The translations under genes and the position numbers were made by a program. The notes beneath the pieces were generated by a model. It was not told the DNA's origin. It searched no databases and was given only the letters and a program-made list of their open reading frames with translations. DNA of 64,000 nucleotides from Bacteroidales bacterium (lineage in GTDB: Bacteria; Bacteroidota; Bacteroidia; Bacteroidales; P3). Shown here piece by piece: positions 1-64,000 of this stretch (positions within the stretch are counted from its first letter, which is position 1; each line of letters opens with the position of its first letter). The stretch covers positions 124,001 to 188,000 of the forward strand of contig JAEEZY010000015.1 in the NCBI GenBank assembly GCA_016292015.1, read 5' to 3'.

Positions 1-650
1 TGCCCGACCGTAAGCGCAACGCGCTGAAGAAGCTTGTGAAAGAATACGCTAAGCATATCTGCTTCGAATTCCGCACCACCGAACCCGACATGAAAATCGC
101 CATCGAAGAAACTGACAAACCCAAGTACCTCGTCGATGCCGACACTCAGGAGAAACTTCTTAACGCCATCTATGCCTGCGCCCACGGTGTGCTTGCCATG
201 AGCCGCGAAGTGCCCAACTTCGTCGAGACATCCACCAACCTCGCCTCCATCAAGATGGACGACCGCCGCATCAAGATTGCCACCAGCCAGCGCAGTTCGG
301 TGGAAAGTGCCAAGCATGCGGCGGCACAGAAAATCGAAGCCACATTCCGTATGATCGGCGCCAAGGTCAGCCACGGCGACGGCTACCCGGGTTGGACACC
401 CAACCCCGACAGTCGTGTGCTGAAAGTAGGCGTGGACACCTATAAGAAGATGTTCAAGCACGAACCCATAGTACGCGCCATCCATGCCGGCCTCGAATGT
501 GGTCTTATCGGCGAGAAATATCCCAAGATGGACATGATAAGCTACGGACCGACACTGCGTGGAGTCCACTCTCCTGACGAGCGCATCGAGATAAAGACCG
601 TGCAGATGTTCTGGGATCTGACCCTTGCTATTCTCAAGGCACTGAAATAG
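1..650 (+). CDS. pepD: Aminoacyl-histidine dipeptidase PepD, C-terminal part (5' end outside window)
   Basis: The open frame enters from the left edge (first full codon at base 3) and ends with TAG at 648-650, giving about 215 residues of a protein usually near 485. The segment matches the C-terminal part of the M20-type cytosolic dipeptidase PepD, including the end of the lid domain and the metal-binding C-terminus: the stretch GAKVSHGDGYPGWTPN and, near the end, YGPTLRGVHSPDERIE, whose His is the usual zinc ligand. The enzyme cleaves Xaa-His and other dipeptides to feed amino-acid recycling. The apparent GTG start at 36 is only an internal valine, because homology-like sequence continues upstream of it. 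An intrinsic terminator follows directly. Confidence 0.9.
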   Translation, partial: PDRKRNALKKLVKEYAKHICFEFRTTEPDMKIAIEETDKPKYLVDADTQEKLLNAIYACAHGVLAMSREVPNFVETSTNLASIKMDDRRIKIATSQRSSVESAKHAAAQKIEATFRMIGAKVSHGDGYPGWTPNPDSRVLKVGVDTYKKMFKHEPIVRAIHAGLECGLIGEKYPKMDMISYGPTLRGVHSPDERIEIKTVQMFWDLTLAILKALK

Positions 651-673
651 TTCTATTAACTATTCTTTATACG

Positions 674-712
674 AACAGGTCTATGAACTTTACATGGACC
701 TGTTTTGTTTTA
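674..712. terminator. Intrinsic terminator after pepD, shared with the convergent nuclease gene
   Basis: The 7-bp arms ACAGGTC (675-681) and GACCTGT (697-703) are separated by 15 bases and followed by TTTTGTTTT. It lies between two convergent genes, so it may stop transcription from both sides, although the U-rich tail favours the plus strand. Confidence 0.7.
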
Positions 713-1504
713 TCTTATATTCAATGAGGTTAAATCCAATCGGCTCTCTGTTGTATCGAGCCCCATGTCGTCGAGAGCGGCGAAGAGATTTCGCCCTATG
801 CGTGATTCCAGATCGTCCACAGTGCAGGCGTATTCGCTCAGCTTGTGGTGCTGTCCGTTGTTGCTCATGATGAAGGCAATGGCTGTGAAGTTGTCGTTGT
901 ACGGTACTAATATGGCTTTGAAGAATGCATCGGGCACTAGAACCCCCTTCTTTCCTATAGTTCCGTTTGTGTTTTCACCTACTATTGGCCCGCATATAAC
1001 GAAAACCCGTCCAAATTTCCTAGCCCATGCGCGCACCCGTATCTCCAGGGTGTTCCAGTCGCCGGCGTTCAGTTCGTGGTTTTGCGGACAGATGTTGGTA
1101 AAATAATGACTCTCCCAGTACGACTTTTCCGACCAGCGCATGTCGGCTTTCGGTGCCATGTGCCCCTTGTCCCAACCTGAGTGTGAATAGTCTTCGCGAG
1201 AAGCTTGCCGCCCTTTTACATCAAAGTCCATGCTGAACGTCGAACTCTGCGAGGTATATACTGGTTTCAGCTCCTCTGCCGTCAGTTCGTATGCCACCCA
1301 GTTCGGAATAAGTGTCTCATGGTTGTATGAGGTCGTAAAACCGCTGTACTCTATGACGTCTTCTTCGTTGGAGTAGGAGGGAAGTTCTATTTTTTGATTG
1401 GCTGTTCCTTTCTCCGTTTGTGTTGCAGTCTTTACATCGTTTCTTTCGAAGCGACAACCTGTGAACACCAAACATATCGACAGTGTGACTAATATTTTTC
1501 TCAT
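710..1504 (-). CDS. DNA/RNA non-specific endonuclease, lipoprotein-exported
   Basis: This 264-residue protein belongs to the beta-beta-alpha metal nuclease family (NucA/EndA/Serratia nuclease). The N-terminus is a lipoprotein signal with a candidate lipobox Cys17 (VFTGC). The catalytic signature reads WDKGHMAPKAD, with the general-base His115 in a DKGH variant of the usual DRGH, followed by NICPQNHELNAGDWNTLE, where Asn146 is the expected magnesium ligand. It should degrade extracellular or periplasmic DNA and RNA, probably for nutrient uptake. It is a single-gene unit on the minus strand, behind tRNA-fMet and that tRNA's terminator. Confidence 0.9.
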   Translation of the reverse strand: MRKILVTLSICLVFTGCRFERNDVKTATQTEKGTANQKIELPSYSNEEDVIEYSGFTTSYNHETLIPNWVAYELTAEELKPVYTSQSSTFSMDFDVKGRQASREDYSHSGWDKGHMAPKADMRWSEKSYWESHYFTNICPQNHELNAGDWNTLEIRVRAWARKFGRVFVICGPIVGENTNGTIGKKGVLVPDAFFKAILVPYNDNFTAIAFIMSNNGQHHKLSEYACTVDDLESRIGRNLFAALDDMGLDTTESRLDLTSLNIR

Positions 1505-1516
1505 AATGTTAGGTTT

Positions 1517-1551
1517 ACAAAAAAGAGGATGCTTCTTTCCGAAACATCCTC
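1517..1551 (-). terminator. Intrinsic terminator of tRNA-fMet
   Basis: Read on the minus strand, GAGGATG and CATCCTC (1525-1531 and 1545-1551) form a hairpin followed by TTTTTTG. It lies 12 bases after the tRNA CCA end and before the start of the nuclease gene, so the tRNA is an independent transcript. Confidence 0.75.
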
Positions 1552-1562
1552 TATCCTTTCTT

Positions 1563-1637
<75 letters not shown>

Positions 1638-1655
1638 CTGTCTTTTTTCAGTTTG

Positions 1656-1687
1656 CAAAAGTACTACTTTTATTTTAATCCACCAAA
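1656..1687 (-). promoter_or_regulatory. Bacteroidota promoter of tRNA-fMet
   Basis: On the minus strand there is a -7 box TACTTTTG (1656-1663) and an upstream TTTGG (1683-1687) about 20 bases away. This matches the TTG-N19-TAnnTTTG pattern known for Bacteroides sigma-ABfr. The start point would be roughly at 1649. Confidence 0.6.
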
Positions 1688-1788
1688 TTTTTTGCCTCCC
1701 TGTTTTCTAATGCTCTGTTTTATAGTGATAAAATGGTGCGACGAATCGCGTCCGTCGCACCATCTGAAACTCTTTTTCATACTACGTC

Positions 1789-2499
1789 TTAGCTCTTTTT
1801 GCAAGGAGCAATGCATTTGTAGCAAAGGCCTGCGATGGCTGCACCAACCAGCGGGGCCACAATGAAAAGCCATACTTGTGGCAGGGCGCCGTCCCAAGAG
1901 GCGAAGAGGGCCTGAGAGAGGCTGCGTGCGGGGTTGACGCTGGTGTTGGTCAGCGGGATGCTGATAAGGTGGATGAGAGTCAGGGTGAGACCGATGGCGA
2001 GGCCTGCGGCCTTTGTGTTGCTGCGCTCGTCGGTGGCGCCGAGGATGACAATCAGGAAGATGAAGGTGAGCAGTGCTTCAACGAGGAAGGCTCCTCCCAT
2101 CGACACCACGCGATAGTTCTCTCCGGCTACGGCCTTGAAACTCTCTCCGAATCCGTTGGCGGCGAACACTCCAGTTTCACCAAGTTCTGCTGATTTCCAA
2201 AGAACCAGCAGTATTGCGCCTGCGATGATGGCGCCTACAAACTGAGCAACCCAGTAAAGGAGCATCTCTTTCAGGCTCATGCGTCCATTCACGAATACGC
2301 CGAACGACACTGCAGGGTTCAGGTGTGCTCCGCTTACATGCCCTATGCCGTATGCCATTGCAATAACGGTGAGGCCGAATGCGATTGCCACCCCGAGAAA
2401 ACCTACAGCATGTCCAGCGAACAGGGCTGTACCGCAGCCGCCCAATACCAGCCAGAATGTACCAAGACATTCGGCCATCATTTTGTTTTGAATCTTCAT
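1789..2499 (-). CDS. aqpZ: Aquaporin Z-like water channel
   Basis: A 236-residue MIP-family membrane protein with six predicted transmembrane helices. Both NPA boxes are intact (HLNPAV at 61-63 and SVNPARS at 189-191). The stretch LTLIHLISIPLTNTSVNPAR is nearly that of E. coli AqpZ, with the selectivity-filter His177 and Arg192, which argues for a water rather than a glycerol channel. The C-terminus carries an unusual CYKCIAPC tail with three cysteines. It starts 30 bases after the end of dsbD on the same strand, so co-transcription with dsbD is likely. Confidence 0.92.
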   Translation of the reverse strand: MKIQNKMMAECLGTFWLVLGGCGTALFAGHAVGFLGVAIAFGLTVIAMAYGIGHVSGAHLNPAVSFGVFVNGRMSLKEMLLYWVAQFVGAIIAGAILLVLWKSAELGETGVFAANGFGESFKAVAGENYRVVSMGGAFLVEALLTFIFLIVILGATDERSNTKAAGLAIGLTLTLIHLISIPLTNTSVNPARSLSQALFASWDGALPQVWLFIVAPLVGAAIAGLCYKCIAPCKKS

Positions 2500-2529
2500 A
2501 GTAGTTATGTTTTTAGTTAATAAAAGGTT

Positions 2530-4611
2530 TTATTCCAGTGCTTTTTTCAGAAACTCCACAAAACCCTCGGCTTTTGAGGCCGCAGATGCCTTCGGGTCAT
2601 AGACAAACACCCCTTCCGACATCACCTTCCCTTCAGCATCTATCACCACATAGCAGGGCTGGGCGTTCTGGTTGAAGGTCTTTATCTGGTAGTTTAGGTT
2701 GCGTCTGCCTAGGGTTTTTATCATTCTCCCTCGTTCGTCGGTCACCCACTCGTCCTCTGGAAGGTCTATGTCGTTCATGTCGGCATAAAGTGCACACATC
2801 ACAAATCTCTCGTTGAGCAGTTTTTTTGCTTCGGGCTTGCTCCACGCCGACTGTTCCATCTCGCGGCAGTTGGCACAATTCCGGCCCGTAAAGTCTATGA
2901 ATATCGGCTTCCCCACAGTTTTGGCGTAGGCCTTCGCTTCGTCCAAATCATAGAATCCCTCAAATCCCGTCGGCATGTGCAGCCGGTCGGCATATTTGCG
3001 GTCCGCTGGCAGCTTCGAGCCGTACGCTGCCGTTGTCTCTCCGGCAGCTGCCGGCTGCTGGTTGTCCACCACTATGCGCTCTATGTTGAAGTCCTGAGTG
3101 TCCATCGGGGGCAGAAAGCCTGATATGGCGTTCAGAGGTGCTCCCCATATGCCGGGTATCATATACACCACGAAAGAGAATGTGGCTATCGAGAGGAAAA
3201 GCCTTATAACGCCAATCTGCTGCACCTCTTCGTCCCCTTTGAACTTTATCTTGCCCAGCAAATACACCCCCATCAATGCGAAGATCACTATCCAGATGGC
3301 CAAATATACATCTCTGTCTAGCAGTCCCCATCCCCAATACAGGTCGGCCATCTGGAGGAATTTCAGTCCGAATGCAAGTTCCAGGAAGGCGAACACTATC
3401 TTTACCGAGTTCAGCCATCCGCCCGACTTCATGTTCTTAATCATCGATGGAAACATGGCCAGCAGCGTGAATGGCAGCGCGAATCCCAGTCCGAATCCCA
3501 GCATCGTTACCAGCGATACCCAGCGGTTTGTAGTGGATGTGGAAAATTCTATCAGTGCGGCGCCGATTATAGGGCCGGTGCAGCTGAACGACACCAACAC
3601 TGTGGTTAGTGCTATGAAGAACGGTGCCATGAATCCGCCTTTGTCCGCTTGGGCGTCCGACTTGTTCACCCACTTCTCGGGCATCTTTATCTCGAAGAGT
3701 CCAAAGAACGAGAGCGCGAATGTGATGAAAATTGCGAAGAATATCAGGTTTGGTATTCCGTGTGTGCCTATGAGGTTCAGCACCTCAGGCCCGAAGAACA
3801 GCGACAGTATTGCGCCGAGCACCGTGAAGATAAACACTATTGAGAGACCGAACACCCACACCTGGCGGCGGTTCTTTCTCTTGTTTCCGCTGCTGTGCAT
3901 GAAAAAGTTCACCGTCATAGGTATCATCGGGAACACACACGGTGTTACCATAGTCACCACGCCGGCCAGTAGCGCCCCGAAGAAGAGTCCCCAGAGCGAA
4001 GTCTGTTTCTTGCTATCAGGCTCTGACTCCCCTGCTCCGTTTGGCAGGTCTGCCTTGTCTGCCACCTCCTTTTTTTCCGCGGTATCTGTCTCAACTGCTG
4101 TCGCACTGTCCTCGGCTGCTGTTTCCTCAACGGTCATTGTGGTGTCTGCCTTTGTCGCCTCTTTCACATTGAATACGAATGGCACGTCGTCAGGCGCTAT
4201 GCACGACCCGTCGTTGCACAGCTGGTAGTATAGCGATCCCGTCACTTTGAACGGCTTGTCGCTGAGTCTTTTTATCTTCTGTCTAAATGTCACCGTGCCT
4301 GAAAACGATCGTACCATCACCTTGAATACATCGTCCATCTCCTCGTGGTATTTGGGCTCAACCACTCCGCCTATGCGTTTGTAGTCTTTGCTTTCGTCGA
4401 AGGTCACTTCCATAGGTATTGGACCATTGGGATCCGACTTCTGCGAGTAGAGATGCCAGCCTGCCTCTATGTTGGCTACAAAGCGCAGCTCTACCTCGTC
4501 GGATGAAATCTCTTTCACGCTGTATGTCCATTTGGTCGGGTTAAGTACCTGTGCTGACGCAATGAAAGCTAGCGTCACGGCGGCGATTAGTGTCAAAAAA
4601 CGTTTGGTCAT
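2530..4611 (-). CDS. dsbD: Thiol:disulfide interchange protein DsbD family
   Basis: This 693-residue inner-membrane protein has the three parts of DsbD. A signal peptide (1-20) is followed by an N-terminal periplasmic immunoglobulin-like domain with the redox pair Cys132/Cys137 (LCNDGSC). Next is a CcdA-like membrane domain with cysteines in TMVTPCVFPMIP and VSFSCTGPI, and last a thioredoxin-like domain with CANC at 579-582. It moves electrons from cytoplasmic thioredoxin to periplasmic thiol proteins. A charged Asp/Glu/Lys-rich linker (about 150-205) joins the first two parts. The start ATG at 4611 follows a promoter whose -7 box is at 4680-4687. Confidence 0.93.
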   Translation of the reverse strand: MTKRFLTLIAAVTLAFIASAQVLNPTKWTYSVKEISSDEVELRFVANIEAGWHLYSQKSDPNGPIPMEVTFDESKDYKRIGGVVEPKYHEEMDDVFKVMVRSFSGTVTFRQKIKRLSDKPFKVTGSLYYQLCNDGSCIAPDDVPFVFNVKEATKADTTMTVEETAAEDSATAVETDTAEKKEVADKADLPNGAGESEPDSKKQTSLWGLFFGALLAGVVTMVTPCVFPMIPMTVNFFMHSSGNKRKNRRQVWVFGLSIVFIFTVLGAILSLFFGPEVLNLIGTHGIPNLIFFAIFITFALSFFGLFEIKMPEKWVNKSDAQADKGGFMAPFFIALTTVLVSFSCTGPIIGAALIEFSTSTTNRWVSLVTMLGFGLGFALPFTLLAMFPSMIKNMKSGGWLNSVKIVFAFLELAFGLKFLQMADLYWGWGLLDRDVYLAIWIVIFALMGVYLLGKIKFKGDEEVQQIGVIRLFLSIATFSFVVYMIPGIWGAPLNAISGFLPPMDTQDFNIERIVVDNQQPAAAGETTAAYGSKLPADRKYADRLHMPTGFEGFYDLDEAKAYAKTVGKPIFIDFTGRNCANCREMEQSAWSKPEAKKLLNERFVMCALYADMNDIDLPEDEWVTDERGRMIKTLGRRNLNYQIKTFNQNAQPCYVVIDAEGKVMSEGVFVYDPKASAASKAEGFVEFLKKALE

Positions 4612-4679
4612 GTTCTTTCCTGATTGTTTCTCGTTTTCTTGATGCGGTGTATGTGTCTCCTACATGTCACAACGAGGGG

Positions 4680-4724
4680 CAAAGGTACAAAAAAAATATA
4701 AAACATTCTTTTTTCTTATTTTTG
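4680..4724. promoter_or_regulatory. Divergent promoters: dsbD (minus) and small membrane gene (plus)
   Basis: A minus-strand TACCTTTG (4680-4687) faces dsbD, and a plus-strand TATTTTTG (4717-4724) faces the small ORF at 4785. Both fit the TAnnTTTG -7 consensus. No clear -33 TTG is seen for the plus-strand box. Confidence 0.5.
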
Positions 4725-4784
4725 CGTGGTGCGGAGAGTTTATATAGGAATGTTATATCTGTCAATGTATCAGGATATTCGCTT

Positions 4785-4976
4785 ATGGAGAATCATCTAT
4801 CTGAAACCAAAGGAAAAGACCGCAAACTTACCCTCTTGCAGTACGTCATATATCTAGGTGTTACGCCATGTGCATTGGCGGCGTTGGCTTTGTTGGTGTT
4901 CATTGTTATTAAGCGACCTGCCTCGACCGCCACTCCAGTGTCTGACGCCACTGACTCAGTTGAGGTGGTCAGGTAA
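4785..4976 (+). CDS. Small single-pass membrane protein, unknown function
   Basis: A 63-residue ORF starting at the ATG that follows a -7 box. The frame is open further upstream, but that part lies over the promoter. The protein has a basic N-terminal region (KGKDRKLT), one hydrophobic helix of about 22 residues (YVIYLGVTPCALAALALLVF) and a short Thr/Ser/Asp-rich tail. I do not recognise a family. It precedes the gene at 5073 by about 100 bases and may be co-transcribed with it. Confidence 0.45.
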   Translation: MENHLSETKGKDRKLTLLQYVIYLGVTPCALAALALLVFIVIKRPASTATPVSDATDSVEVVR

Positions 4977-5072
4977 TGCCGTGATACGCCGCAATATTTT
5001 GCGCTGTTAGGCGTTAATATATTTGTGCGTGTGCGATGTGACGATGTGTTATGAATTTAATATAGGACAACT

Positions 5073-5747
5073 ATGCAACTTAACGAACAATTGAAAAAAC
5101 TGGTGTTCGAAAAGGGCCAGTTGAAACAGGACGTCTATAGTGCAACTCTTCAGGCCTACCAGTCTTTTCGTGCCACGGCGCAGGAGCTGACACATCAGTT
5201 CCAGGAAGCCAACACAGCTGGCGACCGTAAAATAAACTTCCAGTTCAAAGACCGTGGCGATTTCGAGTTCGAGATACGGTTCGCTGGTGACATACTCATC
5301 TTCATGATGCACACCAACGTCTTCGAATTCTCTCGCGACCACGTGGTGATGAAGACTCCATACATACGGGAGGATTCCAAGCGGTCGTATTGTGGTGTTA
5401 TACACATATACAATTTTCTCGCCGACTCATTCACCTACCAGCGTGAGAACGACTTGGGATATATGATTGGACGCGTATTCGTCAATGCCGAAAATCACTA
5501 TTTCATCGAGGGCAAGCGTGAGTTGGGCATGCTGTACAACAACTTCAATACTGCGGTAATATCACCCGAGTCGGTGCAAAGTATTGTCGAATCCGCCATT
5601 GAATACACTACCAATTTTGACCTCCTCACACCTCCATACGATGAGGTTAAACTGGTCTCCGTGGCCGAGATGCGCACCAATTTCGACAAACGGGCTCTCG
5701 TTACAGGCAAGCGTTTGGGTTTCCGTTTCCAGTCAGATACTGATTAG
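5073..5747 (+). CDS. Conserved hypothetical protein (224 residues)
   Basis: A soluble, mixed alpha/beta protein without a signal peptide. The first 45 residues look helical (LNEQLKKLVFEKGQLKQDVY). The rest contains beta-rich stretches such as INFQFKDRGDFEFEIRFAGD. I do not recognise a named domain. It sits directly in front of a sensor kinase gene, with at most 13 bases between its stop codon and the preferred kinase start, so the two are probably transcribed together with the response regulator. That would make it a candidate accessory protein of the two-component system; this is inferred only from position. Confidence 0.75.
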   Translation: MQLNEQLKKLVFEKGQLKQDVYSATLQAYQSFRATAQELTHQFQEANTAGDRKINFQFKDRGDFEFEIRFAGDILIFMMHTNVFEFSRDHVVMKTPYIREDSKRSYCGVIHIYNFLADSFTYQRENDLGYMIGRVFVNAENHYFIEGKRELGMLYNNFNTAVISPESVQSIVESAIEYTTNFDLLTPPYDEVKLVSVAEMRTNFDKRALVTGKRLGFRFQSDTD

Positions 5748-5760
5748 TGCTGGATTTGTA

Positions 5761-7809
5761 TTGAGACCGTTTTGTATCATATTTCTGGGTTTCCTCGTTG
5801 CGGCTTGCTCTCGCGTCGGATCTGGCCTCGACCAGCGGCTGGTGCTTCGGGTTGATGAGATGAATAGGGTGGCGTTTGTCAATCGCTACGATGCCCCGGA
5901 TGTCACTATTCAATTGAGCAAGGCGGCCTTGGACTTCATCTCCGACTCCATGCAGGGCTATCATGACGGACGCTTGCGTGCGTGGAACAACCTTGCCAAG
6001 GCTTATTACATCGTCTCTATGCCAGATTCGGCGGCTGTCTATGCCGACAGCGTGCTGAACTACACTGCATCATCCCACAATCAGGAAATCGAACAGCTTA
6101 TTGCCAAGCTCACACACGCTCGCGTGCGCCAGCGCAATTGCGACATTGCTGGATCCTACCGTATGCTATACGAGGTGGCCAAGTCCGACATCCTAGACGG
6201 CAACCGCAACGACCTCCTCTACAACTACGCCAAGAGCGAGTATTATGCCACCCTCCTTAGCCTAAACTATTCCTATCGCAAGGGCATGCAGAAGGACGTG
6301 CAGGCACTCCTTGACGAGGCTGAACGTGTGGCTCCCGAACTCTCCTGCGACTATGCGCAGGACATGGTCATGAACTATTCGCTCGCCTTTGGTCATCTCA
6401 CTCTCTGCGAAGGAAACGACCGTCAGGTCGAAAACCTCAGCAAGTCGCTGCAGTACATCAAGGCCAACCTGAGTTTGCTTATCGACAGCGGCCGCTTCAG
6501 CCTCCTCCATTTCGCCAACACCGTACAGCTTACTGCTGCTATCATCGCCAACCCCCACATCGAGAAGCTTTCATGGCAGTCTTGTGCCTCTGCCCTTGAT
6601 TCAATATGCGACCGTTTGCAGGCCAATGGCGTTGAGCTTAGGCGTGACAGCGCATTGGCCATGAGTCTCTATATTGAGTCTTCCTACATGTTCGAAGATT
6701 ATGGTGACCCCTACCACACCCTCGGCGCTATGGTTGCTACGGGCTCCCTCTGCCTTAGGAATGGTGACACCGCTGCGGCACAGACTTGGTATCTTGAGGC
6801 CTACGACAGACTCCTGCTCCACCACATCTCCGCACCCAAATATGAGAGCCAGCTCTACGATGGCCTCCTGCGGTCGCGCGCCGCAGCCTCCATCGACGAG
6901 GCTTCACAATGGGCGCAGAACAGCATCGTTTTGCACGACTTTATAACCCAGAACCAGGAAGCTGACTTCATCCTACAGACACAGCTTTCCAACGCTAAAC
7001 ACAAAATCAACGATTACCGCGTTTTTTCCATCATCATCGCGCTCTTGGCTCTCCTGCTTGTTGTGCTTTCCATTTTGTTGGCCATAAGAACTCGTGTGCT
7101 GCGTCAAGAGAAACGACAGCTCCAACTCATGCGACGCAAAGATGTGGAACGCATCGCCAACGTAGAGACTTGTCTCTCCGTCATGCGCCACGACATCAAC
7201 CCTTTCATCTCTTACCTGCAGAATAAGAATCTGCCTGAAAGCCTCCATCAGGAGGTGCTCTCCCAGTTGATACGAACCTTCGAGAACATAAAGAACTGGA
7301 CAAACCTCTCCATCCCCAGCGGCTTGACGTTCAACGCCGCGGTGTGCGATGTCGATGACGTATTCACCGAGGCTCTTTCTATGAACACCGTCAGGGCCGG
7401 TGTTTCGGTATCGGTCGTTAAAAGCGGAATGAAGCTGTTCGGCGACCGCCTGTTGCTTATCATCATGATCCGCAATCTGCTTGCCAATGCTCTGCAGCAC
7501 ACCTCTCAAGGCGTGGTCAGCATGTATGCCACTTCATTCTCTGATGACGACAGGTTTGTCGAATTGACTGTGAGCGACACGGGTTGCGGTATGACCGCCG
7601 ACGAGGTCGAGAATCTTTTCCGCGCTGACAAGCGGCCTGATCAACACGCTCAGCATTCTGGCTTTGGACTCATCCTCTGCCGCTATATTGTCAAGAAACA
7701 CGACGACAACACTCTGCGTGGCTGTCGCATCTGGGCCGAGAGTATCCCCGCTCCAGCCGAAGGCCACGGAACGAAGGTGCATGTGCTTGTGCAACGCCAC
7801 GACTCATAG
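5761..7809 (+). CDS. Lipoprotein-anchored sensor histidine kinase (DUF5112/DUF5113-type)
   Basis: About 682 residues if translation begins at TTG 5761, which gives a good lipoprotein signal (CIIFLGFLVAAC). In-frame ATGs exist only deep inside the previous gene (for example 5641) or after the signal (5860). An alpha-helical TPR-like sensor region (about 30-415) comes first, then one membrane helix (about 421-445). The kinase part has an H-box LSVMRHDINPF (phospho-His near 477), an N-box MIRNLLANALQH and a G-box SDTGCGM ending with GFGLILCRYI. This layout is typical of Bacteroidales kinases of the DUF5112/5113 type. The partner regulator follows 48 bases later. Confidence 0.85.
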   Translation: MRPFCIIFLGFLVAACSRVGSGLDQRLVLRVDEMNRVAFVNRYDAPDVTIQLSKAALDFISDSMQGYHDGRLRAWNNLAKAYYIVSMPDSAAVYADSVLNYTASSHNQEIEQLIAKLTHARVRQRNCDIAGSYRMLYEVAKSDILDGNRNDLLYNYAKSEYYATLLSLNYSYRKGMQKDVQALLDEAERVAPELSCDYAQDMVMNYSLAFGHLTLCEGNDRQVENLSKSLQYIKANLSLLIDSGRFSLLHFANTVQLTAAIIANPHIEKLSWQSCASALDSICDRLQANGVELRRDSALAMSLYIESSYMFEDYGDPYHTLGAMVATGSLCLRNGDTAAAQTWYLEAYDRLLLHHISAPKYESQLYDGLLRSRAAASIDEASQWAQNSIVLHDFITQNQEADFILQTQLSNAKHKINDYRVFSIIIALLALLLVVLSILLAIRTRVLRQEKRQLQLMRRKDVERIANVETCLSVMRHDINPFISYLQNKNLPESLHQEVLSQLIRTFENIKNWTNLSIPSGLTFNAAVCDVDDVFTEALSMNTVRAGVSVSVVKSGMKLFGDRLLLIIMIRNLLANALQHTSQGVVSMYATSFSDDDRFVELTVSDTGCGMTADEVENLFRADKRPDQHAQHSGFGLILCRYIVKKHDDNTLRGCRIWAESIPAPAEGHGTKVHVLVQRHDS

Positions 7810-7857
7810 TTGATAACCATCCACAATCCGAAAACAATTCACCACTCCCCAAAAATC

Positions 7858-8667
7858 ATGGAACAGATAACCCTTCTCATGGTCGATGACGAGCCTATCA
7901 TTCGCAAGGCCGTGAAATACGAACTCAACGAGCGTCACGAGTGTGTCGAGTGTCTTGTTGACGACAATGGCAACACCGAGAACCGTGAGATTGTGATGAC
8001 CGAATGCTATGCCTCCGGGCCGCAGCTTATGGCTGCACTTTCGTCAGTAGAGTCTCTGCCCGACTACATTTTGGTGGATATGGAGTTCCAGGGCGAGCCT
8101 ACAGGAGGCTTGCTGGTCATCGAAAAAGTCCACAAACTCTATCCTTCCATCAGGCTCATCGTCTTCTCCGGCCGTTTTGACAACCCTTTGGCGACAACCG
8201 AAGGTCGCGAACGTCGTATCGTGGAGATCGGCAAGGTGGTCTTCGAGGCTCTCGGCCGCGGTGCCAGTGCTTTTGTAAGTAAAAACGCCTCGGGTGGCTT
8301 CTCCATCGAGAATATTGTGAGGGCCGTTGCCTGCCTCGAACGCGGTGAGGAGTATTACTTCAACTACCCCGTCATGCTCACCCTGAAAGAGGCCGCTGAA
8401 CAGTATTTCAAAACCTCTGCGTCGATGTCCGAGCAGGTGAGCATCACCGACACCGAGCGCCAGATACTCCTCTTCGAGGCCGCCGGCTGTACTGCACAGG
8501 AAATCGCCTTCAACATTGAGGGCAAAGAGACGGAAAAGTCCGTGCAGGAGAAACAGAAAGAGCTCTCACGCAAACTTGACATCCTCAACAAGTCCGGCTC
8601 TCGCATCGCCAAAGCCGTACAGCTCCGCCTAATCGACCTCAACGAGGTGAAATTCCTAAAGCGATAA
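7858..8667 (+). CDS. Response regulator paired with the upstream kinase
   Basis: A 269-residue protein starting at ATG 7858; the frame is open upstream but codes for low-complexity, non-protein-like sequence. The receiver domain has the acidic pair Asp10/Asp11, the phospho-acceptor Asp74 (ILVDMEF) and the conserved Lys142 (FVSKN). The C-terminal part (about 200-265) has a helical segment, ITDTERQILLFEAAGCTAQEIAF, that resembles a LuxR/FixJ-type helix-turn-helix. It therefore probably binds DNA and controls transcription on a signal from the kinase. No target can be told from the sequence. Confidence 0.85.
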   Translation: MEQITLLMVDDEPIIRKAVKYELNERHECVECLVDDNGNTENREIVMTECYASGPQLMAALSSVESLPDYILVDMEFQGEPTGGLLVIEKVHKLYPSIRLIVFSGRFDNPLATTEGRERRIVEIGKVVFEALGRGASAFVSKNASGGFSIENIVRAVACLERGEEYYFNYPVMLTLKEAAEQYFKTSASMSEQVSITDTERQILLFEAAGCTAQEIAFNIEGKETEKSVQEKQKELSRKLDILNKSGSRIAKAVQLRLIDLNEVKFLKR

Positions 8668-8838
8668 GAACTATGTAATTAAGGTAGGAGAGAAGTTCTA
8701 TTGGTTTGTTGTCTTTCGACTACGTTGGCGTATTCATAATAGTCACAACAGGCATGTTCAAAAATCTTGTAAGAGTGCCTGAATACGCTGAAAAATGTGC
8801 GTAAAAAATCAAAGAAAAAATATCATTCCACTGTCCTT

Positions 8839-10404
8839 TTACACCAGGTCGATGGAGTAGTGAAGGCCTCGGTTCTCGCGGCGGGCTCGGGCCATCTTGG
8901 TGATGAGGTAAGCGCAGGCTATCAGGTTGCGCAGCTCGCTGAGCTCCTCCGTCAACACCGAGCGGTTGTAGAGGTCTTCTGTTTCGCGGAATATTAGGTT
9001 CAGACGGTCGAAGGCGCGTTGCAGACGCAGGTCGCTGCGGACGATGCCCACATAGTTCGACATTATCTCCTGCAGCTCTTTCTTGGTTTGGGTGATAAGC
9101 ACCATCTCTTCGTTGAGCACCATGCCTTCGGCGTTCCAGTCGGGTATCTGCGAATTCATAACAGTGAATTTGGAATTCTTGACTTCCGAGATGGCGGACA
9201 TGGCGGCGTTATGTGCATAGACGACGGCTTCGAGCAGTGAGTTGCTGGCCAGGCGGTTGCCGCCATGCAAGCCGGTGCACGAGCACTCGCCCGCAGCGTA
9301 GAGGTGTTTGATTGAGGAGAGCCCGTTCTTGTCAACGGTGATTCCTCCGCACTGATAGTGTGCTGCCGGACGCACGGGAATCATATCTTTCGTTATGTTG
9401 ATGCCCTGCTCCAGACACTTGGCGTAGATGGTGGGGAATCCGTTGATGAGTTCGTTGCGGTCGATATGGCGGGCATCGAGGTAGAGGTGGTCAACGCCGG
9501 CAAGCTTCATCTCGTTGTCGATGGCGCGCGCCACGATGTCGCGGGGAGCCAGCGAGAGGCGACTGTCGTACTTCTGCATGAACTCGTTGCCGTTGTGGTC
9601 TTTCAGTATGGCACCAGCGCCACGCAGGGCTTCGGTGATGAGGAAAGCGGGTTTTTCGGAGGGGTTGTAGAGCGAGGTGGGGTGAAACTGTACGAACTCC
9701 ATGTCTGACAGCACGCCGCGTGCACGGTGAACCATTGCCACACCGTCGCCGGTGGAGATGATCGGAGTGGTGGTGGTGGTATATACATTACCCATGCCGC
9801 CGGTGGCGAGCAGGGTGACTTTTGCCAGGTATGTGTCTATCTCCTGGGTCTCGCAGTTGAGGGCGTAGGCACCATAGCATTCGATGCCGGGTGTGTGTTT
9901 CGTTACACGCACTCCCAGGTGGTGCTGGGTTATAAGGTCGATTGCGAACTGGTTCTCCTTGAGCTCGATATTGGGGTGTTCGCGGACGGCTTGCAGCAGG
10001 CCTCGCTCTATCTCTGCGCCTGTGTTGTCTTTGTGGTGCAGGATGCGGAACTCGGAGTGCCCGCCCTCTCGGTGCAGGTCGAAGCGTCCTCCACCGTCGC
10101 GGTCGAAATTGACGCCATACTGCACCAACTCCTTGATGCGTTCGGGAGCCTCTCGTATGGTCATCTCCACCACTTCGCGGTTGCAGATGCCGTCGCCCGC
10201 CACAAGGGTGTCGGCGATATGCTTGTCAAAGCTGTCGGTGTCGTACATGACGGCAGCTATACCACCCTGTGCGTATTTTGTGGAGCCTTCGGCGGCGTTG
10301 GTCTTAGTAAGGATGCAGACCTTGCCATGTTCGGCGACTTTAAGTGCATAGCTGAGGCCCGCAATACCGGAACCGATTACTAGAAAGTCAACTTCGTAGC
10401 GCAT
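8839..10404 (-). CDS. nadB: L-aspartate oxidase
   Basis: A 521-residue flavoprotein of the succinate dehydrogenase/fumarate reductase family that oxidises L-aspartate to iminoaspartate, the first step of de novo NAD synthesis. The FAD-binding GSGIAGLSYAL motif is at residues 12-22, and family signatures GSTKYAQGGIAAV, DLHREGGHSE and CTGLHGGNRLASNSL (flavin and substrate contacts) are present. A short stretch near residues 408-418 (VKNSKFTVMNSQ) is encoded by A/T-rich sequence resembling the intergenic repeats of this genome (see findings). nadA and nadC are not in the window. Confidence 0.95.
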   Translation of the reverse strand: MRYEVDFLVIGSGIAGLSYALKVAEHGKVCILTKTNAAEGSTKYAQGGIAAVMYDTDSFDKHIADTLVAGDGICNREVVEMTIREAPERIKELVQYGVNFDRDGGGRFDLHREGGHSEFRILHHKDNTGAEIERGLLQAVREHPNIELKENQFAIDLITQHHLGVRVTKHTPGIECYGAYALNCETQEIDTYLAKVTLLATGGMGNVYTTTTTPIISTGDGVAMVHRARGVLSDMEFVQFHPTSLYNPSEKPAFLITEALRGAGAILKDHNGNEFMQKYDSRLSLAPRDIVARAIDNEMKLAGVDHLYLDARHIDRNELINGFPTIYAKCLEQGINITKDMIPVRPAAHYQCGGITVDKNGLSSIKHLYAAGECSCTGLHGGNRLASNSLLEAVVYAHNAAMSAISEVKNSKFTVMNSQIPDWNAEGMVLNEEMVLITQTKKELQEIMSNYVGIVRSDLRLQRAFDRLNLIFRETEDLYNRSVLTEELSELRNLIACAYLITKMARARRENRGLHYSIDLV

Positions 10405-10453
10405 GTATTTCGGTGATTAGTTAATTGTGATTAATAGTGAATCGAAATAGTGA

Positions 10454-11023
10454 TTATTTTTTCCCCCATTCTTGCAGCTCTTGCCAGATATGTGCAACTG
10501 GGAGCCCCATGACGTTATAAAAGTCTCCTTCTATGCGGTCGATGCCAATCATGCCTATCCATTCCTGTATGCCATAGGCACCGGCTTTGTCGTAAGGTTT
10601 GTAGGTGTCAACATAGTAGGCAATCTCCTCATCGGAAAGTCTTTTGAAGTGTACGTGGGTCTGCTCGGTAAAATGGACGCTGTGGTCAGCGCCACTCATA
10701 CATACTCCTGTGTAAACGGTATGTGTTTTGTCAGAAAGGTTTCGCAGCATGGCGATAGCCTCGTCGCGGTCGTGTGGCTTGCCTGTCACCTTGCCGTCAA
10801 CCACAACCACTGTGTCGGCGGCTATGAGTATTTCGTCCTGTTTTAAGAGTGAGTGGTCGTAGCCGTCGGCTTTGGTGCATGCTAGTGTCTCTGCCACTTT
10901 GTCGGCGGGCATGAGCGGGTCGATGACCTCGTCAACATTGATATTGACAATCTCGACCTCTAAATTAAAAGTCTCCACCAACTTGCGTCGCCGTGGAGAC
11001 TTGGAAGCCAATTTTAGTTTCAT
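10454..11023 (-). CDS. maf: Maf-like nucleotide pyrophosphatase
   Basis: A 189-residue Maf/Ham1-type dNTP/UTP pyrophosphatase, with SKSPRRRKLV at the N-terminus, AADTVVVVDGKVTGKPHD in the middle and the GAYGIQEW segment near the end. ATG 11023 is chosen: the frame can be extended two codons to a TTG, but the ATG lies 2 bases after the stop of the upstream gene (TGAAAATG), which suggests translational coupling. The protein probably removes modified or excess nucleotides; a role in septum formation is known for some homologues. Confidence 0.92.
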   Translation of the reverse strand: MKLKLASKSPRRRKLVETFNLEVEIVNINVDEVIDPLMPADKVAETLACTKADGYDHSLLKQDEILIAADTVVVVDGKVTGKPHDRDEAIAMLRNLSDKTHTVYTGVCMSGADHSVHFTEQTHVHFKRLSDEEIAYYVDTYKPYDKAGAYGIQEWIGMIGIDRIEGDFYNVMGLPVAHIWQELQEWGKK

Positions 11024-11025
11024 TT

Positions 11026-12225
11026 TCAACCTTTGCGTTTGCGGACTTCGGCCTTGGAGGGTACTTTGTCCTCCTTGTAAACCATCTTTCCGTCTTCGAA
11101 TTTTCCGATAAACACCTCGACGCCGCGGTCATACCATTTCCATGTGCCGTTCTTCTGCCCGTCAGCAAACGTACCGCTTTCTTCAAGTGTGCCGGTTTGG
11201 TTGTAGCGTTCATATTTGCCGTCGCGTACGTCCATTTTGTAGTTCTCTACGCTCTCGACTTTGCCGTTGGTGTAGTATCTGGTTGATGTGCCGTTGAGCT
11301 TGTCGTCGGTGTAGTTTATTTTGTATCGTGGAAGTCCATCCTCATAATAGCCGGTCCATTCTCCCTCTTTCTTTCCACCGCGGAAGAGCCCTTTGTAGTC
11401 AACCTTGCCGCTCTCGTACCAGGCGGTCCAAGCTCCGTCTTCGAGGTCGTTGAAGTATTTTCCCTCGTGCAGCTTTTTGCCGTTCTCGTACCATGTTGTC
11501 CAGAGCCCACGTCGTTTTCCGTCAACATATTCGCCGCTACGCCATTTCTGTCCTGTTTCGTAGTAGTAGGTCCATGTGCCTTCCTCCTTGCCGTTATGGT
11601 AGTTCCCCACGATGCCTTTTCGCCCGTTGGTGCGCCAGTAGAAAGTCCATTCGCCCTCTTGCTCTCCGTCAACTAGACGTCCTTCCATATCTTTCTTTCC
11701 GGTGGCTGTGTACCAGGTGGCTTGCCCGTTGAGTTCGTTGTCTTTATATGTGCCCTCAAACAGCACTTTGCCGTTGGCATACCATTCCTTGGTGGCCCCC
11801 TCGCGGCTGCCGTTGACGAAGTTTATCTCCTCTTGGGTCTTGCCGTTCTGGAAGTAGGCGCGGTACATGCCGTGCTTCTTGCCTTTCACTACGGGAACCT
11901 CGCTTTTGAGTTTGCCATTCTCATACCATGTGCGGGTGGTGCCATTGTCGTAGCACTCCTCGGCGCATTTCGCACCGTTGTCGTAGAATATACGCCATAG
12001 GCCTGTTTTGTCGCCGTCTTCATTGTAGGTGCCGCGCTGATAGACCTGTCCGTTCGGATGCCACCAGGTCCAGTCGCCAGTGCGGGTGCTGTCGGTGTAC
12101 ATAAGTCCCTCCACGGCGGGTTGCTGCTTGGCAGCGTCGTAGTATTTGGCGTATTTCACCGTCTGTGCCTGGCAGATGGTGACAATGGAAATCAAAACTA
12201 AGAATGGGATGGCTATTTTTTTCAT
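11026..12225 (-). CDS. MORN-variant (YwqK-type) repeat protein, exported
   Basis: A signal peptide (about 1-20) is followed by around fourteen tandem repeats of 22-24 residues with the pattern G.W..YY.NG....G.Y.DG...G, the MORN-variant repeat of the YwqK family. The whole 399-residue chain is repeats apart from a basic tail (KAEVRKRKG). Such repeats form long beta-hairpin rods and are commonly cell-surface or periplasmic. The family is often labelled a toxin-antitoxin component, but nothing here supports a toxin partner. It is followed directly by maf in the same transcript. Confidence 0.85.
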   Translation of the reverse strand: MKKIAIPFLVLISIVTICQAQTVKYAKYYDAAKQQPAVEGLMYTDSTRTGDWTWWHPNGQVYQRGTYNEDGDKTGLWRIFYDNGAKCAEECYDNGTTRTWYENGKLKSEVPVVKGKKHGMYRAYFQNGKTQEEINFVNGSREGATKEWYANGKVLFEGTYKDNELNGQATWYTATGKKDMEGRLVDGEQEGEWTFYWRTNGRKGIVGNYHNGKEEGTWTYYYETGQKWRSGEYVDGKRRGLWTTWYENGKKLHEGKYFNDLEDGAWTAWYESGKVDYKGLFRGGKKEGEWTGYYEDGLPRYKINYTDDKLNGTSTRYYTNGKVESVENYKMDVRDGKYERYNQTGTLEESGTFADGQKNGTWKWYDRGVEVFIGKFEDGKMVYKEDKVPSKAEVRKRKG

Positions 12226-12250
12226 GATGATATATTTTTCAGTACATAAA

Positions 12251-13549
12251 CTATTCGCTGTATATTAGCGCTATGCGCGGCCGGTCGCTCTGCAAGTTTC
12301 CGTTGAGGACCACGTTGCGTGGCGTCGAGCGTCTGGAGTCGATAGCGATAGTTGTGCCGGGATCTGAGCCCTCGGTCAAGATTTGTTGCAGGTGGCGCAC
12401 TATTAGCATCCTGAAGCAGTTGCGCTCGGTGCTGAAATGGCCGTCGAATCCAGTATATCGAACCCCGTCGGTAGCGTCGGCAACCATGGTGGCGTCCCGT
12501 CCCGCCCCTTTGTATGCCAGTAGTCGGTTGGGCAGGGTGTTCGTGTCACCGCTGGTGACGGGCAGTATCAGTTCGGCATAGTTCAGCACGGCATAGGGGT
12601 GTTCGTTGCGGAACTTGCGGTACCACGCTGCGTTAAGCTTATACACCACACGCGTGCCACCCATAGGCTTGAGGTATGTTTTTGAACTGCCTCCGATGGT
12701 GTCTGAACGTCCGCTTTCGTTAGCGAATCGTGCCAGTGCGCTGCCGTCAAACGTGTGCTTGAAATGTGTGAAATGTCTTGTGGTGAGTCCCGACTGGTGG
12801 CCGAATATGAAGTTGTTCTGTGTCGTGACGGTTGAGTCGGTGCCTTCAAGTAGTCGGCTGTAGTATGCCGTAAGTTTTGTGGTTATCATGTTAATCGTTA
12901 CCATGACAGCCTCGTCGCTTTCCGAATCGTTCATCTCGATGCGTACACCCTTGATGTTGTCAAGGAAGTCGCTTGAGGTGACTCGTTGACTCACGTACTG
13001 GTGAAAGGTGTTGTTGAGTATCAGCCGTATCTCTATGTCGTCGTTCTCGACAGTCACGTTGCCGTCATAGAAGCAGGTTGAATAGTCGGCTTTCACGGTG
13101 TCGTTGGCGTAGTATGGGTCGTCGCCGATGGCTTCGGCTAACTGGTGGATACGTATGTGTAGCTGATGAGACGTCGCGGTCGATGCCGAGTGTATGTCGC
13201 TGATGGCCAGTGTGAGGGCGACCGAGTCAACATCAGTTCCCTCCAATACGTTCAATCCGTTGTTGTCGGCCACCGTTATCTGCGAGTACAGATAGGCACG
13301 CGTTGTCCCCATTGTGGCATCGTCGTGTCGTCCCAGAAGGCACTCCAGATAGTCAGACGTGAGCAGCGAGTCGTCATAAATAGTGTAGCCCTCGAGATAT
13401 ACGGTGTCTCTTGTGCCGCTGTACATCGTGGCGGGGTCCACCAGTGATGAGCCTAACTCCGACTCTTTTTCCTCACAAGCCGCAAAGACAGTCAGAAGTC
13501 CCAATGCAGCCAGCAGCATTGCTGAGTGATGAAATATAGTGTGTCGCAT
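12251..13549 (-). CDS. DUF4270 family surface lipoprotein
   Basis: A 432-residue protein with a lipoprotein signal (lipobox VFAAC, Cys25) followed by the pattern typical of DUF4270: an early segment with a DTVYLEGYTIYDDSLLTSDY motif, beta-rich sequence throughout and an end containing PRIALIY. Such proteins are widespread in Bacteroidota and of unknown function. The gene lies 15 bases after the starch-synthase-like gene on the same strand, an arrangement that I recall from other Bacteroidales. Confidence 0.8.
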   Translation of the reverse strand: MRHTIFHHSAMLLAALGLLTVFAACEEKESELGSSLVDPATMYSGTRDTVYLEGYTIYDDSLLTSDYLECLLGRHDDATMGTTRAYLYSQITVADNNGLNVLEGTDVDSVALTLAISDIHSASTATSHQLHIRIHQLAEAIGDDPYYANDTVKADYSTCFYDGNVTVENDDIEIRLILNNTFHQYVSQRVTSSDFLDNIKGVRIEMNDSESDEAVMVTINMITTKLTAYYSRLLEGTDSTVTTQNNFIFGHQSGLTTRHFTHFKHTFDGSALARFANESGRSDTIGGSSKTYLKPMGGTRVVYKLNAAWYRKFRNEHPYAVLNYAELILPVTSGDTNTLPNRLLAYKGAGRDATMVADATDGVRYTGFDGHFSTERNCFRMLIVRHLQQILTEGSDPGTTIAIDSRRSTPRNVVLNGNLQSDRPRIALIYSE

Positions 13550-13564
13550 TCGGTAAGTGCTTTT

Positions 13565-14389
13565 TTAGTTGTCCATGTTCGAGCCGGCTATCGTCTCGTA
13601 CATATCGTTGATGTTCTCGTAGAAAATGGCCTCGTTCGAGTTGTATTCCAGGATGGGCTTCTTCAGCTCTTGAGCGTGAGCCAGAAGTTCGGGCGACACG
13701 TTCGGCGAAGCCACCACCACACCGTTGGAGTATGATATGGCTGCCTTCATCAGCGTCAAGTAGTCAAGGTTTTCATACATCCGCAGGTCTTTTGCAGTTG
13801 CGCCGTCGTTCTTCAGTTTCTTTTCAATCTGGTCGCTGAATTTGTCGTCAAACTGGTCGTCTGTCAGCGTTACGATGCATTTCGTTCCGTTGAAGAATGC
13901 GTTGTCCTTGTTGATTCGCCTCATGTAGAATGGAATCAAACCGCTGAACCAACCGGAGAAATGTATGACATGCGGGCGCCAAGCCAGCTTCCTCACCGCC
14001 TCCAGGGTGCCACGGCAGAAAAACATAAGTCTCTCGTCGGCGTCGGGGCAGAGGTGCCCTTTCTCGTCGAATAGGTCTCCGTTCTTGGTGAAGTACTCAT
14101 CGTTGTCAATGAAATATGTCTGCATGCGGGCCGATGATATGGAACCCACTTTGATGATAAGCTGGTGGTCGCAGCTGTTGACTATCAGGTTCATTCCGGA
14201 AAGGCGGATGACCTCGTGGAGTTGGTTTTTACGTTCGCTGATCGAACTGAAGCGGGGCATGAAGACGCGAATTTCGCGCCCGTGTTCCTGCGCATACTGC
14301 GGCACATACCTCCCGAACCGTGCGTTTGCCGTCTCTTCAGTAAATGGCACAATCTCCTGATTTACATACAGTATTCTTCCTTTGCTCAT
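13565..14389 (-). CDS. Glycogen/starch synthase-like protein (N-terminal Rossmann half only)
   Basis: This 274-residue protein aligns by eye with the N-terminal catalytic half of GT5 glycogen synthases: RILYVNQEIVPFTEE at the start, GRYVPQYAQEHGREIRVFMP, and HVIHFSGWFSGLIPFYM where the canonical enzyme has the HDW segment. The C-terminal half that binds ADP-glucose is missing, and the stop is natural (TAG followed by the next gene), so it is not obviously a truncation in this strain. It may be an adaptor or a non-catalytic relative. Confidence 0.75.
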   Translation of the reverse strand: MSKGRILYVNQEIVPFTEETANARFGRYVPQYAQEHGREIRVFMPRFSSISERKNQLHEVIRLSGMNLIVNSCDHQLIIKVGSISSARMQTYFIDNDEYFTKNGDLFDEKGHLCPDADERLMFFCRGTLEAVRKLAWRPHVIHFSGWFSGLIPFYMRRINKDNAFFNGTKCIVTLTDDQFDDKFSDQIEKKLKNDGATAKDLRMYENLDYLTLMKAAISYSNGVVVASPNVSPELLAHAQELKKPILEYNSNEAIFYENINDMYETIAGSNMDN

Positions 14390-14497
14390 AAGTATAGCAT
14401 ATATGTTTCAATATGCAAAAATAAGAAAAAAAACTGTAATCGGCAAACCAATGTTTCACCACCGTTGCATAGGTATGGTTCGAAGCTTGCTTGTGCG

Positions 14498-16765
14498 CTA
14501 CCGTTTGCGCTTCTTGTTTTTTTCTGTCGGGCGGTGGTTCTTGGCTTTGCTGTCGGGCTTCGATTGCCGTTTCTGCTGGTGGCGCTTCTTTGGCTGAGGC
14601 GGCTCCTCGGCTTCGATGTCAACCAGTTCGAAGTCGATTTGTTTTTTGAGCATGTCAACCCCTTTGACGCGAATGGTGACGGGCGAACCCAGTTTGTAGC
14701 ATTTGCCTGTCTTCCGTCCTATCACCTGATAGTTGTCCTCGTCAAGCATGTAGTAGTCGCCCTTGAGCGAGCCGATGGGTATCATGCCCTCGCATTTGTT
14801 GCCCTCTATTTCGGCATATATGCCCCATTTGCTCACGCCCGAGATGAGTGCCGGGAACACCTGCCCCAGCTTGTCGCTGAGATATTCTGCCTGCTTGTAT
14901 TTGATGCTTGTGCGTTCGGCGTCGGCGGCCTTCTTCTCCATCTGCGAGCAGTGTTTGCAGTATTCTTCATACTCTTCGGCGCTCACCGAGGTGCCGCCCG
15001 CCAGATATCGTTCGAGCAGCCGGTGCACCATCAGGTCGGGATAGCGGCGTATGGGCGACGTGAAATGGGTGTAGTATGGGAACGCCAAGCCGTAGTGGCC
15101 GATGTTCTCGGTCGAGTAGTAGGCCTTCGACATGGTGCGTATGGCGATGGTGTCTATCATATACTCTTCGCCGCGCCCCGCGATGTCGCTGAACAGGCGG
15201 TTGTACGAGTCGGCCAGCGCCTTGCGGTTGCCTACCTTCATCTTGAATCCCAGTTTCGCCACAAACTCTACGAAGGTGTTGAGTTTCTCGGGGTTCGGCT
15301 CGTCGTGCACACGATATACGAACGTCTTGGCTTTCTGCGGCTTTCCGCTCTTGCCTTTGGCTCGGTCGGTTTTGCCCACACGCTCCGCCACGCTGCGGTT
15401 GGCCAGCAGCATGAACTCCTCAATCAGCCAGTTGGCTTCCTTCTGCTCTTTGATATACACCCCTATGGGTTTGGCGTTCTCGTCAAGGCGGAACTTCACC
15501 TCCTGGCTCTCGAAGTTTATCGCGCCCTCTTTGTATCGCTCGTTGCGCAGTATGGTGGCCATCTTGTGGAGCTCGAGTATGGCGTCGCCCACATCGGTTC
15601 CCTTGCCGTCTTGCGTGTCTATTATCTCCTGTGCCTCCTCGTAGGCAAGGCGTTGGTCGGAATGTATGACCGTCTTGCCGAACCACACGTTGCGCACCTT
15701 GGCGTTGCTGTCCATCTGCATCATCACGCTGAAGCAGAGCTTGTCCTCGTTGGGACGCAGCGAACAGACGCCGTTGCACAGCTTCTCGGGCAGCATCGGA
15801 ATGGTGCGATCCACCAGATATACGCTCGTGCCCCTCTCGTATGCCTCGCGGTCGATGGCCGAGCCGGGAGTGACGTAGTGTGAGACGTCGGCTATATGCA
15901 CGCCCACCTCGAAAAGTCCGTTGTCGAGCTTGCGGTACGACAATGCGTCGTCAAAGTCTTTGGCGTCGGCAGGGTCGATGGTGAAGGTTGTAACCTTGCG
16001 GAAATCCTTCCTGCCCTCAAGCTCTTTCTTCGTCGGGTTTTTTATGGCGGCAGCCTCTTTCTCGGCTGCTTCCGGGAAGTCGAGCGGGAAGTCGTAGTCG
16101 GCCAATATCGACTGCATCTCTACGTTGTTGTCGCCCGGTCGTCCCAGCCGCTTCACCACGCGTCCCACGGGGTTGTTCATCCTCTCTGGCCAGTCGGTCA
16201 TCTCCACAATGGCCTTCTCGCCGTCTTCGGCGCCGGCGAGGTCGCTGGGATGTATGAAGATGTCCACCACCATGTTGCGGTTGTCGCACAGCAGGAAGGC
16301 GAACTTGTCCATCTTCTGTATCCGTCCCACGAAGCGGGTGCGGGCGCGTTTGATTATCTCCACCACCTCGCCTTCGGGCTTGTGCATCTTGCGCTGCGGA
16401 AACATCGACACCTTCACCTTGTCGCCGTGCAGGGCGTGGTGGGTGTAGTTGGGCGCAATCAGTATGTCCTCCAAGCCCTCCTCGTCGGGTATGACGTAGG
16501 CCTTGCCCGTCTGCTTCATGTCGATGGTGCCGACAATCTGGTTGCGCGGCGTCTCGTTGATGTTCTTGGGGTTGATTTTGTATTTGCCGCGCCCCTCTTC
16601 TACCAGTATTTCGTCGGTGGCGAGCAGGAAGATGACCTCCTCCACCTGTGCGCGCGAGGCTTTGTCGTGTGCTCCGACGCGCGAAGCTATCTGCTTCGGG
16701 TTGAAGGTGTCGAAAGGGTTCTTTGCAAAAATCTTGATTATCTGTTGAGCTAACTTGTCGTTCAT
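14498..16765 (-). CDS. rnr: Ribonuclease R
   Basis: A 755-residue 3'-5' exoribonuclease of the RNB family. In order there are a winged-helix/cold-shock N-terminal region, the RNB catalytic domain with the metal-binding aspartates in TIDPADAKDFDDALS, the conserved VHIADVSHYV segment and the HFTSPIRRYPDL motif, then an S1 domain (about 620-705) and a Lys/Arg-rich tail (QPKKRHQQKRQSK). It degrades structured RNA and takes part in rRNA and mRNA quality control. Confidence 0.95.
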   Translation of the reverse strand: MNDKLAQQIIKIFAKNPFDTFNPKQIASRVGAHDKASRAQVEEVIFLLATDEILVEEGRGKYKINPKNINETPRNQIVGTIDMKQTGKAYVIPDEEGLEDILIAPNYTHHALHGDKVKVSMFPQRKMHKPEGEVVEIIKRARTRFVGRIQKMDKFAFLLCDNRNMVVDIFIHPSDLAGAEDGEKAIVEMTDWPERMNNPVGRVVKRLGRPGDNNVEMQSILADYDFPLDFPEAAEKEAAAIKNPTKKELEGRKDFRKVTTFTIDPADAKDFDDALSYRKLDNGLFEVGVHIADVSHYVTPGSAIDREAYERGTSVYLVDRTIPMLPEKLCNGVCSLRPNEDKLCFSVMMQMDSNAKVRNVWFGKTVIHSDQRLAYEEAQEIIDTQDGKGTDVGDAILELHKMATILRNERYKEGAINFESQEVKFRLDENAKPIGVYIKEQKEANWLIEEFMLLANRSVAERVGKTDRAKGKSGKPQKAKTFVYRVHDEPNPEKLNTFVEFVAKLGFKMKVGNRKALADSYNRLFSDIAGRGEEYMIDTIAIRTMSKAYYSTENIGHYGLAFPYYTHFTSPIRRYPDLMVHRLLERYLAGGTSVSAEEYEEYCKHCSQMEKKAADAERTSIKYKQAEYLSDKLGQVFPALISGVSKWGIYAEIEGNKCEGMIPIGSLKGDYYMLDEDNYQVIGRKTGKCYKLGSPVTIRVKGVDMLKKQIDFELVDIEAEEPPQPKKRHQQKRQSKPDSKAKNHRPTEKNKKRKR

Positions 16766-16836
16766 TTATGATGTTGATATGTTTTATGTTGATATGTTAT
16801 CTATGAACCACCTCGCCCGATGCAAACACGAACTCA

Positions 16837-16897
16837 GAACTAAAAACTAAAAACTTGAAACTAAAAACTAAAAACTTGAAACTAAAAACTAAAAACT
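16837..16897. repeat. Three 21-bp A-rich tandem repeats
   Basis: A 21-bp unit of the pattern AACTAAAAACTAAAAACTTG is present nearly three times (16837-16857, 16858-16878, 16879-16897). The copies overlap the very end of the M3 peptidase gene. A shorter version occurs at 32788-32809. Confidence 0.85.
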
Positions 16898-19000
16898 CCT
16901 CTGTCGTTCCTGAATGAAGCCGCTGCGGATGAGGAAGGCGTTGTTGTCCGGGTCGCGTCCCATGAAGTTGCGGAACAGCACCGACGGGTCCTCCGAACCG
17001 CCGCGCGAGAGTATCTTGTTGCGGAAGTCGGTGGCCGTCTGCTTGTTGAAGATGCCGTCCTCCTTGAATTTCGAGAAGATGTCGGCATCGAGCACCTCCG
17101 CCCACTTGTAGCCATAGTAGCCGGCGGCATAACCGCCCGAGAATATGTGGGTGAACGCCGGCGAGCTGATGGCCCCTTTCACCACCGGCAGCATCTCCAC
17201 CATGTTGCGGTGCTCGAAACTCTCCAGGTTTTCGGTGAGGGGTGCCTGCAGCGTGTGGAACGCCATGTCGATGTTGCCGTAGTTCAGCTGGCGGATGCAC
17301 ATGTATCCGGACAGGAAGTTCTCGCTGGCCTTGATTTTCTTGATGAAGTCGGCCGGGATGGTGTCGCCCGTTTGGTAGTGCTTGGCGAAAGTGTTGAGAA
17401 ACTGCGGCTCGTAGCACCAGTTTTCCATCACCTGCGACATCGTCTCCACGAAGTCGTGCTTCACGTTGGTGCCGGCCACCGAGGGGTAGTGTACGTCGCT
17501 CATCATGCCGTGCATGGCGTGCCCCATCTCGTGCATGAAGGTCTCCACCTCGTCGAAGCTCAGCAGCGACGGCTGGTCGCCCACGGGCTTGGTGAAGTTG
17601 CAAACCACCTGTATCAGAGGTCTGATTTCGTTGCCGTTGACGTTGCTTTGCCCGCGGAACTCGGTCATCCATGCACCGCTGCGTTTCGACGCTCTCGGGT
17701 ACATGTCGAGATACAGCACACCCATGAACCTGCTGCCGTCATACACCTCATACACCTTCACGTCGGGGTGATAGACCTCGATGTCGTTGGCCTCCACAAA
17801 TTTCACTCCGTAAAGGGTGCCGTAGAGGTCGAAGATGCCCTGGCGCACCTTGTCCAGCTGGAAATAGGGTCGCAGCAGCTCCGCGTCGAAGCTGTATTTC
17901 TGTTTCTTCAGTTTCTCGCTCCAGTATGAGAAGTCCCAGCGCTGCAGTTCATATTCGACGCCGTGGTCAGAGGCGAACTGCTTCACCTCTTTCACGTCCC
18001 TCATCGCCTGTCGGTAGGCGCTGTTCTGCAGCTCCTGCATGAATTTCCCCACCGTGTTCACGTCTTTGGCCATCTTGTCGCTCAGGGCGTAGGCGGCGTA
18101 GTTGTCATATCCCAGCAGCTTGGCCTTCTCCATGCGCAGCTGTGAGATGCGGCGTACGAGGTCGTCGTTGTTGTTGGCGTTGTTGCGGAATCCGCGGCTG
18201 TTGTAGGCACGCCACATCTGCTCGCGCAGGTCGCGGTTGTCGGCGTAGGTGATGAAGGGGCCGAACGAGGGGTAGTCGAGCGTGAACACCCAACCCTCCA
18301 GCTTGCGTTCCTCGGCCTCGGCCTTTGCTGCCGCAATCGCGTTCTCGGGCAATCCCCGCAGGTCTTTCTTGTTGGTCACCTGCAGGTAGTAGTCGTTGTT
18401 GTCGGCCAGCACATTCTGGTTGAACTTCTGCGTCAACTGCGACAGCTCTTCCGACAGCTTCGCAAACGTCTCCTTGTCTTTCTTTGCCAGGTTCACTCCG
18501 TTCTGCACAAACCCGCGGTAGGTGTCCTCCAGCACCACCTTCTGCTCGGTGGTGAGGTCGAGCTTGTCACGCTGGTCATACACCTTCTTCACCCGTGCGA
18601 AGAGCTTCTCGTTCATCGACACCCAGTTCGAATAGCGCGTGATTTCGGGCAGCAGCGTCATGACGGCCTTCTGCATCTCGTCCGACGTGCAGCACTCGTT
18701 CAGGTTGAAGAGTAGCTCGCTCACCCGCGTGAGATTCTTGCCCGCCGTCTCCATGGCCACTATGGTGTTTTCAAATGTCGGCTTCTCCTTTTGCTTTATG
18801 ATGGCGTTGATGTCGGCTTCCGCCTCCTTGATGGCTTGGCGGGTGGCCGGCACATAGTGCTCCACTTTTATCTTCGTGAATGGCGGGGTATGATGCTTTG
18901 TGTTCCAGTTTTCTAACAACGGGTTTGTCTGAGCGTTGGCAGCCATCGTGGCGGTTGCGGCAAAGGTCATAATCATAATTTTTTTCACAAAATTGTTCAT
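16889..19000 (-). CDS. M3 family metallopeptidase (peptidyl-dipeptidase Dcp-like), exported
   Basis: A 703-residue zinc peptidase of the thimet oligopeptidase family. A cleavable signal peptide (about 1-23, ending AANAQ) indicates export to the periplasm. The zinc motif HEMGH lies near residue 488 in FMHEMGHAMHGMMSDVHYPS, with the third ligand in FVETMSQVMENW. The start ATG at 19000 follows a TACTTTTG box on the minus strand near 19070. It is expected to trim short peptides. The last codons overlap the A-rich tandem repeat. Confidence 0.93.
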   Translation of the reverse strand: MNNFVKKIMIMTFAATATMAANAQTNPLLENWNTKHHTPPFTKIKVEHYVPATRQAIKEAEADINAIIKQKEKPTFENTIVAMETAGKNLTRVSELLFNLNECCTSDEMQKAVMTLLPEITRYSNWVSMNEKLFARVKKVYDQRDKLDLTTEQKVVLEDTYRGFVQNGVNLAKKDKETFAKLSEELSQLTQKFNQNVLADNNDYYLQVTNKKDLRGLPENAIAAAKAEAEERKLEGWVFTLDYPSFGPFITYADNRDLREQMWRAYNSRGFRNNANNNDDLVRRISQLRMEKAKLLGYDNYAAYALSDKMAKDVNTVGKFMQELQNSAYRQAMRDVKEVKQFASDHGVEYELQRWDFSYWSEKLKKQKYSFDAELLRPYFQLDKVRQGIFDLYGTLYGVKFVEANDIEVYHPDVKVYEVYDGSRFMGVLYLDMYPRASKRSGAWMTEFRGQSNVNGNEIRPLIQVVCNFTKPVGDQPSLLSFDEVETFMHEMGHAMHGMMSDVHYPSVAGTNVKHDFVETMSQVMENWCYEPQFLNTFAKHYQTGDTIPADFIKKIKASENFLSGYMCIRQLNYGNIDMAFHTLQAPLTENLESFEHRNMVEMLPVVKGAISSPAFTHIFSGGYAAGYYGYKWAEVLDADIFSKFKEDGIFNKQTATDFRNKILSRGGSEDPSVLFRNFMGRDPDNNAFLIRSGFIQERQRSF

Positions 19001-19095
19001 GGGTGTTATATTATTTGTAAATTTGCACTCTGATTTGATAACTCAAAACGACTGATTTTATTTTGTTTCAAAAGTAAAAACTAAAGGAAAAAAAT

Positions 19096-19956
19096 ATGAA
19101 AAAGACACTTTTCACAGTAGCAATCGCAGTGGTGAGCATCCTTTTCGCTGCGTGCAACCAGAAAGAACTCAACCAGCTCCGCGAGCAGAACGCCGAGCTG
19201 CAGGATCAGGTCAATTCCAAAGATGCTGAGATCGACTCCGTCTTCTCGGCACTTAACGCCATCGAAGACAACCTGGCACAGGTGTCGGCTCAGTACGGCG
19301 CCGTGCAGGAGCTCCGTCGCGACGGTGAAGGCAGCACCAATGTGCGTGGCAAAATCACCGAGCAGATATCCTCGATAGAAAGCCTCCTGGCCGACAACAA
19401 AGCCAAGCTGGCCAACCTCAACAACCGTCTCGGCGCAGCCAACAAGAAGAACAAGGAGCTGCAGGAGTTCGTCACCAAGCTCGAGGCCCGCATAGCCGAG
19501 CAGGAGCAGCAGATTGCCGAACTCAACGAAGAACTCCAGAACAAGAACGCCACCATCCGTGTGCTCAACCAGAACGTGGCCGACCTCACGGCTGCCAACG
19601 AGGAAAAAGACCACGCCATCGCCCAGAAGATAGCTGAAGCCAACAAGGCTTACTATGTGGTGGGAAGCTACAAAGACCTCAAGTCCCTCGGCGTCATCGA
19701 TAAAGTCGGCGTCAGCAAACGTCGCCAGCAGACCACCAGCACGATGGAAACCAGCGTATTCACCGAGATTGACCGCACGCAGGTCTCCACCGTAACCATC
19801 AACGCCAAGCGTGTGAAGGTGGTGTCGAAGCACCCCGAGACCTCCTATCAGCTTGTCGCCGACTCCGAGAACCCCAAGGTGACAGCCTACCTGCGCATCA
19901 CCGACCAGGAGCAGTTCTGGAAATACACCGACTACCTGGTCATCTCCACCCGATAG
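19096..19956 (+). CDS. Coiled-coil lipoprotein (Cbp1-type adhesin family)
   Basis: A 286-residue lipoprotein with lipobox ILFAAC (Cys20). Residues 24-175 are an almost unbroken coiled coil (NQLREQNAELQDQVNSKDAE and onward), followed by a compact beta-rich C-terminal domain ending FWKYTDYLVIST. Bacteroidales homologues are annotated as Cbp1 family collagen-binding adhesins; collagen binding cannot be inferred from this sequence. The gene has its own terminator. Confidence 0.85.
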   Translation: MKKTLFTVAIAVVSILFAACNQKELNQLREQNAELQDQVNSKDAEIDSVFSALNAIEDNLAQVSAQYGAVQELRRDGEGSTNVRGKITEQISSIESLLADNKAKLANLNNRLGAANKKNKELQEFVTKLEARIAEQEQQIAELNEELQNKNATIRVLNQNVADLTAANEEKDHAIAQKIAEANKAYYVVGSYKDLKSLGVIDKVGVSKRRQQTTSTMETSVFTEIDRTQVSTVTINAKRVKVVSKHPETSYQLVADSENPKVTAYLRITDQEQFWKYTDYLVISTR

Positions 19957-19976
19957 GCAGTCGTACATAGACATCC

Positions 19977-20012
19977 AAACACCCCCTTCACCCGAAGAGG
20001 GTGTTTTTTTAT
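19977..20012 (+). terminator. Intrinsic terminator of the coiled-coil lipoprotein gene
   Basis: The arms ACACCC and GGGTGT, extended by CCTT/AAGA, form a hairpin followed by TTTTTTT, 20 bases after the stop codon. Confidence 0.85.
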
Positions 20013-20150
20013 CTCCGTACATGTTGGTTTGTCTTTTCATATTGGTTTTGTTTTTAAGCTTTAAGTCTTTCCCGTCCACCGGCCACTAACCACCGTTTCG
20101 CATACACACTCTGAACATTGAACATCTAACCTTGACCCACCCAACCACGC

Positions 20151-20190
20151 TGCAAAAGTACACCCGCCCCATTGCGGTCTACGAATAAAA
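20151..20190 (-). promoter_or_regulatory. Left copy of an outward-facing 40-bp inverted repeat with a -7 box
   Basis: On the minus strand this reads TTATTCGTAGACCGCAAT, ten bases of spacer, then TACTTTTGCA. The same box at the same spacing occurs on the plus strand at 21911-21950 (29 of 40 positions equal, and almost all differences lie in the spacer). It points away from the module, and no gene follows it before the lipoprotein terminator. Confidence 0.55.
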
Positions 20191-20232
20191 CCGCAAAAAA
20201 ATTTCAACATAATCGCAACCCCCTGACTGTCA

Positions 20233-20270
20233 TCTCTCCCCTCGCCTTTATGAGAGGGGCAGTGGGAGAT
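20233..20270. repeat. CTCCCC...GGGGAG hairpin repeat, copy 1
   Basis: A GC-rich imperfect palindrome with the pattern CTCTCCCCT..CTTTA..AGAGGGGCAG. A second copy in the same orientation lies at 21873-21908. Together they flank the uracil-DNA-glycosylase-like gene. Confidence 0.6.
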
Positions 20271-20279
20271 CCCCCCAAA

Positions 20280-20303
20280 CTGACAGCCGAGTTCGGCTGT
20301 CAG
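20280..20303. repeat. 11-bp arm palindrome (CTGACAGCCGA / TCGGCTGTCAG)
   Basis: Perfect arms at 20280-20290 and 20293-20303 with a 2-base gap. There is no T-tract, so it is not an obvious terminator. Confidence 0.7.
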
Positions 20304-20330
20304 ATCCCCAATCCCTACAGGTCGTTAGGT

Positions 20331-20363
20331 GGGCGTTGGTAGGGCGTTGGTAGGGCGTTGGTA
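20331..20363. repeat. Three exact 11-bp tandem repeats (GGGCGTTGGTA)
   Basis: The units are at 20331-20341, 20342-20352 and 20353-20363, followed by a degenerate fourth. No coding or promoter function is visible. Confidence 0.9.
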
Positions 20364-20466
20364 GGTAGTTGGATTTTACTGAATGGGTTGACGCTTTGTT
20401 TTGTGTGAGCGGCTGACAGATGATTGATAATGATGATGTTATGTTCGAGAAGAGGCGTGAGCGTTA

Positions 20467-20625
20467 CACCGTTACAGTGTTACAGTTCAAAATAAGGCTA
20501 TCCGATTTGTTAAAATTATACTTATATCTATATATTTATATATATAAATATATAGATATAAAATTTTCTTTTGAGTTTGGAGGAATCAAAAAATCGAACT
20601 GTAACACTGTAACACTGTAACGGTG
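20467..20625. repeat. Nested inverted repeats with a 40-bp perfect palindrome at the centre
   Basis: The outer arms are 20467-20488 and 20596-20625 (a 22-bp match; the right arm has one extra 8-bp AACACTGT unit). Between them lies a perfect A/T palindrome at 20522-20561, with arms of 20 bases and no loop. The ORF that runs through here codes only for low-complexity sequence and is not counted as a gene. Confidence 0.85.
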
Positions 20626-20656
20626 GGGTTGATTTCTGCCTGTTTTTCCTGAAAAA

Positions 20657-20796
20657 GGTTGACTCCTTTTAGGCCTGTTTTTTAAACATTTGACTACCCA
20701 TACGGATTAGGTTGACTCCTCCCTCTGATATCGGTTGACCACTTTTACTGGAAGGGTTGACACTTTTCCTAAAAACGTTGACTTCGTAAGGTTGTC
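20657..20796. promoter_or_regulatory. Array of GGTTGAC motifs (about 22-bp spacing) ending in a core promoter
   Basis: GGTTGAC occurs at 20657, 20710, 20733 and 20755, with close variants at 20687 (TTTGAC), 20776 (CGTTGAC) and 20790 (GGTTGTC). An isolated copy is at 20386. The 20710-20776 copies are 21-23 bases apart, i.e. on the same face of the helix, and the last one merges into the -33 region of the promoter at 20792-20820. Confidence 0.7.
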
Positions 20797-20820
20797 CATT
20801 AAATTTTTTTCGTACCTTTG
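20792..20820 (+). promoter_or_regulatory. Promoter of the glycosylase-like gene
   Basis: TTG at 20792-20794 and TACCTTTG at 20813-20820, about 18 bases apart, fit the Bacteroidota consensus very well. The transcript would have a leader of roughly 220 bases before the gene at 21049. Confidence 0.7.
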
Positions 20821-20831
20821 CAACCATAAAT

Positions 20832-20867
20832 ATGAAACCCATTCGTAAATGCGCGGCTATATATTAA
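20832..20867 (+). CDS. Possible 11-residue leader peptide (MKPIRKCAAIY)
   Basis: A complete ATG-to-TAA mini-ORF begins just after the expected transcription start, in the leader of the glycosylase-like gene. Two later leader segments share CGCATAGAAAC / AGCATAGAAAC (about 20914 and 20964), hinting at alternative RNA pairing. The evidence is only position and completeness. Confidence 0.25.
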   Translation: MKPIRKCAAIY

Positions 20868-21048
20868 CGCGAACTTCCGAAAAGATTTCTCAGAAGCGCG
20901 ACGCATAGAAACAAGCAATATTACGACAAGTATTTGAATGGTTTGAAATAGCTTATGAACGAAGCATAGAAACGTCTAAGCTAAAGAGTTCTGACAGGTG
21001 AATAAAGTTTCTTTAACTACAGAGCAAAAAGATCATTGTTAAAATTGA

Positions 21049-21843
21049 ATGCATATGAAATACTATTACCCATTTGGCGAAGAACTAAAACCTGTAGTAC
21101 AGCAAGACAGAACACCCAAAAAAGTGTTTGTGTTGGGGGTGTATGCTAGTGCGGTACATGCTCGTTGGACGAAACCAGGGCAACGAAGACCTGTTTGTAC
21201 AGCGTTGGCTGTAGCCAGTGAACCTCGTATCTTCTGGGATGGAAACCCTGTGGAGGCATCCGAGATTATTAATAGAATCAATTTCCCGAAGGAACTGGGG
21301 ATACTTGAGCCTGCAGATCCGAAATTTAATGGGCCATCAGCAAAAGTCCTTGATAATCACATATTGGCTCCATTAGGGTTTTCTAGAAAAGATGCGTGGC
21401 TTTGCGATTTGTTGCCTGAGACAAGGCTTAATAAAGGTCAATTAGATGCGATTGAAAGAGAGTATATGCCTGTAATGAAGAAATACAGCTTGAATAAAGT
21501 TACGATTCCCAACCGTCCTTCAAAATTCTGTGATAGTGAGCGTTGTAAAGAGATTGTTGCAGAGTTGGATGAGTCGAAAGCAGAACTGCTAATTTTGCTT
21601 GGTGATATTCCCATCAAACAATTTCTCAATGCGGTTACAGGAGTGGATTATAAATCGTTGTTGGAGTATAAGAATCGCTATGGCTATGGATCTCCAACAG
21701 AGGCCGTAATTAATGGAAAGATCTATAAGATTCTGCCAATAGCACATCCTCGGCAGATAGGAGGACTAGGCTCTCATAGTAGTGGTTGGTGCGATGAGCA
21801 TCATAAGTGGGAAGTCAACCTTTTAAGAAAGGCGACGATATAA
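21049..21843 (+). CDS. Uracil-DNA-glycosylase-superfamily-like protein
   Basis: A 264-residue protein without a signal peptide; two ATGs (21049, 21055) are possible. The order of elements resembles the UDG fold: an N-terminal strand and motif-1 position (VFVLGVYASAVHARW), a middle ELLILLGDIPIKQFL like the LLLGKHA strand of UDGs, and a C-terminal ILPIAHPRQIGG in the place of the HPSP motif. Motif 1 lacks the usual polar catalytic residue, so activity may differ. A/T-rich codons, long structured upstream DNA and flanking repeats suggest acquisition. Function and defence role are not proven. Confidence 0.5.
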   Translation: MHMKYYYPFGEELKPVVQQDRTPKKVFVLGVYASAVHARWTKPGQRRPVCTALAVASEPRIFWDGNPVEASEIINRINFPKELGILEPADPKFNGPSAKVLDNHILAPLGFSRKDAWLCDLLPETRLNKGQLDAIEREYMPVMKKYSLNKVTIPNRPSKFCDSERCKEIVAELDESKAELLILLGDIPIKQFLNAVTGVDYKSLLEYKNRYGYGSPTEAVINGKIYKILPIAHPRQIGGLGSHSSGWCDEHHKWEVNLLRKATI

Positions 21844-21872
21844 GAGTTGACCCTAAACCTCCCGAACACTAA

Positions 21873-21908
21873 CTCCCCCTTTCCTTTAAGAGAGGGGCAG
21901 GGGAGAGG
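21873..21908. repeat. CTCCCC...GGGGAG hairpin repeat, copy 2
   Basis: The pattern CTCCCCCT..CCTTTAAGAGAGGGGCAGGGG is in the same orientation as copy 1 at 20233-20270 and lies 30 bases after the stop of the glycosylase-like gene. Confidence 0.6.
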
Positions 21909-21910
21909 CT

Positions 21911-21950
21911 TATTATTCGTAAACCGCAATCCCCTCGTCGTACCTTTGCA
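21911..21950 (+). promoter_or_regulatory. Right copy of the outward-facing 40-bp inverted repeat with a -7 box
   Basis: TTATTCGTAAACCGCAAT, ten bases, then TACCTTTGCA. It mirrors the copy at 20151-20190. It points to the right into the 3' end of the convergent WYL gene, so as a promoter it would produce only antisense RNA. It may therefore be an element end or a relic of a displaced promoter. Confidence 0.55.
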
Positions 21951-21965
21951 CCCGAAATCAATCGC

Positions 21966-22877
21966 TCAGCTTTCCTCGTACAGCGAGGCCATATTCTGCA
22001 GAGTCGCTTTGATTTGAGTTCTTAGAAATTTTGGCTTGAGGATTTCGATTCTGTTGTCGTAAGTCAGCAGCTCGTGTATAAAATCCGGCGTGGGACGAAG
22101 ATAAAGGCGGAAAACACTGTACTCATCGGTGGTCGTGATCTCTTCCTGACTTGTGTGCAAAGGCAGCGAACGCAGATATTTGGCCGAGACGTTGTTAACC
22201 TTGAGCTCTATGATTTGCGGCGAGATTTTGGTGTCAAGGAAAACACCGAAGAAACTGCCGAAGAAGTCGGTCGGGTTGAAGTCGTCCGGAAGTTCGAATG
22301 TGTCGGCTTGTAGCTTGAAGTCCGACATCCTGTCGAGGGCGTAAATCTTGCATCCCTCGAGCGTATGCCCACCATAGAGGTACCACCGCCGTTTGTACAT
22401 CTTCAGGCATACCGGCATAAAGTCCTTGTAATGCAGTTCGTCTTGTTTTTGGAAACGGGTGTATAGGAAGCTGACTTTGTGGTTTTGCTGTATGGCTTGT
22501 AGGCATAGAGTGAGGTTCGGCTCCGACGACGGAATTTCCTCAAGTATTATCCGGTCGCGGATTTTGTCGTTCTCCGAAAGCAGGTTGTTGAGCGAGATCG
22601 ACTCGAGCAGCCATTTCCTGAACGAAGCCGTGTTGAGAATCGATTGGCGGTCCTCAATGAAATATCGGTACGTCTCCAAGTGGCATCCAATTTTGATATG
22701 GAAAATCTCCTCTATGTCGCGGCGGTGGTTGTGGAACGTGCGTATATTGTAGTTTCCCCCGCCCGAGATAAAGTCGGATTTCGTATATTTGTCCCGAATC
22801 TCGTCAAACGTGAAACCCTCACTACCTGCATGCGAAAGCGTGTCTATCAGCCAGATATACTTGTTTAGGATATTCAT
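21966..22877 (-). CDS. WYL-domain transcriptional regulator
   Basis: The start at ATG 22877 (MNILNKYIWLIDTL) is preferred because the -7 box of its promoter lies at 22899-22906; this gives 303 residues. The N-terminal winged helix (about 1-70, DEIRDKY...YNIRTFHNHRRDIEEIF) is followed by a WYL domain (about 130-215) with VSFLYTRF and KRRWYLYGGH, and a C-terminal WCX-type extension (FRLYLRPTPDFIHELL). WYL proteins sense ligands and are frequent regulators of anti-phage operons (CapW, BrxR). It is divergent from the nuclease gene, with overlapping promoters, so it probably represses that gene and itself. Confidence 0.85.
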   Translation of the reverse strand: MNILNKYIWLIDTLSHAGSEGFTFDEIRDKYTKSDFISGGGNYNIRTFHNHRRDIEEIFHIKIGCHLETYRYFIEDRQSILNTASFRKWLLESISLNNLLSENDKIRDRIILEEIPSSEPNLTLCLQAIQQNHKVSFLYTRFQKQDELHYKDFMPVCLKMYKRRWYLYGGHTLEGCKIYALDRMSDFKLQADTFELPDDFNPTDFFGSFFGVFLDTKISPQIIELKVNNVSAKYLRSLPLHTSQEEITTTDEYSVFRLYLRPTPDFIHELLTYDNRIEILKPKFLRTQIKATLQNMASLYEES

Positions 22878-22898
22878 GATAATGAGTTTTCTACTTTG

Positions 22899-22956
22899 CA
22901 AAAATAATATTTTTCTATGGTGTGAAACAAATTTGCGCACCCCATGTGTATCTTTG
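22899..22956. promoter_or_regulatory. Divergent promoter/operator between WYL regulator and nuclease gene
   Basis: The minus-strand -7 box TATTTTTG (22899-22906) faces the WYL gene, and the plus-strand TATCTTTG (22949-22956) faces the nuclease gene. Between them an imperfect inverted repeat ATGG-TGTG ... CGCACCCCAT (22917-22945) is a candidate operator covering both core promoters. Confidence 0.5.
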
Positions 22957-23009
22957 CAAAAAATTCAAAACCGATAATCAAAAAAATAACCACTTTAAAT
23001 ACATGTATT

Positions 23010-24773
23010 ATGAGACAATTAAAACAAAATCTTCTGAAAAGACTGACTAAAGAGCTTAGCGGTTTACTTGAGTGTATTAAAAATGATGGCGAATTAGACC
23101 TACAAATACGAGATAATTACATCAACGTCTATTACAAAGGAGGAAACATCTTAGAAATAAGACCACGAAGCTTCCATTTTGACGAGATGTATTTCAATGA
23201 TTATAACGTCAAAAGAAGTACTGAGGCAAAAAAAGACAAGGGTCTAGTTGCTCAGTTTAGGGAGAAAAGAGATCGGATGTTAAAGCTTCTTCCGGATAAC
23301 CCTCAAAAATATTTCAGCGAAGCAAAATCAATAATGGATAAGTGGGACAATTCGTTGAAGGATGTAATGCAACATAACGAAAAGAAAGAGCAACAGCTTA
23401 TATCTTTGGTTAATAGGAAAGACTCTGACTATATTGTATTGGATGTCGAATACTCTGTTAGTCGCAATTCGGATTTTTCATACAATGGAAGTAAAGGTAA
23501 AAAAGTTCCCCGTTTCGACATCATTGCCATTCATGATGAGGAATTAGTTGTCATTGAACTAAAAAAAGGTCTTGGCGCGACACCCGGGAAGTCCGGCATT
23601 GGACCACATATTGATTGTTTTGATAATACTATAGGTAGAGATAAAAAACGTCTTTTTGTAACAGAAATGCGTGAGCTTCTTAAACAAAAACAAGAACTCA
23701 AATTGTTGGACAAATCATTGAAGATAAAAGATTGTGAGCCGTCTTTTGTTTTTGCATTTGCTGACGAAAACGGCAAGGATGAATTTAATTCTTTTGCTTC
23801 AAAATGTTTTTTCCAAAAGTTTAAGGGTGATTTGCTTTACCTGAATGGTGACCACAAGCTAAGACGAGCAATGAAACGGGACTTTTATTTCACGGAAAGG
23901 AAGAAACAGTTCAAGTATATGCGTAAATATGATTTTGGAGAAATGAAATATGTGTTATGGGATTATGATTGTATCAACAATCTTTACTCAAAGATTCAAG
24001 AGGATGCCATAGAATATTTTAAACGGTACGATATTGCTTGGTGGCAATGTAAAGGCGAGAACAATATCCCATCTGGACATATAGTTTCTTCTCAAATTCA
24101 TTGTCTCAACCATCTGTTTGATATCCGCACAGATAAGGATGCGGTGAAACTTATCGCAGAAAAGGCAACAAGTATGCAGTTTGACGAGATATTGCCATCT
24201 CTCATTGACAACAAAGAGAAAAATTCATATATCACGTTTGAGTTTGCATTGGATAACGATAAGCTGCTCGGAGAAAATGATAAGGGAAGGAAAAGGGGTA
24301 CGTTGTGTACGTCTATTGACGTGATGATTATGGCTCGGAAAGGGGATAGAAAATGGCTAATTCCGATTGAATGGAAATACACTGAAAGTTACAAAAGGGA
24401 AGATAAGACAAATGAAACACGCGAGTCAAGGTATTCAAAATTAATAGAAACCTCGAAAAGACTCAGAATGCCAGAAGATGGCATCCCTCATTCCGTCTAT
24501 TTCATAGAGCCAAACTACGAGCTGATGCGTCAAACTCTCTTGTGCGAGCAGCTGGTGGCAAACGGCTATGCTGACGATTTCTTCCACATAAATGTGATTC
24601 CAGCTGGCAACACAGAGTTGAGAAATGCCGTGGAAAAGGAGTTTATTCCTATGCTTAAAGACGATTCAAAATTCAAAATCATCGACCCTCAAGACCTTCT
24701 CTCTCCGCTCGAGGAAAACAATCTGCACCCAGAACTGATAGAATACCTCAAGAAAAGGTATTGGTACAGATAA
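23010..24773 (+). CDS. Large protein with two PD-(D/E)XK nuclease-like cores
   Basis: A 587-residue protein starting at ATG 23010, since the -7 box at 22949 lies inside the longer open frame. Residues 1-120 form a helical N-domain with a YINVYYKGGNILEI strand. A first nuclease-like core has Glu147, Asp170 (VPRFDIIAI) and Glu183-Lys185 (VIELKKG). A second core has Glu411 (ITFEFAL), Asp437 (SIDVMIMA) and Glu454-Lys456 (IPIEWKY). The second part resembles the PGN_0703-like putative endonuclease family of Porphyromonas. The gene is clearly more A/T-rich than its neighbours. With the divergent WYL regulator it looks like a defence or restriction effector; no methylase is nearby. Confidence 0.7.
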   Translation: MRQLKQNLLKRLTKELSGLLECIKNDGELDLQIRDNYINVYYKGGNILEIRPRSFHFDEMYFNDYNVKRSTEAKKDKGLVAQFREKRDRMLKLLPDNPQKYFSEAKSIMDKWDNSLKDVMQHNEKKEQQLISLVNRKDSDYIVLDVEYSVSRNSDFSYNGSKGKKVPRFDIIAIHDEELVVIELKKGLGATPGKSGIGPHIDCFDNTIGRDKKRLFVTEMRELLKQKQELKLLDKSLKIKDCEPSFVFAFADENGKDEFNSFASKCFFQKFKGDLLYLNGDHKLRRAMKRDFYFTERKKQFKYMRKYDFGEMKYVLWDYDCINNLYSKIQEDAIEYFKRYDIAWWQCKGENNIPSGHIVSSQIHCLNHLFDIRTDKDAVKLIAEKATSMQFDEILPSLIDNKEKNSYITFEFALDNDKLLGENDKGRKRGTLCTSIDVMIMARKGDRKWLIPIEWKYTESYKREDKTNETRESRYSKLIETSKRLRMPEDGIPHSVYFIEPNYELMRQTLLCEQLVANGYADDFFHINVIPAGNTELRNAVEKEFIPMLKDDSKFKIIDPQDLLSPLEENNLHPELIEYLKKRYWYR

Positions 24774-24851
24774 ACTCTGTACCTCAGTCAGTGCTAATGT
24801 GCGTTTGAGAAAGTTAAATTATAGGTTATTTCGACATTAGGTTAGGATTTT

Positions 24852-26045
24852 ATGACTGAACAGGATTATAGAGAATATTTGGAAAAACGCACATTTGATG
24901 TGCCTACTGGCTGGATGGCCGATTTGGTTGCCTCGCCCGACTGGCGGCATCGGTGGTTCGCAGCAAGGATGCGCTGCGGTTTGAATCGACTTGCGTCCGA
25001 TTCCTCCGCCGATGTGCGGATGGAGGTCGCTTGGCAGAAATTCAGATTGGACGAATTGTCCAAAGACCCCGACCCTCGAGTCTGCTGGGCCGCAAAGAGG
25101 TGCGAGGCGATGAGCTGGGAGGATGTGTATGATAGATACACAACCTTCGAGATGGATTATGAGGGGTTGCTCGAGTTGTTGAATAACGTCCATATCGAGG
25201 GACTTGTAAGTCCCGACGAACGCAATCGTGCGTTCAAGCGGTTGTTCGACGAAGGTTGGCCGCTCGATGGGGGTAACATGCGCATTTGGATAGAAAAAAC
25301 CTGTTGCCCGGAATTGGTTTGTGCGACGCTGAAACGGGAAAAGTGCAACTTGGACAGAACTCTGATCCTGACTTCTCATAACAGAAACGGACGGGAAATA
25401 AGGGGTGTGGTTGCGGAGCAACTCGGTTTAGAACGGAGTGAGATCACATCCTCAACCCCTGAAGATCTCAGCGTTATGCTGCTGCGCAAATATGCCGACA
25501 AGGTCGGATTGAACCCGCTGTTCACCATAGTGGAGGACTCTGCCGACGATGACGAAGTGTGCAGAAAAGACCTTATCGACAGTGCGTTCGCATTGATGCT
25601 TGATCATCGTGATGCGATGGGAGATGCAAATTCTTTGTTCGACTGGATCATCGATGAGGAGGGAAGCGCCTTTTGGACGGGTGGCGTAAGGGTATGCGAT
25701 ATGCTGTATTACTACAAAAACACCGACGAAACAAAGCGGCGATGGCAGATAAAAAGCAACTGCTGGATGTCGCAATGGCGTGACCGTATTGACGAAATCT
25801 ACGGTAGCGACAACGAGCAGGAACGTTTATGTTTTGAATCCGTATTTGGCGAATATTGGAACTATAGGAAAGCTGCCAACGCATACAAAAACAGATGGTG
25901 GATAACGGAAGCCTTGGATGCAATAGTCTCTTGGGAGCCGGAGTTGGCCGACGCGCCGAGAAGCCAGCAGTTCGAGATCGCCAAATACGCGGTGGAACGG
26001 ATAAGGAAAAACAAATTGGACAATATGTTTGACATAGAATTATGA
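24852..26045 (+). CDS. Unknown protein with HEAT-like N-terminal repeats
   Basis: A 397-residue protein without a signal peptide. The first 90 residues contain two degenerate HEAT/variant leucine-rich repeats of the pattern LASDSSADVRMEVAW and LSKDPDPRVCWAAKR. The remainder is Trp- and acid-rich and I do not recognise it. The stop overlaps the start of the metallophosphoesterase gene by 4 bases (ATGA-type coupling), so both are made from one message. Base composition is closer to the core genome than that of the nuclease gene. Confidence 0.6.
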   Translation: MTEQDYREYLEKRTFDVPTGWMADLVASPDWRHRWFAARMRCGLNRLASDSSADVRMEVAWQKFRLDELSKDPDPRVCWAAKRCEAMSWEDVYDRYTTFEMDYEGLLELLNNVHIEGLVSPDERNRAFKRLFDEGWPLDGGNMRIWIEKTCCPELVCATLKREKCNLDRTLILTSHNRNGREIRGVVAEQLGLERSEITSSTPEDLSVMLLRKYADKVGLNPLFTIVEDSADDDEVCRKDLIDSAFALMLDHRDAMGDANSLFDWIIDEEGSAFWTGGVRVCDMLYYYKNTDETKRRWQIKSNCWMSQWRDRIDEIYGSDNEQERLCFESVFGEYWNYRKAANAYKNRWWITEALDAIVSWEPELADAPRSQQFEIAKYAVERIRKNKLDNMFDIEL

Positions 26046-26647
26046 AGATTATTCACATATCCGACACTCATGGCAAGCACCGCGAACTTAACGCCCTGCC
26101 CGACGGCGATGTGCTGGTACACAGCGGCGACTTCTCATTCGCTGGCAGCGACAACGAGGCGTTGGATTTTCTCAGTTGGCTCTGCGACCAACCGCACAAG
26201 CATAAAATCTTCGTCGCCGGGAATCATGATGTCGCGATGTGGGACGCAAAAATCGAAGGCCTTCCCGATAACGTGCACGTTCTCTCGGACAGCAGCGTTC
26301 TCATCGATGGCAAACTCTTCTACGGTGCTCCAATGCAGATGGGAGTTAAGAACGGCAAACTTATGGCCGTCGCGCAATACCATCTGATTTCCCGAGGCGT
26401 TGACGTCCTGATAACCCACCAGCCGCCTATGGGCATTCTTGACCTCGACGGCGCTGGTCGCCATTTTGGAAGTACAAAACTGCTCGAGAGAGTGACGGAG
26501 TTGAAACCTAAGTTTCACCTCTTCGGTCATGTTCATGATGCTTATGGGACAAATGTGTGGAAGGATATAACCTTCGTCAACGGGAGCGTGGTGAACGACA
26601 AATATTCACTGATGCTAAATCGACCACTGCAAGTGGTAGAAATTTAA
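26042..26647 (+). CDS. Calcineurin-like metallophosphoesterase
   Basis: A compact 201-residue phosphoesterase with the five metal-binding blocks in order: DTHGK, GDFSFAG, GNHD, THQPP and GHVHD. The family hydrolyses phosphodiesters or phosphomonoesters with two metal ions; the substrate is unknown. It is translationally coupled to the HEAT-like protein gene and lies 102 bases before dnaE, which has its own upstream region. Confidence 0.88.
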   Translation: MKIIHISDTHGKHRELNALPDGDVLVHSGDFSFAGSDNEALDFLSWLCDQPHKHKIFVAGNHDVAMWDAKIEGLPDNVHVLSDSSVLIDGKLFYGAPMQMGVKNGKLMAVAQYHLISRGVDVLITHQPPMGILDLDGAGRHFGSTKLLERVTELKPKFHLFGHVHDAYGTNVWKDITFVNGSVVNDKYSLMLNRPLQVVEI

Positions 26648-26749
26648 CGTGTTAGGATTGCTGACAATCTGTGAATAACTTAGCGTCGCACAATCATTTT
26701 TTTTAATTTATCTTTACAACCTCAAATCATCAAATAAAGTAAGCACACT

Positions 26750-29700
26750 ATGCCGTATTTCACTCATTTACACGTTCACTCCCATTACTCGATTTTGGAC
26801 GGTATGTCCAAAATACCCGACCTTATCAAGAAATGTAAGGCTAACGGGATGTATGCTATGGCTCTCACCGACCATGGCAACATGTTTGGCATCAAGGACC
26901 TGGTGGACACTGTGAACAAGGAGAACGGCAAGGTGAAGGACAAGATTAAAGAGCAGGAGGCCATACTGCAGAACGACGGCGCCAGCGCCGAGGAGAAGCA
27001 GGAGGCGGAGGCGAAGATGGAGCTGCTGAAAGAGCAGATATTCAAGCCGATACTGGGGATTGAGACCTACTGCGCCCGCCGCACCCTCTATGACCACGAC
27101 AAGAACGTGACGGAAGTGAGCGCAGAGAACGGCAAGGTGCGTATAGTCGATAGGAGCGGATGGCACTTGATCCTGCTGGCAAAGAACAAGCAGGGCTACA
27201 AGAACCTCTGCAAGCTGAGCTCGATAGCCTATATGGACGGCTTCTACGGCACTCCGAGGGTCGACCACAACGTGCTGGAACAATACCACGAGGGCATCAT
27301 CTGCTGCTCGGCGTGTCTGGGCGGCGAGGTGCCGCAGAAGATACTGGCGGGTGACCTGGAAGGGGCTGAACAGAGCATGCTGTGGTTCAAGAACCTCTAC
27401 GGCGACGACTACTACCTCGAGCTGCAACGCCACAAGACCGACAAGCAGGGCGCCGCCACCGACACCTACGAGAAGCAGGTGAAGGTGAACAAGGTGCTGA
27501 TTGAGCTGGCGCGCAAGCACAACATCAAGATTGTGGCAACCAACGACGTGCACTTCGTGGAGGAGTCGCACGGCGACGCTCACGACCACCTGATTTGCAT
27601 CAGCACACAGTCGGATTTCAACGACCCGAACCGCATGCGATACACCAAGCAGGAGTGGCTGAAGAGCCCTGAGGAGATGGCTGCCATCTTCGACGATCTG
27701 CCGGAGGCGTTGGAGAACACGCGCGAGGTGGTGGACAAGGTGGAGGTCTACAGCATCGACTCTGACCCGCTGATGCCTATGTTCGACATACCTGAGAGCT
27801 TCGGCACCGAGGCCCAATGGCGCGAACGCTTCACGGAGGAGGACATCTTCAACGAGTTCACCCAGAACGAGAAACACGAGGTGGTGATGTCGCAGGAGGC
27901 GGCGGAGAAGAAGATAAAGAAGCTGGGCGGCTACGAGAAGCTGTACCGCATCAAGTTTGAGGCCGACTATCTGGAGAAGCTGGTGTGGGAGGGCGCCAGG
28001 ATGCGCTATCTGCCGGAAAAAACCGAACTGACGGAGCTGGAGGATATAAAAGCCGCCCTCACCGAGGAGATTCGCGAGCGCATAGTGTTTGAGCTGCACA
28101 CCATCAAGACGATGGGTTTCCCGGGTTACTTCCTTATCGTGAGCGACTACATAAGGGCTGCGCGGGAAGAACTGGGTGTGAGTGTGGGACCCGGGCGTGG
28201 AAGCGCGGCTGGCAGCGTGGTGGCCTACTGTCTGAAGATCACGGACGTAGATCCGCTGAAATACGACCTCCTGTTTGAGCGTTTCCTCAATCCCGACCGT
28301 ATCTCGCTGCCCGATATCGACGTGGACTTCGACGACGCGGGTCGTGGTAAGGTGCTGGATTGGATTACCGAGAAATACGGCAAGGAGAAGGTGGCTCATA
28401 TCATCACCTACGGCAAGATGGCCACTAAGTCGGTGATAGCCGACGTGGGACGCGTAGAGGGGGTGCCGCTGGACACGGTGAATCGCATCAAGGGCTATAT
28501 CCCTGACAAGTTCCCCGACGGCATGAAGGACGCAAGCGGTAAGGTGCTGGAGAAGGCTCCCAAGGTGAACCTGGAAAACTGCTACAAGTACGTGCCGGAG
28601 CTGAAGGCAATAATGGAAGGCACCTCCAACCCGATGGACAACGAGCTGAAGTCGATGTTGGAATATGCTGAAGAGCTGGAGGACACCAACCGTCAGATAG
28701 GCATCCACGCCTGCGGCGTCATCATCGGTGCCGACGACCTCACCAAGTTCGCCCCCATCTGCACCATCAAAGACAAGGACACGGGGCAGGATGTGGTGGT
28801 GACCCAGTATGACGGACATGTGGTGGAGAACGTGGGACTCATCAAGATGGACTTCCTTGGGTTGAAAAACCTCACCATCATAAAGGACGCGCTCGCCAAC
28901 ATCAAACGGCGTCACGGGGTGGATATCGACATCGACCACATCCCCATCGACGACCAGAAGACCTACGAGCTCTTCTGCGAGGGCAACACGGTGGGCACCT
29001 TCCAGTTCGAGTCGCCGGGAATGCAGAAATACCTGCGCGAGCTGGAACCGCATGTGTTCGAGGACCTCATCGCAATGAACGCGCTTTACCGCCCGGGCCC
29101 GATGGATTACATACCCGACTTCATCGACCGCAAGCAGGGCCGCAAGCCTATCACATACGACATACCTTGCATGGAGCAATACCTGAAGGACACCTACGGC
29201 ATCACGGTGTATCAAGAGCAGGTCATGCTCCTGAGCCGCCAGCTGGCAGGTTTCACACGCGGTCAGAGCGACACCCTACGCAAAGCGATGGGAAAGAAGC
29301 AGATTGAGAAAATGAACGAGCTGGAGCAACTCTTCTACGAGGGTGGAGAGAAGAACGGTCACCCGCACGAAGTGCTGCACAAGATTTGGGAAGATTGGAA
29401 GAAGTTTGCTGAATATGCTTTTAACAAGTCCCACGCCACCTGTTACTCGTGGGTGGCCTACCAGACGGCTTATCTCAAAGCCAACTACCCGGCCGAATAT
29501 ATGGCTGCGGTGCTGACCAGCGGTCAGGACGACATCTCACGAACCACCCAGATAATAGAGGACTGCCGCAAGCACGGGATAGATGTGTTGTTGCCGTCGG
29601 TGAACGAGAGCGAGAAGAACTTCGCGGTAAACGCCAACGGCCAGATACGTTTCGGCTTGCAAGCCATCTCGGGCATGGGCGAGGCCGCCGCCGAGGTAAT

Positions 29701-30688
29701 CATAAAGGAGCGCGAGGAGAACGGCCCTTACAAGGACATATACGACTTCCTGGCACGTGTGGACCTCCACACTGTCAACCGCAAGAACATAGAGGTGCTG
29801 GTGAAGGCGGGCGCCTTCGACGGCTTGGGCGAGATGCACAGGGCGCAGTATTTCTTCAAGGAGGTGGACAACGACAGCTGTCCGACCTATCTGGAGAAGC
29901 TGGTACGCTGGGCGGTGAGGAACCAAGAGAACGCCGACTCGTCGCAGATGTCGATATTCGACATGTCTGACGAGATAAAAGAAGAACAGCATCCTGACGC
30001 ACCCAAATGCGAGCCGTGGAGCACCATTGAGCAGTGCCGCAACGAGAAGGAGGTGATCGGCTTCTACCTCAGCGCCCACCCGCTCGACGAATTCAAATAC
30101 GAGATGGCTACCTTTGTCAACACCCCTGTGACTGCTCTCAACGAGTATGAAAAGATAAAGCTGTCGCCCATCAAGTTCGGCGGCATGGTGGCGGACGTGA
30201 AGACGGGTATCTCCCATAAGAACGGCAATCCCTACGGCCGTATGGTGATTGAGGACTACTCGGGCACTTACGAGATAATGCTGTGGGGCGAGACCTACCA
30301 GCGGCTGAAGAACTACTTCGAGAAGGGGCTTTTCGTCTATTGCACCGCTGCGGTGAAGATACCGAGGTGGAAAAACAAGGACGGCTCGTTCAAGGAGTCG
30401 CCTCCAAAGTTGGAGGTGTCGGATATCATGCTTTTAGGAGATGTGATGAGTCGGTATGCACGTGGAATCAGCATTTCGGTGCCGCTGACAGCCATCGACA
30501 AGGATTTCTGCACATCGATGTCCAATATGCTTAAGTCGAGCAAGGGCTCAATCCCACTCAAGGTGTTCGTGACATATAACGACATGTCGCTTACCATGAT
30601 GGCCCGCGACCACAAGGTTGATGCCAAGAAGTTCCTGAAGTCTATCGGAGAGATGGACTCTGTGTATAATGTCAAAATCGAAAGCTGA
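26750..30688 (+). CDS. dnaE: DNA polymerase III alpha subunit
   Basis: A 1312-residue replicative polymerase. The N-terminal PHP domain (FTHLHVHSHYSILDG) contains a charged helical insertion (about 61-105, VKDKIKEQEAILQN) absent from shorter family members. The catalytic palm has GPGRGSAAGS and the aspartates Asp522/Asp524/Asp526 in LPDIDVDFDD. Helix-hairpin-helix and OB-fold (FGGMVADVKTG) modules come at the end. It is longer than the E. coli enzyme (1160), as is usual in Bacteroidota. The stop overlaps the next start by one base (TGATG). Confidence 0.97.
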   Translation: MPYFTHLHVHSHYSILDGMSKIPDLIKKCKANGMYAMALTDHGNMFGIKDLVDTVNKENGKVKDKIKEQEAILQNDGASAEEKQEAEAKMELLKEQIFKPILGIETYCARRTLYDHDKNVTEVSAENGKVRIVDRSGWHLILLAKNKQGYKNLCKLSSIAYMDGFYGTPRVDHNVLEQYHEGIICCSACLGGEVPQKILAGDLEGAEQSMLWFKNLYGDDYYLELQRHKTDKQGAATDTYEKQVKVNKVLIELARKHNIKIVATNDVHFVEESHGDAHDHLICISTQSDFNDPNRMRYTKQEWLKSPEEMAAIFDDLPEALENTREVVDKVEVYSIDSDPLMPMFDIPESFGTEAQWRERFTEEDIFNEFTQNEKHEVVMSQEAAEKKIKKLGGYEKLYRIKFEADYLEKLVWEGARMRYLPEKTELTELEDIKAALTEEIRERIVFELHTIKTMGFPGYFLIVSDYIRAAREELGVSVGPGRGSAAGSVVAYCLKITDVDPLKYDLLFERFLNPDRISLPDIDVDFDDAGRGKVLDWITEKYGKEKVAHIITYGKMATKSVIADVGRVEGVPLDTVNRIKGYIPDKFPDGMKDASGKVLEKAPKVNLENCYKYVPELKAIMEGTSNPMDNELKSMLEYAEELEDTNRQIGIHACGVIIGADDLTKFAPICTIKDKDTGQDVVVTQYDGHVVENVGLIKMDFLGLKNLTIIKDALANIKRRHGVDIDIDHIPIDDQKTYELFCEGNTVGTFQFESPGMQKYLRELEPHVFEDLIAMNALYRPGPMDYIPDFIDRKQGRKPITYDIPCMEQYLKDTYGITVYQEQVMLLSRQLAGFTRGQSDTLRKAMGKKQIEKMNELEQLFYEGGEKNGHPHEVLHKIWEDWKKFAEYAFNKSHATCYSWVAYQTAYLKANYPAEYMAAVLTSGQDDISRTTQIIEDCRKHGIDVLLPSVNESEKNFAVNANGQIRFGLQAISGMGEAAAEVIIKEREENGPYKDIYDFLARVDLHTVNRKNIEVLVKAGAFDGLGEMHRAQYFFKEVDNDSCPTYLEKLVRWAVRNQENADSSQMSIFDMSDEIKEEQHPDAPKCEPWSTIEQCRNEKEVIGFYLSAHPLDEFKYEMATFVNTPVTALNEYEKIKLSPIKFGGMVADVKTGISHKNGNPYGRMVIEDYSGTYEIMLWGETYQRLKNYFEKGLFVYCTAAVKIPRWKNKDGSFKESPPKLEVSDIMLLGDVMSRYARGISISVPLTAIDKDFCTSMSNMLKSSKGSIPLKVFVTYNDMSLTMMARDHKVDAKKFLKSIGEMDSVYNVKIES

Positions 30689-31611
30689 TGGCAATAGAGC
30701 TGCAGACAAAGGTATCGGTCGCGCCGACGGATTTGAAGATAACCCACGAAAGCCGGCTGCTGCTTATGGGCAGCTGCTTCAGCGATGCAATGGGGGAGAG
30801 GATGCGTAATTGCGGATTCAATGTGCTGTTGAATCCCTTTGGGACGCTGTACAACCCGTTGTCTATAGCAGAGTGTATAAGGCGTACCGCTGGGCAGGTT
30901 GATATGACCGCTGACGACGTGGTGTTCCACAACGGTTTGTGGCATTCATGGCTCCATCACGGACGCTTCTCGAGCCATGACCGCAACCTGCTGTTGGCCG
31001 ACTGTACCGACAGTATGCACAAGTTGCACCTGTTCATGAAGCAACCGATGACGGTTGTGTTTACCTTCGGCACAGCGTATGTGTTCCGACACGGTGGTCG
31101 TGTGGTGAGTAATTGTCACAAGCTGCCTGCGTCGCTTTTTGAGCGAACAAGGCTGAATGTGGATGAAATAGTTGAGGTGTGGCATCCGATGTTGCGTGAA
31201 TTTGCTTCGTGCGGGCATAATGTTGTCTTCACCGTCAGCCCTATAAGGCACATGGCCAACGGTGCACACGGCAACCAGGTGAGCAAGGCTACCCTGCTGC
31301 TGGCGGTGGAAAGACTATGTGAAGAGGGATGGGCCGAGTATTTCCCCGCCTACGAGATTGTGCTCGACGAACTGCGCGACTACCGCTTCTACGCCGACGA
31401 TATGACTCATCCGTCGCAGTTGGCCGAAGAGATTGTGTGGCAACGCTTCCAGGAGACCTACATGAGCTCGGAGACAATAGAGCGTAGCGCGAAATACCAG
31501 AAGCTGAGCCGAATGAAAAAACACCGTCCACTGCATACCGACTCGGCGGAATATGAGCAATACATGAAGAAACTGGCTGAACTGGAAGAAGCTGTAAAGG
31601 TTAATGGTTAA
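30688..31611 (+). CDS. GSCFA-domain protein
   Basis: A 307-residue protein of the GSCFA family, named for the motif LLMGSCFSDAMGERM near its N-terminus. The remaining blocks (NPFGTLYNP, FTFGTAYVF, FTVSPIRH and DDMTHPSQLAEEIVW) fit an SGNH/GDSL-like hydrolase with Ser in GSCFS and Asp/His in DMTH. The activity is not established; esterase is likely. It is coupled to dnaE through a TGATG junction. Confidence 0.88.
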   Translation: MAIELQTKVSVAPTDLKITHESRLLLMGSCFSDAMGERMRNCGFNVLLNPFGTLYNPLSIAECIRRTAGQVDMTADDVVFHNGLWHSWLHHGRFSSHDRNLLLADCTDSMHKLHLFMKQPMTVVFTFGTAYVFRHGGRVVSNCHKLPASLFERTRLNVDEIVEVWHPMLREFASCGHNVVFTVSPIRHMANGAHGNQVSKATLLLAVERLCEEGWAEYFPAYEIVLDELRDYRFYADDMTHPSQLAEEIVWQRFQETYMSSETIERSAKYQKLSRMKKHRPLHTDSAEYEQYMKKLAELEEAVKVNG

Positions 31612-31750
31612 GGAGAACGAAAAAAAATAGAAGTCAGTGAAATTTATTTGTCAGTTCACACATGCTTTGGCATTGCTGAGCATCGCTAAATAAATTAAAT
31701 CAAGCGAATAAATCACAATTCACAATTCCTAATTCACTAGTCAAATTCTC

Positions 31751-32746
31751 ATGAAAAACATAGCAATTGTAATGGGTGGCTACTCGGGTGAGCACGACAT
31801 CTCTATCAATAGCGGCACTCAGGTTTACAAAACCCTCGGCAACGAGAAATACAACGTGGTGCGCGTCGTGATTGAGCGCGACGGCTGGTACGGCCTCGAC
31901 GACAACGACAGTCGTCTGCCGTTGGACAAGAATGACTTCAGCGTGTTGATGAACGGCATGAAGGTGTCCTTCGACCTCGCCTTCATCCTCATTCACGGCA
32001 ACCCGGGTGAGAACGGCGTGTTGCAAGGCTATTTCGACATGCTGGGCATACGCTACACCACCTGCGGTTTCTACACTTCGTCGCTGACCTTCCACAAGGG
32101 CTACTGCAATGCGCTGGTGCGGAGCTTGGATGTGGTGAACGTGGCCAAGTCGGTGCTGCTCTACAAGGGGCAGGTGGTCGATGCAAATGCGATAATCGGA
32201 CAGCTGGGATTGCCCGTGTTCGTGAAACCCGCCACGGGTGGAAGCAGCGTGGCTACGACGAAGGTGAAGAGCGAAGAAGCACTTATGCCTGCCATAAAAG
32301 AGGCTTTCACCGAAGCCGACGAGGTGATGGTGGAGCAGTTCGTCAAAGGACGCGAGTTCGACTGTGGCGTATTCCGCTCGACAGATCGCAAATTCGTCTT
32401 CCCGATTACCGAGATTGTCCCGACGGGCAATCACGACTTCTTCGACTACGACGCGAAATACAACGGTTTCTCTAACGAGATAACGCCCGCTGAAGTGGAG
32501 GATGATGTTGCGACGCTGATTCAGCAAACCTCGGACAAACTCTACGATATGCTCAACTGTAGCGGTATCGTGCGCTTCGACTACATCTACGACACCGAGC
32601 GGAAGATGCTCTACTTCCTCGAGGTGAACACCATACCCGGACAGAGTGCCGAAAGCATAGTGCCGAAGCAGGCCCGCGCAATGGGCATAAGTACAAAAGA
32701 ACTCTACGAGATGGCGATAGAAACAGCTCTAGGAGTTGATAATTGA
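31751..32746 (+). CDS. ddl: D-alanine--D-alanine ligase
   Basis: A 331-residue ATP-grasp ligase that makes D-Ala-D-Ala for peptidoglycan. Characteristic parts are IVMGGYSGEHDISINSG at the start, the ATP-binding FVKPATGGSSVATTKV, and FLEVNTIPGQSAESIVPKQ with the metal-binding Glu/Asn pair. A run of AATTGAA repeats (32741-32766) overlaps its last codons and stop. Confidence 0.94.
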   Translation: MKNIAIVMGGYSGEHDISINSGTQVYKTLGNEKYNVVRVVIERDGWYGLDDNDSRLPLDKNDFSVLMNGMKVSFDLAFILIHGNPGENGVLQGYFDMLGIRYTTCGFYTSSLTFHKGYCNALVRSLDVVNVAKSVLLYKGQVVDANAIIGQLGLPVFVKPATGGSSVATTKVKSEEALMPAIKEAFTEADEVMVEQFVKGREFDCGVFRSTDRKFVFPITEIVPTGNHDFFDYDAKYNGFSNEITPAEVEDDVATLIQQTSDKLYDMLNCSGIVRFDYIYDTERKMLYFLEVNTIPGQSAESIVPKQARAMGISTKELYEMAIETALGVDN

Positions 32747-32809
32747 AAATTGAAAATTGAAAATTAGCGCTCAACGGTGCGCCCGACAACTAAAAACTTG
32801 AAACTAAAA
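32741..32809. repeat. A/T direct repeats between ddl and the radical SAM gene
   Basis: Three to four copies of AATTGAAA lie at 32741-32766, and an AACTAAAAACTTGAAACTAAA segment matching the 16837 repeat lies at 32788-32809. Confidence 0.8.
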
Positions 32810-32811
32810 TT

Positions 32812-33585
32812 ATGCTATTCGAAAATTCCATAGTTGGACCTATACACAGTCGGCGGCTGGGGTCGTCGTTGGGGGTGAACCTCCTGCCGCTGAAACATAA
32901 ATACTGCTCGTACGACTGCATCTACTGCGAGTGCGGATGGAACCGCGAAAGCGAGAACCAGGAGATGGTATATGCCACCCCCGACGAACTGAAAGGTCTT
33001 CTTAAAAAACGACTTGAGCAACTGAAAGCTGAAAGTGCGAGAGTGGATTCGTTCACCTTTGCTGGCAACGGCGAACCGACGCTCTATCCGCACTTCGCCG
33101 AGATGGTGGGTGTGGTGAGGGAGATGCGCGACAAATACTATCCAGAAGCGGTCACCACGCTGCTCACCAACGCCACACAGTTGAAGCGCAAGGAGATTTT
33201 CGATGCGGTGATGAAACTCGACAACCCTGTATTGAAACTCGACGCCGGCACCGAGCGGATGCGGCAGCTGATAAACAAGAACAACGAGATGGGGTGCACC
33301 TGGGAGGAACTGCTGGCGAACCTAATCGCCTTCGGCAACAAGGGCATCATACAGACCCTTCTGTTCGACGGACAAAGCGGCGGCGAGAAGGTGAGCAACA
33401 TCATGCCGGAAGAGTTCGAACCCTATATCGGACACCTGAAAAAAATCAATCCGAGATATGTAATGTTGTACGCTTTGGATCGCGCCACTCCCGAAAAAGA
33501 GCTCCGCAAACTGTCGGTGGATGAATTGGAGAAATATGCACAAGTGATTAGAAAAGAGGGGATTGAGGTGAAGGTGTATGGCTGA
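32812..33585 (+). CDS. Radical SAM protein, unknown substrate
   Basis: A 257-residue radical S-adenosylmethionine enzyme with the 4Fe-4S motif CSYDCIYC (Cys32, Cys36, Cys39) and the GNGEPTLYP segment that follows in this subgroup. It is short, with no extra cluster-binding C-terminal domain beyond a few residues, and resembles the family of small radical SAM proteins common in anaerobes. The substrate cannot be told. Confidence 0.88.
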   Translation: MLFENSIVGPIHSRRLGSSLGVNLLPLKHKYCSYDCIYCECGWNRESENQEMVYATPDELKGLLKKRLEQLKAESARVDSFTFAGNGEPTLYPHFAEMVGVVREMRDKYYPEAVTTLLTNATQLKRKEIFDAVMKLDNPVLKLDAGTERMRQLINKNNEMGCTWEELLANLIAFGNKGIIQTLLFDGQSGGEKVSNIMPEEFEPYIGHLKKINPRYVMLYALDRATPEKELRKLSVDELEKYAQVIRKEGIEVKVYG

Positions 33586-33599
33586 TAAGCAAAAATATT

Positions 33600-33629
33600 T
33601 TGTCAGTTCACAAGAAATGTGTACTTTTG
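33600..33629 (+). promoter_or_regulatory. Promoter of tRNA-Cys
   Basis: TTG at 33600-33602 and TACTTTTG at 33622-33629 are 19 bases apart, a textbook Bacteroidota promoter, with the tRNA starting 22 bases after the -7 box. Confidence 0.75.
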
Positions 33630-33650
33630 CAAAACGTTAAAACGTAAAAA

Positions 33651-33721
33651 GGTCGTTTGGCCGAGGGGCTAGGCACAGGTCTGCAAAACCTGCTACTCCG
33701 GTTCAAATCCGGAAGCGACCT
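33651..33721 (+). tRNA. tRNA-Cys (GCA anticodon)
   Basis: A full cloverleaf: acceptor GGTCGTT/AGCGACC, anticodon stem CAGGT/ACCTG around CTGCAAA (anticodon GCA), and a T-arm with GTTCAAATC. The discriminator base is T, as expected for tRNA-Cys. CCA is not encoded. Confidence 0.95.
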
Positions 33722-33725
33722 CAAA

Positions 33726-33755
33726 AAAGAGCTTCAACCAGAAGCTCTTTTTTTT
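33726..33755. terminator. Bidirectional terminator between tRNA-Cys and uvrB
   Basis: The perfect 10-bp arms AAAGAGCTTC and GAAGCTCTTT (33726-33735 and 33741-33750) have A-rich and T-rich flanks, so the hairpin can stop the tRNA and the convergent uvrB message. Confidence 0.88.
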
Positions 33756-35904
33756 ATTCTCCCCGTGCGTCGTCCAGTGCTGCCTGCATGGCCTTTATTT
33801 CGTCTCTGTATCTGGCGGCGGCCATGAAGTCCATCTCTTTCGCTGCGAGCTGCATCTTGCGTTGCGCCTCGCGGATGTCTTTACGCAACTGCTCCTTGCT
33901 GCGGGAGTCGAGTTTGGGACCGCTGACCGCTGACTGCTGACTGCTTCCGGCTTCCTGCTGTCCTCTATACTCCGCATGCGGTTCGGCAGCGTGGCTGGTG
34001 TGTGAAGCCGGTGTGTTGAGTGCGTAGGGCGAGGCGGCGATGTTCGGCACGTTGGGAGGCTCGGGGGCCTTGTATTCGTTGCGTTCCTCCGCGGCACGCT
34101 CTATCACCGACGTGCTGCCCATGATGGCTTCGGTGCTCTTCACTATCTGCTTCGGCACAATCTTGTGCTCGATGTTGTACTTTATCTGTTTTTCCCTGTG
34201 GCGGTTTGTCTCGTCAATGGCTCGTTGCATGCTTCCGGTTATGCTGTCGCCATAGAGGATTGCCTTGCTGTGCACGTTACGCGCTGCACGCCCTATCGTC
34301 TGAATCAGTGCGCGGTCGCTGCGGAGGAATCCCTCTTTGTCTGCGTCTAGTATAGCCACCAACGACACCTCCGGCAGGTCGAGTCCCTCGCGCAGGAGGT
34401 TGACTCCTACCAGCACGTCGAAAACACCCATACGTAAATCTCTCATTATCTCCACACGTTCAAGTGTGTCCACGTCGGAGTGGATGTATTTGGTTCGTAT
34501 GCCGAGGTTTATCAGGTATGACGACAACTCCTCTGCCATACGCTTGGTTAGGGTGGTGACGAGTACCCGCTCTTTCTTATATACGGTCTTCTCTATCTCG
34601 TCAAGCAGGTCGTCAACTTGGTTTATAGCCGGTCGTACCTCCACCACGGGGTCGAGCAGCCCGGTGGGGCGTATCACCTGCTCCACGACCACGCCTTCGG
34701 CCTCCTCCAGCTCGTATTCTGCAGGTGTCGCGCTGATATATATCGTCTGGTGGGTGAGGTCGTAGAACTCGTCGTAGGTGAGCGGACGGTTGTCGAGGGC
34801 CGAAGGCAGACGGAAGCCGTATTCCACCAGCGCTGTCTTGCGGCTGCGGTCGCCGCCGTACATGGCGCGTATCTGCGGTATGGTGACGTGGCTCTCATCG
34901 ACCACCAGCAGGAAGTCGTCGGGGAAATAGTCAATCAGACAGAAGGGGCGGCTGCCTTCGCGACGGCCGTCGAAATAGCGCGAATAGTTCTCGATACCGC
35001 TGCAGTAGCCCAGCTCGGCAATCATCTCGATATCGTAGTTCACCCTTTCCTCAAGCCGCGCCGCTTCGAGATTGCGTCCTTGTTCCTTGAACCAGTCGCG
35101 CCGCTCGAACATGTCTGTCTGAATCTGGTGCAGCACCTCGGACATGCTGTCTTTCGATGTTATGAAGTTGCTGGCAGGATATATGTAAGTCTCTGTCATC
35201 TTCTCAATCGTCTTGCCGCTCACTGGGTCGAAACTCTCAATGCTTTCTATCTCGTCGTCCCAGAAGCAGACCCTGTAGCAGAAGTCGGCGAAGGAGGGGA
35301 AAATATCGACTGTGTCGCCTTTCACGCGGAAGCGCCCGTTGACGAACTCTATCTCGTTGCGCACATACTGCGCGTCAAGCAGCTGTGTCAGCAGGTGGTC
35401 GCGCACAAGCTTCTCTCCCGATTTGATATGTATGGTGCTTTCTTTGAAACTCTCGGGGTCCCCTATGCCGTAGATGCAGCTTACCGAGCATACCACTATC
35501 ACATCCCTGCGTCCACTCAGCAAGGCCGACGAGGCGCGCAGGCGCAGCTTGTCCAGCTCGTCGTTGATGGCGAGGTCTTTTTCTATATATGTGTTTGTCG
35601 AGGGAATATAGGCTTCGGGTTGGTAGTAGTCGTAGTAGCTCACGAAATACTCCACCGCGTTGTTAGGGAAGAACTGTTTGAACTCGCCGTAGAGCTGCGC
35701 CGCCAGCGTCTTGTTGTGGCTCATCACAAGTGTCGGGCGGTTCAGTTGTGCAATGACGTTGGCCACCGTGAAGGTCTTGCCCGAACCGGTGACACCCAGC
35801 AGCACCTGCGCCCGTTGTCCGGCGTTGATGCCGTCAACCAGTTGCCGTATAGCCTCCGGCTGGTCGCCCATAGGCGCAAAGTCCGATTTCAGTTCAAAGT
35901 CCAC
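33754..35904 (-). CDS. uvrB: Excinuclease ABC subunit B
   Basis: A 716-residue helicase-like damage verification subunit of nucleotide excision repair. GTG 35904 gives the usual N-terminus [18 protein letters not shown]; the longer frame to TTG 35928 adds eight residues not seen in relatives. Walker A is GVTGSGKT, followed by the beta-hairpin region, helicase motifs ([18 protein letters not shown]) and a C-terminal UVR motif that binds UvrA/UvrC. The linker before the UVR motif contains a repeat-derived stretch ([17 protein letters not shown] 33921-33960). Confidence 0.94.
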
Positions 35905-36064
35905 GGTAAAAGCATAAGTTCTAATCAAGTGATATAACGACTACGGCCTCATTTTATTGCCTTATAACTTCTCAACCATTAGTGATTCACACGTGTATGT
36001 TTCTCATGAAAAATTATTTGACAAAAACTTTGCATCAAAACACCCTGTTTTCAATGAAATAGAT

Positions 36065-36072
36065 TATCTTTG
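36065..36072 (+). promoter_or_regulatory. -7 box TATCTTTG upstream of the GH3-family gene
   Basis: It lies 35 bases before ATG 36107, inside the open frame that runs upstream to 35957, which supports the downstream start. Confidence 0.55.
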
Positions 36073-36106
36073 CAAAAAAATAAATGAATATATAAAACTC
36101 AACATT

Positions 36107-37798
36107 ATGAAAGTCAGTAATATGATTGTTCCGAACCTGCTGCTGGGCATGGCTGGCGGCATACAGTACAACGCATTGCAGAAAGCCACAAAGAATCCCC
36201 GCAAGGCCAGTGAGCAGACCCTCAGAGGCATTCTGACCTACGCAAAGGACACCGTGTATGGCAAGGAACACAAATTCGACTATATATTGCAGGCAGATAA
36301 CGACGAGGAGCTCTACAAGCGTTATCGTGAACAGGTGAAACCTAACGAATATGAGGACTTCCGTCCCTACGTTGACCGTCACAAAAACGGCGAAAGCGAC
36401 ATCCTCTTCCCTGGTAAACCGGTGCTGTATGCCACCACGTCGGGCTCCACTGCCGAGCCCAAGTGGATTCCTATCACTGAGAAATACCTTAAGACCATCT
36501 ACGGCAAGATGACAAAGGTGTGGCTCTACAATTTCATCCAGAACCGCCACAAGGTGTTTGCCGGCAAGATTCTCTCTATCGTCGGCAAGGTGATTGAGGG
36601 TTACGCTCCCGACGGCACGGTTTATGGCTCCGTTTCGGGTGTTACCCAGAGAGACTGCCCGAACTTTGTAAAGAAACTCTACTCCAACCCTCAGTGCGTC
36701 TATTCCATTGCCGACTACACCAGCCGTTACTATGTCCTGATGCGTATGGGCATCGAGCAGGATATAACGCTTATTGTTACGGCAAATCCGTCAACCATTG
36801 TCGAGCTTCAGAACAATGTGAATAAGTATTACGACGAGTATGTCAAGGATATAGAAAACGGAACCTTGAAGGCTGACTTGAACATCGACCCCGAAATTCG
36901 TAAGGAGCTGGAAGCCTGCCTGAAACCCAACCCGAAGCGTGCCGCCGAATTGCGTGAGCTGCGGGCTAAATATGGTGACGTGTTGCCAAAGCATTACTGG
37001 CCGAACCTGCAGATTCTTAACACTTGGAAATGCGGCAACACCAAGGTCTATCTCGACAAGTTTGAGCACTCTTTCCCCGAGCACATGTTGCATCAGGAGT
37101 TCGGCTACTTCTCTTCGGAATGTCGTTTCGGTCTTGTGATGGACGACACGCTCAACACCGTGATGTTCCCGCACTACCACTATTACGAGTTCATCAAGGA
37201 AGAGGATATGGACAACCCCAATCCCACTTTCTATCAACTGCACGAGCTTGAACAGGGCAAACGCTATTGCCCGTATGTGACCACCTATGCGGGCTTGTAT
37301 CGCTACAATATGAACGACCTCCTCGAAGTCGGTCCTAACTATAACAACACGCCTACGGTGCACATGATCCAGAAGACCCACGGCATCGTGACCATGACTG
37401 GCGAAAAACTCTATGAGCGCCAGTTTATCGAGGCTGTCCATAAGGCTGAGGCGGTGACAGGAATGAAGACCCGCTTCTTCATCGGCTTTGCCGAGTTGGA
37501 GGCTTCCAGATACAACTTCTACTATGAGTTCACCGACCAGGGCGTAAGTCAGGAGCAGGCAGAGAAATTCACCGAGGCCGTCGATGCCGCTCTGAAGGAG
37601 TCGAACATCGAATACAAAGCAAAACGTGATTCCCTCCGTCTGAAGGACGCTGTGACCTACCGTCTGGTGCGCGAGTCCTTCGAGCAGTTCAAGGAACGCT
37701 GCATCAAGGAGGGAGCACGCGACGGCCAGTTCAAGCTTAACCTCCTCCTGCAGGACGAGAAGCGTCACGCTAAGTTCAACGATTTGGTGATAAAGTAA
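36107..37798 (+). CDS. GH3-family acyl-acid amido synthetase-like enzyme
   Basis: A 563-residue member of the GH3 branch of the ANL adenylating superfamily, known from plants for coupling auxin or jasmonate to amino acids. The adenylation motif reads YATTSGSTAEPKWIP, followed by FGYFSSECRFGL and YRYNMNDLLEVG typical of GH3. Substrates in bacteria are not known. The stop overlaps the start of the HAD gene (TAATG), so the two enzymes may act in one pathway. Confidence 0.88.
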   Translation: MKVSNMIVPNLLLGMAGGIQYNALQKATKNPRKASEQTLRGILTYAKDTVYGKEHKFDYILQADNDEELYKRYREQVKPNEYEDFRPYVDRHKNGESDILFPGKPVLYATTSGSTAEPKWIPITEKYLKTIYGKMTKVWLYNFIQNRHKVFAGKILSIVGKVIEGYAPDGTVYGSVSGVTQRDCPNFVKKLYSNPQCVYSIADYTSRYYVLMRMGIEQDITLIVTANPSTIVELQNNVNKYYDEYVKDIENGTLKADLNIDPEIRKELEACLKPNPKRAAELRELRAKYGDVLPKHYWPNLQILNTWKCGNTKVYLDKFEHSFPEHMLHQEFGYFSSECRFGLVMDDTLNTVMFPHYHYYEFIKEEDMDNPNPTFYQLHELEQGKRYCPYVTTYAGLYRYNMNDLLEVGPNYNNTPTVHMIQKTHGIVTMTGEKLYERQFIEAVHKAEAVTGMKTRFFIGFAELEASRYNFYYEFTDQGVSQEQAEKFTEAVDAALKESNIEYKAKRDSLRLKDAVTYRLVRESFEQFKERCIKEGARDGQFKLNLLLQDEKRHAKFNDLVIK

Positions 37799-38403
37799 TG
37801 CACTTAGACCTCGAGGGTGTCAGGGCTGTTGTGTTTGACCTCGACGGAACGCTGTTCGACAAGTCGAAGCTGCCGTTCTATCTAGTCATGTCCGACCCGC
37901 TGTATATGTTCGTTCTTAACAACGAACGCAAAGCACGAAAGACTCTTGCCGGCGTCTATTTCGGCAACGAGCGCACCTACTATGAGACTCTTTATGGCAA
38001 AGTCGCCATCTCTTCTCACATCTCTGCAAAACGCGCCAAGTGGTGGTACGACCATCGTTATATGCCGACCATGATAAAGGTGCTCCGCAAACACTATCGG
38101 CTGCGTCCGTGGGTCTCTGAGCTCCTCCCCGAGTTGAAACGCAAGGGTGTCAAGGTGGCCGTCTATTCCGACTATGGCTGTGTCAGTCAGCGCCTCGATG
38201 CTCTGGGTTTCAATCCCGAGTGGGCCGATGTGATAACCGATGCTCCGAGTCTTGGTGGACTCAAGCCTTCCAAAGAGTCCGTCATGGCTCTCTGCGCCTT
38301 GTTGCAAGTCTCTCCTGGCGAGTCTCTCATGGTGGGCGACAAGGATGAAACCGATGGCGAATCAGCTCGTCGCTGTGGCATGAAATTCCAGTTGGTCCAA
38401 TAA
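37798..38403 (+). CDS. HAD-superfamily hydrolase
   Basis: A 201-residue phosphatase-type HAD protein. Motif I is FDLDGTLFD (nucleophile Asp14, Asp16), motif II is the Ser in AVYSDYG, motif III Lys is in GLKPSKES and motif IV is MVGDKDETD. The helical cap lies between residues 20 and 105. It is translationally coupled to the GH3-family gene. The substrate is unknown. Confidence 0.88.
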   Translation: MHLDLEGVRAVVFDLDGTLFDKSKLPFYLVMSDPLYMFVLNNERKARKTLAGVYFGNERTYYETLYGKVAISSHISAKRAKWWYDHRYMPTMIKVLRKHYRLRPWVSELLPELKRKGVKVAVYSDYGCVSQRLDALGFNPEWADVITDAPSLGGLKPSKESVMALCALLQVSPGESLMVGDKDETDGESARRCGMKFQLVQ

Positions 38404-38423
38404 CCTGTATGGTTCAAAAAACA

Positions 38424-38457
38424 AGAACGCCCGCACGTATATCGTCGGGCGTTCTCC
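38424..38457. terminator. Terminator between the HAD gene and the convergent protease gene
   Basis: The perfect 10-bp arms AGAACGCCCG (38424-38433) and CGGGCGTTCT (38446-38455) are followed by CCTTTTAT. The hairpin lies between convergent genes. Confidence 0.85.
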
Positions 38458-38484
38458 TTTTATAGTGTCATCCGTACTGTCTGA

Positions 38485-41280
38485 CTATCTGAGCGTCAGC
38501 TTCGTTGTGTTTCGTCCCTCCTTTGTCTCCACGGTTACCGCATAAGTGCCGCGCCGCAGGTCCGAAACGTCTATGGTGGTGCTGCCGTTCATCTGTTTCG
38601 TCATCATCCGGCGGCCGAGCATATCCGTAATGGTCACTTTCGCATCGTCCTCATTCACCGTCCGCACCGTTATCTTGTCGCTTGCTGGATTCGGCATGAT
38701 CGAAAACCCTGCTCCTTCGACCTTGTCTATTGCGTTGATTGGCAGCGGTGCCGCAACTGCTGTTATCCCGTTCGAGTATTCATTGCCATAGTAGCGGCAG
38801 AAGAATTTGAAATACATGGTGTCCGGTCTGCTTCCGCGCGGAATGTCATAGCCTACGTTGTATCTGTCCTCGCCTGCATAGTAAACCAGGTCTCCGCCTG
38901 CCGTGCGTTCGCCGGTGACGTAGTCCCCGTATGGTGTGTCAAACTCTCTGTCTGCCGACATCAATACCAGCATTCTGCAGGGGTCCGATGGTGCCCATGC
39001 CGCCTCGATGTGGCGTGCCTCGGTGTACGCTACGTTCAGCATCACGGGTTGCGGTTTGAAGTATTCGTAGGGGTAGGCTGCGTCTGTTACACCGTCCGAA
39101 TAGTTGTCGTCGTGCAGACGGCAGAACAATTTGAAGTACAGCGTCTCTGGGTGCGCCCCTTCTGGCAGGGTGTATGTCATGTTGAACACATCTTCTCCGT
39201 AGTAGAACACCACATCTCCGTTCTCCGTCACGTCGCCGGTGGTGTATTGGCCGTAGGGCGTGTCGAATACGTTGTCGTCCGACATCATCACCAGCATCTG
39301 GCACTCTTCTGTGGTCGTCCAGTTCACCGTCACGGTCCGTTCCTCCGTATAGGCGGCTTCCAGTGTCATCGGTTCCGGACGGTAGTATTCATACGGTATG
39401 GCCATCGCTGTCGGCCCTTCAACATATTCTCCCTCAACCTTGACGAAAAGCTTGAAATACAAGGTGTCCGGCACCTCCGTCGAGTCTATTGTGAATGACG
39501 CTCTGTTCACTTGGTTCCCGTTGTAAACCACTATGTTCCCGTTGCCCAAGGTGTCGCCGATATTGTAATCTGCGTCGGGAGTTTGGAATACCATGTCTCT
39601 CGATACCAACACCAGTGAAGGGTATGCACCTATGGCTTCCCAGTTGGCTGCGGCCGTGTATTCCGAGGTGTAGTGTGCCTCCAGATACGTCGGCGTCAGC
39701 GGTGTCACCTGTTTGAAGTAGAACAGTATCGAGCTGTCCGACGGACATTCCTGTATCCTCCACAGCGGCGTGTTGTTCGCCGTCCCCGACCACGGCCTTA
39801 GCCACGGGGTGCTGTTGTCTGTGAGCGAGTCTTTGTGCTGTGTCCCGGGAAATGAGGCGTTGCTCGAATTGGTGTTCCCGTACGATGATGCCGTCGCGTC
39901 CGGCGCCTGCGTCATGTTGGCGGCATCCATCACGTACAGCTGTTGCGGATGCGTGCTGTTCGAAACTGAGGCTCCGTGGGCATTGGAGTGCACATGATAC
40001 ACTACCAATCCATGTCCCGGTATCGATCTGTCAAAGCCTTTCTTCTGTCGGTTCTCAAGCAGGAAGTAGTCCCCGTTGGTCGAGGTGTTTATCCTGTACA
40101 CATCGTGTTGCACCGAGGTCTGGGGTATGCGCACCGCCTGTGGGTCGGTCAACACTGTTGCCGTCGTCCATTGGTATATGTTCGCTGCGGTGTATGCTCC
40201 GTGGCGGGCAGGGGTCCGTCCGTTGTCGTTCCACGAGCCGCTCGACATTATGTCCCAGTTGCCAAGGCCGTTGTATTCTCCGCCGCTCCCCTCGTAGTCG
40301 GTGTCGTAGTAGTCGGGTGCGCCGAACACATGCCCCAACTCGTGGCATATCACACCGATTCGCGTTATGAAGTTGCCGAAATTTCCGCTCATCTCTGGTG
40401 AGCACGAGTATCTTCCGAACGTCACCCCGTTGTAGGTCGGCGCGTCCCACACATACCATTGGTGCGACCATATCCTGTCTTCGCCTGCTCCCGCCTCCTC
40501 GCCGTGACCTGCGAAGATGATGTGCATGCCGTCAATCACCCCGTCGCCGTCGTTGTCGTAGTTCGAGAAATCGGCCATACCCTCTATCTTGTTCGCTATT
40601 TCGGTCGCGAAAGTGTACGAGCCTTCGCTGTTGTCGCTCCCGTAGTATGCCATCGGATGGTCCGCCGTGATGGGGCCTATCACATCGACTTGCAGCGAGA
40701 ACTGGCCGTTCGACGCACTGTAGTAGTAGTCAAACACGCTTCCGTTTGCACTGTGTTCCGTATAGTTCGGTTGGTTGAACAGCTCCAGAAATTCCCATTT
40801 GTGGAATGTCAAATGGCAGTCGGGTGTCTGGAAAAGCACCACCAGTGCCCTCTTCTGCCCTGTCAGCGCTTTCCGCCTGCCTCCCTTCGTCTCCTCCGGA
40901 TACACTTGGTCCCACACCGACAGATAGTTCGTCACCTGTCGGTGGCTGTACCTGAGTTTCTTCGGCGTCGTTGACAACATCATTTTCACCTCCACGGGAC
41001 GTGCGCTCACATCCGTGGCCCTAAGCTCCGACACCACCATGTCGCCGTCGGCGTTCCGTACCGCATAGCACAGATAGCCGTGCTTGTCGTACATCAGCGA
41101 ATAGCCGTCCTCTGTCTCCGCCCAGTGCACCTTCTCGTCCCCCCGCAGATACACGTTTAGCTTCGCTCCGTCTGGCTGTGTGAAGCTTACCAGCCCCGGA
41201 AATGCAGGAACGCCTTGCGCCGTCTGCGTCACCGACAAAAACAATACAACACTGGTGATTACAAGAATTATACGTCTCAT
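38485..41280 (-). CDS. Secreted M6-like metalloprotease with type IX secretion tail
   Basis: A 931-residue protein with a signal peptide (1-22), an M6 (immune inhibitor A-like) catalytic region with zinc motif HELGHVFGAPDYYD (HELGH at 313-317) and a calcium-binding-like DNDGDGVID segment (242-250). Three tandem repeats of about 105 residues follow, each beginning near YTEERTVTVNW / YTEARHIEAAW and ending YEYF.P.P. The last 80 residues, with GFSIMPNPASDKITV and TYAVTVETKEGRNTTKLTLR, form a type A T9SS sorting domain. It should be exported through the type IX system to the surface or medium and digest protein. Confidence 0.92.
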   Translation of the reverse strand: MRRIILVITSVVLFLSVTQTAQGVPAFPGLVSFTQPDGAKLNVYLRGDEKVHWAETEDGYSLMYDKHGYLCYAVRNADGDMVVSELRATDVSARPVEVKMMLSTTPKKLRYSHRQVTNYLSVWDQVYPEETKGGRRKALTGQKRALVVLFQTPDCHLTFHKWEFLELFNQPNYTEHSANGSVFDYYYSASNGQFSLQVDVIGPITADHPMAYYGSDNSEGSYTFATEIANKIEGMADFSNYDNDGDGVIDGMHIIFAGHGEEAGAGEDRIWSHQWYVWDAPTYNGVTFGRYSCSPEMSGNFGNFITRIGVICHELGHVFGAPDYYDTDYEGSGGEYNGLGNWDIMSSGSWNDNGRTPARHGAYTAANIYQWTTATVLTDPQAVRIPQTSVQHDVYRINTSTNGDYFLLENRQKKGFDRSIPGHGLVVYHVHSNAHGASVSNSTHPQQLYVMDAANMTQAPDATASSYGNTNSSNASFPGTQHKDSLTDNSTPWLRPWSGTANNTPLWRIQECPSDSSILFYFKQVTPLTPTYLEAHYTSEYTAAANWEAIGAYPSLVLVSRDMVFQTPDADYNIGDTLGNGNIVVYNGNQVNRASFTIDSTEVPDTLYFKLFVKVEGEYVEGPTAMAIPYEYYRPEPMTLEAAYTEERTVTVNWTTTEECQMLVMMSDDNVFDTPYGQYTTGDVTENGDVVFYYGEDVFNMTYTLPEGAHPETLYFKLFCRLHDDNYSDGVTDAAYPYEYFKPQPVMLNVAYTEARHIEAAWAPSDPCRMLVLMSADREFDTPYGDYVTGERTAGGDLVYYAGEDRYNVGYDIPRGSRPDTMYFKFFCRYYGNEYSNGITAVAAPLPINAIDKVEGAGFSIMPNPASDKITVRTVNEDDAKVTITDMLGRRMMTKQMNGSTTIDVSDLRRGTYAVTVETKEGRNTTKLTLR

Positions 41281-41960
41281 TTTGTATTCCGTTTATATTC
41301 GTTTTTCTTTTGTGTCAGTTTTTTATGCCGCTACCATTTAGTGTAGCGTCGGCATTAGAATTTGCAAAATTATATTTTTTTTTGATTTTATCTTTTGTTC
41401 ACAGAATAAATCCTCTCATATCTCCTCTTCTGGCCTCTCTGGTTCTCATCGTCCCTGTAACATCTAAATCCCCCAATCCTCCCCCGACCCCGGTAGGAAA
41501 AAACCTAGAGTATGCACGAAGAGGTACCGAATGGGTCTTAAAGGGGTCTCGAAGATACCTCATACCTCGCACACCTGTGATACCTGACTGATACACCGAT
41601 GATACAGAAGTAAAACAGAAGTGTTCGCTTTAATGTTTTATTTACAATATGTTATAGGCTGTAAATATACTGCCGTAAACAATGGAAAAAACCACTCATG
41701 TATGCCTATATGATTGATATATTGCATCATATAATGACGTAAGACCGTTTTTTTCGATATACAAAAGTACAAAATAAATAGCAACAAAACAAACTTCCCC
41801 CCAATATTTCTGAAAAAATAACAAACCTCCCTACGCCTGGCCTTCCGCTCATTCGGTCTAAAATGTTTCATTTCAGCACAAATGGCTCTAAAACATCACC
41901 CCTTTCGCCTCTCTGGTCAGGAAAATTTTCCTCTTTCGAGGCTATTAGAAAAAAATGGTG
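41281..41960. other. Gene-poor stretch between the M6 protease and RNase P RNA
   Basis: About 680 bases without a credible gene. It contains a minus-strand -7 box (TAATTTTG, 41365-41372) suited to the protease gene, a patch of repeated GATACC/GATAC words (41550-41610) and A/T-rich sequence. The short ORFs here are not protein-like. Confidence 0.6.
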
Positions 41961-41968
41961 TATCTTTG
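41961..41968 (+). promoter_or_regulatory. -7 box of rnpB (TATCTTTG)
   Basis: It lies 6 bases before the first base of the RNase P RNA pairing region. The -33 element is not obvious. Confidence 0.6.
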
Positions 41969-41974
41969 CAATCT

Positions 41975-42347
41975 TAAACGGCAACGGTTCTATCGCCGGT
42001 CGCGTTTGCGGCGGGAGGAAAGTCCGGGCAACACAGAGCCGCCATACTTCCTAACGGGAAGGGGCGCGCGGCGCAAGCCGCACGCCACAGACAGTGCCGC
42101 AGAAAATATACCGCCGGCTTCGGCCGGCAAGGGTGAAATCGCGAGGTAAGAGCTCACGTCGTCGGCAGCGATGCCGATCGCAGGCAAACCTTATGGGTTG
42201 AAAGACCAAATATACCGGCAATTAAGGGTTGGCTCGCCCGCTGCCGGGGGGTAGGTCGATTGAGACGGCTGGCGACAGCCGCCCTAGATAAATGATAGAA
42301 GGCCGGCCGTCGCCGGTTACAGAACCTGGCTTACATGTTGTCGTTTT
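41975..42347 (+). ncRNA. rnpB: RNase P RNA (type A)
   Basis: The universally conserved blocks are present: GAGGAAAGTCCGGGC near the 5' end (42015-42029) and ACAGAACCTGGCTTACA near the 3' end (42319-42335), the two halves of the P4 core. AACGGCAAC at 41977-41985 can pair with GTTGTCGTT at 42337-42345 as helix P1. A T-tract follows as terminator. It is the catalytic RNA that matures the 5' ends of tRNAs. Confidence 0.93.
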
Positions 42348-42379
42348 TTTATTTTGAAGACCATACACACTGACAATAA

Positions 42380-43306
42380 ATGACCTTTAACCGTTTTAAA
42401 ATACACAGGATCGCAATCCTCATTCCGCTGGCGTTCGCCGTCTTCTCCCTCTCTGCTTGCAAGGAGGAGAACTATCTGGCCAACGAGTCGCGCTCTCTGA
42501 TGCTCTATCAGAAGAACAACACCAACGGCAACCTCCTCGCTCTCGCCAAGGCTCAGGCCGAAACCATCGGCCGCGCCAAGAAATCCAAGGAGCTCAAGCC
42601 TGGTATGTGCGCCGACTATGCCGTCTCCCTCGCCAAGCTGGGCCTCTCCGACGAGGCCAACAAGTGGTTCAACAAGGAACGCTCTCTCTTCCCCGCCTCT
42701 GCCAAGTTCGTCGATGCCATGAAGGCCAAGTACGTCGGCTCTTCCGCGTCCGACACTTCTTCCCTCCCTGCCAGTTTGAAGACCGACGACAAGCTTCTCG
42801 CCTCCTTCATGTTCAACGACGCCGACGACAGCCTCGAGCCCATCCTCCCCGACGTCTCCGACGAGTTCGACGACGACCCCGCCGCCATCAAGGTCGATGT
42901 GTCGCAGAATCCCGAGATGTCCGCCAAGGAAGTGGCCGCCCTCGAGCGTGGCAAAAACGCCAAGACCGACGAGGAGAAGGCCATGAGCGCCGAGGAACGC
43001 GCCAAGGCCAAGAAGCAGGCTCAGAAGGAGAAAGAGAAGGCCAAGAAGAAAGCCGCCAAAGAGAAGGAGAAAGCCAAGAAGCAGGCTCAAAAAGAGAAAG
43101 AGGCCGCTCGCAAGCAGGCTCAGAAAGAAAAAGAGGCTGCCCGCAAGCAAGCCGCCGCCGAGAAGGCCGCTGCCAAGGAGAAAGCCGCTCGCGAGAAGGA
43201 AGAGGCTCGCGCCAAAGCCGCCGAGGAACGCCAGCGTCAGCGTGAGGCCGCCGCCCTCGAGCGCGAACGCCAGCGTGCCGAGCGTGCCGCCGCCAAAAAG
43301 AACTAA
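42380..43306 (+). CDS. DUF4810-type lipoprotein with a long Lys/Ala/Glu-rich helical tail
   Basis: A 308-residue protein with a lipobox (FSLSAC, Cys27). Residues 30-125 match the DUF4810 type, a small helical domain usually encoded with CsgG and GNA1162-like proteins in surface-lipoprotein clusters. Residues 195-308 are a repetitive charged helix (units such as KKQAQKEKEKAKKKAAKEKE) that is not part of the usual short family. It is followed 29 bases later by the GNA1162-type gene. No CsgG gene is found next to the pair. Confidence 0.75.
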   Translation: MTFNRFKIHRIAILIPLAFAVFSLSACKEENYLANESRSLMLYQKNNTNGNLLALAKAQAETIGRAKKSKELKPGMCADYAVSLAKLGLSDEANKWFNKERSLFPASAKFVDAMKAKYVGSSASDTSSLPASLKTDDKLLASFMFNDADDSLEPILPDVSDEFDDDPAAIKVDVSQNPEMSAKEVAALERGKNAKTDEEKAMSAEERAKAKKQAQKEKEKAKKKAAKEKEKAKKQAQKEKEAARKQAQKEKEAARKQAAAEKAAAKEKAAREKEEARAKAAEERQRQREAAALERERQRAERAAAKKN

Positions 43307-43335
43307 CCGTCACCATCCATCCGAATCATATCCTC

Positions 43336-44121
43336 ATGCGCAAATCCATATCTTTCCTCGTCATCCTCTGTGCCGCCCTCGCCTCTTGCAAGGGGCCGCA
43401 GAAGGCCGTCTCTTACAACGAGCTCTACAGCGAGAAGCCGCTCACCATATATGTCGCGCCGGTAACCGACAATGCCCCACGACGGGTGGTCAAGTACCCG
43501 GGCGACACCAAGTACAACAACGAGATCGACCTCGCCGCCAAATACATGTTCCAAACCGCCCAGCGCCCCATCGCCAACCTGGGCTATTATGTCATCGGCC
43601 CTGCCGCCTCCATGCAAATCGCTTCCGAGGAAACTCGCTCCCAGGACAAGATGCTAATCGGCGACCTCAAGTCCTACAAGAACACCTACGGCATCGACGC
43701 CATCCTTTTCCCCACCATCCACAAATGGGCGCAGAACAAGGACGAATGGATCGTCTATGTCGAGTACATCCTCGTCTCCACCTCCTCCAATGCCGAGCTT
43801 ATGCACATCTGGGTCAAGGGTACGAAACTGGTGCCCGTCAATTTCAAGGGCGAGCCGCTCACCATGAAGTTCGACTCCGAGTTCGCAGCCGACATGGAGC
43901 TCTCCAACGCCTCCGCTCAGCGCTGCTTCCTGGTCGAGCAGGTCAACGACTACGTCCTTCGCAACCTCCCCACCAGCTCCGACCGTCGCCAGTTTGAGGA
44001 CGACCGCTATTTCAAGGCGCATCCCTCGTATCTGTCCTACTATTTCAGCGAGGACGGCACCATCGAGATCGACAAAATCTCCATGGAGCAGTATGAGCAG
44101 GAGTGTTTCGTCAACGACTAG
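43336..44121 (+). CDS. GNA1162/DUF799-type lipoprotein
   Basis: A 261-residue lipoprotein (lipobox ALASC, Cys18) with the DUF799 pattern: IYVAPVTDNAPRRVVKYPGD near the start and AILFPTIHKWAQNKDEW in the middle. Members are outer-membrane or periplasmic partners of CsgG-like pores. It is followed directly by comB on the same strand. Confidence 0.8.
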   Translation: MRKSISFLVILCAALASCKGPQKAVSYNELYSEKPLTIYVAPVTDNAPRRVVKYPGDTKYNNEIDLAAKYMFQTAQRPIANLGYYVIGPAASMQIASEETRSQDKMLIGDLKSYKNTYGIDAILFPTIHKWAQNKDEWIVYVEYILVSTSSNAELMHIWVKGTKLVPVNFKGEPLTMKFDSEFAADMELSNASAQRCFLVEQVNDYVLRNLPTSSDRRQFEDDRYFKAHPSYLSYYFSEDGTIEIDKISMEQYEQECFVND

Positions 44122-44122
44122 G

Positions 44123-44836
44123 ATGAACACCGTCGAAACCATCCTCTCTCCGGCGCTCTTCCCCTCGCGCACCTCTCCCGTCGGCCACACCTCGGTGGCT
44201 GTCGATATCCTCCGCGCCACCACTTCGCTTTGCGCTGCTTTCCATGCTGGCGCCGCCGAGGTGGTTCCGCTCTCTTCGCTCGACGAGCTTTCTTCCTATC
44301 GTACCCTCGGCTACACCCTTGCCGCCGAGCGTGGCGGCAGCAAGGTCGCCGATGCCGAGTGCGGCAACTCGCCTACCGAGTATCTCTCTATGAATCTGAA
44401 CGGCCGTCGCCTGGCCTACAGCACCACCAACGGCACCGTCGCAATCCTCGCTGCCGCTCAGGCGGGTCGCACCCTCGTCGGCGCTTTCGCCAACATCTCG
44501 GCTTTGGCCGACAGGCTCCTCTCCGAAGCCAACGATGTGGTCGTCCTTTGCAGCGGTTGGCTCAACAGCGCCAGCCTCGAGGACACTCTCTTCTGCGGCG
44601 CCCTGGCCAGTCGTCTCCTCGCCTCGGGCCGTTTCCAGCCGTCCGACGACGCCACCGCCATCGCCATCCGTCTCTGGCTCCTGGCTCACGACGACCCCTA
44701 TGCCTTCTGTGCCGATGCCACCCATGTCCAGCGTCTCCAGCGTATGGGCTGCGACCGCGACATACGCTTCGCTTTCCAACTCGACACCTGCCCCGTTGTG
44801 CCTTGTTTCTCCGACGGCCGTCTTGTCGCTCTATGA
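44123..44836 (+). CDS. comB: 2-phosphosulfolactate phosphatase ComB-like
   Basis: A 237-residue protein starting at ATG 44123, one base after the previous stop. The family signature VAVDILRATTSLCAAFHAGA, the EVVPL segment and NGTVAILAA are visible. ComB removes phosphate from 2-phospho-3-sulfolactate, a step of coenzyme M synthesis in archaea; in Bacteroidota the enzyme must serve another sulfonate route. The stop overlaps the trmO start (ATGA). Confidence 0.85.
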   Translation: MNTVETILSPALFPSRTSPVGHTSVAVDILRATTSLCAAFHAGAAEVVPLSSLDELSSYRTLGYTLAAERGGSKVADAECGNSPTEYLSMNLNGRRLAYSTTNGTVAILAAAQAGRTLVGAFANISALADRLLSEANDVVVLCSGWLNSASLEDTLFCGALASRLLASGRFQPSDDATAIAIRLWLLAHDDPYAFCADATHVQRLQRMGCDRDIRFAFQLDTCPVVPCFSDGRLVAL

Positions 44837-45492
44837 CTCCTATTGCTCACATTGAATCTCCGTTCTCCGACAAGTTCGGCATCCCTCGTCAGTCGGGCAT
44901 GTCTTCTGTCGTCTGCCGCATCGTCTTCGACGAAGGCTTCCGTTTCCCCGAGGCTGTGCGTGGGTTGGACCAGTTCGACTTTATCTGGCTTCTCTGGCGT
45001 TTCGACACCGACGGCCTCTGGCATCCCACTGTCCGCCCTCCGCGTCTGGGTGGCAACCGGCGCATCGGGGTCTTCTCCACCCGCAGCCCTTTCCGCCCCA
45101 ATCCGATTGGCCTCTCGTCTGTCCGCTTGCTGCGTGTCGCTTTCGAGTCCTGCGGCCCTGTGCTCTATGTCGAAGGCGCCGACCTTTGCAACCACACCGC
45201 CATCTACGACATCAAGCCCTACATCCCTTATGCCGACTGCCATCCCGACGCTCGTTGCGGCTTCGCTTCCCAGCCGGCCGACCGCCGTCTCAAGGTTGTC
45301 ATCCCTGACTCTCTCAACCTGCCGCCGTCTCTTCGCCTGACTCTGTGCGAGATCCTCTCGCTCGACCCGCGCCCGCGCTATCAGGACGACCCCTCCCGTG
45401 TCTATTCCTTGTGCTACGACGGCCGTGAAGTCCGCTTCTCCGTCAACGACGGCACATTGACCGTCCTCTCCGCTCTGCCGGTCAATCAATAG
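44833..45492 (+). CDS. trmO: tRNA (t6A37) N6-methyltransferase TrmO
   Basis: A 219-residue SAM-dependent enzyme with the TsaA/UPF0066 beta-barrel signature: IAHIESPFSDKFGIPRQSG at the start, LWRFDTDGLW, and GVFSTRSPFRPNPIGLSSV. It methylates t6A at position 37 of certain tRNAs. It is translationally coupled to comB by a 4-base overlap, although the two have no obvious link. Confidence 0.92.
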   Translation: MTPIAHIESPFSDKFGIPRQSGMSSVVCRIVFDEGFRFPEAVRGLDQFDFIWLLWRFDTDGLWHPTVRPPRLGGNRRIGVFSTRSPFRPNPIGLSSVRLLRVAFESCGPVLYVEGADLCNHTAIYDIKPYIPYADCHPDARCGFASQPADRRLKVVIPDSLNLPPSLRLTLCEILSLDPRPRYQDDPSRVYSLCYDGREVRFSVNDGTLTVLSALPVNQ

Positions 45493-45517
45493 TTGATATT
45501 ACATACTGCAAACAGAA

Positions 45518-45552
45518 ACGGCGGGCAAGTCCTCTTGTCCGCCGTCTCTCTT
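45518..45552. terminator. Terminator between trmO and the convergent lipoprotein gene
   Basis: The arms ACGGCGGGCAAG and CTTGTCCGCCGT (45518-45529, 45534-45545) have one mismatch and a 4-base loop; CTCTCTTT follows. Confidence 0.8.
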
Positions 45553-45566
45553 TGCATCGTCATTTC

Positions 45567-46463
45567 TTATTTATACTCGAAGGTGTAGGTCACCTCTATC
45601 TCCATGGTGCCTGCGATACTTGTCGTAATGGTTTTAATCGTTTGGGTGACAGGATATTTTCCGTCGTAGGTGTAGCTCATCTTGGGCGAATCGCTCTCCG
45701 TCGTTGACATCAGGTTGTTTTCGCTGACCAGTCCTGGTGCACAGAAAAAGTCCTCTTCAAACATTCCGAAGTACGGGTTTTTCTTGTCGTCATAGGTGAA
45801 GCCTACTGTCGAGCTGCTGCCGCTGTTTGTGGTGGTCTTGTATGCAATGTTGTTGCCATCCCACTTCAGCTCCACTGTGCTCGTCAGCTCTACCTGGCCT
45901 TTTGCTCCCTCGCATTTCGTGCCCTCTGGTATCATTATGCCGATGGGCGCTACCATCTCGGCGTATATGGCGTCCATCTCTGCCGCTGCCTTGAGGTCCA
46001 GTCCATAGCTGTAGCTGGTGTGCTCTATGCTGGTTATCTTCTTGTCGGTATGGGTGTAAACGTACGAGTTCCGCAGTCTTCCGTCATAATAGAATTCCGA
46101 CGATTTCAGCCATTTGCCGTCATATTCAAAAGTGGAGTATGAGGTGACATCCGAGCTCTTGTTCTCTATGCGTACCACTCGGTTCTTGTCATACGTGTAG
46201 GTGGTTGTGGAGGCTATCTCCCCGTCGTTGTTATAGTGCTTGACCTCTTTGAGCAACTTGCCGTCCCATATCCAATCCTCTTTCTTCCTCTTCTCGTTGT
46301 TGGTCACCGTCGAAGTGTTCGACCCCAAAAGCGTTGTGGTGGTCTTCGATTCTAGGTAAACTGCTGCGATTTTCTTTTTGGGTGTGTACACTCCCTCCTT
46401 TTGGCAGGAGCTGACTCCAAGCATGAGCGCTGCGCCCATGACGATTAGCAATGTCTTTTTCAT
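45567..46463 (-). CDS. Lipoprotein of unknown function with YD-like beta repeats
   Basis: A 298-residue lipoprotein (lipobox GVSSC, Cys20). The body has short beta-hairpin repeats resembling wide-pitch YD/RHS-type sequence (YDKNRVVRIENK, YDGKWLKSSEFY, YDGRLRNSYVY, YDGKYPVTQ), as seen in many Bacteroidales surface lipoproteins. There is no catalytic motif. It lies 36 bases after the EF-hand membrane protein gene on the same strand. Confidence 0.7.
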   Translation of the reverse strand: MKKTLLIVMGAALMLGVSSCQKEGVYTPKKKIAAVYLESKTTTTLLGSNTSTVTNNEKRKKEDWIWDGKLLKEVKHYNNDGEIASTTTYTYDKNRVVRIENKSSDVTSYSTFEYDGKWLKSSEFYYDGRLRNSYVYTHTDKKITSIEHTSYSYGLDLKAAAEMDAIYAEMVAPIGIMIPEGTKCEGAKGQVELTSTVELKWDGNNIAYKTTTNSGSSSTVGFTYDDKKNPYFGMFEEDFFCAPGLVSENNLMSTTESDSPKMSYTYDGKYPVTQTIKTITTSIAGTMEIEVTYTFEYK

Positions 46464-46499
46464 TTTAGTGTTTAAAGTTGAATGTTGTTATGTTGTTGT

Positions 46500-48575
46500 C
46501 TATTTTGCGGCGGCTTCTGCGTTCTCTGGCGCTGCCTCTGCTGCTGCCGCTTCTGCAGCTGGAGCCTCTGCGGTTGCTTCCACCTGCTCGGTCTTTGCGG
46601 CTTCTGCCTCGGCTGCTTTCTTCTGCCAAGGCAGGTTCTTCGTGAAATACATCACACAGAAAGCTACTGCCGCGAGGAAGAGTATCCAATATATAATCTT
46701 GCGCCAGAGAGGTGTCTTCTTGTCGGCAAACGGGTCTTTCATCACCAGCTTCGGATATTTGGCCATGCTGGTCAGCGTGGCGCCGAAAGCGGTGTTGATT
46801 TTTATCTTCGAGTTTATAGCCCATCCGTTGGCGTTGAGCACAGGACCGAGGTTGCGTTTGCGGAGTTTAATCCATGCCAGGAACATCGAAGGTCCGCTTA
46901 TAACCACGATTATAGCCAGTATCATCAGCGGCAGGTTGTACCAATGCTGAGTGATTCCAGCTGCTAGTTTGACAAGCGCCTGCCCGATGAACCCTATCGC
47001 CATGCCTATGGCAGCGAATATACCTGCAAACTTGGCTATGTCGAAGGGGGTGGCTTTCTTTCCTCCTGTTTCTGCGGCGTTCATCTGTTTGTTTGCCTTG
47101 GCCATATTTGTTGCCAGCTCGGTGGTCGAGTTGTCTGCTTTAGCAGTCATCTCGTCAAACTGCTTGCTCTCTTTCTCGCTCGCCGATTTGGTTATCTTGT
47201 CCGATATCCATTTCCCGAACTTGCGGTAAGGGCTCCAGAATGCCTGGCGTATGCTGATGGGGTTGTCGATGATTTTGGTTACGGTGGCGTCCCAGTCAAG
47301 GCCGTTGCGGTCGTAGAATAGGGCGTTCTTGCCTTCATACAGGCTGTCCACGTCGCCGTCGGTCAGTGCCGCCACAATGTCCATCTTCTCGCCCTTCACC
47401 TTTGAAGTGCAGGTGCAGTAAATGAGGTAGAGTCCGCTTGTGCCTGCCATCGCAGACTGCTTGCCCATGTCGCTCACTTTTACGCATAGTTCGCAGCAAC
47501 GCTGGTCGATATACAGTTTGCCGGCTTGGAATACCGCTTGCTCGCTGTCGTCGCGTTTATAAAAGTCTTTAAACACCACGTAGTTGTGAACCAACTTGTA
47601 GTAGTCGCGGCAGTAGCGCACAAGGCGCTCCACCGGCTCTATGGCGGCGGCATGTGTCGCCAGCTGCGCCGCTATCGCCTCGTTCATGGCCGTCTCGCCG
47701 GCGTTCTTCCATGCTGCGTAGGCGTCTATCTTGTCCAATACGGTGTTCCACTCAGCTTCGCTTATGGTCTCTTTGCCCGCAAATTCGGTGTCCAGCACCA
47801 GCGTCTTCAGCTCTGCCATAGCGGCTTGCCATGCGGGGTTGAGGCCTGTGATGATATTGAGTTGTCCTTCTTTGTTGGGGCGGGAGAGGGGGTATTCGGC
47901 TATCTCGGCCACGTTCTCGCTGAGGTTCCCTCCGCTGATGGCGGCAATCTTCTCCACCTGCACGTCCAAGGCCTCGGTGGCGTCTTCGTCAAACTGGGCC
48001 AGCTTGCAACGCATGAAGTAGTCGGCCATTTTTTGCCTTATTCCATTCACCGCTTTCTCGGCGGCATCGCTCTGCTCACCGTATGGCGGTGTGAACGGCT
48101 CTGCGTCCTCCGCGGTGTATTCGGCCTTGCATTTCTCCTCGAATATAGCCATATAGTCGTTCACGTCCGTCAGCGATATGCTCTGCTGCTCTTTTTCGAG
48201 TTTTGCGAGTATCAGGTTGGCTGCCTCCATCACCTTCTGCCCCTCTTCTGTCTCGGCTTGTATGTCGGCAAAATCTATATGGTCTTTGCCTTCCAGCAGG
48301 TATTCCATGCTTCTCAACACTTTCTTCAGCCACTCTGCTGCGGCCACCATCTCGTTCACGCGTATCTTGCCGTCGCCGTCCAGGTCCATCAGCTGTAGTG
48401 TCTTCTCGTCAAACTCCAGCCCTTTCACCGGACAGCTCAGCACCGTCCACAGCTTCTGGTCCAGTTCCTTAAGGTGGGCGATGTCCTCGCCGCTCTCGAT
48501 GTTCACTCGTGTAACGCCGCCTACGACGCTGTACTTCCAGTCGTAGCCGCTCTTCTTTGCAATAAGTTTAGCCAT
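46500..48575 (-). CDS. Large membrane protein with an N-terminal EF-hand, unknown function
   Basis: A 691-residue protein with no signal peptide. A canonical 12-residue EF-hand loop, DLDGDGKIRVNE (64-75), predicts calcium binding. A long helical soluble region is followed by three or four hydrophobic helices near the C-terminus (AGIFAAIGMAIGFIGQALV, LPLMILAIIVVISGPSMFL, IIYWILFLAAVAFCVMYF) and an Ala/Glu-rich tail. I do not recognise the family beyond its Bacteroidales flavour. A minus-strand -7 box (TAGTTTTG, 48608-48615) precedes it. Confidence 0.7.
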   Translation of the reverse strand: MAKLIAKKSGYDWKYSVVGGVTRVNIESGEDIAHLKELDQKLWTVLSCPVKGLEFDEKTLQLMDLDGDGKIRVNEMVAAAEWLKKVLRSMEYLLEGKDHIDFADIQAETEEGQKVMEAANLILAKLEKEQQSISLTDVNDYMAIFEEKCKAEYTAEDAEPFTPPYGEQSDAAEKAVNGIRQKMADYFMRCKLAQFDEDATEALDVQVEKIAAISGGNLSENVAEIAEYPLSRPNKEGQLNIITGLNPAWQAAMAELKTLVLDTEFAGKETISEAEWNTVLDKIDAYAAWKNAGETAMNEAIAAQLATHAAAIEPVERLVRYCRDYYKLVHNYVVFKDFYKRDDSEQAVFQAGKLYIDQRCCELCVKVSDMGKQSAMAGTSGLYLIYCTCTSKVKGEKMDIVAALTDGDVDSLYEGKNALFYDRNGLDWDATVTKIIDNPISIRQAFWSPYRKFGKWISDKITKSASEKESKQFDEMTAKADNSTTELATNMAKANKQMNAAETGGKKATPFDIAKFAGIFAAIGMAIGFIGQALVKLAAGITQHWYNLPLMILAIIVVISGPSMFLAWIKLRKRNLGPVLNANGWAINSKIKINTAFGATLTSMAKYPKLVMKDPFADKKTPLWRKIIYWILFLAAVAFCVMYFTKNLPWQKKAAEAEAAKTEQVEATAEAPAAEAAAAEAAPENAEAAAK

Positions 48576-48710
48576 ATTGTGTTTTATTTGTATCCAATAG
48601 AATTTGCAAAACTACGAAAAAAAAAGCATTTGTTCACAGTCAAATGCTCCAAGTCCGCTCCGTAAACCAAATTAGAAAAACTTCTAAGTGAACTCTCTGT
48701 CAAAAACCAC

Positions 48711-48753
48711 ATCAGAACCCTCAGAATTCTCAGAATCCTCAGAACCCTCAGCC
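48711..48753. repeat. CTCAGAA-type short tandem repeat
   Basis: About five imperfect copies of CCTCAGAA lie between the FAD-dehydrogenase gene and the EF-hand gene. They are non-coding. Confidence 0.75.
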
Positions 48754-48774
48754 CCCCAAAAAACCATCCAGCTC

Positions 48775-50274
48775 TTACCCCTTGTGTGCTATCTGTTCAA
48801 CAACATTCATTCCGTCCATCGCCGACGACACTATCCCTCCGGCGTACCCTGCCCCTTCGCCACAGGGATAGAGCCCCCTCAGCTGTGGGTGCTGCAGGTC
48901 GTCGCCTCGTGGTATCCTCACTGGCGACGAGGTGCGGCTCTCCACCGCCATTAGCGTGGCGTCGGCGGTGTAGAAGCCTCTCATCTTCCTGTCGAAGTCC
49001 TTGAACGCCTGCCGCAGGCTCTTTGCCACAAAGGCTGGCAGCAGCTCGTGCAGCGGCGCCGACATGCTCTCTCCCATATAGTTGTTCTTCCCCAATTTTG
49101 ACGTCAGTCGTCCTTCACAGAAGTCTGTGAGGCGCTGTGCCGGCGCTACTGCCTCCTTCCCCGTCGCTGCAAACATATTTCTCTCCACATCCTCTTGGAA
49201 CCGTAGCAGGGCCAGCTCGCCGTATTGTGCCCATTCCGGCACGTCGTCCATCGACACCGTCACCGCTATTCCGCTGTTGGCGAAGGGCGAGTTGCGTTTC
49301 GAGTTGCTCATGCCGTTCACCACCTGATACCCCTCGGCGGTGGTGGCTGGCACTATGATGCCGCCGGGACACATGCAGAACGAGAACACTCCGTGTCCCT
49401 CCACCTGGGTCGTCAGGCTATACGCCGCTGGCGGTAGGAGAGGGGAGTAGTGTTTTGTGTGATATTGTATCGTGTTTATCAGTTCCTGCGGGTGCTCCAC
49501 TCTCACACCCAGGGCAAAGGGCTTGGCTTCGAGTTGCCATCCTCGCTCGTGGAACAGGTGGTATATGTCGCGTGCCGAATGGCCCGTGGCCAGTATCACG
49601 GCTTTGCCTTCATAGCGGTTGCCGTGCTGGTCAACCACGCCTGTAACACTGACATCGTTCAGTATAAAATCTGTCACTCTGCTGTCGAAATGGTATTCTC
49701 CGCCGTGCTCCTCTATGGTCTCTCTCATGCGCGCTATTATGGGGCTCAGCCTGTCTGTACCTATATGGGCGTGGGCGTCGATGAGTATCTTCTCGTCGGC
49801 GCCGTGTTCTATGAATTTCTTCAGCACCGCTCCTATGTCGCCTCGTTTGGTGCTGCGGGTGTAGAGCTTGCCGTCGCTGTAGGTCCCTGCCCCGCCTTCG
49901 CCGAAACACCAGTTGCTGTCGGGGTTCACCTGATGCTCCTTGGTCAGCTTGGCTATGTCGTATTTTCGCTCCGTCACCGCCTTGCCTCGCTCTACTATCA
50001 CTGGCTTCAGCCCCAGCTCCAACGCCCGCAATGCGGCAAACAGCCCTGCGGGTCCCGCTCCCACTATCACCACCGGCTCTGCGTTGCGGCAGTCTTTATA
50101 GTCTGAGCGGTAGTCTGGCTGCGGTACTGTCTCACCGATGTCGTACACCTCCATCACCGTGTGGTATCTCACCCCGCGCCGCGAGTCAAGGCTGCGCTTC
50201 ACTATACGCACGCGTTCGTCACGTTCCGCCTCGCGGTACTGTTCAGGTGTCAGGTCAACATTCAGCAGTTTCAT
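48775..50274 (-). CDS. NAD(P)/FAD-dependent dehydrogenase
   Basis: A 499-residue flavoprotein. After a basic N-terminal alpha/beta region, the dinucleotide-binding motif VVIVGAGPAGLFAALRAL lies near residues 68-85. Later blocks include CFGEGGAGTYSDGKLYTR, ILATGHSARDIY and a final GLYPCGEGAGYAGGIVSSAMDG that holds the FAD. This is the uncharacterised bacterial FAD-dependent protein family conserved in anaerobes. The substrate is unknown. Confidence 0.85.
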   Translation of the reverse strand: MKLLNVDLTPEQYREAERDERVRIVKRSLDSRRGVRYHTVMEVYDIGETVPQPDYRSDYKDCRNAEPVVIVGAGPAGLFAALRALELGLKPVIVERGKAVTERKYDIAKLTKEHQVNPDSNWCFGEGGAGTYSDGKLYTRSTKRGDIGAVLKKFIEHGADEKILIDAHAHIGTDRLSPIIARMRETIEEHGGEYHFDSRVTDFILNDVSVTGVVDQHGNRYEGKAVILATGHSARDIYHLFHERGWQLEAKPFALGVRVEHPQELINTIQYHTKHYSPLLPPAAYSLTTQVEGHGVFSFCMCPGGIIVPATTAEGYQVVNGMSNSKRNSPFANSGIAVTVSMDDVPEWAQYGELALLRFQEDVERNMFAATGKEAVAPAQRLTDFCEGRLTSKLGKNNYMGESMSAPLHELLPAFVAKSLRQAFKDFDRKMRGFYTADATLMAVESRTSSPVRIPRGDDLQHPQLRGLYPCGEGAGYAGGIVSSAMDGMNVVEQIAHKG

Positions 50275-50412
50275 CCTCTATATCGTTAGCCGTAGTATGT
50301 AATATAACGGAAAAATTGGCTATTTATTGACAGCTTCCCCGATTTTCCGTACCGTTACTGTCGCTCCACTCTACAGAGTACGCATTCATGACAATGCGTC
50401 AATGTACAAAAG

Positions 50413-50450
50413 AAATGCGGCATCCGCAAAATCTTGCGGATGCCGCATTT
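50413..50450 (-). terminator. Strong terminator of the large adhesin gene
   Basis: Perfect 17-bp arms at 50413-50429 and 50434-50450 around a 4-base loop, with CTTTT following on the minus strand. It lies about 25 bases after the stop of the adhesin gene. Confidence 0.88.
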
Positions 50451-50475
50451 CAAATTCAAAAATCCAAAATCAGTC

Positions 50476-53400
50476 TCATCTCACCACCACCTTGTGTGAC
50501 TGTCGCTCGCCCACTTTCACCATATATATTCCTGCCGATGTGACGGGTATCTCGACCTCCAACCACTCACTGCTGACATCCGAACTTTTAATCACTCTCC
50601 CCATCACGTCATAGACGATGATGCTCTCCCTGCTGACAGCCTGCTGATTGCTGGCTTCTACCACAATCCTGTTGCCGCGTGTGTATATCCTGACTCCGTC
50701 GGCTGCCTCCACATCGTCGATGCCGTGCTCTCCGCCGCCCTGCTCTATGGTCAGGTGCAGCGTTACGGTGCTGTCGCAGCCGTGTTCTGTCGTGGTGATG
50801 TAGGTGTAGTCGCCGCTCTCGGTGTAATTCTCCCCGTTCCAGAGGTAAGAGCCTGTAGCTGTGGCTGTCTCTTCCGTCTGGGCGTTGTCGTACTGCTGCA
50901 CGTCAACCGTCACCATCGTATAGCATCCTGCGTCGTTGTAGCCTATCACCGTGTAGCTGCCTGCCGTGCTGGTCTGATAGGTGGCGTCGCTGCTGCCGTC
51001 AAACCACATGTAGCTCGTGCCGCCGTTGGCGGTGAGCGTTGTGCTCTCACCGGGGCACAGCTCGGTGTCGCCGCTGACGGTGATGTTCGGATTGGGCGAC
51101 ACGGTGACGGTCACACTCGCCGTGCCGGTGCAGCCCAAGGCCGTCGTGCCGGTCACACTGTAAACGCCGAAGGCGTCAACGGTGATGTTGGGCGTGGTCG
51201 TGCCGTTGCTCCATGCGTAGCTGTCGGCTCCCGTGGCGGTGAGCGTCGTGTTGCCACCTTGACAGAACGAGGTGTTGCCGCCTATGGCGATGGTCGGCTG
51301 CGGACTTGCCGTCACCGACACGCTGGCTGTGTTCGAGCAGCCGTTGGCTCCGACACCGGTCACGGTGTAGTTGCCTGTGGTCGTGACGGTGATATACGGG
51401 GTCATGGCTCCGTTGCTCCAGGTGTAGCTGTTGCCGCCTTGGGCGGTCAACATGGTGCTGTTGCCTTCGCAGAACAGCGTGTTGCCTGTAATCGAAATCA
51501 CGGGCAGCGTGTTGACTGTCACGGTTGCTGACGCTGTGTTCGTGCAGCCGTTGGCGTCGGTCACCGTCACTCCGTAGGTGCCGGCGTTGGTCACCGTTGT
51601 CGCCGACGTGGTGGCTCCGTTGCTCCATGTGTATGTGGTGCCGCCGGTGGCGGTGAGCGTCGTACTGCCGCCTTCGCAGAAGGTGGTGTTGCCGCTTATG
51701 GTCGCTGTCGGCAGCTGATTGACCGTGAGCGTCAGGTTGATGACCGAGTCGCATCCGGCGGGGGTCTGCAAGGTGTGCGTGTAGCTGCCGCCCGTCGTGA
51801 GGCTCTGGCCGAAGAAGTTGTAGCTGCTGCCTTGGCAGATGGCTTCCGCCACCGGGATGTTAAACACCGAGTTGACCGTCACCGTCACGCTGGCGCTCTT
51901 CGAGCATCCGGCGGCCGATGTGCCGGTGACGCTGTAGGTGCCTGCATTATAGACTGTGACAGTGGGGTTTGAGGCTCCTGTGCTCCATGTGTAGTAGTCG
52001 GCTCCCGTTGCCGTCAGCACCGAGCTGCTGCCCTGGCACAGCGACGTGTTGCCGTTGATGACTACATTGGGCAGCGGATTGACGTTGACGGTGGTTGTTG
52101 CGGTGTTCGTGCAGCCGTTGTTGTCGGTGACCGTTACTGTGTAGGTGCCTGAATTGGTCACCGTTGTCGCCGACGTGGTGGCTCCGTTGCTCCACGTGTA
52201 TGTTGCGCCGCCGGTGGCGGTGAGCGTCGTGCTGCCGCCTTCGCAGAAGGTGGTGTTGCCGCTTATGGTCGCTGTCGGCAGCTGATTGACCGTGAGGGTC
52301 AGTATGACCACCGAGTCGCAGCCGGCCGTCGTGGTGCCGCTGTGGTTGTAGGTGCCGGCTTCGGTCAGCATGGTGCCGAAGAAGTTGTAGTTGCTGCCCT
52401 CGCAGATGGCCTGCGTCACGGGCATGCCGTTATATGTCGGGTTGACCGTCACCGTCGCTGCCGCGGTGTTGTGGCAGCCGTTGACGCTCGTGCCGGTGAC
52501 GGTGTAGGTGCCGCCGTTGTTTACCGTGATGGTGGCGTCTGAAGTGCCGTTGCTCCACAGGTATGTCTCTGCTCCCGTGGCGGTGAGCGTGGTGTTGTTG
52601 CCTGCACAGATGGCGGTGGTGCCTGTGATTGTCACTGTCGGCAGCGGGCTTACGCTCACCGTCGCCGACGTGCTGTTGCTACAGCCGTTGGCGTCGGTCA
52701 CGGTGACTGAATACACGCCTGCCTCGCTCACGCTTATGGCTTGCGAGCTGCTCCCGTTGTTCCAGAGGAACGTGGTGCCGCCCAGCGCCGCCAAAGTGGT
52801 GGAGTTGCCTTGGCAGATCGCGGTGTTGCCGCTTATGGTCGGGGTCGGCAGCGTATTGACCGTGAGGGTGAGGTCTATCGTCGAGTCGCAGCCGGCCGTC
52901 GTGGTGCCGGCGACGTGGTAGGTGCCGGGCGTGCTGTACATTGAGCCCATCGCGTTATATGTCGTGCCTTGGCAGATGGCTGCCGACACCGGCAGGTTGG
53001 TGTACGACGGCTTCATCGTCACCTGCAGCGAGGCGGTGTTCGAGCAGCCGTCGGCGTTGGTGCCTGTCACTGTGTAGTTTCCGGCGTTGGTTACCACGAG
53101 GGTGTTGTCTCTCGTGCCGTCGGCCCACTCATAGCTCACTCCGCCGGTGGCGGTCAGCACGGTGTTGCCGCCTTGGCAGAATGTCGAGGAGCCGCTGATG
53201 CTGATGGTGGGCTGCGTTCCTACCGACACAGTCACGCCTGCCGTGCCTTCGCACCCGTCAGTGGTGGTGCCTGTCACTGTGTAGGTCCCGCCTTCGCTCA
53301 CGGTGATGGAGGGCGTGGTGGCGCCGTTGCTCCAAGTGTAGCTGTCGGCTCCTGTGGCGGTAAGGGTTGTGCTGTTACCCGAGCAGATGGCCGTGGTGCC

Positions 53401-55638
53401 GCTGATCGTGGGCGCGGCGAAGACGTCGATGGTCACCTCCTGCGTGCTGGTGCAGCCATAACTGTTGCGGAAAGTGCAAGTGTAGGCGCCGGCGGTGCTC
53501 GTGGTCAGCGTCGGCGTCGTGGCTCCCGTTGACCAAGTGTAGCTGTTGGCTCCCGATGCCGTCAGCGTGGTGCTGTTGCCCGAACAGATGGCGGTGCGCC
53601 CGCTGATGGTGCCAACCGGACGCGGGTTGACGGTCAGGGTGTCTTTCTTGGTCACCGTGCAGCCGTTGTCGTCGGTCACCGTCACGGTGTATATGCCATC
53701 CTCGGTGGGATGGATGACGGCAGTGGTGTCCCCTGTGTTCCACGTGTAATAAAAGTTTTCGGAGTAATCGGATGCTCCAGAGGCTGTCAGTGTCGCTGTG
53801 TCACCTTCGCACATCTCGCTGGCAGAGGCTCCAATGGCAGCGGTGAGCGTGGTGCACGAGAGGGTATTGAAGGTTTTCTGGTCGCCGTAAAAGGTGTTTC
53901 CGTCCTTGGTAATAAAGGCGCGGTAGTAGTAGGTGCTGTTGGGGTTAAGATTTGTCAGGTCGTAAGCGAACGGAGTCGCAACATTGGTATAAACCGTGTC
54001 CCATGATGATGCACTACTCAACTTGTATTCAAACCCCTGCACGTCGGGCGTGTCATTAAATGAATAAGCACCATTCATTGTGGCGCTTCTAAAGGCAATG
54101 TTTGACGCGTCCTCTGTGACAATGTAAATCATATTGCCAAAGATAGGATAACCGTCGTTGACATTGGGGGTGACATCCATCACATAAACCTCGTCGCTGG
54201 CGTTGAGCAATACTGGCATCGACGTGGACTTCATTATAGTCTCCGTCTTGGATGTGCCGTTGCCCGAACCGTCGCAGGTCGAGAGGTAATAGCAGTTGGT
54301 GACGGTGCGGTTGCAGACGCCAAACTTGCCATTCGCTGCAGACAAAGTGCCGGTATTGTAGCAGTTACTATTGGTGATGTTGGTGCCGTAACTGATACCT
54401 GCTGAATAAGCTTCTTTCACTTCATAGGACGAAGGAGCACGGGAGGTATTGTAAGAGGTATTGTAATATGACTCTGCGTTTGCAGTGGCGGTGCTGTTTG
54501 CGCGATTGTAGCAGTCCGTGACCGAACCTGCGACGTCCGCTTTGCCTACGATTCCACATGAATAGGCATAGGCGTATGTAGATGGAGCAGAATTAGCGTT
54601 TCTCACTACGGTATTGGCTGAGGCGGTGCTGGTTCCTCTGTTATAGCATAGTGATACATTGCAGGTGGATCCTGATTCACGATGCCCGATAATGCCGCCA
54701 GCAATGGCAAATGTCTTAAAAGTATAATTAGTACCATTATAGCTCTTGTTGATGGTTGCATTGGCCGTGACGCTACCCGTATTGTAACATCTGGTCACCG
54801 TACAGTTGGCAGTCGTATATCCAACGATTCCACCCGCTCTTGAATAACCATCTGTTACACTTTCCGCTGTGCTGGAAGTGATACCCGTCGTGTGCGTGAC
54901 GTTACCGGTGTTGTAGCAGTCGGTGATGGTGACCGAACCCGTAGCCTTACCGACAATGCCACCGCTGCCGGAGGCCTTCGCTTGGCCGCGGATATTCCCG
55001 GTATTTGAGCAGTTGGTGATGGTGCAGGTTTCAGAAACATGGCCGATTATTCCACCAGCAGCATAGGTGCCTGAGACACTACCCGTGTTGGAGCATCTGC
55101 TGATGTCGCAGGTTCCAGAAGCATAGCCGATTATTCCACCTTTAATACTAGCGCCTGTTGTGGCAGCAACTGCACTATGGCAATTGTCAACAGTGATTGT
55201 CCCGTATGAATACATAATTATTCCAGATGCGGCACTACCAGCAGTGGAGAGATTCTTTAAGGTTGAATTTTTTACATAACTGAAGAGTGCACTGCTGGAA
55301 CTTATACGTGTTATACTATGGTTGTCACCGTCAAATATTCCTTGGAAACTGACGGATTGGCTTGTGCCTATGCCAAGCCACGAGATGGAGTTCAAATTAA
55401 TGTCCGTGGTCAGCTTGAAATACTGGCCGCTGTAGGTGCTCACACCACCGTTGACCATCTCCTGAAGCCATGCGAGGTTGGCGGCACTTTCAATAAGATA
55501 AGGGTCGGCCTCAGTTCCGCTGCCGTGCGTCCATTCCGCAGCGCTACCATCCCAAGTGTCAGCCAATGACACCTGCGGAACCGCAAAAACAAACAGCACC
55601 GCAAGAAAATAATGTAATAAGTGTTTCATTGTAAACAT
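50476..55638 (-). CDS. 1720-residue T9SS adhesin: GLUG-like N-domain and 12 Ig-like repeats
   Basis: A signal peptide (about 1-27) is followed by about 450 residues of GLUG-type beta repeats (GGIIGHVSETCTITNCSNTGN and similar) and a fibronectin-like segment. Twelve Ig-like repeats of about 68 residues then run to near residue 1580, each with the pattern ISGNT.FC.G.STTLTATGG..YTWSNGA and ending in TVTVN.LP. After repeats 4, 6 and 8 a second 50-residue module (AICQG..YN ... TAGCDSVI.LTL) is inserted, with a variant at the end. A type A T9SS sorting domain (YTRGNRIVVEASN to SHKVVV) closes the protein. It is a surface adhesin or gliding-type fibre. Confidence 0.93.
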   Translation of the reverse strand: MFTMKHLLHYFLAVLFVFAVPQVSLADTWDGSAAEWTHGSGTEADPYLIESAANLAWLQEMVNGGVSTYSGQYFKLTTDINLNSISWLGIGTSQSVSFQGIFDGDNHSITRISSSSALFSYVKNSTLKNLSTAGSAASGIIMYSYGTITVDNCHSAVAATTGASIKGGIIGYASGTCDISRCSNTGSVSGTYAAGGIIGHVSETCTITNCSNTGNIRGQAKASGSGGIVGKATGSVTITDCYNTGNVTHTTGITSSTAESVTDGYSRAGGIVGYTTANCTVTRCYNTGSVTANATINKSYNGTNYTFKTFAIAGGIIGHRESGSTCNVSLCYNRGTSTASANTVVRNANSAPSTYAYAYSCGIVGKADVAGSVTDCYNRANSTATANAESYYNTSYNTSRAPSSYEVKEAYSAGISYGTNITNSNCYNTGTLSAANGKFGVCNRTVTNCYYLSTCDGSGNGTSKTETIMKSTSMPVLLNASDEVYVMDVTPNVNDGYPIFGNMIYIVTEDASNIAFRSATMNGAYSFNDTPDVQGFEYKLSSASSWDTVYTNVATPFAYDLTNLNPNSTYYYRAFITKDGNTFYGDQKTFNTLSCTTLTAAIGASASEMCEGDTATLTASGASDYSENFYYTWNTGDTTAVIHPTEDGIYTVTVTDDNGCTVTKKDTLTVNPRPVGTISGRTAICSGNSTTLTASGANSYTWSTGATTPTLTTSTAGAYTCTFRNSYGCTSTQEVTIDVFAAPTISGTTAICSGNSTTLTATGADSYTWSNGATTPSITVSEGGTYTVTGTTTDGCEGTAGVTVSVGTQPTISISGSSTFCQGGNTVLTATGGVSYEWADGTRDNTLVVTNAGNYTVTGTNADGCSNTASLQVTMKPSYTNLPVSAAICQGTTYNAMGSMYSTPGTYHVAGTTTAGCDSTIDLTLTVNTLPTPTISGNTAICQGNSTTLAALGGTTFLWNNGSSSQAISVSEAGVYSVTVTDANGCSNSTSATVSVSPLPTVTITGTTAICAGNNTTLTATGAETYLWSNGTSDATITVNNGGTYTVTGTSVNGCHNTAAATVTVNPTYNGMPVTQAICEGSNYNFFGTMLTEAGTYNHSGTTTAGCDSVVILTLTVNQLPTATISGNTTFCEGGSTTLTATGGATYTWSNGATTSATTVTNSGTYTVTVTDNNGCTNTATTTVNVNPLPNVVINGNTSLCQGSSSVLTATGADYYTWSTGASNPTVTVYNAGTYSVTGTSAAGCSKSASVTVTVNSVFNIPVAEAICQGSSYNFFGQSLTTGGSYTHTLQTPAGCDSVINLTLTVNQLPTATISGNTTFCEGGSTTLTATGGTTYTWSNGATTSATTVTNAGTYGVTVTDANGCTNTASATVTVNTLPVISITGNTLFCEGNSTMLTAQGGNSYTWSNGAMTPYITVTTTGNYTVTGVGANGCSNTASVSVTASPQPTIAIGGNTSFCQGGNTTLTATGADSYAWSNGTTTPNITVDAFGVYSVTGTTALGCTGTASVTVTVSPNPNITVSGDTELCPGESTTLTANGGTSYMWFDGSSDATYQTSTAGSYTVIGYNDAGCYTMVTVDVQQYDNAQTEETATATGSYLWNGENYTESGDYTYITTTEHGCDSTVTLHLTIEQGGGEHGIDDVEAADGVRIYTRGNRIVVEASNQQAVSRESIIVYDVMGRVIKSSDVSSEWLEVEIPVTSAGIYMVKVGERQSHKVVVR
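51589..51735. repeat. 147-bp direct repeat inside the adhesin gene, copy 1
   Basis: It differs from 52156-52302 at about five positions. The copies are 567 bp apart and encode two nearly equal Ig-like units (repeats 9 and 7 of the protein). Confidence 0.9.
52156..52302. repeat. 147-bp direct repeat inside the adhesin gene, copy 2
   Basis: Partner of 51589-51735. Recombination between the two would delete a 567-bp segment, a whole number of codons (189). Confidence 0.9.
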
Positions 55639-55653
55639 GTTTTATGATTAATT

Positions 55654-55992
55654 TCATTTTGTCTTAGGAAAATTGTTCCTACAATACTCAGATAACTCTT
55701 TAAATACATCATCTCTATCTCTTCCTGTCTTTTCGACAATTTTATCAATACAAGCTTGTGCAAGATCTTCAAAATAGTTGTCATTTTCATACAAGTCCTT
55801 ACCTTGATATTTATTTCTAACCGATTCTTGTATTGATTCAAATTCTCCAACAATGTGTTTTTCTTCGAAATAATTCTTCAATTTTTCTTCAATATAATCG
55901 TAATATGTAGAAGCCGTTTCATCCTTTCTTTTTTTATCACTTTCCGTAAACTGATCAATGAAGGTGTTCTGCAATGAGTTTTTATGATCCAT
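55654..55992 (-). CDS. Small acidic hypothetical protein (112 residues)
   Basis: An A/T-rich gene for a soluble helical protein rich in Glu, Asp and Lys (YYDYIEEKLKNYFEEKHIVGE). It has no signal peptide and no recognised domain. It lies 15 bases before the adhesin gene on the same strand and behind the candidate small RNA, so it may share a transcript with the adhesin. The codon and base use differ from its neighbours. Confidence 0.6.
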   Translation of the reverse strand: MDHKNSLQNTFIDQFTESDKKRKDETASTYYDYIEEKLKNYFEEKHIVGEFESIQESVRNKYQGKDLYENDNYFEDLAQACIDKIVEKTGRDRDDVFKELSEYCRNNFPKTK

Positions 55993-56041
55993 AATTTTAC
56001 AATTTTGCAGCCACTATGAGTTCTCAGTTTGTGGCATACGT

Positions 56042-56078
56042 AAAAAAAGCATAGAACTCGCGTTGTTTAGTTCTACGA
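56042..56078 (-). terminator. Terminator of the candidate small RNA
   Basis: The 7-bp arms TAGAACT and AGTTCTA enclose a 10-base loop; GCTTTTTTT follows on the minus strand. Confidence 0.75.
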
Positions 56079-56285
56079 ATCGTGGGCATCGCCAAACGCC
56101 CTTCCAGAATAAAACTTACTTCAAACCTTGTTCTATGCTTCTCTATGCATGGACACAAGGTCGATACATCAATAGAAGCTAAGTCATCGGTATAGTAGTC
56201 CTCTGGTTAAATTTTGGCGAATTTTACGATTCGGACCAATACAAATGCTTTCATCGCATTTCTCGGCAAAAACTCTCGCCGATAT
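56043..56285 (-). ncRNA. Candidate small RNA of about 240 bases
   Basis: A good promoter (TTG 56318-56320, TATCTTTG 56292-56299, 18 bases apart) and an intrinsic terminator (TAGAACT ... AGTTCTA, 56053-56076, with seven T on the minus strand) delimit a short transcript without a credible ORF. Internal hairpins such as CCTTGT..ATGC/GCAT..ACAAGG and GGGC..GCCC are visible. It could instead be a 5' leader whose terminator attenuates the gene at 55992. I do not recognise a known RNA family. Confidence 0.5.
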
Positions 56286-56291
56286 CGGATG

Positions 56292-56320
56292 CAAAGATAC
56301 TAAAAATATGTTATATGCAA
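56292..56320 (-). promoter_or_regulatory. Promoter of the candidate small RNA
   Basis: The consensus TTG-N18-TATCTTTG on the minus strand; the best-scoring promoter in this part of the window by eye. Confidence 0.7.
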
Positions 56321-56327
56321 GATATAG

Positions 56328-56375
56328 GAAGTAAGAAGTAAGAGGGTAGAAGTAAGAAGTAAGATGGTTCATGGT
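56328..56375. repeat. GAAGTAAGAAGTAAGA short repeats
   Basis: Two blocks of GAAGTAA repeated words (56328-56343 and 56350-56365) in non-coding DNA between the small RNA promoter and the LolA-like gene. Confidence 0.75.
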
Positions 56376-56551
56376 TAATTGAAGTAAGGTGGATGTGCTG
56401 TCTGTAGTCAGTATGCTATTGTTGGCAACTCCATTCCCGTCCCCATTCTCCATCGCTCTGCCTCATCCTCACTCGGCTTGGCTCATAAAAACAATATCCA
56501 GCACGTCGTCTTCGTGCTGGATATTGTCTTGCTCTGCTGTGAATCGGCTCC

Positions 56552-57211
56552 CTATTTCCCGAACTCTTTGTCTCTCTTCACCATCACTGCGTTGGGGTAC
56601 TTCTTCGCATCTAGAACGAACACTCCGTCGCTCACACCGTACTTTATCTTCGTCGCGGTCATCGTGAACCCCATGATGCCGTCCTTCACCCCCATCTGGT
56701 AGAACGAATAGTCGCTCTTGTTCACCACCATCGTCGTCTTCTTCGGCATCTCCTTGTCCTTGGGCTCTGTGAAGGTTATCTCATACCGCTCGTTCTTCTC
56801 CTTTATCTTCGCCTTCTTGTATTTCTTGTTCAGCTCGAAGTCGAGGTCGTATTCGCCCTTTTTCTTGCCGGACGGCTTGTATATGAATACCGAGTCCTTG
56901 TCGCCCTCCTCTATGGCGGCTCTATATACCCACACCTGGCTGCCGTCGTTGCCCGTCTCGGTACGTATGTCGCGCCCCAGCACCTTCATCCGCATCTTCG
57001 CCAGCGACTTCTCGCCTTTGGCATACATCTTTATCGTTCCGTTGAACGACACCACCGCCTTCACGCTCAGGTTCATGTCCATCTCTATGCCCGTCGCATT
57101 GTTCATCTTCTCGGCACATTTGCCAAGAATGTCATCGACTTCGGCGGGAATCTGCGCCTGCACCGCAATACCGAATGCCAAAAATGCCAGAATAAGGATG
57201 TGCTTTTTCAT
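56552..57211 (-). CDS. LolA-like periplasmic protein
   Basis: A 219-residue protein with a signal peptide (1-19, VQAQ). The beta-rich body with MNLSVKAVVSFNGTIKMYAKG and the ending DGVFVLDAKKYPNAVMVK fits the LolA/LolB-like fold group (outer-membrane lipoprotein carrier). Sequence similarity to classical LolA is low, so a different lipid- or lipoprotein-carrier task is possible. It follows the GH25 gene by 9 bases. Confidence 0.65.
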   Translation of the reverse strand: MKKHILILAFLAFGIAVQAQIPAEVDDILGKCAEKMNNATGIEMDMNLSVKAVVSFNGTIKMYAKGEKSLAKMRMKVLGRDIRTETGNDGSQVWVYRAAIEEGDKDSVFIYKPSGKKKGEYDLDFELNKKYKKAKIKEKNERYEITFTEPKDKEMPKKTTMVVNKSDYSFYQMGVKDGIMGFTMTATKIKYGVSDGVFVLDAKKYPNAVMVKRDKEFGK

Positions 57212-57220
57212 AATATTGTC

Positions 57221-57895
57221 TTATTTGTTGCTTTTCTTTGGTAGTTTGATTTCATTGATTCCGTGGTTCTTGTGGAACTTGTTGAGGTCAACATATCCGC
57301 TGATACCCTTGATTCGCCCTGTCTGCGAGTGTTGCCAGAGGGTGAACCGGGTGGAGGGATAGCGGACATAGTTGGCAATAAAGATATGGTAGTTCTTGTA
57401 CTTCTTCCCGCTGAAATGGTCCCAATACACCTTCTCGCTTGTGTATATCAGCGGCTTCTTGCCATACTCTTTCTCCATGAGCTCCAGCAGCTTGTCAACT
57501 CGCGCCATGTAGAGGTCTTTGTTGTAGCGCTCTTCTATGTCCAGCACCGGCACCAAATCCTGTTTCGACTTCTGCACCACCTTCTTGAAGTTGCCAAACT
57601 GCTGGTAGGCCGTGGTCTTCTTGCTGTATAGATGATAGCTGCCCACCAGTATCCCCGCCGCTCGCGCACTGTCTATGTTCCTTTTATACATCGGGTCCTG
57701 TATCGATGTCCCCTCGGTTGCCTTGATGTAGGCAAACTTCACCTTCCCCGTCGCCTTTACCTTTCGCCAGTTGATGGTGCCTTGAAACTTCGACACATCT
57801 ATGCCTTGACCCCATGCCGTCTCTCCGCCGACCACCGTCAGCAGCGTCGCCAGGACCAGCAGCGCAAGGCAAAATCTATTGTGCCTGCTCTCCAT
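57221..57895 (-). CDS. GH25 lysozyme-like muramidase
   Basis: A 224-residue protein with an N-terminal signal (about 1-29) and a GH25 (Chalaropsis-type lysozyme) domain: GIDVSKFQGTINW with the conserved Asp33, FAYIKATEGTSIQDP, and the catalytic acid region PVLDIEERY. It should cut the beta-1,4 bond of peptidoglycan glycans. The start overlaps the end of the RNase G gene by 20 bases. Confidence 0.92.
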   Translation of the reverse strand: MESRHNRFCLALLVLATLLTVVGGETAWGQGIDVSKFQGTINWRKVKATGKVKFAYIKATEGTSIQDPMYKRNIDSARAAGILVGSYHLYSKKTTAYQQFGNFKKVVQKSKQDLVPVLDIEERYNKDLYMARVDKLLELMEKEYGKKPLIYTSEKVYWDHFSGKKYKNYHIFIANYVRYPSTRFTLWQHSQTGRIKGISGYVDLNKFHKNHGINEIKLPKKSNK

Positions 57896-59429
57896 CTTTC
57901 GTTCCGTTGATTGAGAAATCCAGCAGGCTCATGTGGCTGTCGGCCTTCACCGTTATCCAGCGTTTGTATTTCATCATCCATTTCAGCCGCTGCGACACCG
58001 GCCCTTTGGTCAGGTAGGCCTGCACGTATGGGTGCGCCGAGATGGTTATGCGCTTCGAAATCTTCTGCCCTACATGGTACTTTATGTCTGCCTCTATCTC
58101 ATCGACTACCACCAGGCTCGACTTTATCTTGCCTGTGCCGTCACACAGCGGACATTTCTCCTGCACGTCCATCACCACCGCCGGACGGAGCCGTTGGCGT
58201 GTTATCTGCATCAGGCCGAACTTGCTGAGCGGCAGCACCGTGTGACGCGTCTTGTCCTTCTTCATCTCCTCACACATCACGTCGTAGAGCTTCTTGCGGT
58301 TCTCCGACTTCTGCATATCAACGAAATCGACTATGATGATGCCGCCTATGTCGCGCAGGCGCAGCTGGCGCGCTATCTCCACAGCCGACTCTATGTTCAC
58401 CTGCAGGGCTGTGTCCTCCTGTCCGTTGCCTGACTTTATGTGGTTGCCGCTGTTCACGTCTATCACATGCATCGCCTCGGTGTGCTCCACATACAGATAC
58501 ACTCCGGAACGTATGGTAACAATCTTTCCGAACGCCCTCCTTATATCCCTGGTGATGCCGAACTGGTCGAATATGGGGGTCTGCAGCTTATAGAACCGCA
58601 CGATGGATTCCCTTCCTGGTGCTATGCTTTTCACATAGCTGCGCACCTCTTCATACACCTCCTCGTTATCGACATACACCGTGTTGAAGTCGTCGCTCAG
58701 CACCTCGCGCAGCGCCGACGAGGCGGCACTCAGTTCCGACACCAGCTTCTGCGGTGCGGCTATATGCTTCAGCTTGTCGGTCATCCGCGACCATTTGCCC
58801 ATCAGGTCTCGCATGTCGGCGTCGAGCTCCGCCACCGTCTTCCCCTCGGCATTGGTGCGCACTATCACGCCGAAGTTTTCGGGCTTGATGCTCTGCACCA
58901 GCCGTCTCAGGCGGCTGCGTTCCTCCTTCGACTTGATTTTCTGCGAAATGGATATGCCGTTCTCAAACGGTGTGATCACTATGAAATGGCCTGCCAACGA
59001 GAGGTTGCCTGTCAGTTTGGGCCCTTTGGTGGAGATGGGCTCCTTCGATACCTGCACCAGCAGGAACTGCCCTGGCGAGAGAAGGGCTCCTATGTTGCCG
59101 TCTTTTGCCAGGTTGGGTTCCAACTTGAACGGATTGAGGGTACGCATGCCTACATTGCCGTTCATCGCCTGACGCATGAACTTGCTGCATGAGTTGTAGT
59201 AGGGGCCAAGGTCGAGGTAGTGCATAAATCCATCCTGCTCCTCGTCGCCCAGGTCAACAAAGGCTGCGTTGAGCCCTTGCATAATCTTCTTCACCCGCCC
59301 TATGAATATGTCTCCTACGGAGAACTTGTTGCCGAATTTATCTGTATGCAACTCCACCAACTGCTTGTCCTCGGTCAATGCAATGTTCACCCCCGTTTCG
59401 TTGGCAGATATTATTAGTTCTTTGTTCAC
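57876..59429 (-). CDS. rng: Ribonuclease E/G family protein (RNase G-like)
   Basis: A 517-residue endoribonuclease. An S1 domain near the N-terminus (VGDIFIGRVKKIMQGLNAAFVDLG) and the RNase E/G catalytic domain with GNHIKSGNGQEDTALQVN and IIIVDFVDMQKSENR are present. A zinc-link-like CPLCDGTGKI pair of cysteines near residue 435 supports dimer formation. The long RNase E degradosome tail is missing, so RNase G is the closer match. It acts in rRNA maturation and mRNA turnover. Confidence 0.93.
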   Translation of the reverse strand: MNKELIISANETGVNIALTEDKQLVELHTDKFGNKFSVGDIFIGRVKKIMQGLNAAFVDLGDEEQDGFMHYLDLGPYYNSCSKFMRQAMNGNVGMRTLNPFKLEPNLAKDGNIGALLSPGQFLLVQVSKEPISTKGPKLTGNLSLAGHFIVITPFENGISISQKIKSKEERSRLRRLVQSIKPENFGVIVRTNAEGKTVAELDADMRDLMGKWSRMTDKLKHIAAPQKLVSELSAASSALREVLSDDFNTVYVDNEEVYEEVRSYVKSIAPGRESIVRFYKLQTPIFDQFGITRDIRRAFGKIVTIRSGVYLYVEHTEAMHVIDVNSGNHIKSGNGQEDTALQVNIESAVEIARQLRLRDIGGIIIVDFVDMQKSENRKKLYDVMCEEMKKDKTRHTVLPLSKFGLMQITRQRLRPAVVMDVQEKCPLCDGTGKIKSSLVVVDEIEADIKYHVGQKISKRITISAHPYVQAYLTKGPVSQRLKWMMKYKRWITVKADSHMSLLDFSINGTKDGEQAQ

Positions 59430-59656
59430 TTATGTTGTCGTATGTTGAATCGTTATCTTATTGTATGTTGAGTCGTTGTACGCCAATACGTTCGCCATTG
59501 ACTCGCACAAATCCACTTGTCTTTTCTCTAAATCCTTGTTCACGCACACAATCATCAAAAATAAAAACAAACTACACGCCTGCGTTAAACCGTCGAGGCC
59601 GTGTAATTTGTTTTATAAAGTTTGATAGATCCGAAAGAGGGCTTCACCTACGAAGC

Positions 59657-59746
59657 TTATCTCTTCTTATGTCTATTCTTGCGCAGGCGTTTTTTACGCT
59701 TGTGCGTTGACATCTTGTGCCTTTTGTGTTTCTTTCCGTTTGGCAT
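59657..59746 (-). CDS. 29-residue basic ribosomal-type protein (mS38/COX24-like)
   Basis: The ORF is MPNGKKHKRHKMSTHKRKKR followed by LRKNRHKKR. More than half of the residues are Lys, Arg or His, and the pattern KM.THKRKKRLRKNR matches the AURKAIP1/COX24 (mS38) type of tiny ribosomal protein conserved in Bacteroidota. It lies between RNase G and HU on the same strand. It is too short for most gene finders. Confidence 0.8.
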   Translation of the reverse strand: MPNGKKHKRHKMSTHKRKKRLRKNRHKKR

Positions 59747-59777
59747 GGTTGAACTTGTTTATATTGTTATTTTATAC

Positions 59778-60062
59778 TTATTTCTTGCTGTTCTTCACGT
59801 CGTTCATGAAGGTCTTGGCGGGCTTGAAGGCCGGGATATTGTGAGCCGGGATGAGGATGGTCTGGTTCTTGGAAATGTTGCGACCGGTCTTCTCAGCGCG
59901 TTTTTTCACGATGAAGCTGCCGAAGCCACGGAGATATACGTTCTCGCCCTCGGCCAGAGAGTCCTTCACCACGGTCATGAACTCTTCAACTGCTGCCTGA
60001 ATGGCAACTTTCTCGATTCCAGTTTTCTGTGCAATGTCTGCTACGATTTCTGCTTTTGTCAT
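59778..60062 (-). CDS. HU-family DNA-binding protein
   Basis: A 94-residue histone-like protein starting at ATG 60062 (MTKAEIVADIAQKTGI); the longer frame upstream lies over the promoter, whose -7 box TACTTTTG is at 60117-60124. The DNA-binding arm contains GFGSFIVKKRAEKTGRN and the proline at the arm tip is replaced by LIPAHNIPAF sequence typical of HU/IHF. It compacts DNA and shapes local structure. Confidence 0.94.
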   Translation of the reverse strand: MTKAEIVADIAQKTGIEKVAIQAAVEEFMTVVKDSLAEGENVYLRGFGSFIVKKRAEKTGRNISKNQTILIPAHNIPAFKPAKTFMNDVKNSKK

Positions 60063-60247
60063 CTCTTTAAATATTTTTCTGTTTATAAAACTTATTTTTT
60101 CAGTCGAAACGAGTTGCAAAAGTACTAATAAAAAATAAATTACAGAATATTTTTATACTTTTTCAGTGTTTATGTTGGTAAAGTAGTTGATTGTCAGTAA
60201 TTTTTATAATAGGTAGTTTCTGGTTGTATATTGTCTTCCAGCGGTGT

Positions 60248-61108
60248 TTACTCTTTCTCTTCCCGCAAAAAAGTGACATAAAACAGGAAGCCGGCAACAA
60301 TGGTGAAGATGACTATCCACCACCAGTCGAACGATGGCAGTTCGTCGGGCGAGAAACCTAATATTTCGCGATGATAAAGGAAATACATCACTACAATCAA
60401 GGCGTTGTTGAGGAAATGGGCACAGATATTCACCACCACTGAGCGTCCGTAATAGAATAGGTATCCGAGCACAATGCCCATCAACACTCTCGGAACGAAG
60501 GCATACACCTCGCCATGCGCCAAGCTGAAGATGATGGCTGTCACCAGTATTGCTACATGGCCGTTCTTGAACCACTTATGGAATGTCTGCTGCACCACAC
60601 AACGGAAGAACAGCTCTTCGCACACTGCCGGCACAAGGGCTATTATAAGTATGTTGAGTATCAAGCCTGGCACACTCGCATCGGCCATGAAGGATTCGAT
60701 TAATTGCTGGCTCCGCTCGGTGATTTGACGTAGTATTCCCTCGAGCGGTTCGGCGAAATGCCATCCGTCGTTCCACTTGGTTACCTCATCTATGGCCGGC
60801 ACCAACAGCAGCATTATGGCCATGCCGGCAAGTGCCTGTAGCCAGCTACGCCCACGAAAGTCGGCCTTGAGATAACCTCGCTCGTCGCTTTCGTAGAAAA
60901 GGATAAAGAGCACCACTGGCACCAGGAATGTGAGCAGTTGGGTGGCACACTGCACCCAAAGGAGGGTGCGCGTTGCCGTGATGTCACCCCCGAACAGCGG
61001 GATAAGCAGTGTGAGGCATGAGGCTACCAGAAGCATGCCGATGAACATGCCCAGGAACGCCATCAGTTTTGGAAAGGGTTTGGTGTTGGGAAAGATTGGT
61101 GTATGCAT
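60248..61108 (-). CDS. CPBP-family intramembrane metalloprotease
   Basis: A 286-residue integral membrane protein with about seven or eight helices. The CAAX-protease-type motifs are EELFFR (first motif), FSLAHG (second) and HFLNN (third), carrying the usual Glu, Arg, His and Asn. Bacterial members process or sense membrane peptides and some protect against bacteriocins. The specific role is unknown. Confidence 0.9.
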   Translation of the reverse strand: MHTPIFPNTKPFPKLMAFLGMFIGMLLVASCLTLLIPLFGGDITATRTLLWVQCATQLLTFLVPVVLFILFYESDERGYLKADFRGRSWLQALAGMAIMLLLVPAIDEVTKWNDGWHFAEPLEGILRQITERSQQLIESFMADASVPGLILNILIIALVPAVCEELFFRCVVQQTFHKWFKNGHVAILVTAIIFSLAHGEVYAFVPRVLMGIVLGYLFYYGRSVVVNICAHFLNNALIVVMYFLYHREILGFSPDELPSFDWWWIVIFTIVAGFLFYVTFLREEKE

Positions 61109-61135
61109 AATTAAGCGTTTTTTGAAATGTGACTA

Positions 61136-61176
61136 TCAAAAAAGGGAGTTAAAAGCAGGTTTGCCTTCAACTCCCG
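61136..61176 (-). terminator. Terminator of tRNA-Arg
   Basis: GGGAGTT and AACTCCC (61144-61150 and 61169-61175) pair on the minus strand and are followed by TTTTTT. Confidence 0.8.
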
Positions 61177-61185
61177 TCATCCATG

Positions 61186-61259
61186 TGACCCCGGCGGGAT
61201 TCAAACCCACGACCTTCGGAACCGGAATCCGACGTTCTATTCAGCTGAACTACGGGGCC
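61186..61259 (-). tRNA. tRNA-Arg (CCG anticodon)
   Basis: A cloverleaf with acceptor GGCCCCG/CGGGGTC, anticodon stem TCGGA/TCCGA around TTCCGGT (anticodon CCG, reading CGG), and T-loop TTTGAAT. The discriminator is A and CCA is not encoded. Confidence 0.93.
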
Positions 61260-61318
61260 AATCGCTCGATTACAACAATAAGTAACTTACAATATCCCGT
61301 TTTATTGTGTACACATAT

Positions 61319-61981
61319 TCAAAGTTTCTCTGGCATTCGCTCCAATATCGCCTTAAGGTTACCGAACGAACGCTCGCTCAATTCCTTCCAGAAGTCCATA
61401 TACTGCGCGAAATGGTCGGGTGTCGCACCCGGTGTGTCGCTTACGATACGCAGCGACATGAATGGCACCTCCTTAAGGTAGCACACCTGCGCTATCGCCG
61501 CCGACTCCATATCTACCGCCAGCGCGTCGGGGAAGTCCTCTTTTATCTTCTGCAGCGCCTCCTTCGACGTGATGAACTGGTCGCCTGTGCAGGTGAGGCC
61601 TCTCTTAACATTCTTTGCCGACCCTGCCATCGCCGCGTCACACAGCCGGACGTCAGACTCAAACCGCGGCGGCAGCCCCTGCACCTGCCCCTTCTCGTTG
61701 CCGTCGCCGCACCATACGTCGTGATAAACGGTCTTGTCGGCAACCACGATGTCCATCACCTCGAGCGATTGGTCAATGCCGCCCGCCACGCCGCTGCTTA
61801 TGATGCATTCGGGACGATGTTCGTCAATAAGTCGCATGGTGCCAACGGCTGCGTTCACCTTGCCGATGCCGCACCGCGAAAGCACTATCTCGTTGCGGCC
61901 CAGCCGCCCGCTGTCGCCTCCCAGCATCTCACTGAGCATGCGGTATTCGCTCTCCATTGCTATTATAAGCCCTATCTTCAT
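61319..61981 (-). CDS. mtnN: 5'-methylthioadenosine/S-adenosylhomocysteine nucleosidase
   Basis: A 220-residue nucleosidase. ATG 61981 (MKIGLIIAMESEY) is chosen, since the -7 box TACCTTTG is at 62003-62010 inside the longer frame. Conserved parts are SGVAGG, the substrate-binding VDMESAAIAQVCY and SDTPG with the catalytic Asp. It hydrolyses MTA and SAH to adenine and ribosyl products in methionine salvage. Confidence 0.93.
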   Translation of the reverse strand: MKIGLIIAMESEYRMLSEMLGGDSGRLGRNEIVLSRCGIGKVNAAVGTMRLIDEHRPECIISSGVAGGIDQSLEVMDIVVADKTVYHDVWCGDGNEKGQVQGLPPRFESDVRLCDAAMAGSAKNVKRGLTCTGDQFITSKEALQKIKEDFPDALAVDMESAAIAQVCYLKEVPFMSLRIVSDTPGATPDHFAQYMDFWKELSERSFGNLKAILERMPEKL

Positions 61982-62002
61982 AAGTTGATTATTTTGCATT
62001 TG

Positions 62003-62010
62003 CAAAGGTA
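62003..62010 (-). promoter_or_regulatory. -7 box of mtnN
   Basis: TACCTTTG on the minus strand, 21 bases before the chosen start. Confidence 0.5.
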
Positions 62011-62086
62011 CACTTTTTTCGCCAAACGTGTCGAAAAAGCTGGTTAGGATATACTGAATTGGCTTATCGTGCGTTATTTATAAATT

Positions 62087-63319
62087 ATGAGACGCTGGTT
62101 CATCGTTACCATATCCACCATCTTCACCGTCGCCGCGACGGCGCTGGTGTCCATACAGATATGGCAGATTGAGCGTTCGGCGTCGATAAGCGACAGCCTT
62201 TTCAACACCAGCGTCACCGACGCCATGGACGAGGTCATTCGCAACCTCTCGGCCGACAAACATGGCGAGAACAGCCCGTCGCTCGAGTCGCTCGACTACG
62301 ACGCACTTGTGACATCGGTCAACGAGGCTCTGCTGGTCAACGGTGTTGATCTGCTGCCGACGGTGGCGGTAAGTGACATCGGCATGACCTATTTCTACTT
62401 CTGCAGCAAGCCGGGGCAGGAGAAGAAGATGGATGATTCGCCGTTCAAGTACAACATAATCCTCGACGATCGTGGTCAGCCCGCTGACTACTACATCACT
62501 CTCTATTTCTCGGACAAGGCGCTCTACCTTATGAAGAACAGCAATGTGCTGGTGCTTATGAGTATCATGCTTATCGTCATCATCGCTTTGGCATACCTCA
62601 CCATCACGCGCAGCATGTACAACCAACGCAAGATAGACGAGATGAAGACCAACTTCATCAACAATATGACTCACGAGCTGAAGACTCCCATCTCGACCAT
62701 ACGACTGGAGACCTGCTACCTCGCCGAGAACATGGACACGCCTGAGTGCGACACAAAGCACCATATTGGGGTTATACACGACGAGAACGAGCGTATGCTG
62801 CGGTTGGTGGAGGCTGTGTTGCGCAACTCGCGCATGACACGCAAGAAATTCACCCTCAAATATACCGAGATAGACATCAACCGTCTGATAGCCGACGAAG
62901 TGCAGCGGGCGCAGGTGCGCCTCTCCGACGCCAACGGTTCGTCAACCGAGGCCTACACTGCCGAGAAGGTCACTGTTTATGGTGATGCCGACCACCTGTC
63001 GAACATGATAAGCAACCTCATCGACAACGCCATAAAGTACTCACCCAAGAATCCGACCATTAAGGTGACCACCGCCGTGGAGGGCAAATATGTGCGCATC
63101 TGCATTGCCGACAACGGCATCGGCATTTCCAAAGAGGACCGCCGCCACATTTTCGAGAACTTCTACCGCGTCTCCACCGGCGACCGCCACGATGTCAAAG
63201 GTTTCGGCATAGGCCTGAACTATGTGCTTCAGGTTGTCAAGGCGCACAAAGGTAAGGTGGGCATAGAGAGCGAGGTCGGTAAGGGCTCCACATTTATCAT
63301 ACGTCTGCCGAGAGCGTAG
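62087..63319 (+). CDS. Sensor histidine kinase (RprX-like)
   Basis: A 410-residue kinase with two membrane helices (about 4-24 and 153-173) around a periplasmic sensor region. The H-box is NNMTHELKTPISTIRLE (phospho-His196), the N-box is NLIDNAIKYSPKN, and the G-boxes are ADNGIGIS and GFGIGLNYVLQVVKAHKG. The layout and length match the RprX kinases of Bacteroides. The usual RprY-type response regulator is not encoded next to it; the following gene is on the other strand. Confidence 0.92.
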   Translation: MRRWFIVTISTIFTVAATALVSIQIWQIERSASISDSLFNTSVTDAMDEVIRNLSADKHGENSPSLESLDYDALVTSVNEALLVNGVDLLPTVAVSDIGMTYFYFCSKPGQEKKMDDSPFKYNIILDDRGQPADYYITLYFSDKALYLMKNSNVLVLMSIMLIVIIALAYLTITRSMYNQRKIDEMKTNFINNMTHELKTPISTIRLETCYLAENMDTPECDTKHHIGVIHDENERMLRLVEAVLRNSRMTRKKFTLKYTEIDINRLIADEVQRAQVRLSDANGSSTEAYTAEKVTVYGDADHLSNMISNLIDNAIKYSPKNPTIKVTTAVEGKYVRICIADNGIGISKEDRRHIFENFYRVSTGDRHDVKGFGIGLNYVLQVVKAHKGKVGIESEVGKGSTFIIRLPRA

Positions 63320-63364
63320 CCCCCTCGTTCCATACTTGTTGGGCAACTGTAAACCTATGTTTGT

Positions 63365-64000
63365 TTAGTCGCAGGTCTCTTGTCGCTGGCTGTCAATCCT
63401 GCGGCACTCGTCTCGATGAAGCAGATAATCTTGCCAGCTGGCACCCGTCTCATGGCTGAAAGTGCCGCAGCCGTCCGATTTGGCTTTCTGCCTGTTCTGG
63501 TAGCGACGTTTCATCTGTTCGACACTGCGGTACTGGTAGTGGCTCACCTCGATGCGTGCCTTCGCCACCAACCCCCACGGATGCGGATAGCGCCAACGGG
63601 CAAGCCATAGAAGCAGCGGCGAATGTCTCATAAAGCGCCTCTCCTCGCGCCGATGCCGCAAAGCATAGCAGATTCTGTCCCTGTCATCCGCAAAGTCGCC
63701 ACAAAGCAAACCCTCCTCCAAGTCCTCGTGTGTAATCACATAGTCGTTGCTAATCTTCTTCACCGTGCGGCAATACCACGGCACCTTCGACAGAAAGCCT
63801 CGCACATCACCTTTGTAGAACTCGTCGGCATCCAACCTCACACACCACCAGTCGCCGAGGTGCATCTCGTTTCGGAATGCCTTGAACGCGCGTGCTCTGA
63901 GACCGATATGGAACGGCCCCTCATACCGCATGAATGGTACTATTTTTGGGGTTTTGGCAGCCATGCGGTTGATTAGTTCCCATGTGCCGTCGGTGCTGCC
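63365..64000 (-). CDS. Glycosyltransferase family 2-like protein (5' end outside window)
   Basis: The frame is open to the right edge and the first visible codons read GSTDGTWELINR, the classical DNGSTDGT motif of GT2 enzymes, followed by WWCVRLDADEFY with the metal-binding DADE (DxD) site. The visible 211 residues end in a basic tail. The preceding residues lie outside the window. It probably transfers a sugar in surface polysaccharide or glycolipid synthesis. The apparent ATG at 63964 is internal. Confidence 0.85.
   Translation of the reverse strand, partial: GSTDGTWELINRMAAKTPKIVPFMRYEGPFHIGLRARAFKAFRNEMHLGDWWCVRLDADEFYKGDVRGFLSKVPWYCRTVKKISNDYVITHEDLEEGLLCGDFADDRDRICYALRHRREERRFMRHSPLLLWLARWRYPHPWGLVAKARIEVSHYQYRSVEQMKRRYQNRQKAKSDGCGTFSHETGASWQDYLLHRDECRRIDSQRQETCD

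Follow-up and report, generated by a model that had tools for sequence, protein, structure and literature searches.

Described systems closest to the locus

CapW is a WYL-WCX repressor of CBASS that binds promoter palindromes, and expression increases upon phage infection (PMC9122588). CapW and BrxR, repressors of CBASS and BREX (PMC9122588, PMC9122601, PMC9122589), resemble the locus described here in that they combine WYL with WCX, control the operon next to them and have a palindrome near the promoter, the last being a candidate in our case. ARG-centred systems include, according to a paper dealing with predicted conflict systems (Iyer et al., 2022; PMC9503650), a rapidly evolving novel REase family, WYL or Nudix regulators, and calcineurin-like phosphatases. 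Judging by its name, the Pfam entry REase-ARP derives from this source; the name was not found in the open-licence PMC literature searched, which is a weak absence. The same holds for PDC-S10, a PADLOC candidate. Shedu SduA, Hachiman HamA, Can2/Card1, and Upx are also among the closest known systems. Lhr-MPE-Exo-ligase is a repair gene cluster that has a metallophosphoesterase (MPE) and a metallo-beta-lactamase (MBL) nuclease in common with the sibling operons described below. We found no open-licence PMC description joining WYL, metallophosphoesterase, metallo-beta-lactamase and anti-phage, again a weak absence.

The window (the whole 64,000-nucleotide stretch of Bacteroidales DNA that was analysed) contains a WYL regulator gene divergent from an operon-like run encoding a dual nuclease, a protein here called G4, and an MPE (Table 1). 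By Pfam score the C-terminal domain of the nuclease is a member of REase-ARP, and a WYL protein and a calcineurin-like phosphatase are also found in the ARG systems (PMC9503650). In contrast to those systems, the window nuclease is without ARG, and REase-ARP is fused to or sits beside exchangeable N-terminal nucleases. ARG (PF03747) is encoded in 8/27 REase-ARP genomes and near REase-ARP in 0/27, so that, judged by the gene that defines them, the locus does not belong to the ARG systems; the ARG of the window genome is on a different contig. Scanned against Pfam, the four module proteins showed no ARPP, no methylase family of restriction-modification types I-III and no Lhr or ligase family, the last two unlike the Lhr-MPE-Exo-ligase cluster. 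The module proteins also differ from CapW/BrxR systems in having no BREX family and no CBASS CD-NTase cyclase family (Pfam, PADLOC), and in a DNA-binding domain without a family-model match. The MPE matches the PADLOC PDC-S10 profile (238 bits, 1.3e-71), and its gene here closes an operon that also contains WYL and nuclease genes. A preliminary description had proposed an undescribed module without methylase. The second part agrees with the Pfam scan; the first holds in that PADLOC has no model matching the nuclease, but not for its C-terminal half, which belongs to a named Pfam family.

Table 1. Features of the locus, in window coordinates
Feature	Coordinates	Strand	Evidence
Whole variable unit, approximate limits	21895..26748	.	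DNA comparison with L020, L021 and six dnaE regions (L097-L102) without the unit
WYL-WCX transcription regulator, 303 aa	21966..22877	-	Pfam WYL and WCX over cut-off
Divergent promoter region, 132 bp	22878..23009	.	Comparison of aligned loci
N-terminal PD-(D/E)XK module, residues 1-300, exchanged part	23010..23909	+	Invariant residues, fold matches, replacement in L020/L021
C-terminal REase-ARP PD-(D/E)XK module, residues 301-587	23910..24773	+	PF22558, invariant residues, fold matches
G4, 397 aa	24852..26045	+	Weak UvrD-like stretch (156-300); distribution
Metallophosphoesterase (MPE), 201 aa	26042..26647	+	Pfam Metallophos, PADLOC PDC-S10

The predicted dual nuclease, its regulator and the divergent promoter region

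The nuclease gene (23010-24773, + strand, 587 aa) is present in one copy in the window genome. Its start, ATG 23010, was taken from homologues, in which M1 and R2 are nearly invariant. The C-terminal core scores 143.7 bits against Pfam REase-ARP (PF22558; cut-off 27, 1.1e-41) and 52.4 bits against PF20796 (PDDEXK_13; cut-off 27). No Pfam family is over its cut-off for the N-terminal core, the best being Hjc at 13.8 bits against 21.1. In 68 aligned homologues, E147, D170, E183, and K185 of the N-terminal core and D437, E454, and K456 of the C-terminal core are invariant. Together with these residues, the AlphaFold model (pLDDT 91.7) supports both PD-(D/E)XK domains. Fold alignment placed residues 126-286 with solved nucleases, including those of the NucS/EndoMS type, and residues 290-575 with restriction nucleases, all of which we take to be PD-(D/E)XK enzymes. 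Foldseek with the two-domain model returned nothing at E <= 0.001, and the nuclease profile had no match among PDB sequences at E 1. SduA (Shedu) gave no match to the window nuclease; one relative of the N-module reached 13.9 bits, under the cut-off of 27.

The nuclease gene has a GC content of 0.34-0.43 in steps of 500 bases; the flanking peptidase and dnaE genes have 0.53-0.60, and G4 has 0.49-0.52. The preliminary description had read an A/T-rich gene for a protein with two PD-(D/E)XK cores, divergent from a WYL regulator across a short common promoter region. Both ORFs are real and lie where it placed them, a nuclease fold is predicted, and the base composition and the 132 bp region agree. 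The layout is also, as it held, that expected of an inducible effector. The label 'PGN_0703' that it used was not traceable in the open-licence PMC literature searched, a weak absence.

The regulator scores over the cut-off for both WYL (2.1e-10) and WCX (2.5e-7). Orthologues 85 and 81% identical to it, with the same layout, are in genomes G092 (locus L020) and G053 (locus L021) and likewise open with MNILNKY, in agreement with the homologue-backed start at ATG 22877. The mechanical starts, GTG 22940 and ATG 22944, nearly touch; the divergent region is 132 bp because the homologue-supported starts are ATG 22877 and ATG 23010. Residues 1-115 matched no HTH family by Pfam at E 1, and the winged helix is a by-eye reading of this N-terminus. 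The matches to solved structures are WYL proteins (E 0.003-0.01), some of them presumably DriD.

The divergent region contains a box resembling TAnnTTTG, which we take to be the Bacteroidetes -7 consensus. The box is conserved, reading TATCTTTG in 3/4 aligned loci and TATATTTG in the fourth. An imperfect inverted repeat, GGTGTG-N11-CGCACC, is located at 22919-22941 and recurs in L020 and L021, where some bases differ. It may be an operator, as a candidate only: it is statistically not special, and in the same scan of the region a more perfect A/T-rich repeat outscores it. By analogy, a CapW-like control logic is likely at this divergent promoter too.

Extent of the unit and exchange of the N-terminal module

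The order WYL, nuclease, G4, MPE, dnaE (dnaE start 26750) is kept in G092 and G053. Upstream of dnaE, the module genes are absent in 6/6 other congeners examined, drawn from 56 genomes that matched dnaE and including G026, whose dnaE is 92-95% identical. We therefore set the limits of the unit at about 21.9-26.75 kb. The dnaE side was used because the side of the upstream 286-aa gene gave no empty site: the G110 contig runs out, and G026 has this gene and dnaE on different contigs. A UDG-like gene (21049-21843) has no counterpart at G053's copy of the site and is outside the unit. No tRNA adjoins the module, the sole tRNA between 12 and 36 kb being tRNA-Cys at 33651. The sequence comparisons show the WYL gene and the operon-like run of predicted dual nuclease, G4, and MPE genes to be a single block, either there or missing as a whole. 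The preliminary description had placed a two-gene unit between housekeeping genes. Peptidase and dnaE do flank the region, but the next two genes downstream of the nuclease are members of the module, so that a unit of two genes is too small.

G4 carriers are 3/120 genomes of the genus, precisely those with this locus, and a set of 5.8 billion proteins contained three homologues. Against Pfam UvrD it scores 22.7 bits, slightly short of the cut-off of 23. We do not claim a fold for G4, given weak profile hits, three homologues, and a poor AlphaFold model (pLDDT 49.1). Gabija was considered and rejected: G4 gave only 13 bits to GajB across 73 residues, and the nuclease has no GajA match. The position of G4 is that of the MBL nuclease in sibling operons. 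The MPE gene overlaps G4 by 4 bp, its product has all of the motifs DTH, GD, GNHD, and GHVH, and its nearest solved sequence is MPPED2.

Between the window and its two orthologous loci, the N-module is the part that differs. The window and L020 match at 82.9% DNA identity over 21940-22987 and at 85.9% over 23871-31586, with the N-module unmatched in between; L021 matches at 84.3% up to 22969 and again at 82.7% from 24069. At this place L020 has a 240-aa ORF and a DUF6946 ORF, unrelated to the N-module and each with a motif readable by eye as (D/E)XK. L021 has two separate genes, an N-type ORF (31% alike in protein) and, following it, REase-ARP. This N gene shares with the window nuclease the leader sequence in which it begins, despite other ORFs preceding it.

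Of 385 homologues, the best 120 were used. Among the 104 of these longer than 560 aa, N- and C-module identities are weakly related (r=0.165, 5356 pairs). The extremes run in both directions: P0012-P0017 and P0115 are 95-96% identical in the C-module yet 14-16% in the N-module; P0056 and P0077, whose contigs are 242 and 288 kb long, are 98% identical in the N-module yet 49% in the C-module. The fronts of the best 120 are N-type in 97, another unnamed type in 14, and HAD_SAK_2 in one; two are unassigned (one a 98-aa front that looks like an N remnant) and six have nearly none. An HAD_SAK_2 gene adjoins REase-ARP in L032 (Pfam) and in L038 and L050 (profile), comparable to the fusion P0087. The comparisons thus establish, for predicted genes, that the N-module is exchanged while the regulator, the C-terminal REase-ARP, G4, and the MPE remain. 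Replacement of an N-terminal nuclease amid matching DNA on both sides, in two orthologous loci, seems to be new.

Sibling operons and possible functions

In a survey of 393 genomes of the order, REase-ARP was matched in 30, some hits being weak and one having ten internal stops, and the N-module in 23. Neighborhoods were tested in 27 REase-ARP genomes, 19 of these 30 and eight from the genus and family; 11 weaker genomes of the order were omitted, the weak G372 was kept, and G079 had been found through MPE and WYL. A WYL gene (Pfam WYL) lies within 6 kb of the nuclease in 8/27, or 6/25 without G079 and G372, which were added after WYL had been seen beside the nuclease. With 45 WYL hits across ~80 Mb (27 genomes), the expectation is about 0.2; the co-occurring genomes are from few lineages and are not independent. 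The pair first noticed in the preliminary description thus recurs elsewhere, though 26/34 REase-ARP loci lack a WYL gene inside the 6 kb limit. Six of the 11 omitted genomes also have none at this distance by our own profile, and none of the profiled genes is adjacent to four WYL relatives with 48-50% identity (L088-L091).

The MPE is present in 22/120 genomes of the genus, at 23 places, of which 22 loci were analysed (the weak G064 was omitted). A WYL gene is within 6 kb in 16/22 and within 8 kb in 19/22, and an MBL gene immediately precedes the MPE in 14/22, several loci being without MBL. Ten control regions of 7-19 kb, around dnaE or the 286-aa gene, had none of the profiled genes (0/10). 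By profile, N or REase-ARP occurs at 13/22 MPE loci; another 5/22 (L073, L078, L080, L082, L084) have an ORF that looks like PD-(D/E)XK by eye only, L079 is doubtful, and L083 (contig end), L085, and L087 show none. The RNase J-like MBL lies within 6 kb of N in 22/33 N loci, a good many of which had been located through N, and N is present in 6/11 MBL loci found by MPE alone. In L072, a WYL gene 51% identical to that of the window is accompanied by REase-ARP directly followed by MPE; our own REase-ARP profile missed this copy, which Pfam scores at 80 bits. In L035, which comes from another family, the order is WYL, REase-ARP, 83-aa ORF, MBL, MPE. Restriction genes are neighbors in two loci: in L034 the N and C modules sit between HsdM and HsdS (type I methylase and specificity genes), and in L045 an N6-methylase/Eco57I-type ORF adjoins REase-ARP. 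We conclude that related predicted WYL operons combine other nucleases with an RNase J-like MBL nuclease and an MPE of the same family.

Profile-profile comparison of the slot nucleases (36 pairs of nine sets) did not unite them, setting aside the sets containing P0103 and P0101, whose families overlap, and matches of C to the linkers in these two sets. The best remaining pair, the L073/L084 family against L072 (E 1e-4), covers 43 columns outside the core. Matches of the core only were N against the set containing P0101 (6e-4) and N against the L078-type family (4e-3).

Seven loci of the genus (L027, L030, L074, L076, L081, L082, L084) also have DnaE-like ORFs of 476-545 aa, which match DnaE between about residues 401 and 946. 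The aspartates of PDIDVDF and KMDFLGL, which we take to be catalytic in DnaE, are altered wholly or partly in 6/7 and intact in L081. When DnaE residues 1-600 were compared with 59 genomes of the genus, matches within open frames shorter than 600 aa were found only in G011, G082, and G090, all at these WYL-MPE loci. These fragments are a lead outside the window.

From the sequence comparisons, we consider it somewhat probable that the operon is an inducible, modular, anti-phage nuclease operon of Bacteroidales. Defence is favoured over housekeeping repair because the genes are patchily distributed, are present or missing together, exchange modules and, in relatives, have restriction genes as neighbors. 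Repair is an unlikely alternative: the WYL protein would sense ssDNA like DriD/PafBC, and the nucleases, the MPE, and the MBL of siblings would process broken DNA or stalled forks. The WYL matches among solved structures, the alignment of the N-domain to NucS/EndoMS-type nucleases, the adjoining dnaE, and a likeness of MPE and MBL to the Lhr-MPE-Exo-ligase cluster are in its favor, as is the existence of ssDNA-binding WYL activators of DNA-damage responses (PMC12340889, PMC11804915). However, a gene set found in 3/120 congeners, with exchanged modules and with restriction-gene neighbors in relatives, is unlike repair genes; sibling loci are not adjacent to dnaE, and the Lhr and ligase families are missing from the four proteins.

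Two further explanations appear much less probable. One would make the locus a variant ARG-centred system for counter-ADP-ribosylation, in which REase-ARP serves as the second-line effector. In its favor, a novel REase family, WYL regulators, and calcineurin-like phosphatases are all listed for such systems (PMC9503650); it is already weakened by the separation of PF03747 from REase-ARP, and we hold it very doubtful. We give equally little credence to a selfish nuclease cassette, in which the N-module would be of homing type or a toxin, mobile between hosts and silenced by WYL, with no benefit to the cell. The N-module does move as a unit, is widespread without REase-ARP in the 393 genomes, and in L021 starts in the window-like leader. 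Against this, a stable partner, the MBL, is usual at N loci, and the phage search gave no match and the viral search no confirmed one, the plasmid search giving one distant REase-ARP hit (27% identical).

If the locus is an anti-phage operon, a WYL dimer would repress its own promoter and be released upon binding nucleic-acid products of infection or DNA damage. Invading DNA, or all DNA, would then be cut by one or both nuclease domains, the exchangeable N-domain determining the target or escaping phage inhibitors. The MPE may trim nucleic-acid ends or destroy an inducing nucleotide and so turn the response off, and G4 could be an adaptor. More tentatively, and with rather less confidence than in defence as such, the locus may belong to a combinatorial family of Bacteroidales defence operons. 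A WYL and phosphoesterase frame would be constant, and the variable parts would be PD-(D/E)XK modules, swapped as whole genes or half-genes, and an RNase J-like nuclease or G4. A DnaE core stripped of catalytic aspartates would act in some siblings as a replication decoy or poison, directed at phage or host, and the window protein would be a recombinant fusing two nucleases.

If the function is defence, it would show nuclease effectors being swapped at the border between two domains while a single regulator stays constant, and a change of target would be readable straight from sequence and open to testing on natural variants. The altered DnaE fragments in siblings would make the replicase-decoy idea testable. 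Defence would also place PDC-S10, a PADLOC candidate, within an operon and carry the REase-ARP family beyond ARG systems.

Surroundings of the WYL gene

An ORF convergent with the WYL regulator gene (window positions 21049-21843) resembles the uracil-DNA-glycosylase superfamily. Its Pfam UDG score is 18.8 bits, below the cut-off of 24.3, and a DNA comparison with the copy of the site in congener G053 gave no match. In congener G092 (L094:2279-19501), ~21 kb separates the 286-aa gene from the WYL locus, and an 821-aa ORF within this stretch appears DUF262/GmrSD-like by eye.

Nuclease and MPE genes in related loci

The genes for the N-terminal nuclease module and REase-ARP are flanked by HsdM and HsdS at L034:5970-12808, and an AAA_13 ATPase follows this run. 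At L087:6643-14539, the metallophosphoesterase (MPE) has nearby a WYL-like gene and, by eye, a DnaB-like ORF and a reverse-transcriptase-like ORF with a YADD motif.

Small ORFs and DnaE fragments in sibling loci

The small ORFs (166-191 aa) resemble one another by eye; Pfam and PADLOC searches with the L074 copy returned no match.

ORFs of WYL-regulated sibling loci (coordinates within each locus)
Feature	Coordinates
Small ORF near WYL	L074:7385-7927
Small ORF near WYL	L078:5833-6408
Small ORF near WYL	L079:8948-9448
Truncated DnaE core	L074:5604-7229
Truncated DnaE core	L082:5073-6710
Truncated DnaE core	L084:6066-7688
Truncated DnaE core	L030:5842-7479
Truncated DnaE core	L076:5291-6733
Truncated DnaE core	L027:9982-11424
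Truncated DnaE core	L081:9843-11273

In a Paludibacteraceae record, a REase-ARP gene that is interrupted is directly followed by a DnaE-like piece of 117 aa (L019:2341-2694). The motif aspartates are altered in six of the seven truncated DnaE (replicase) cores. It is possible that these cores act as a decoy or poison.
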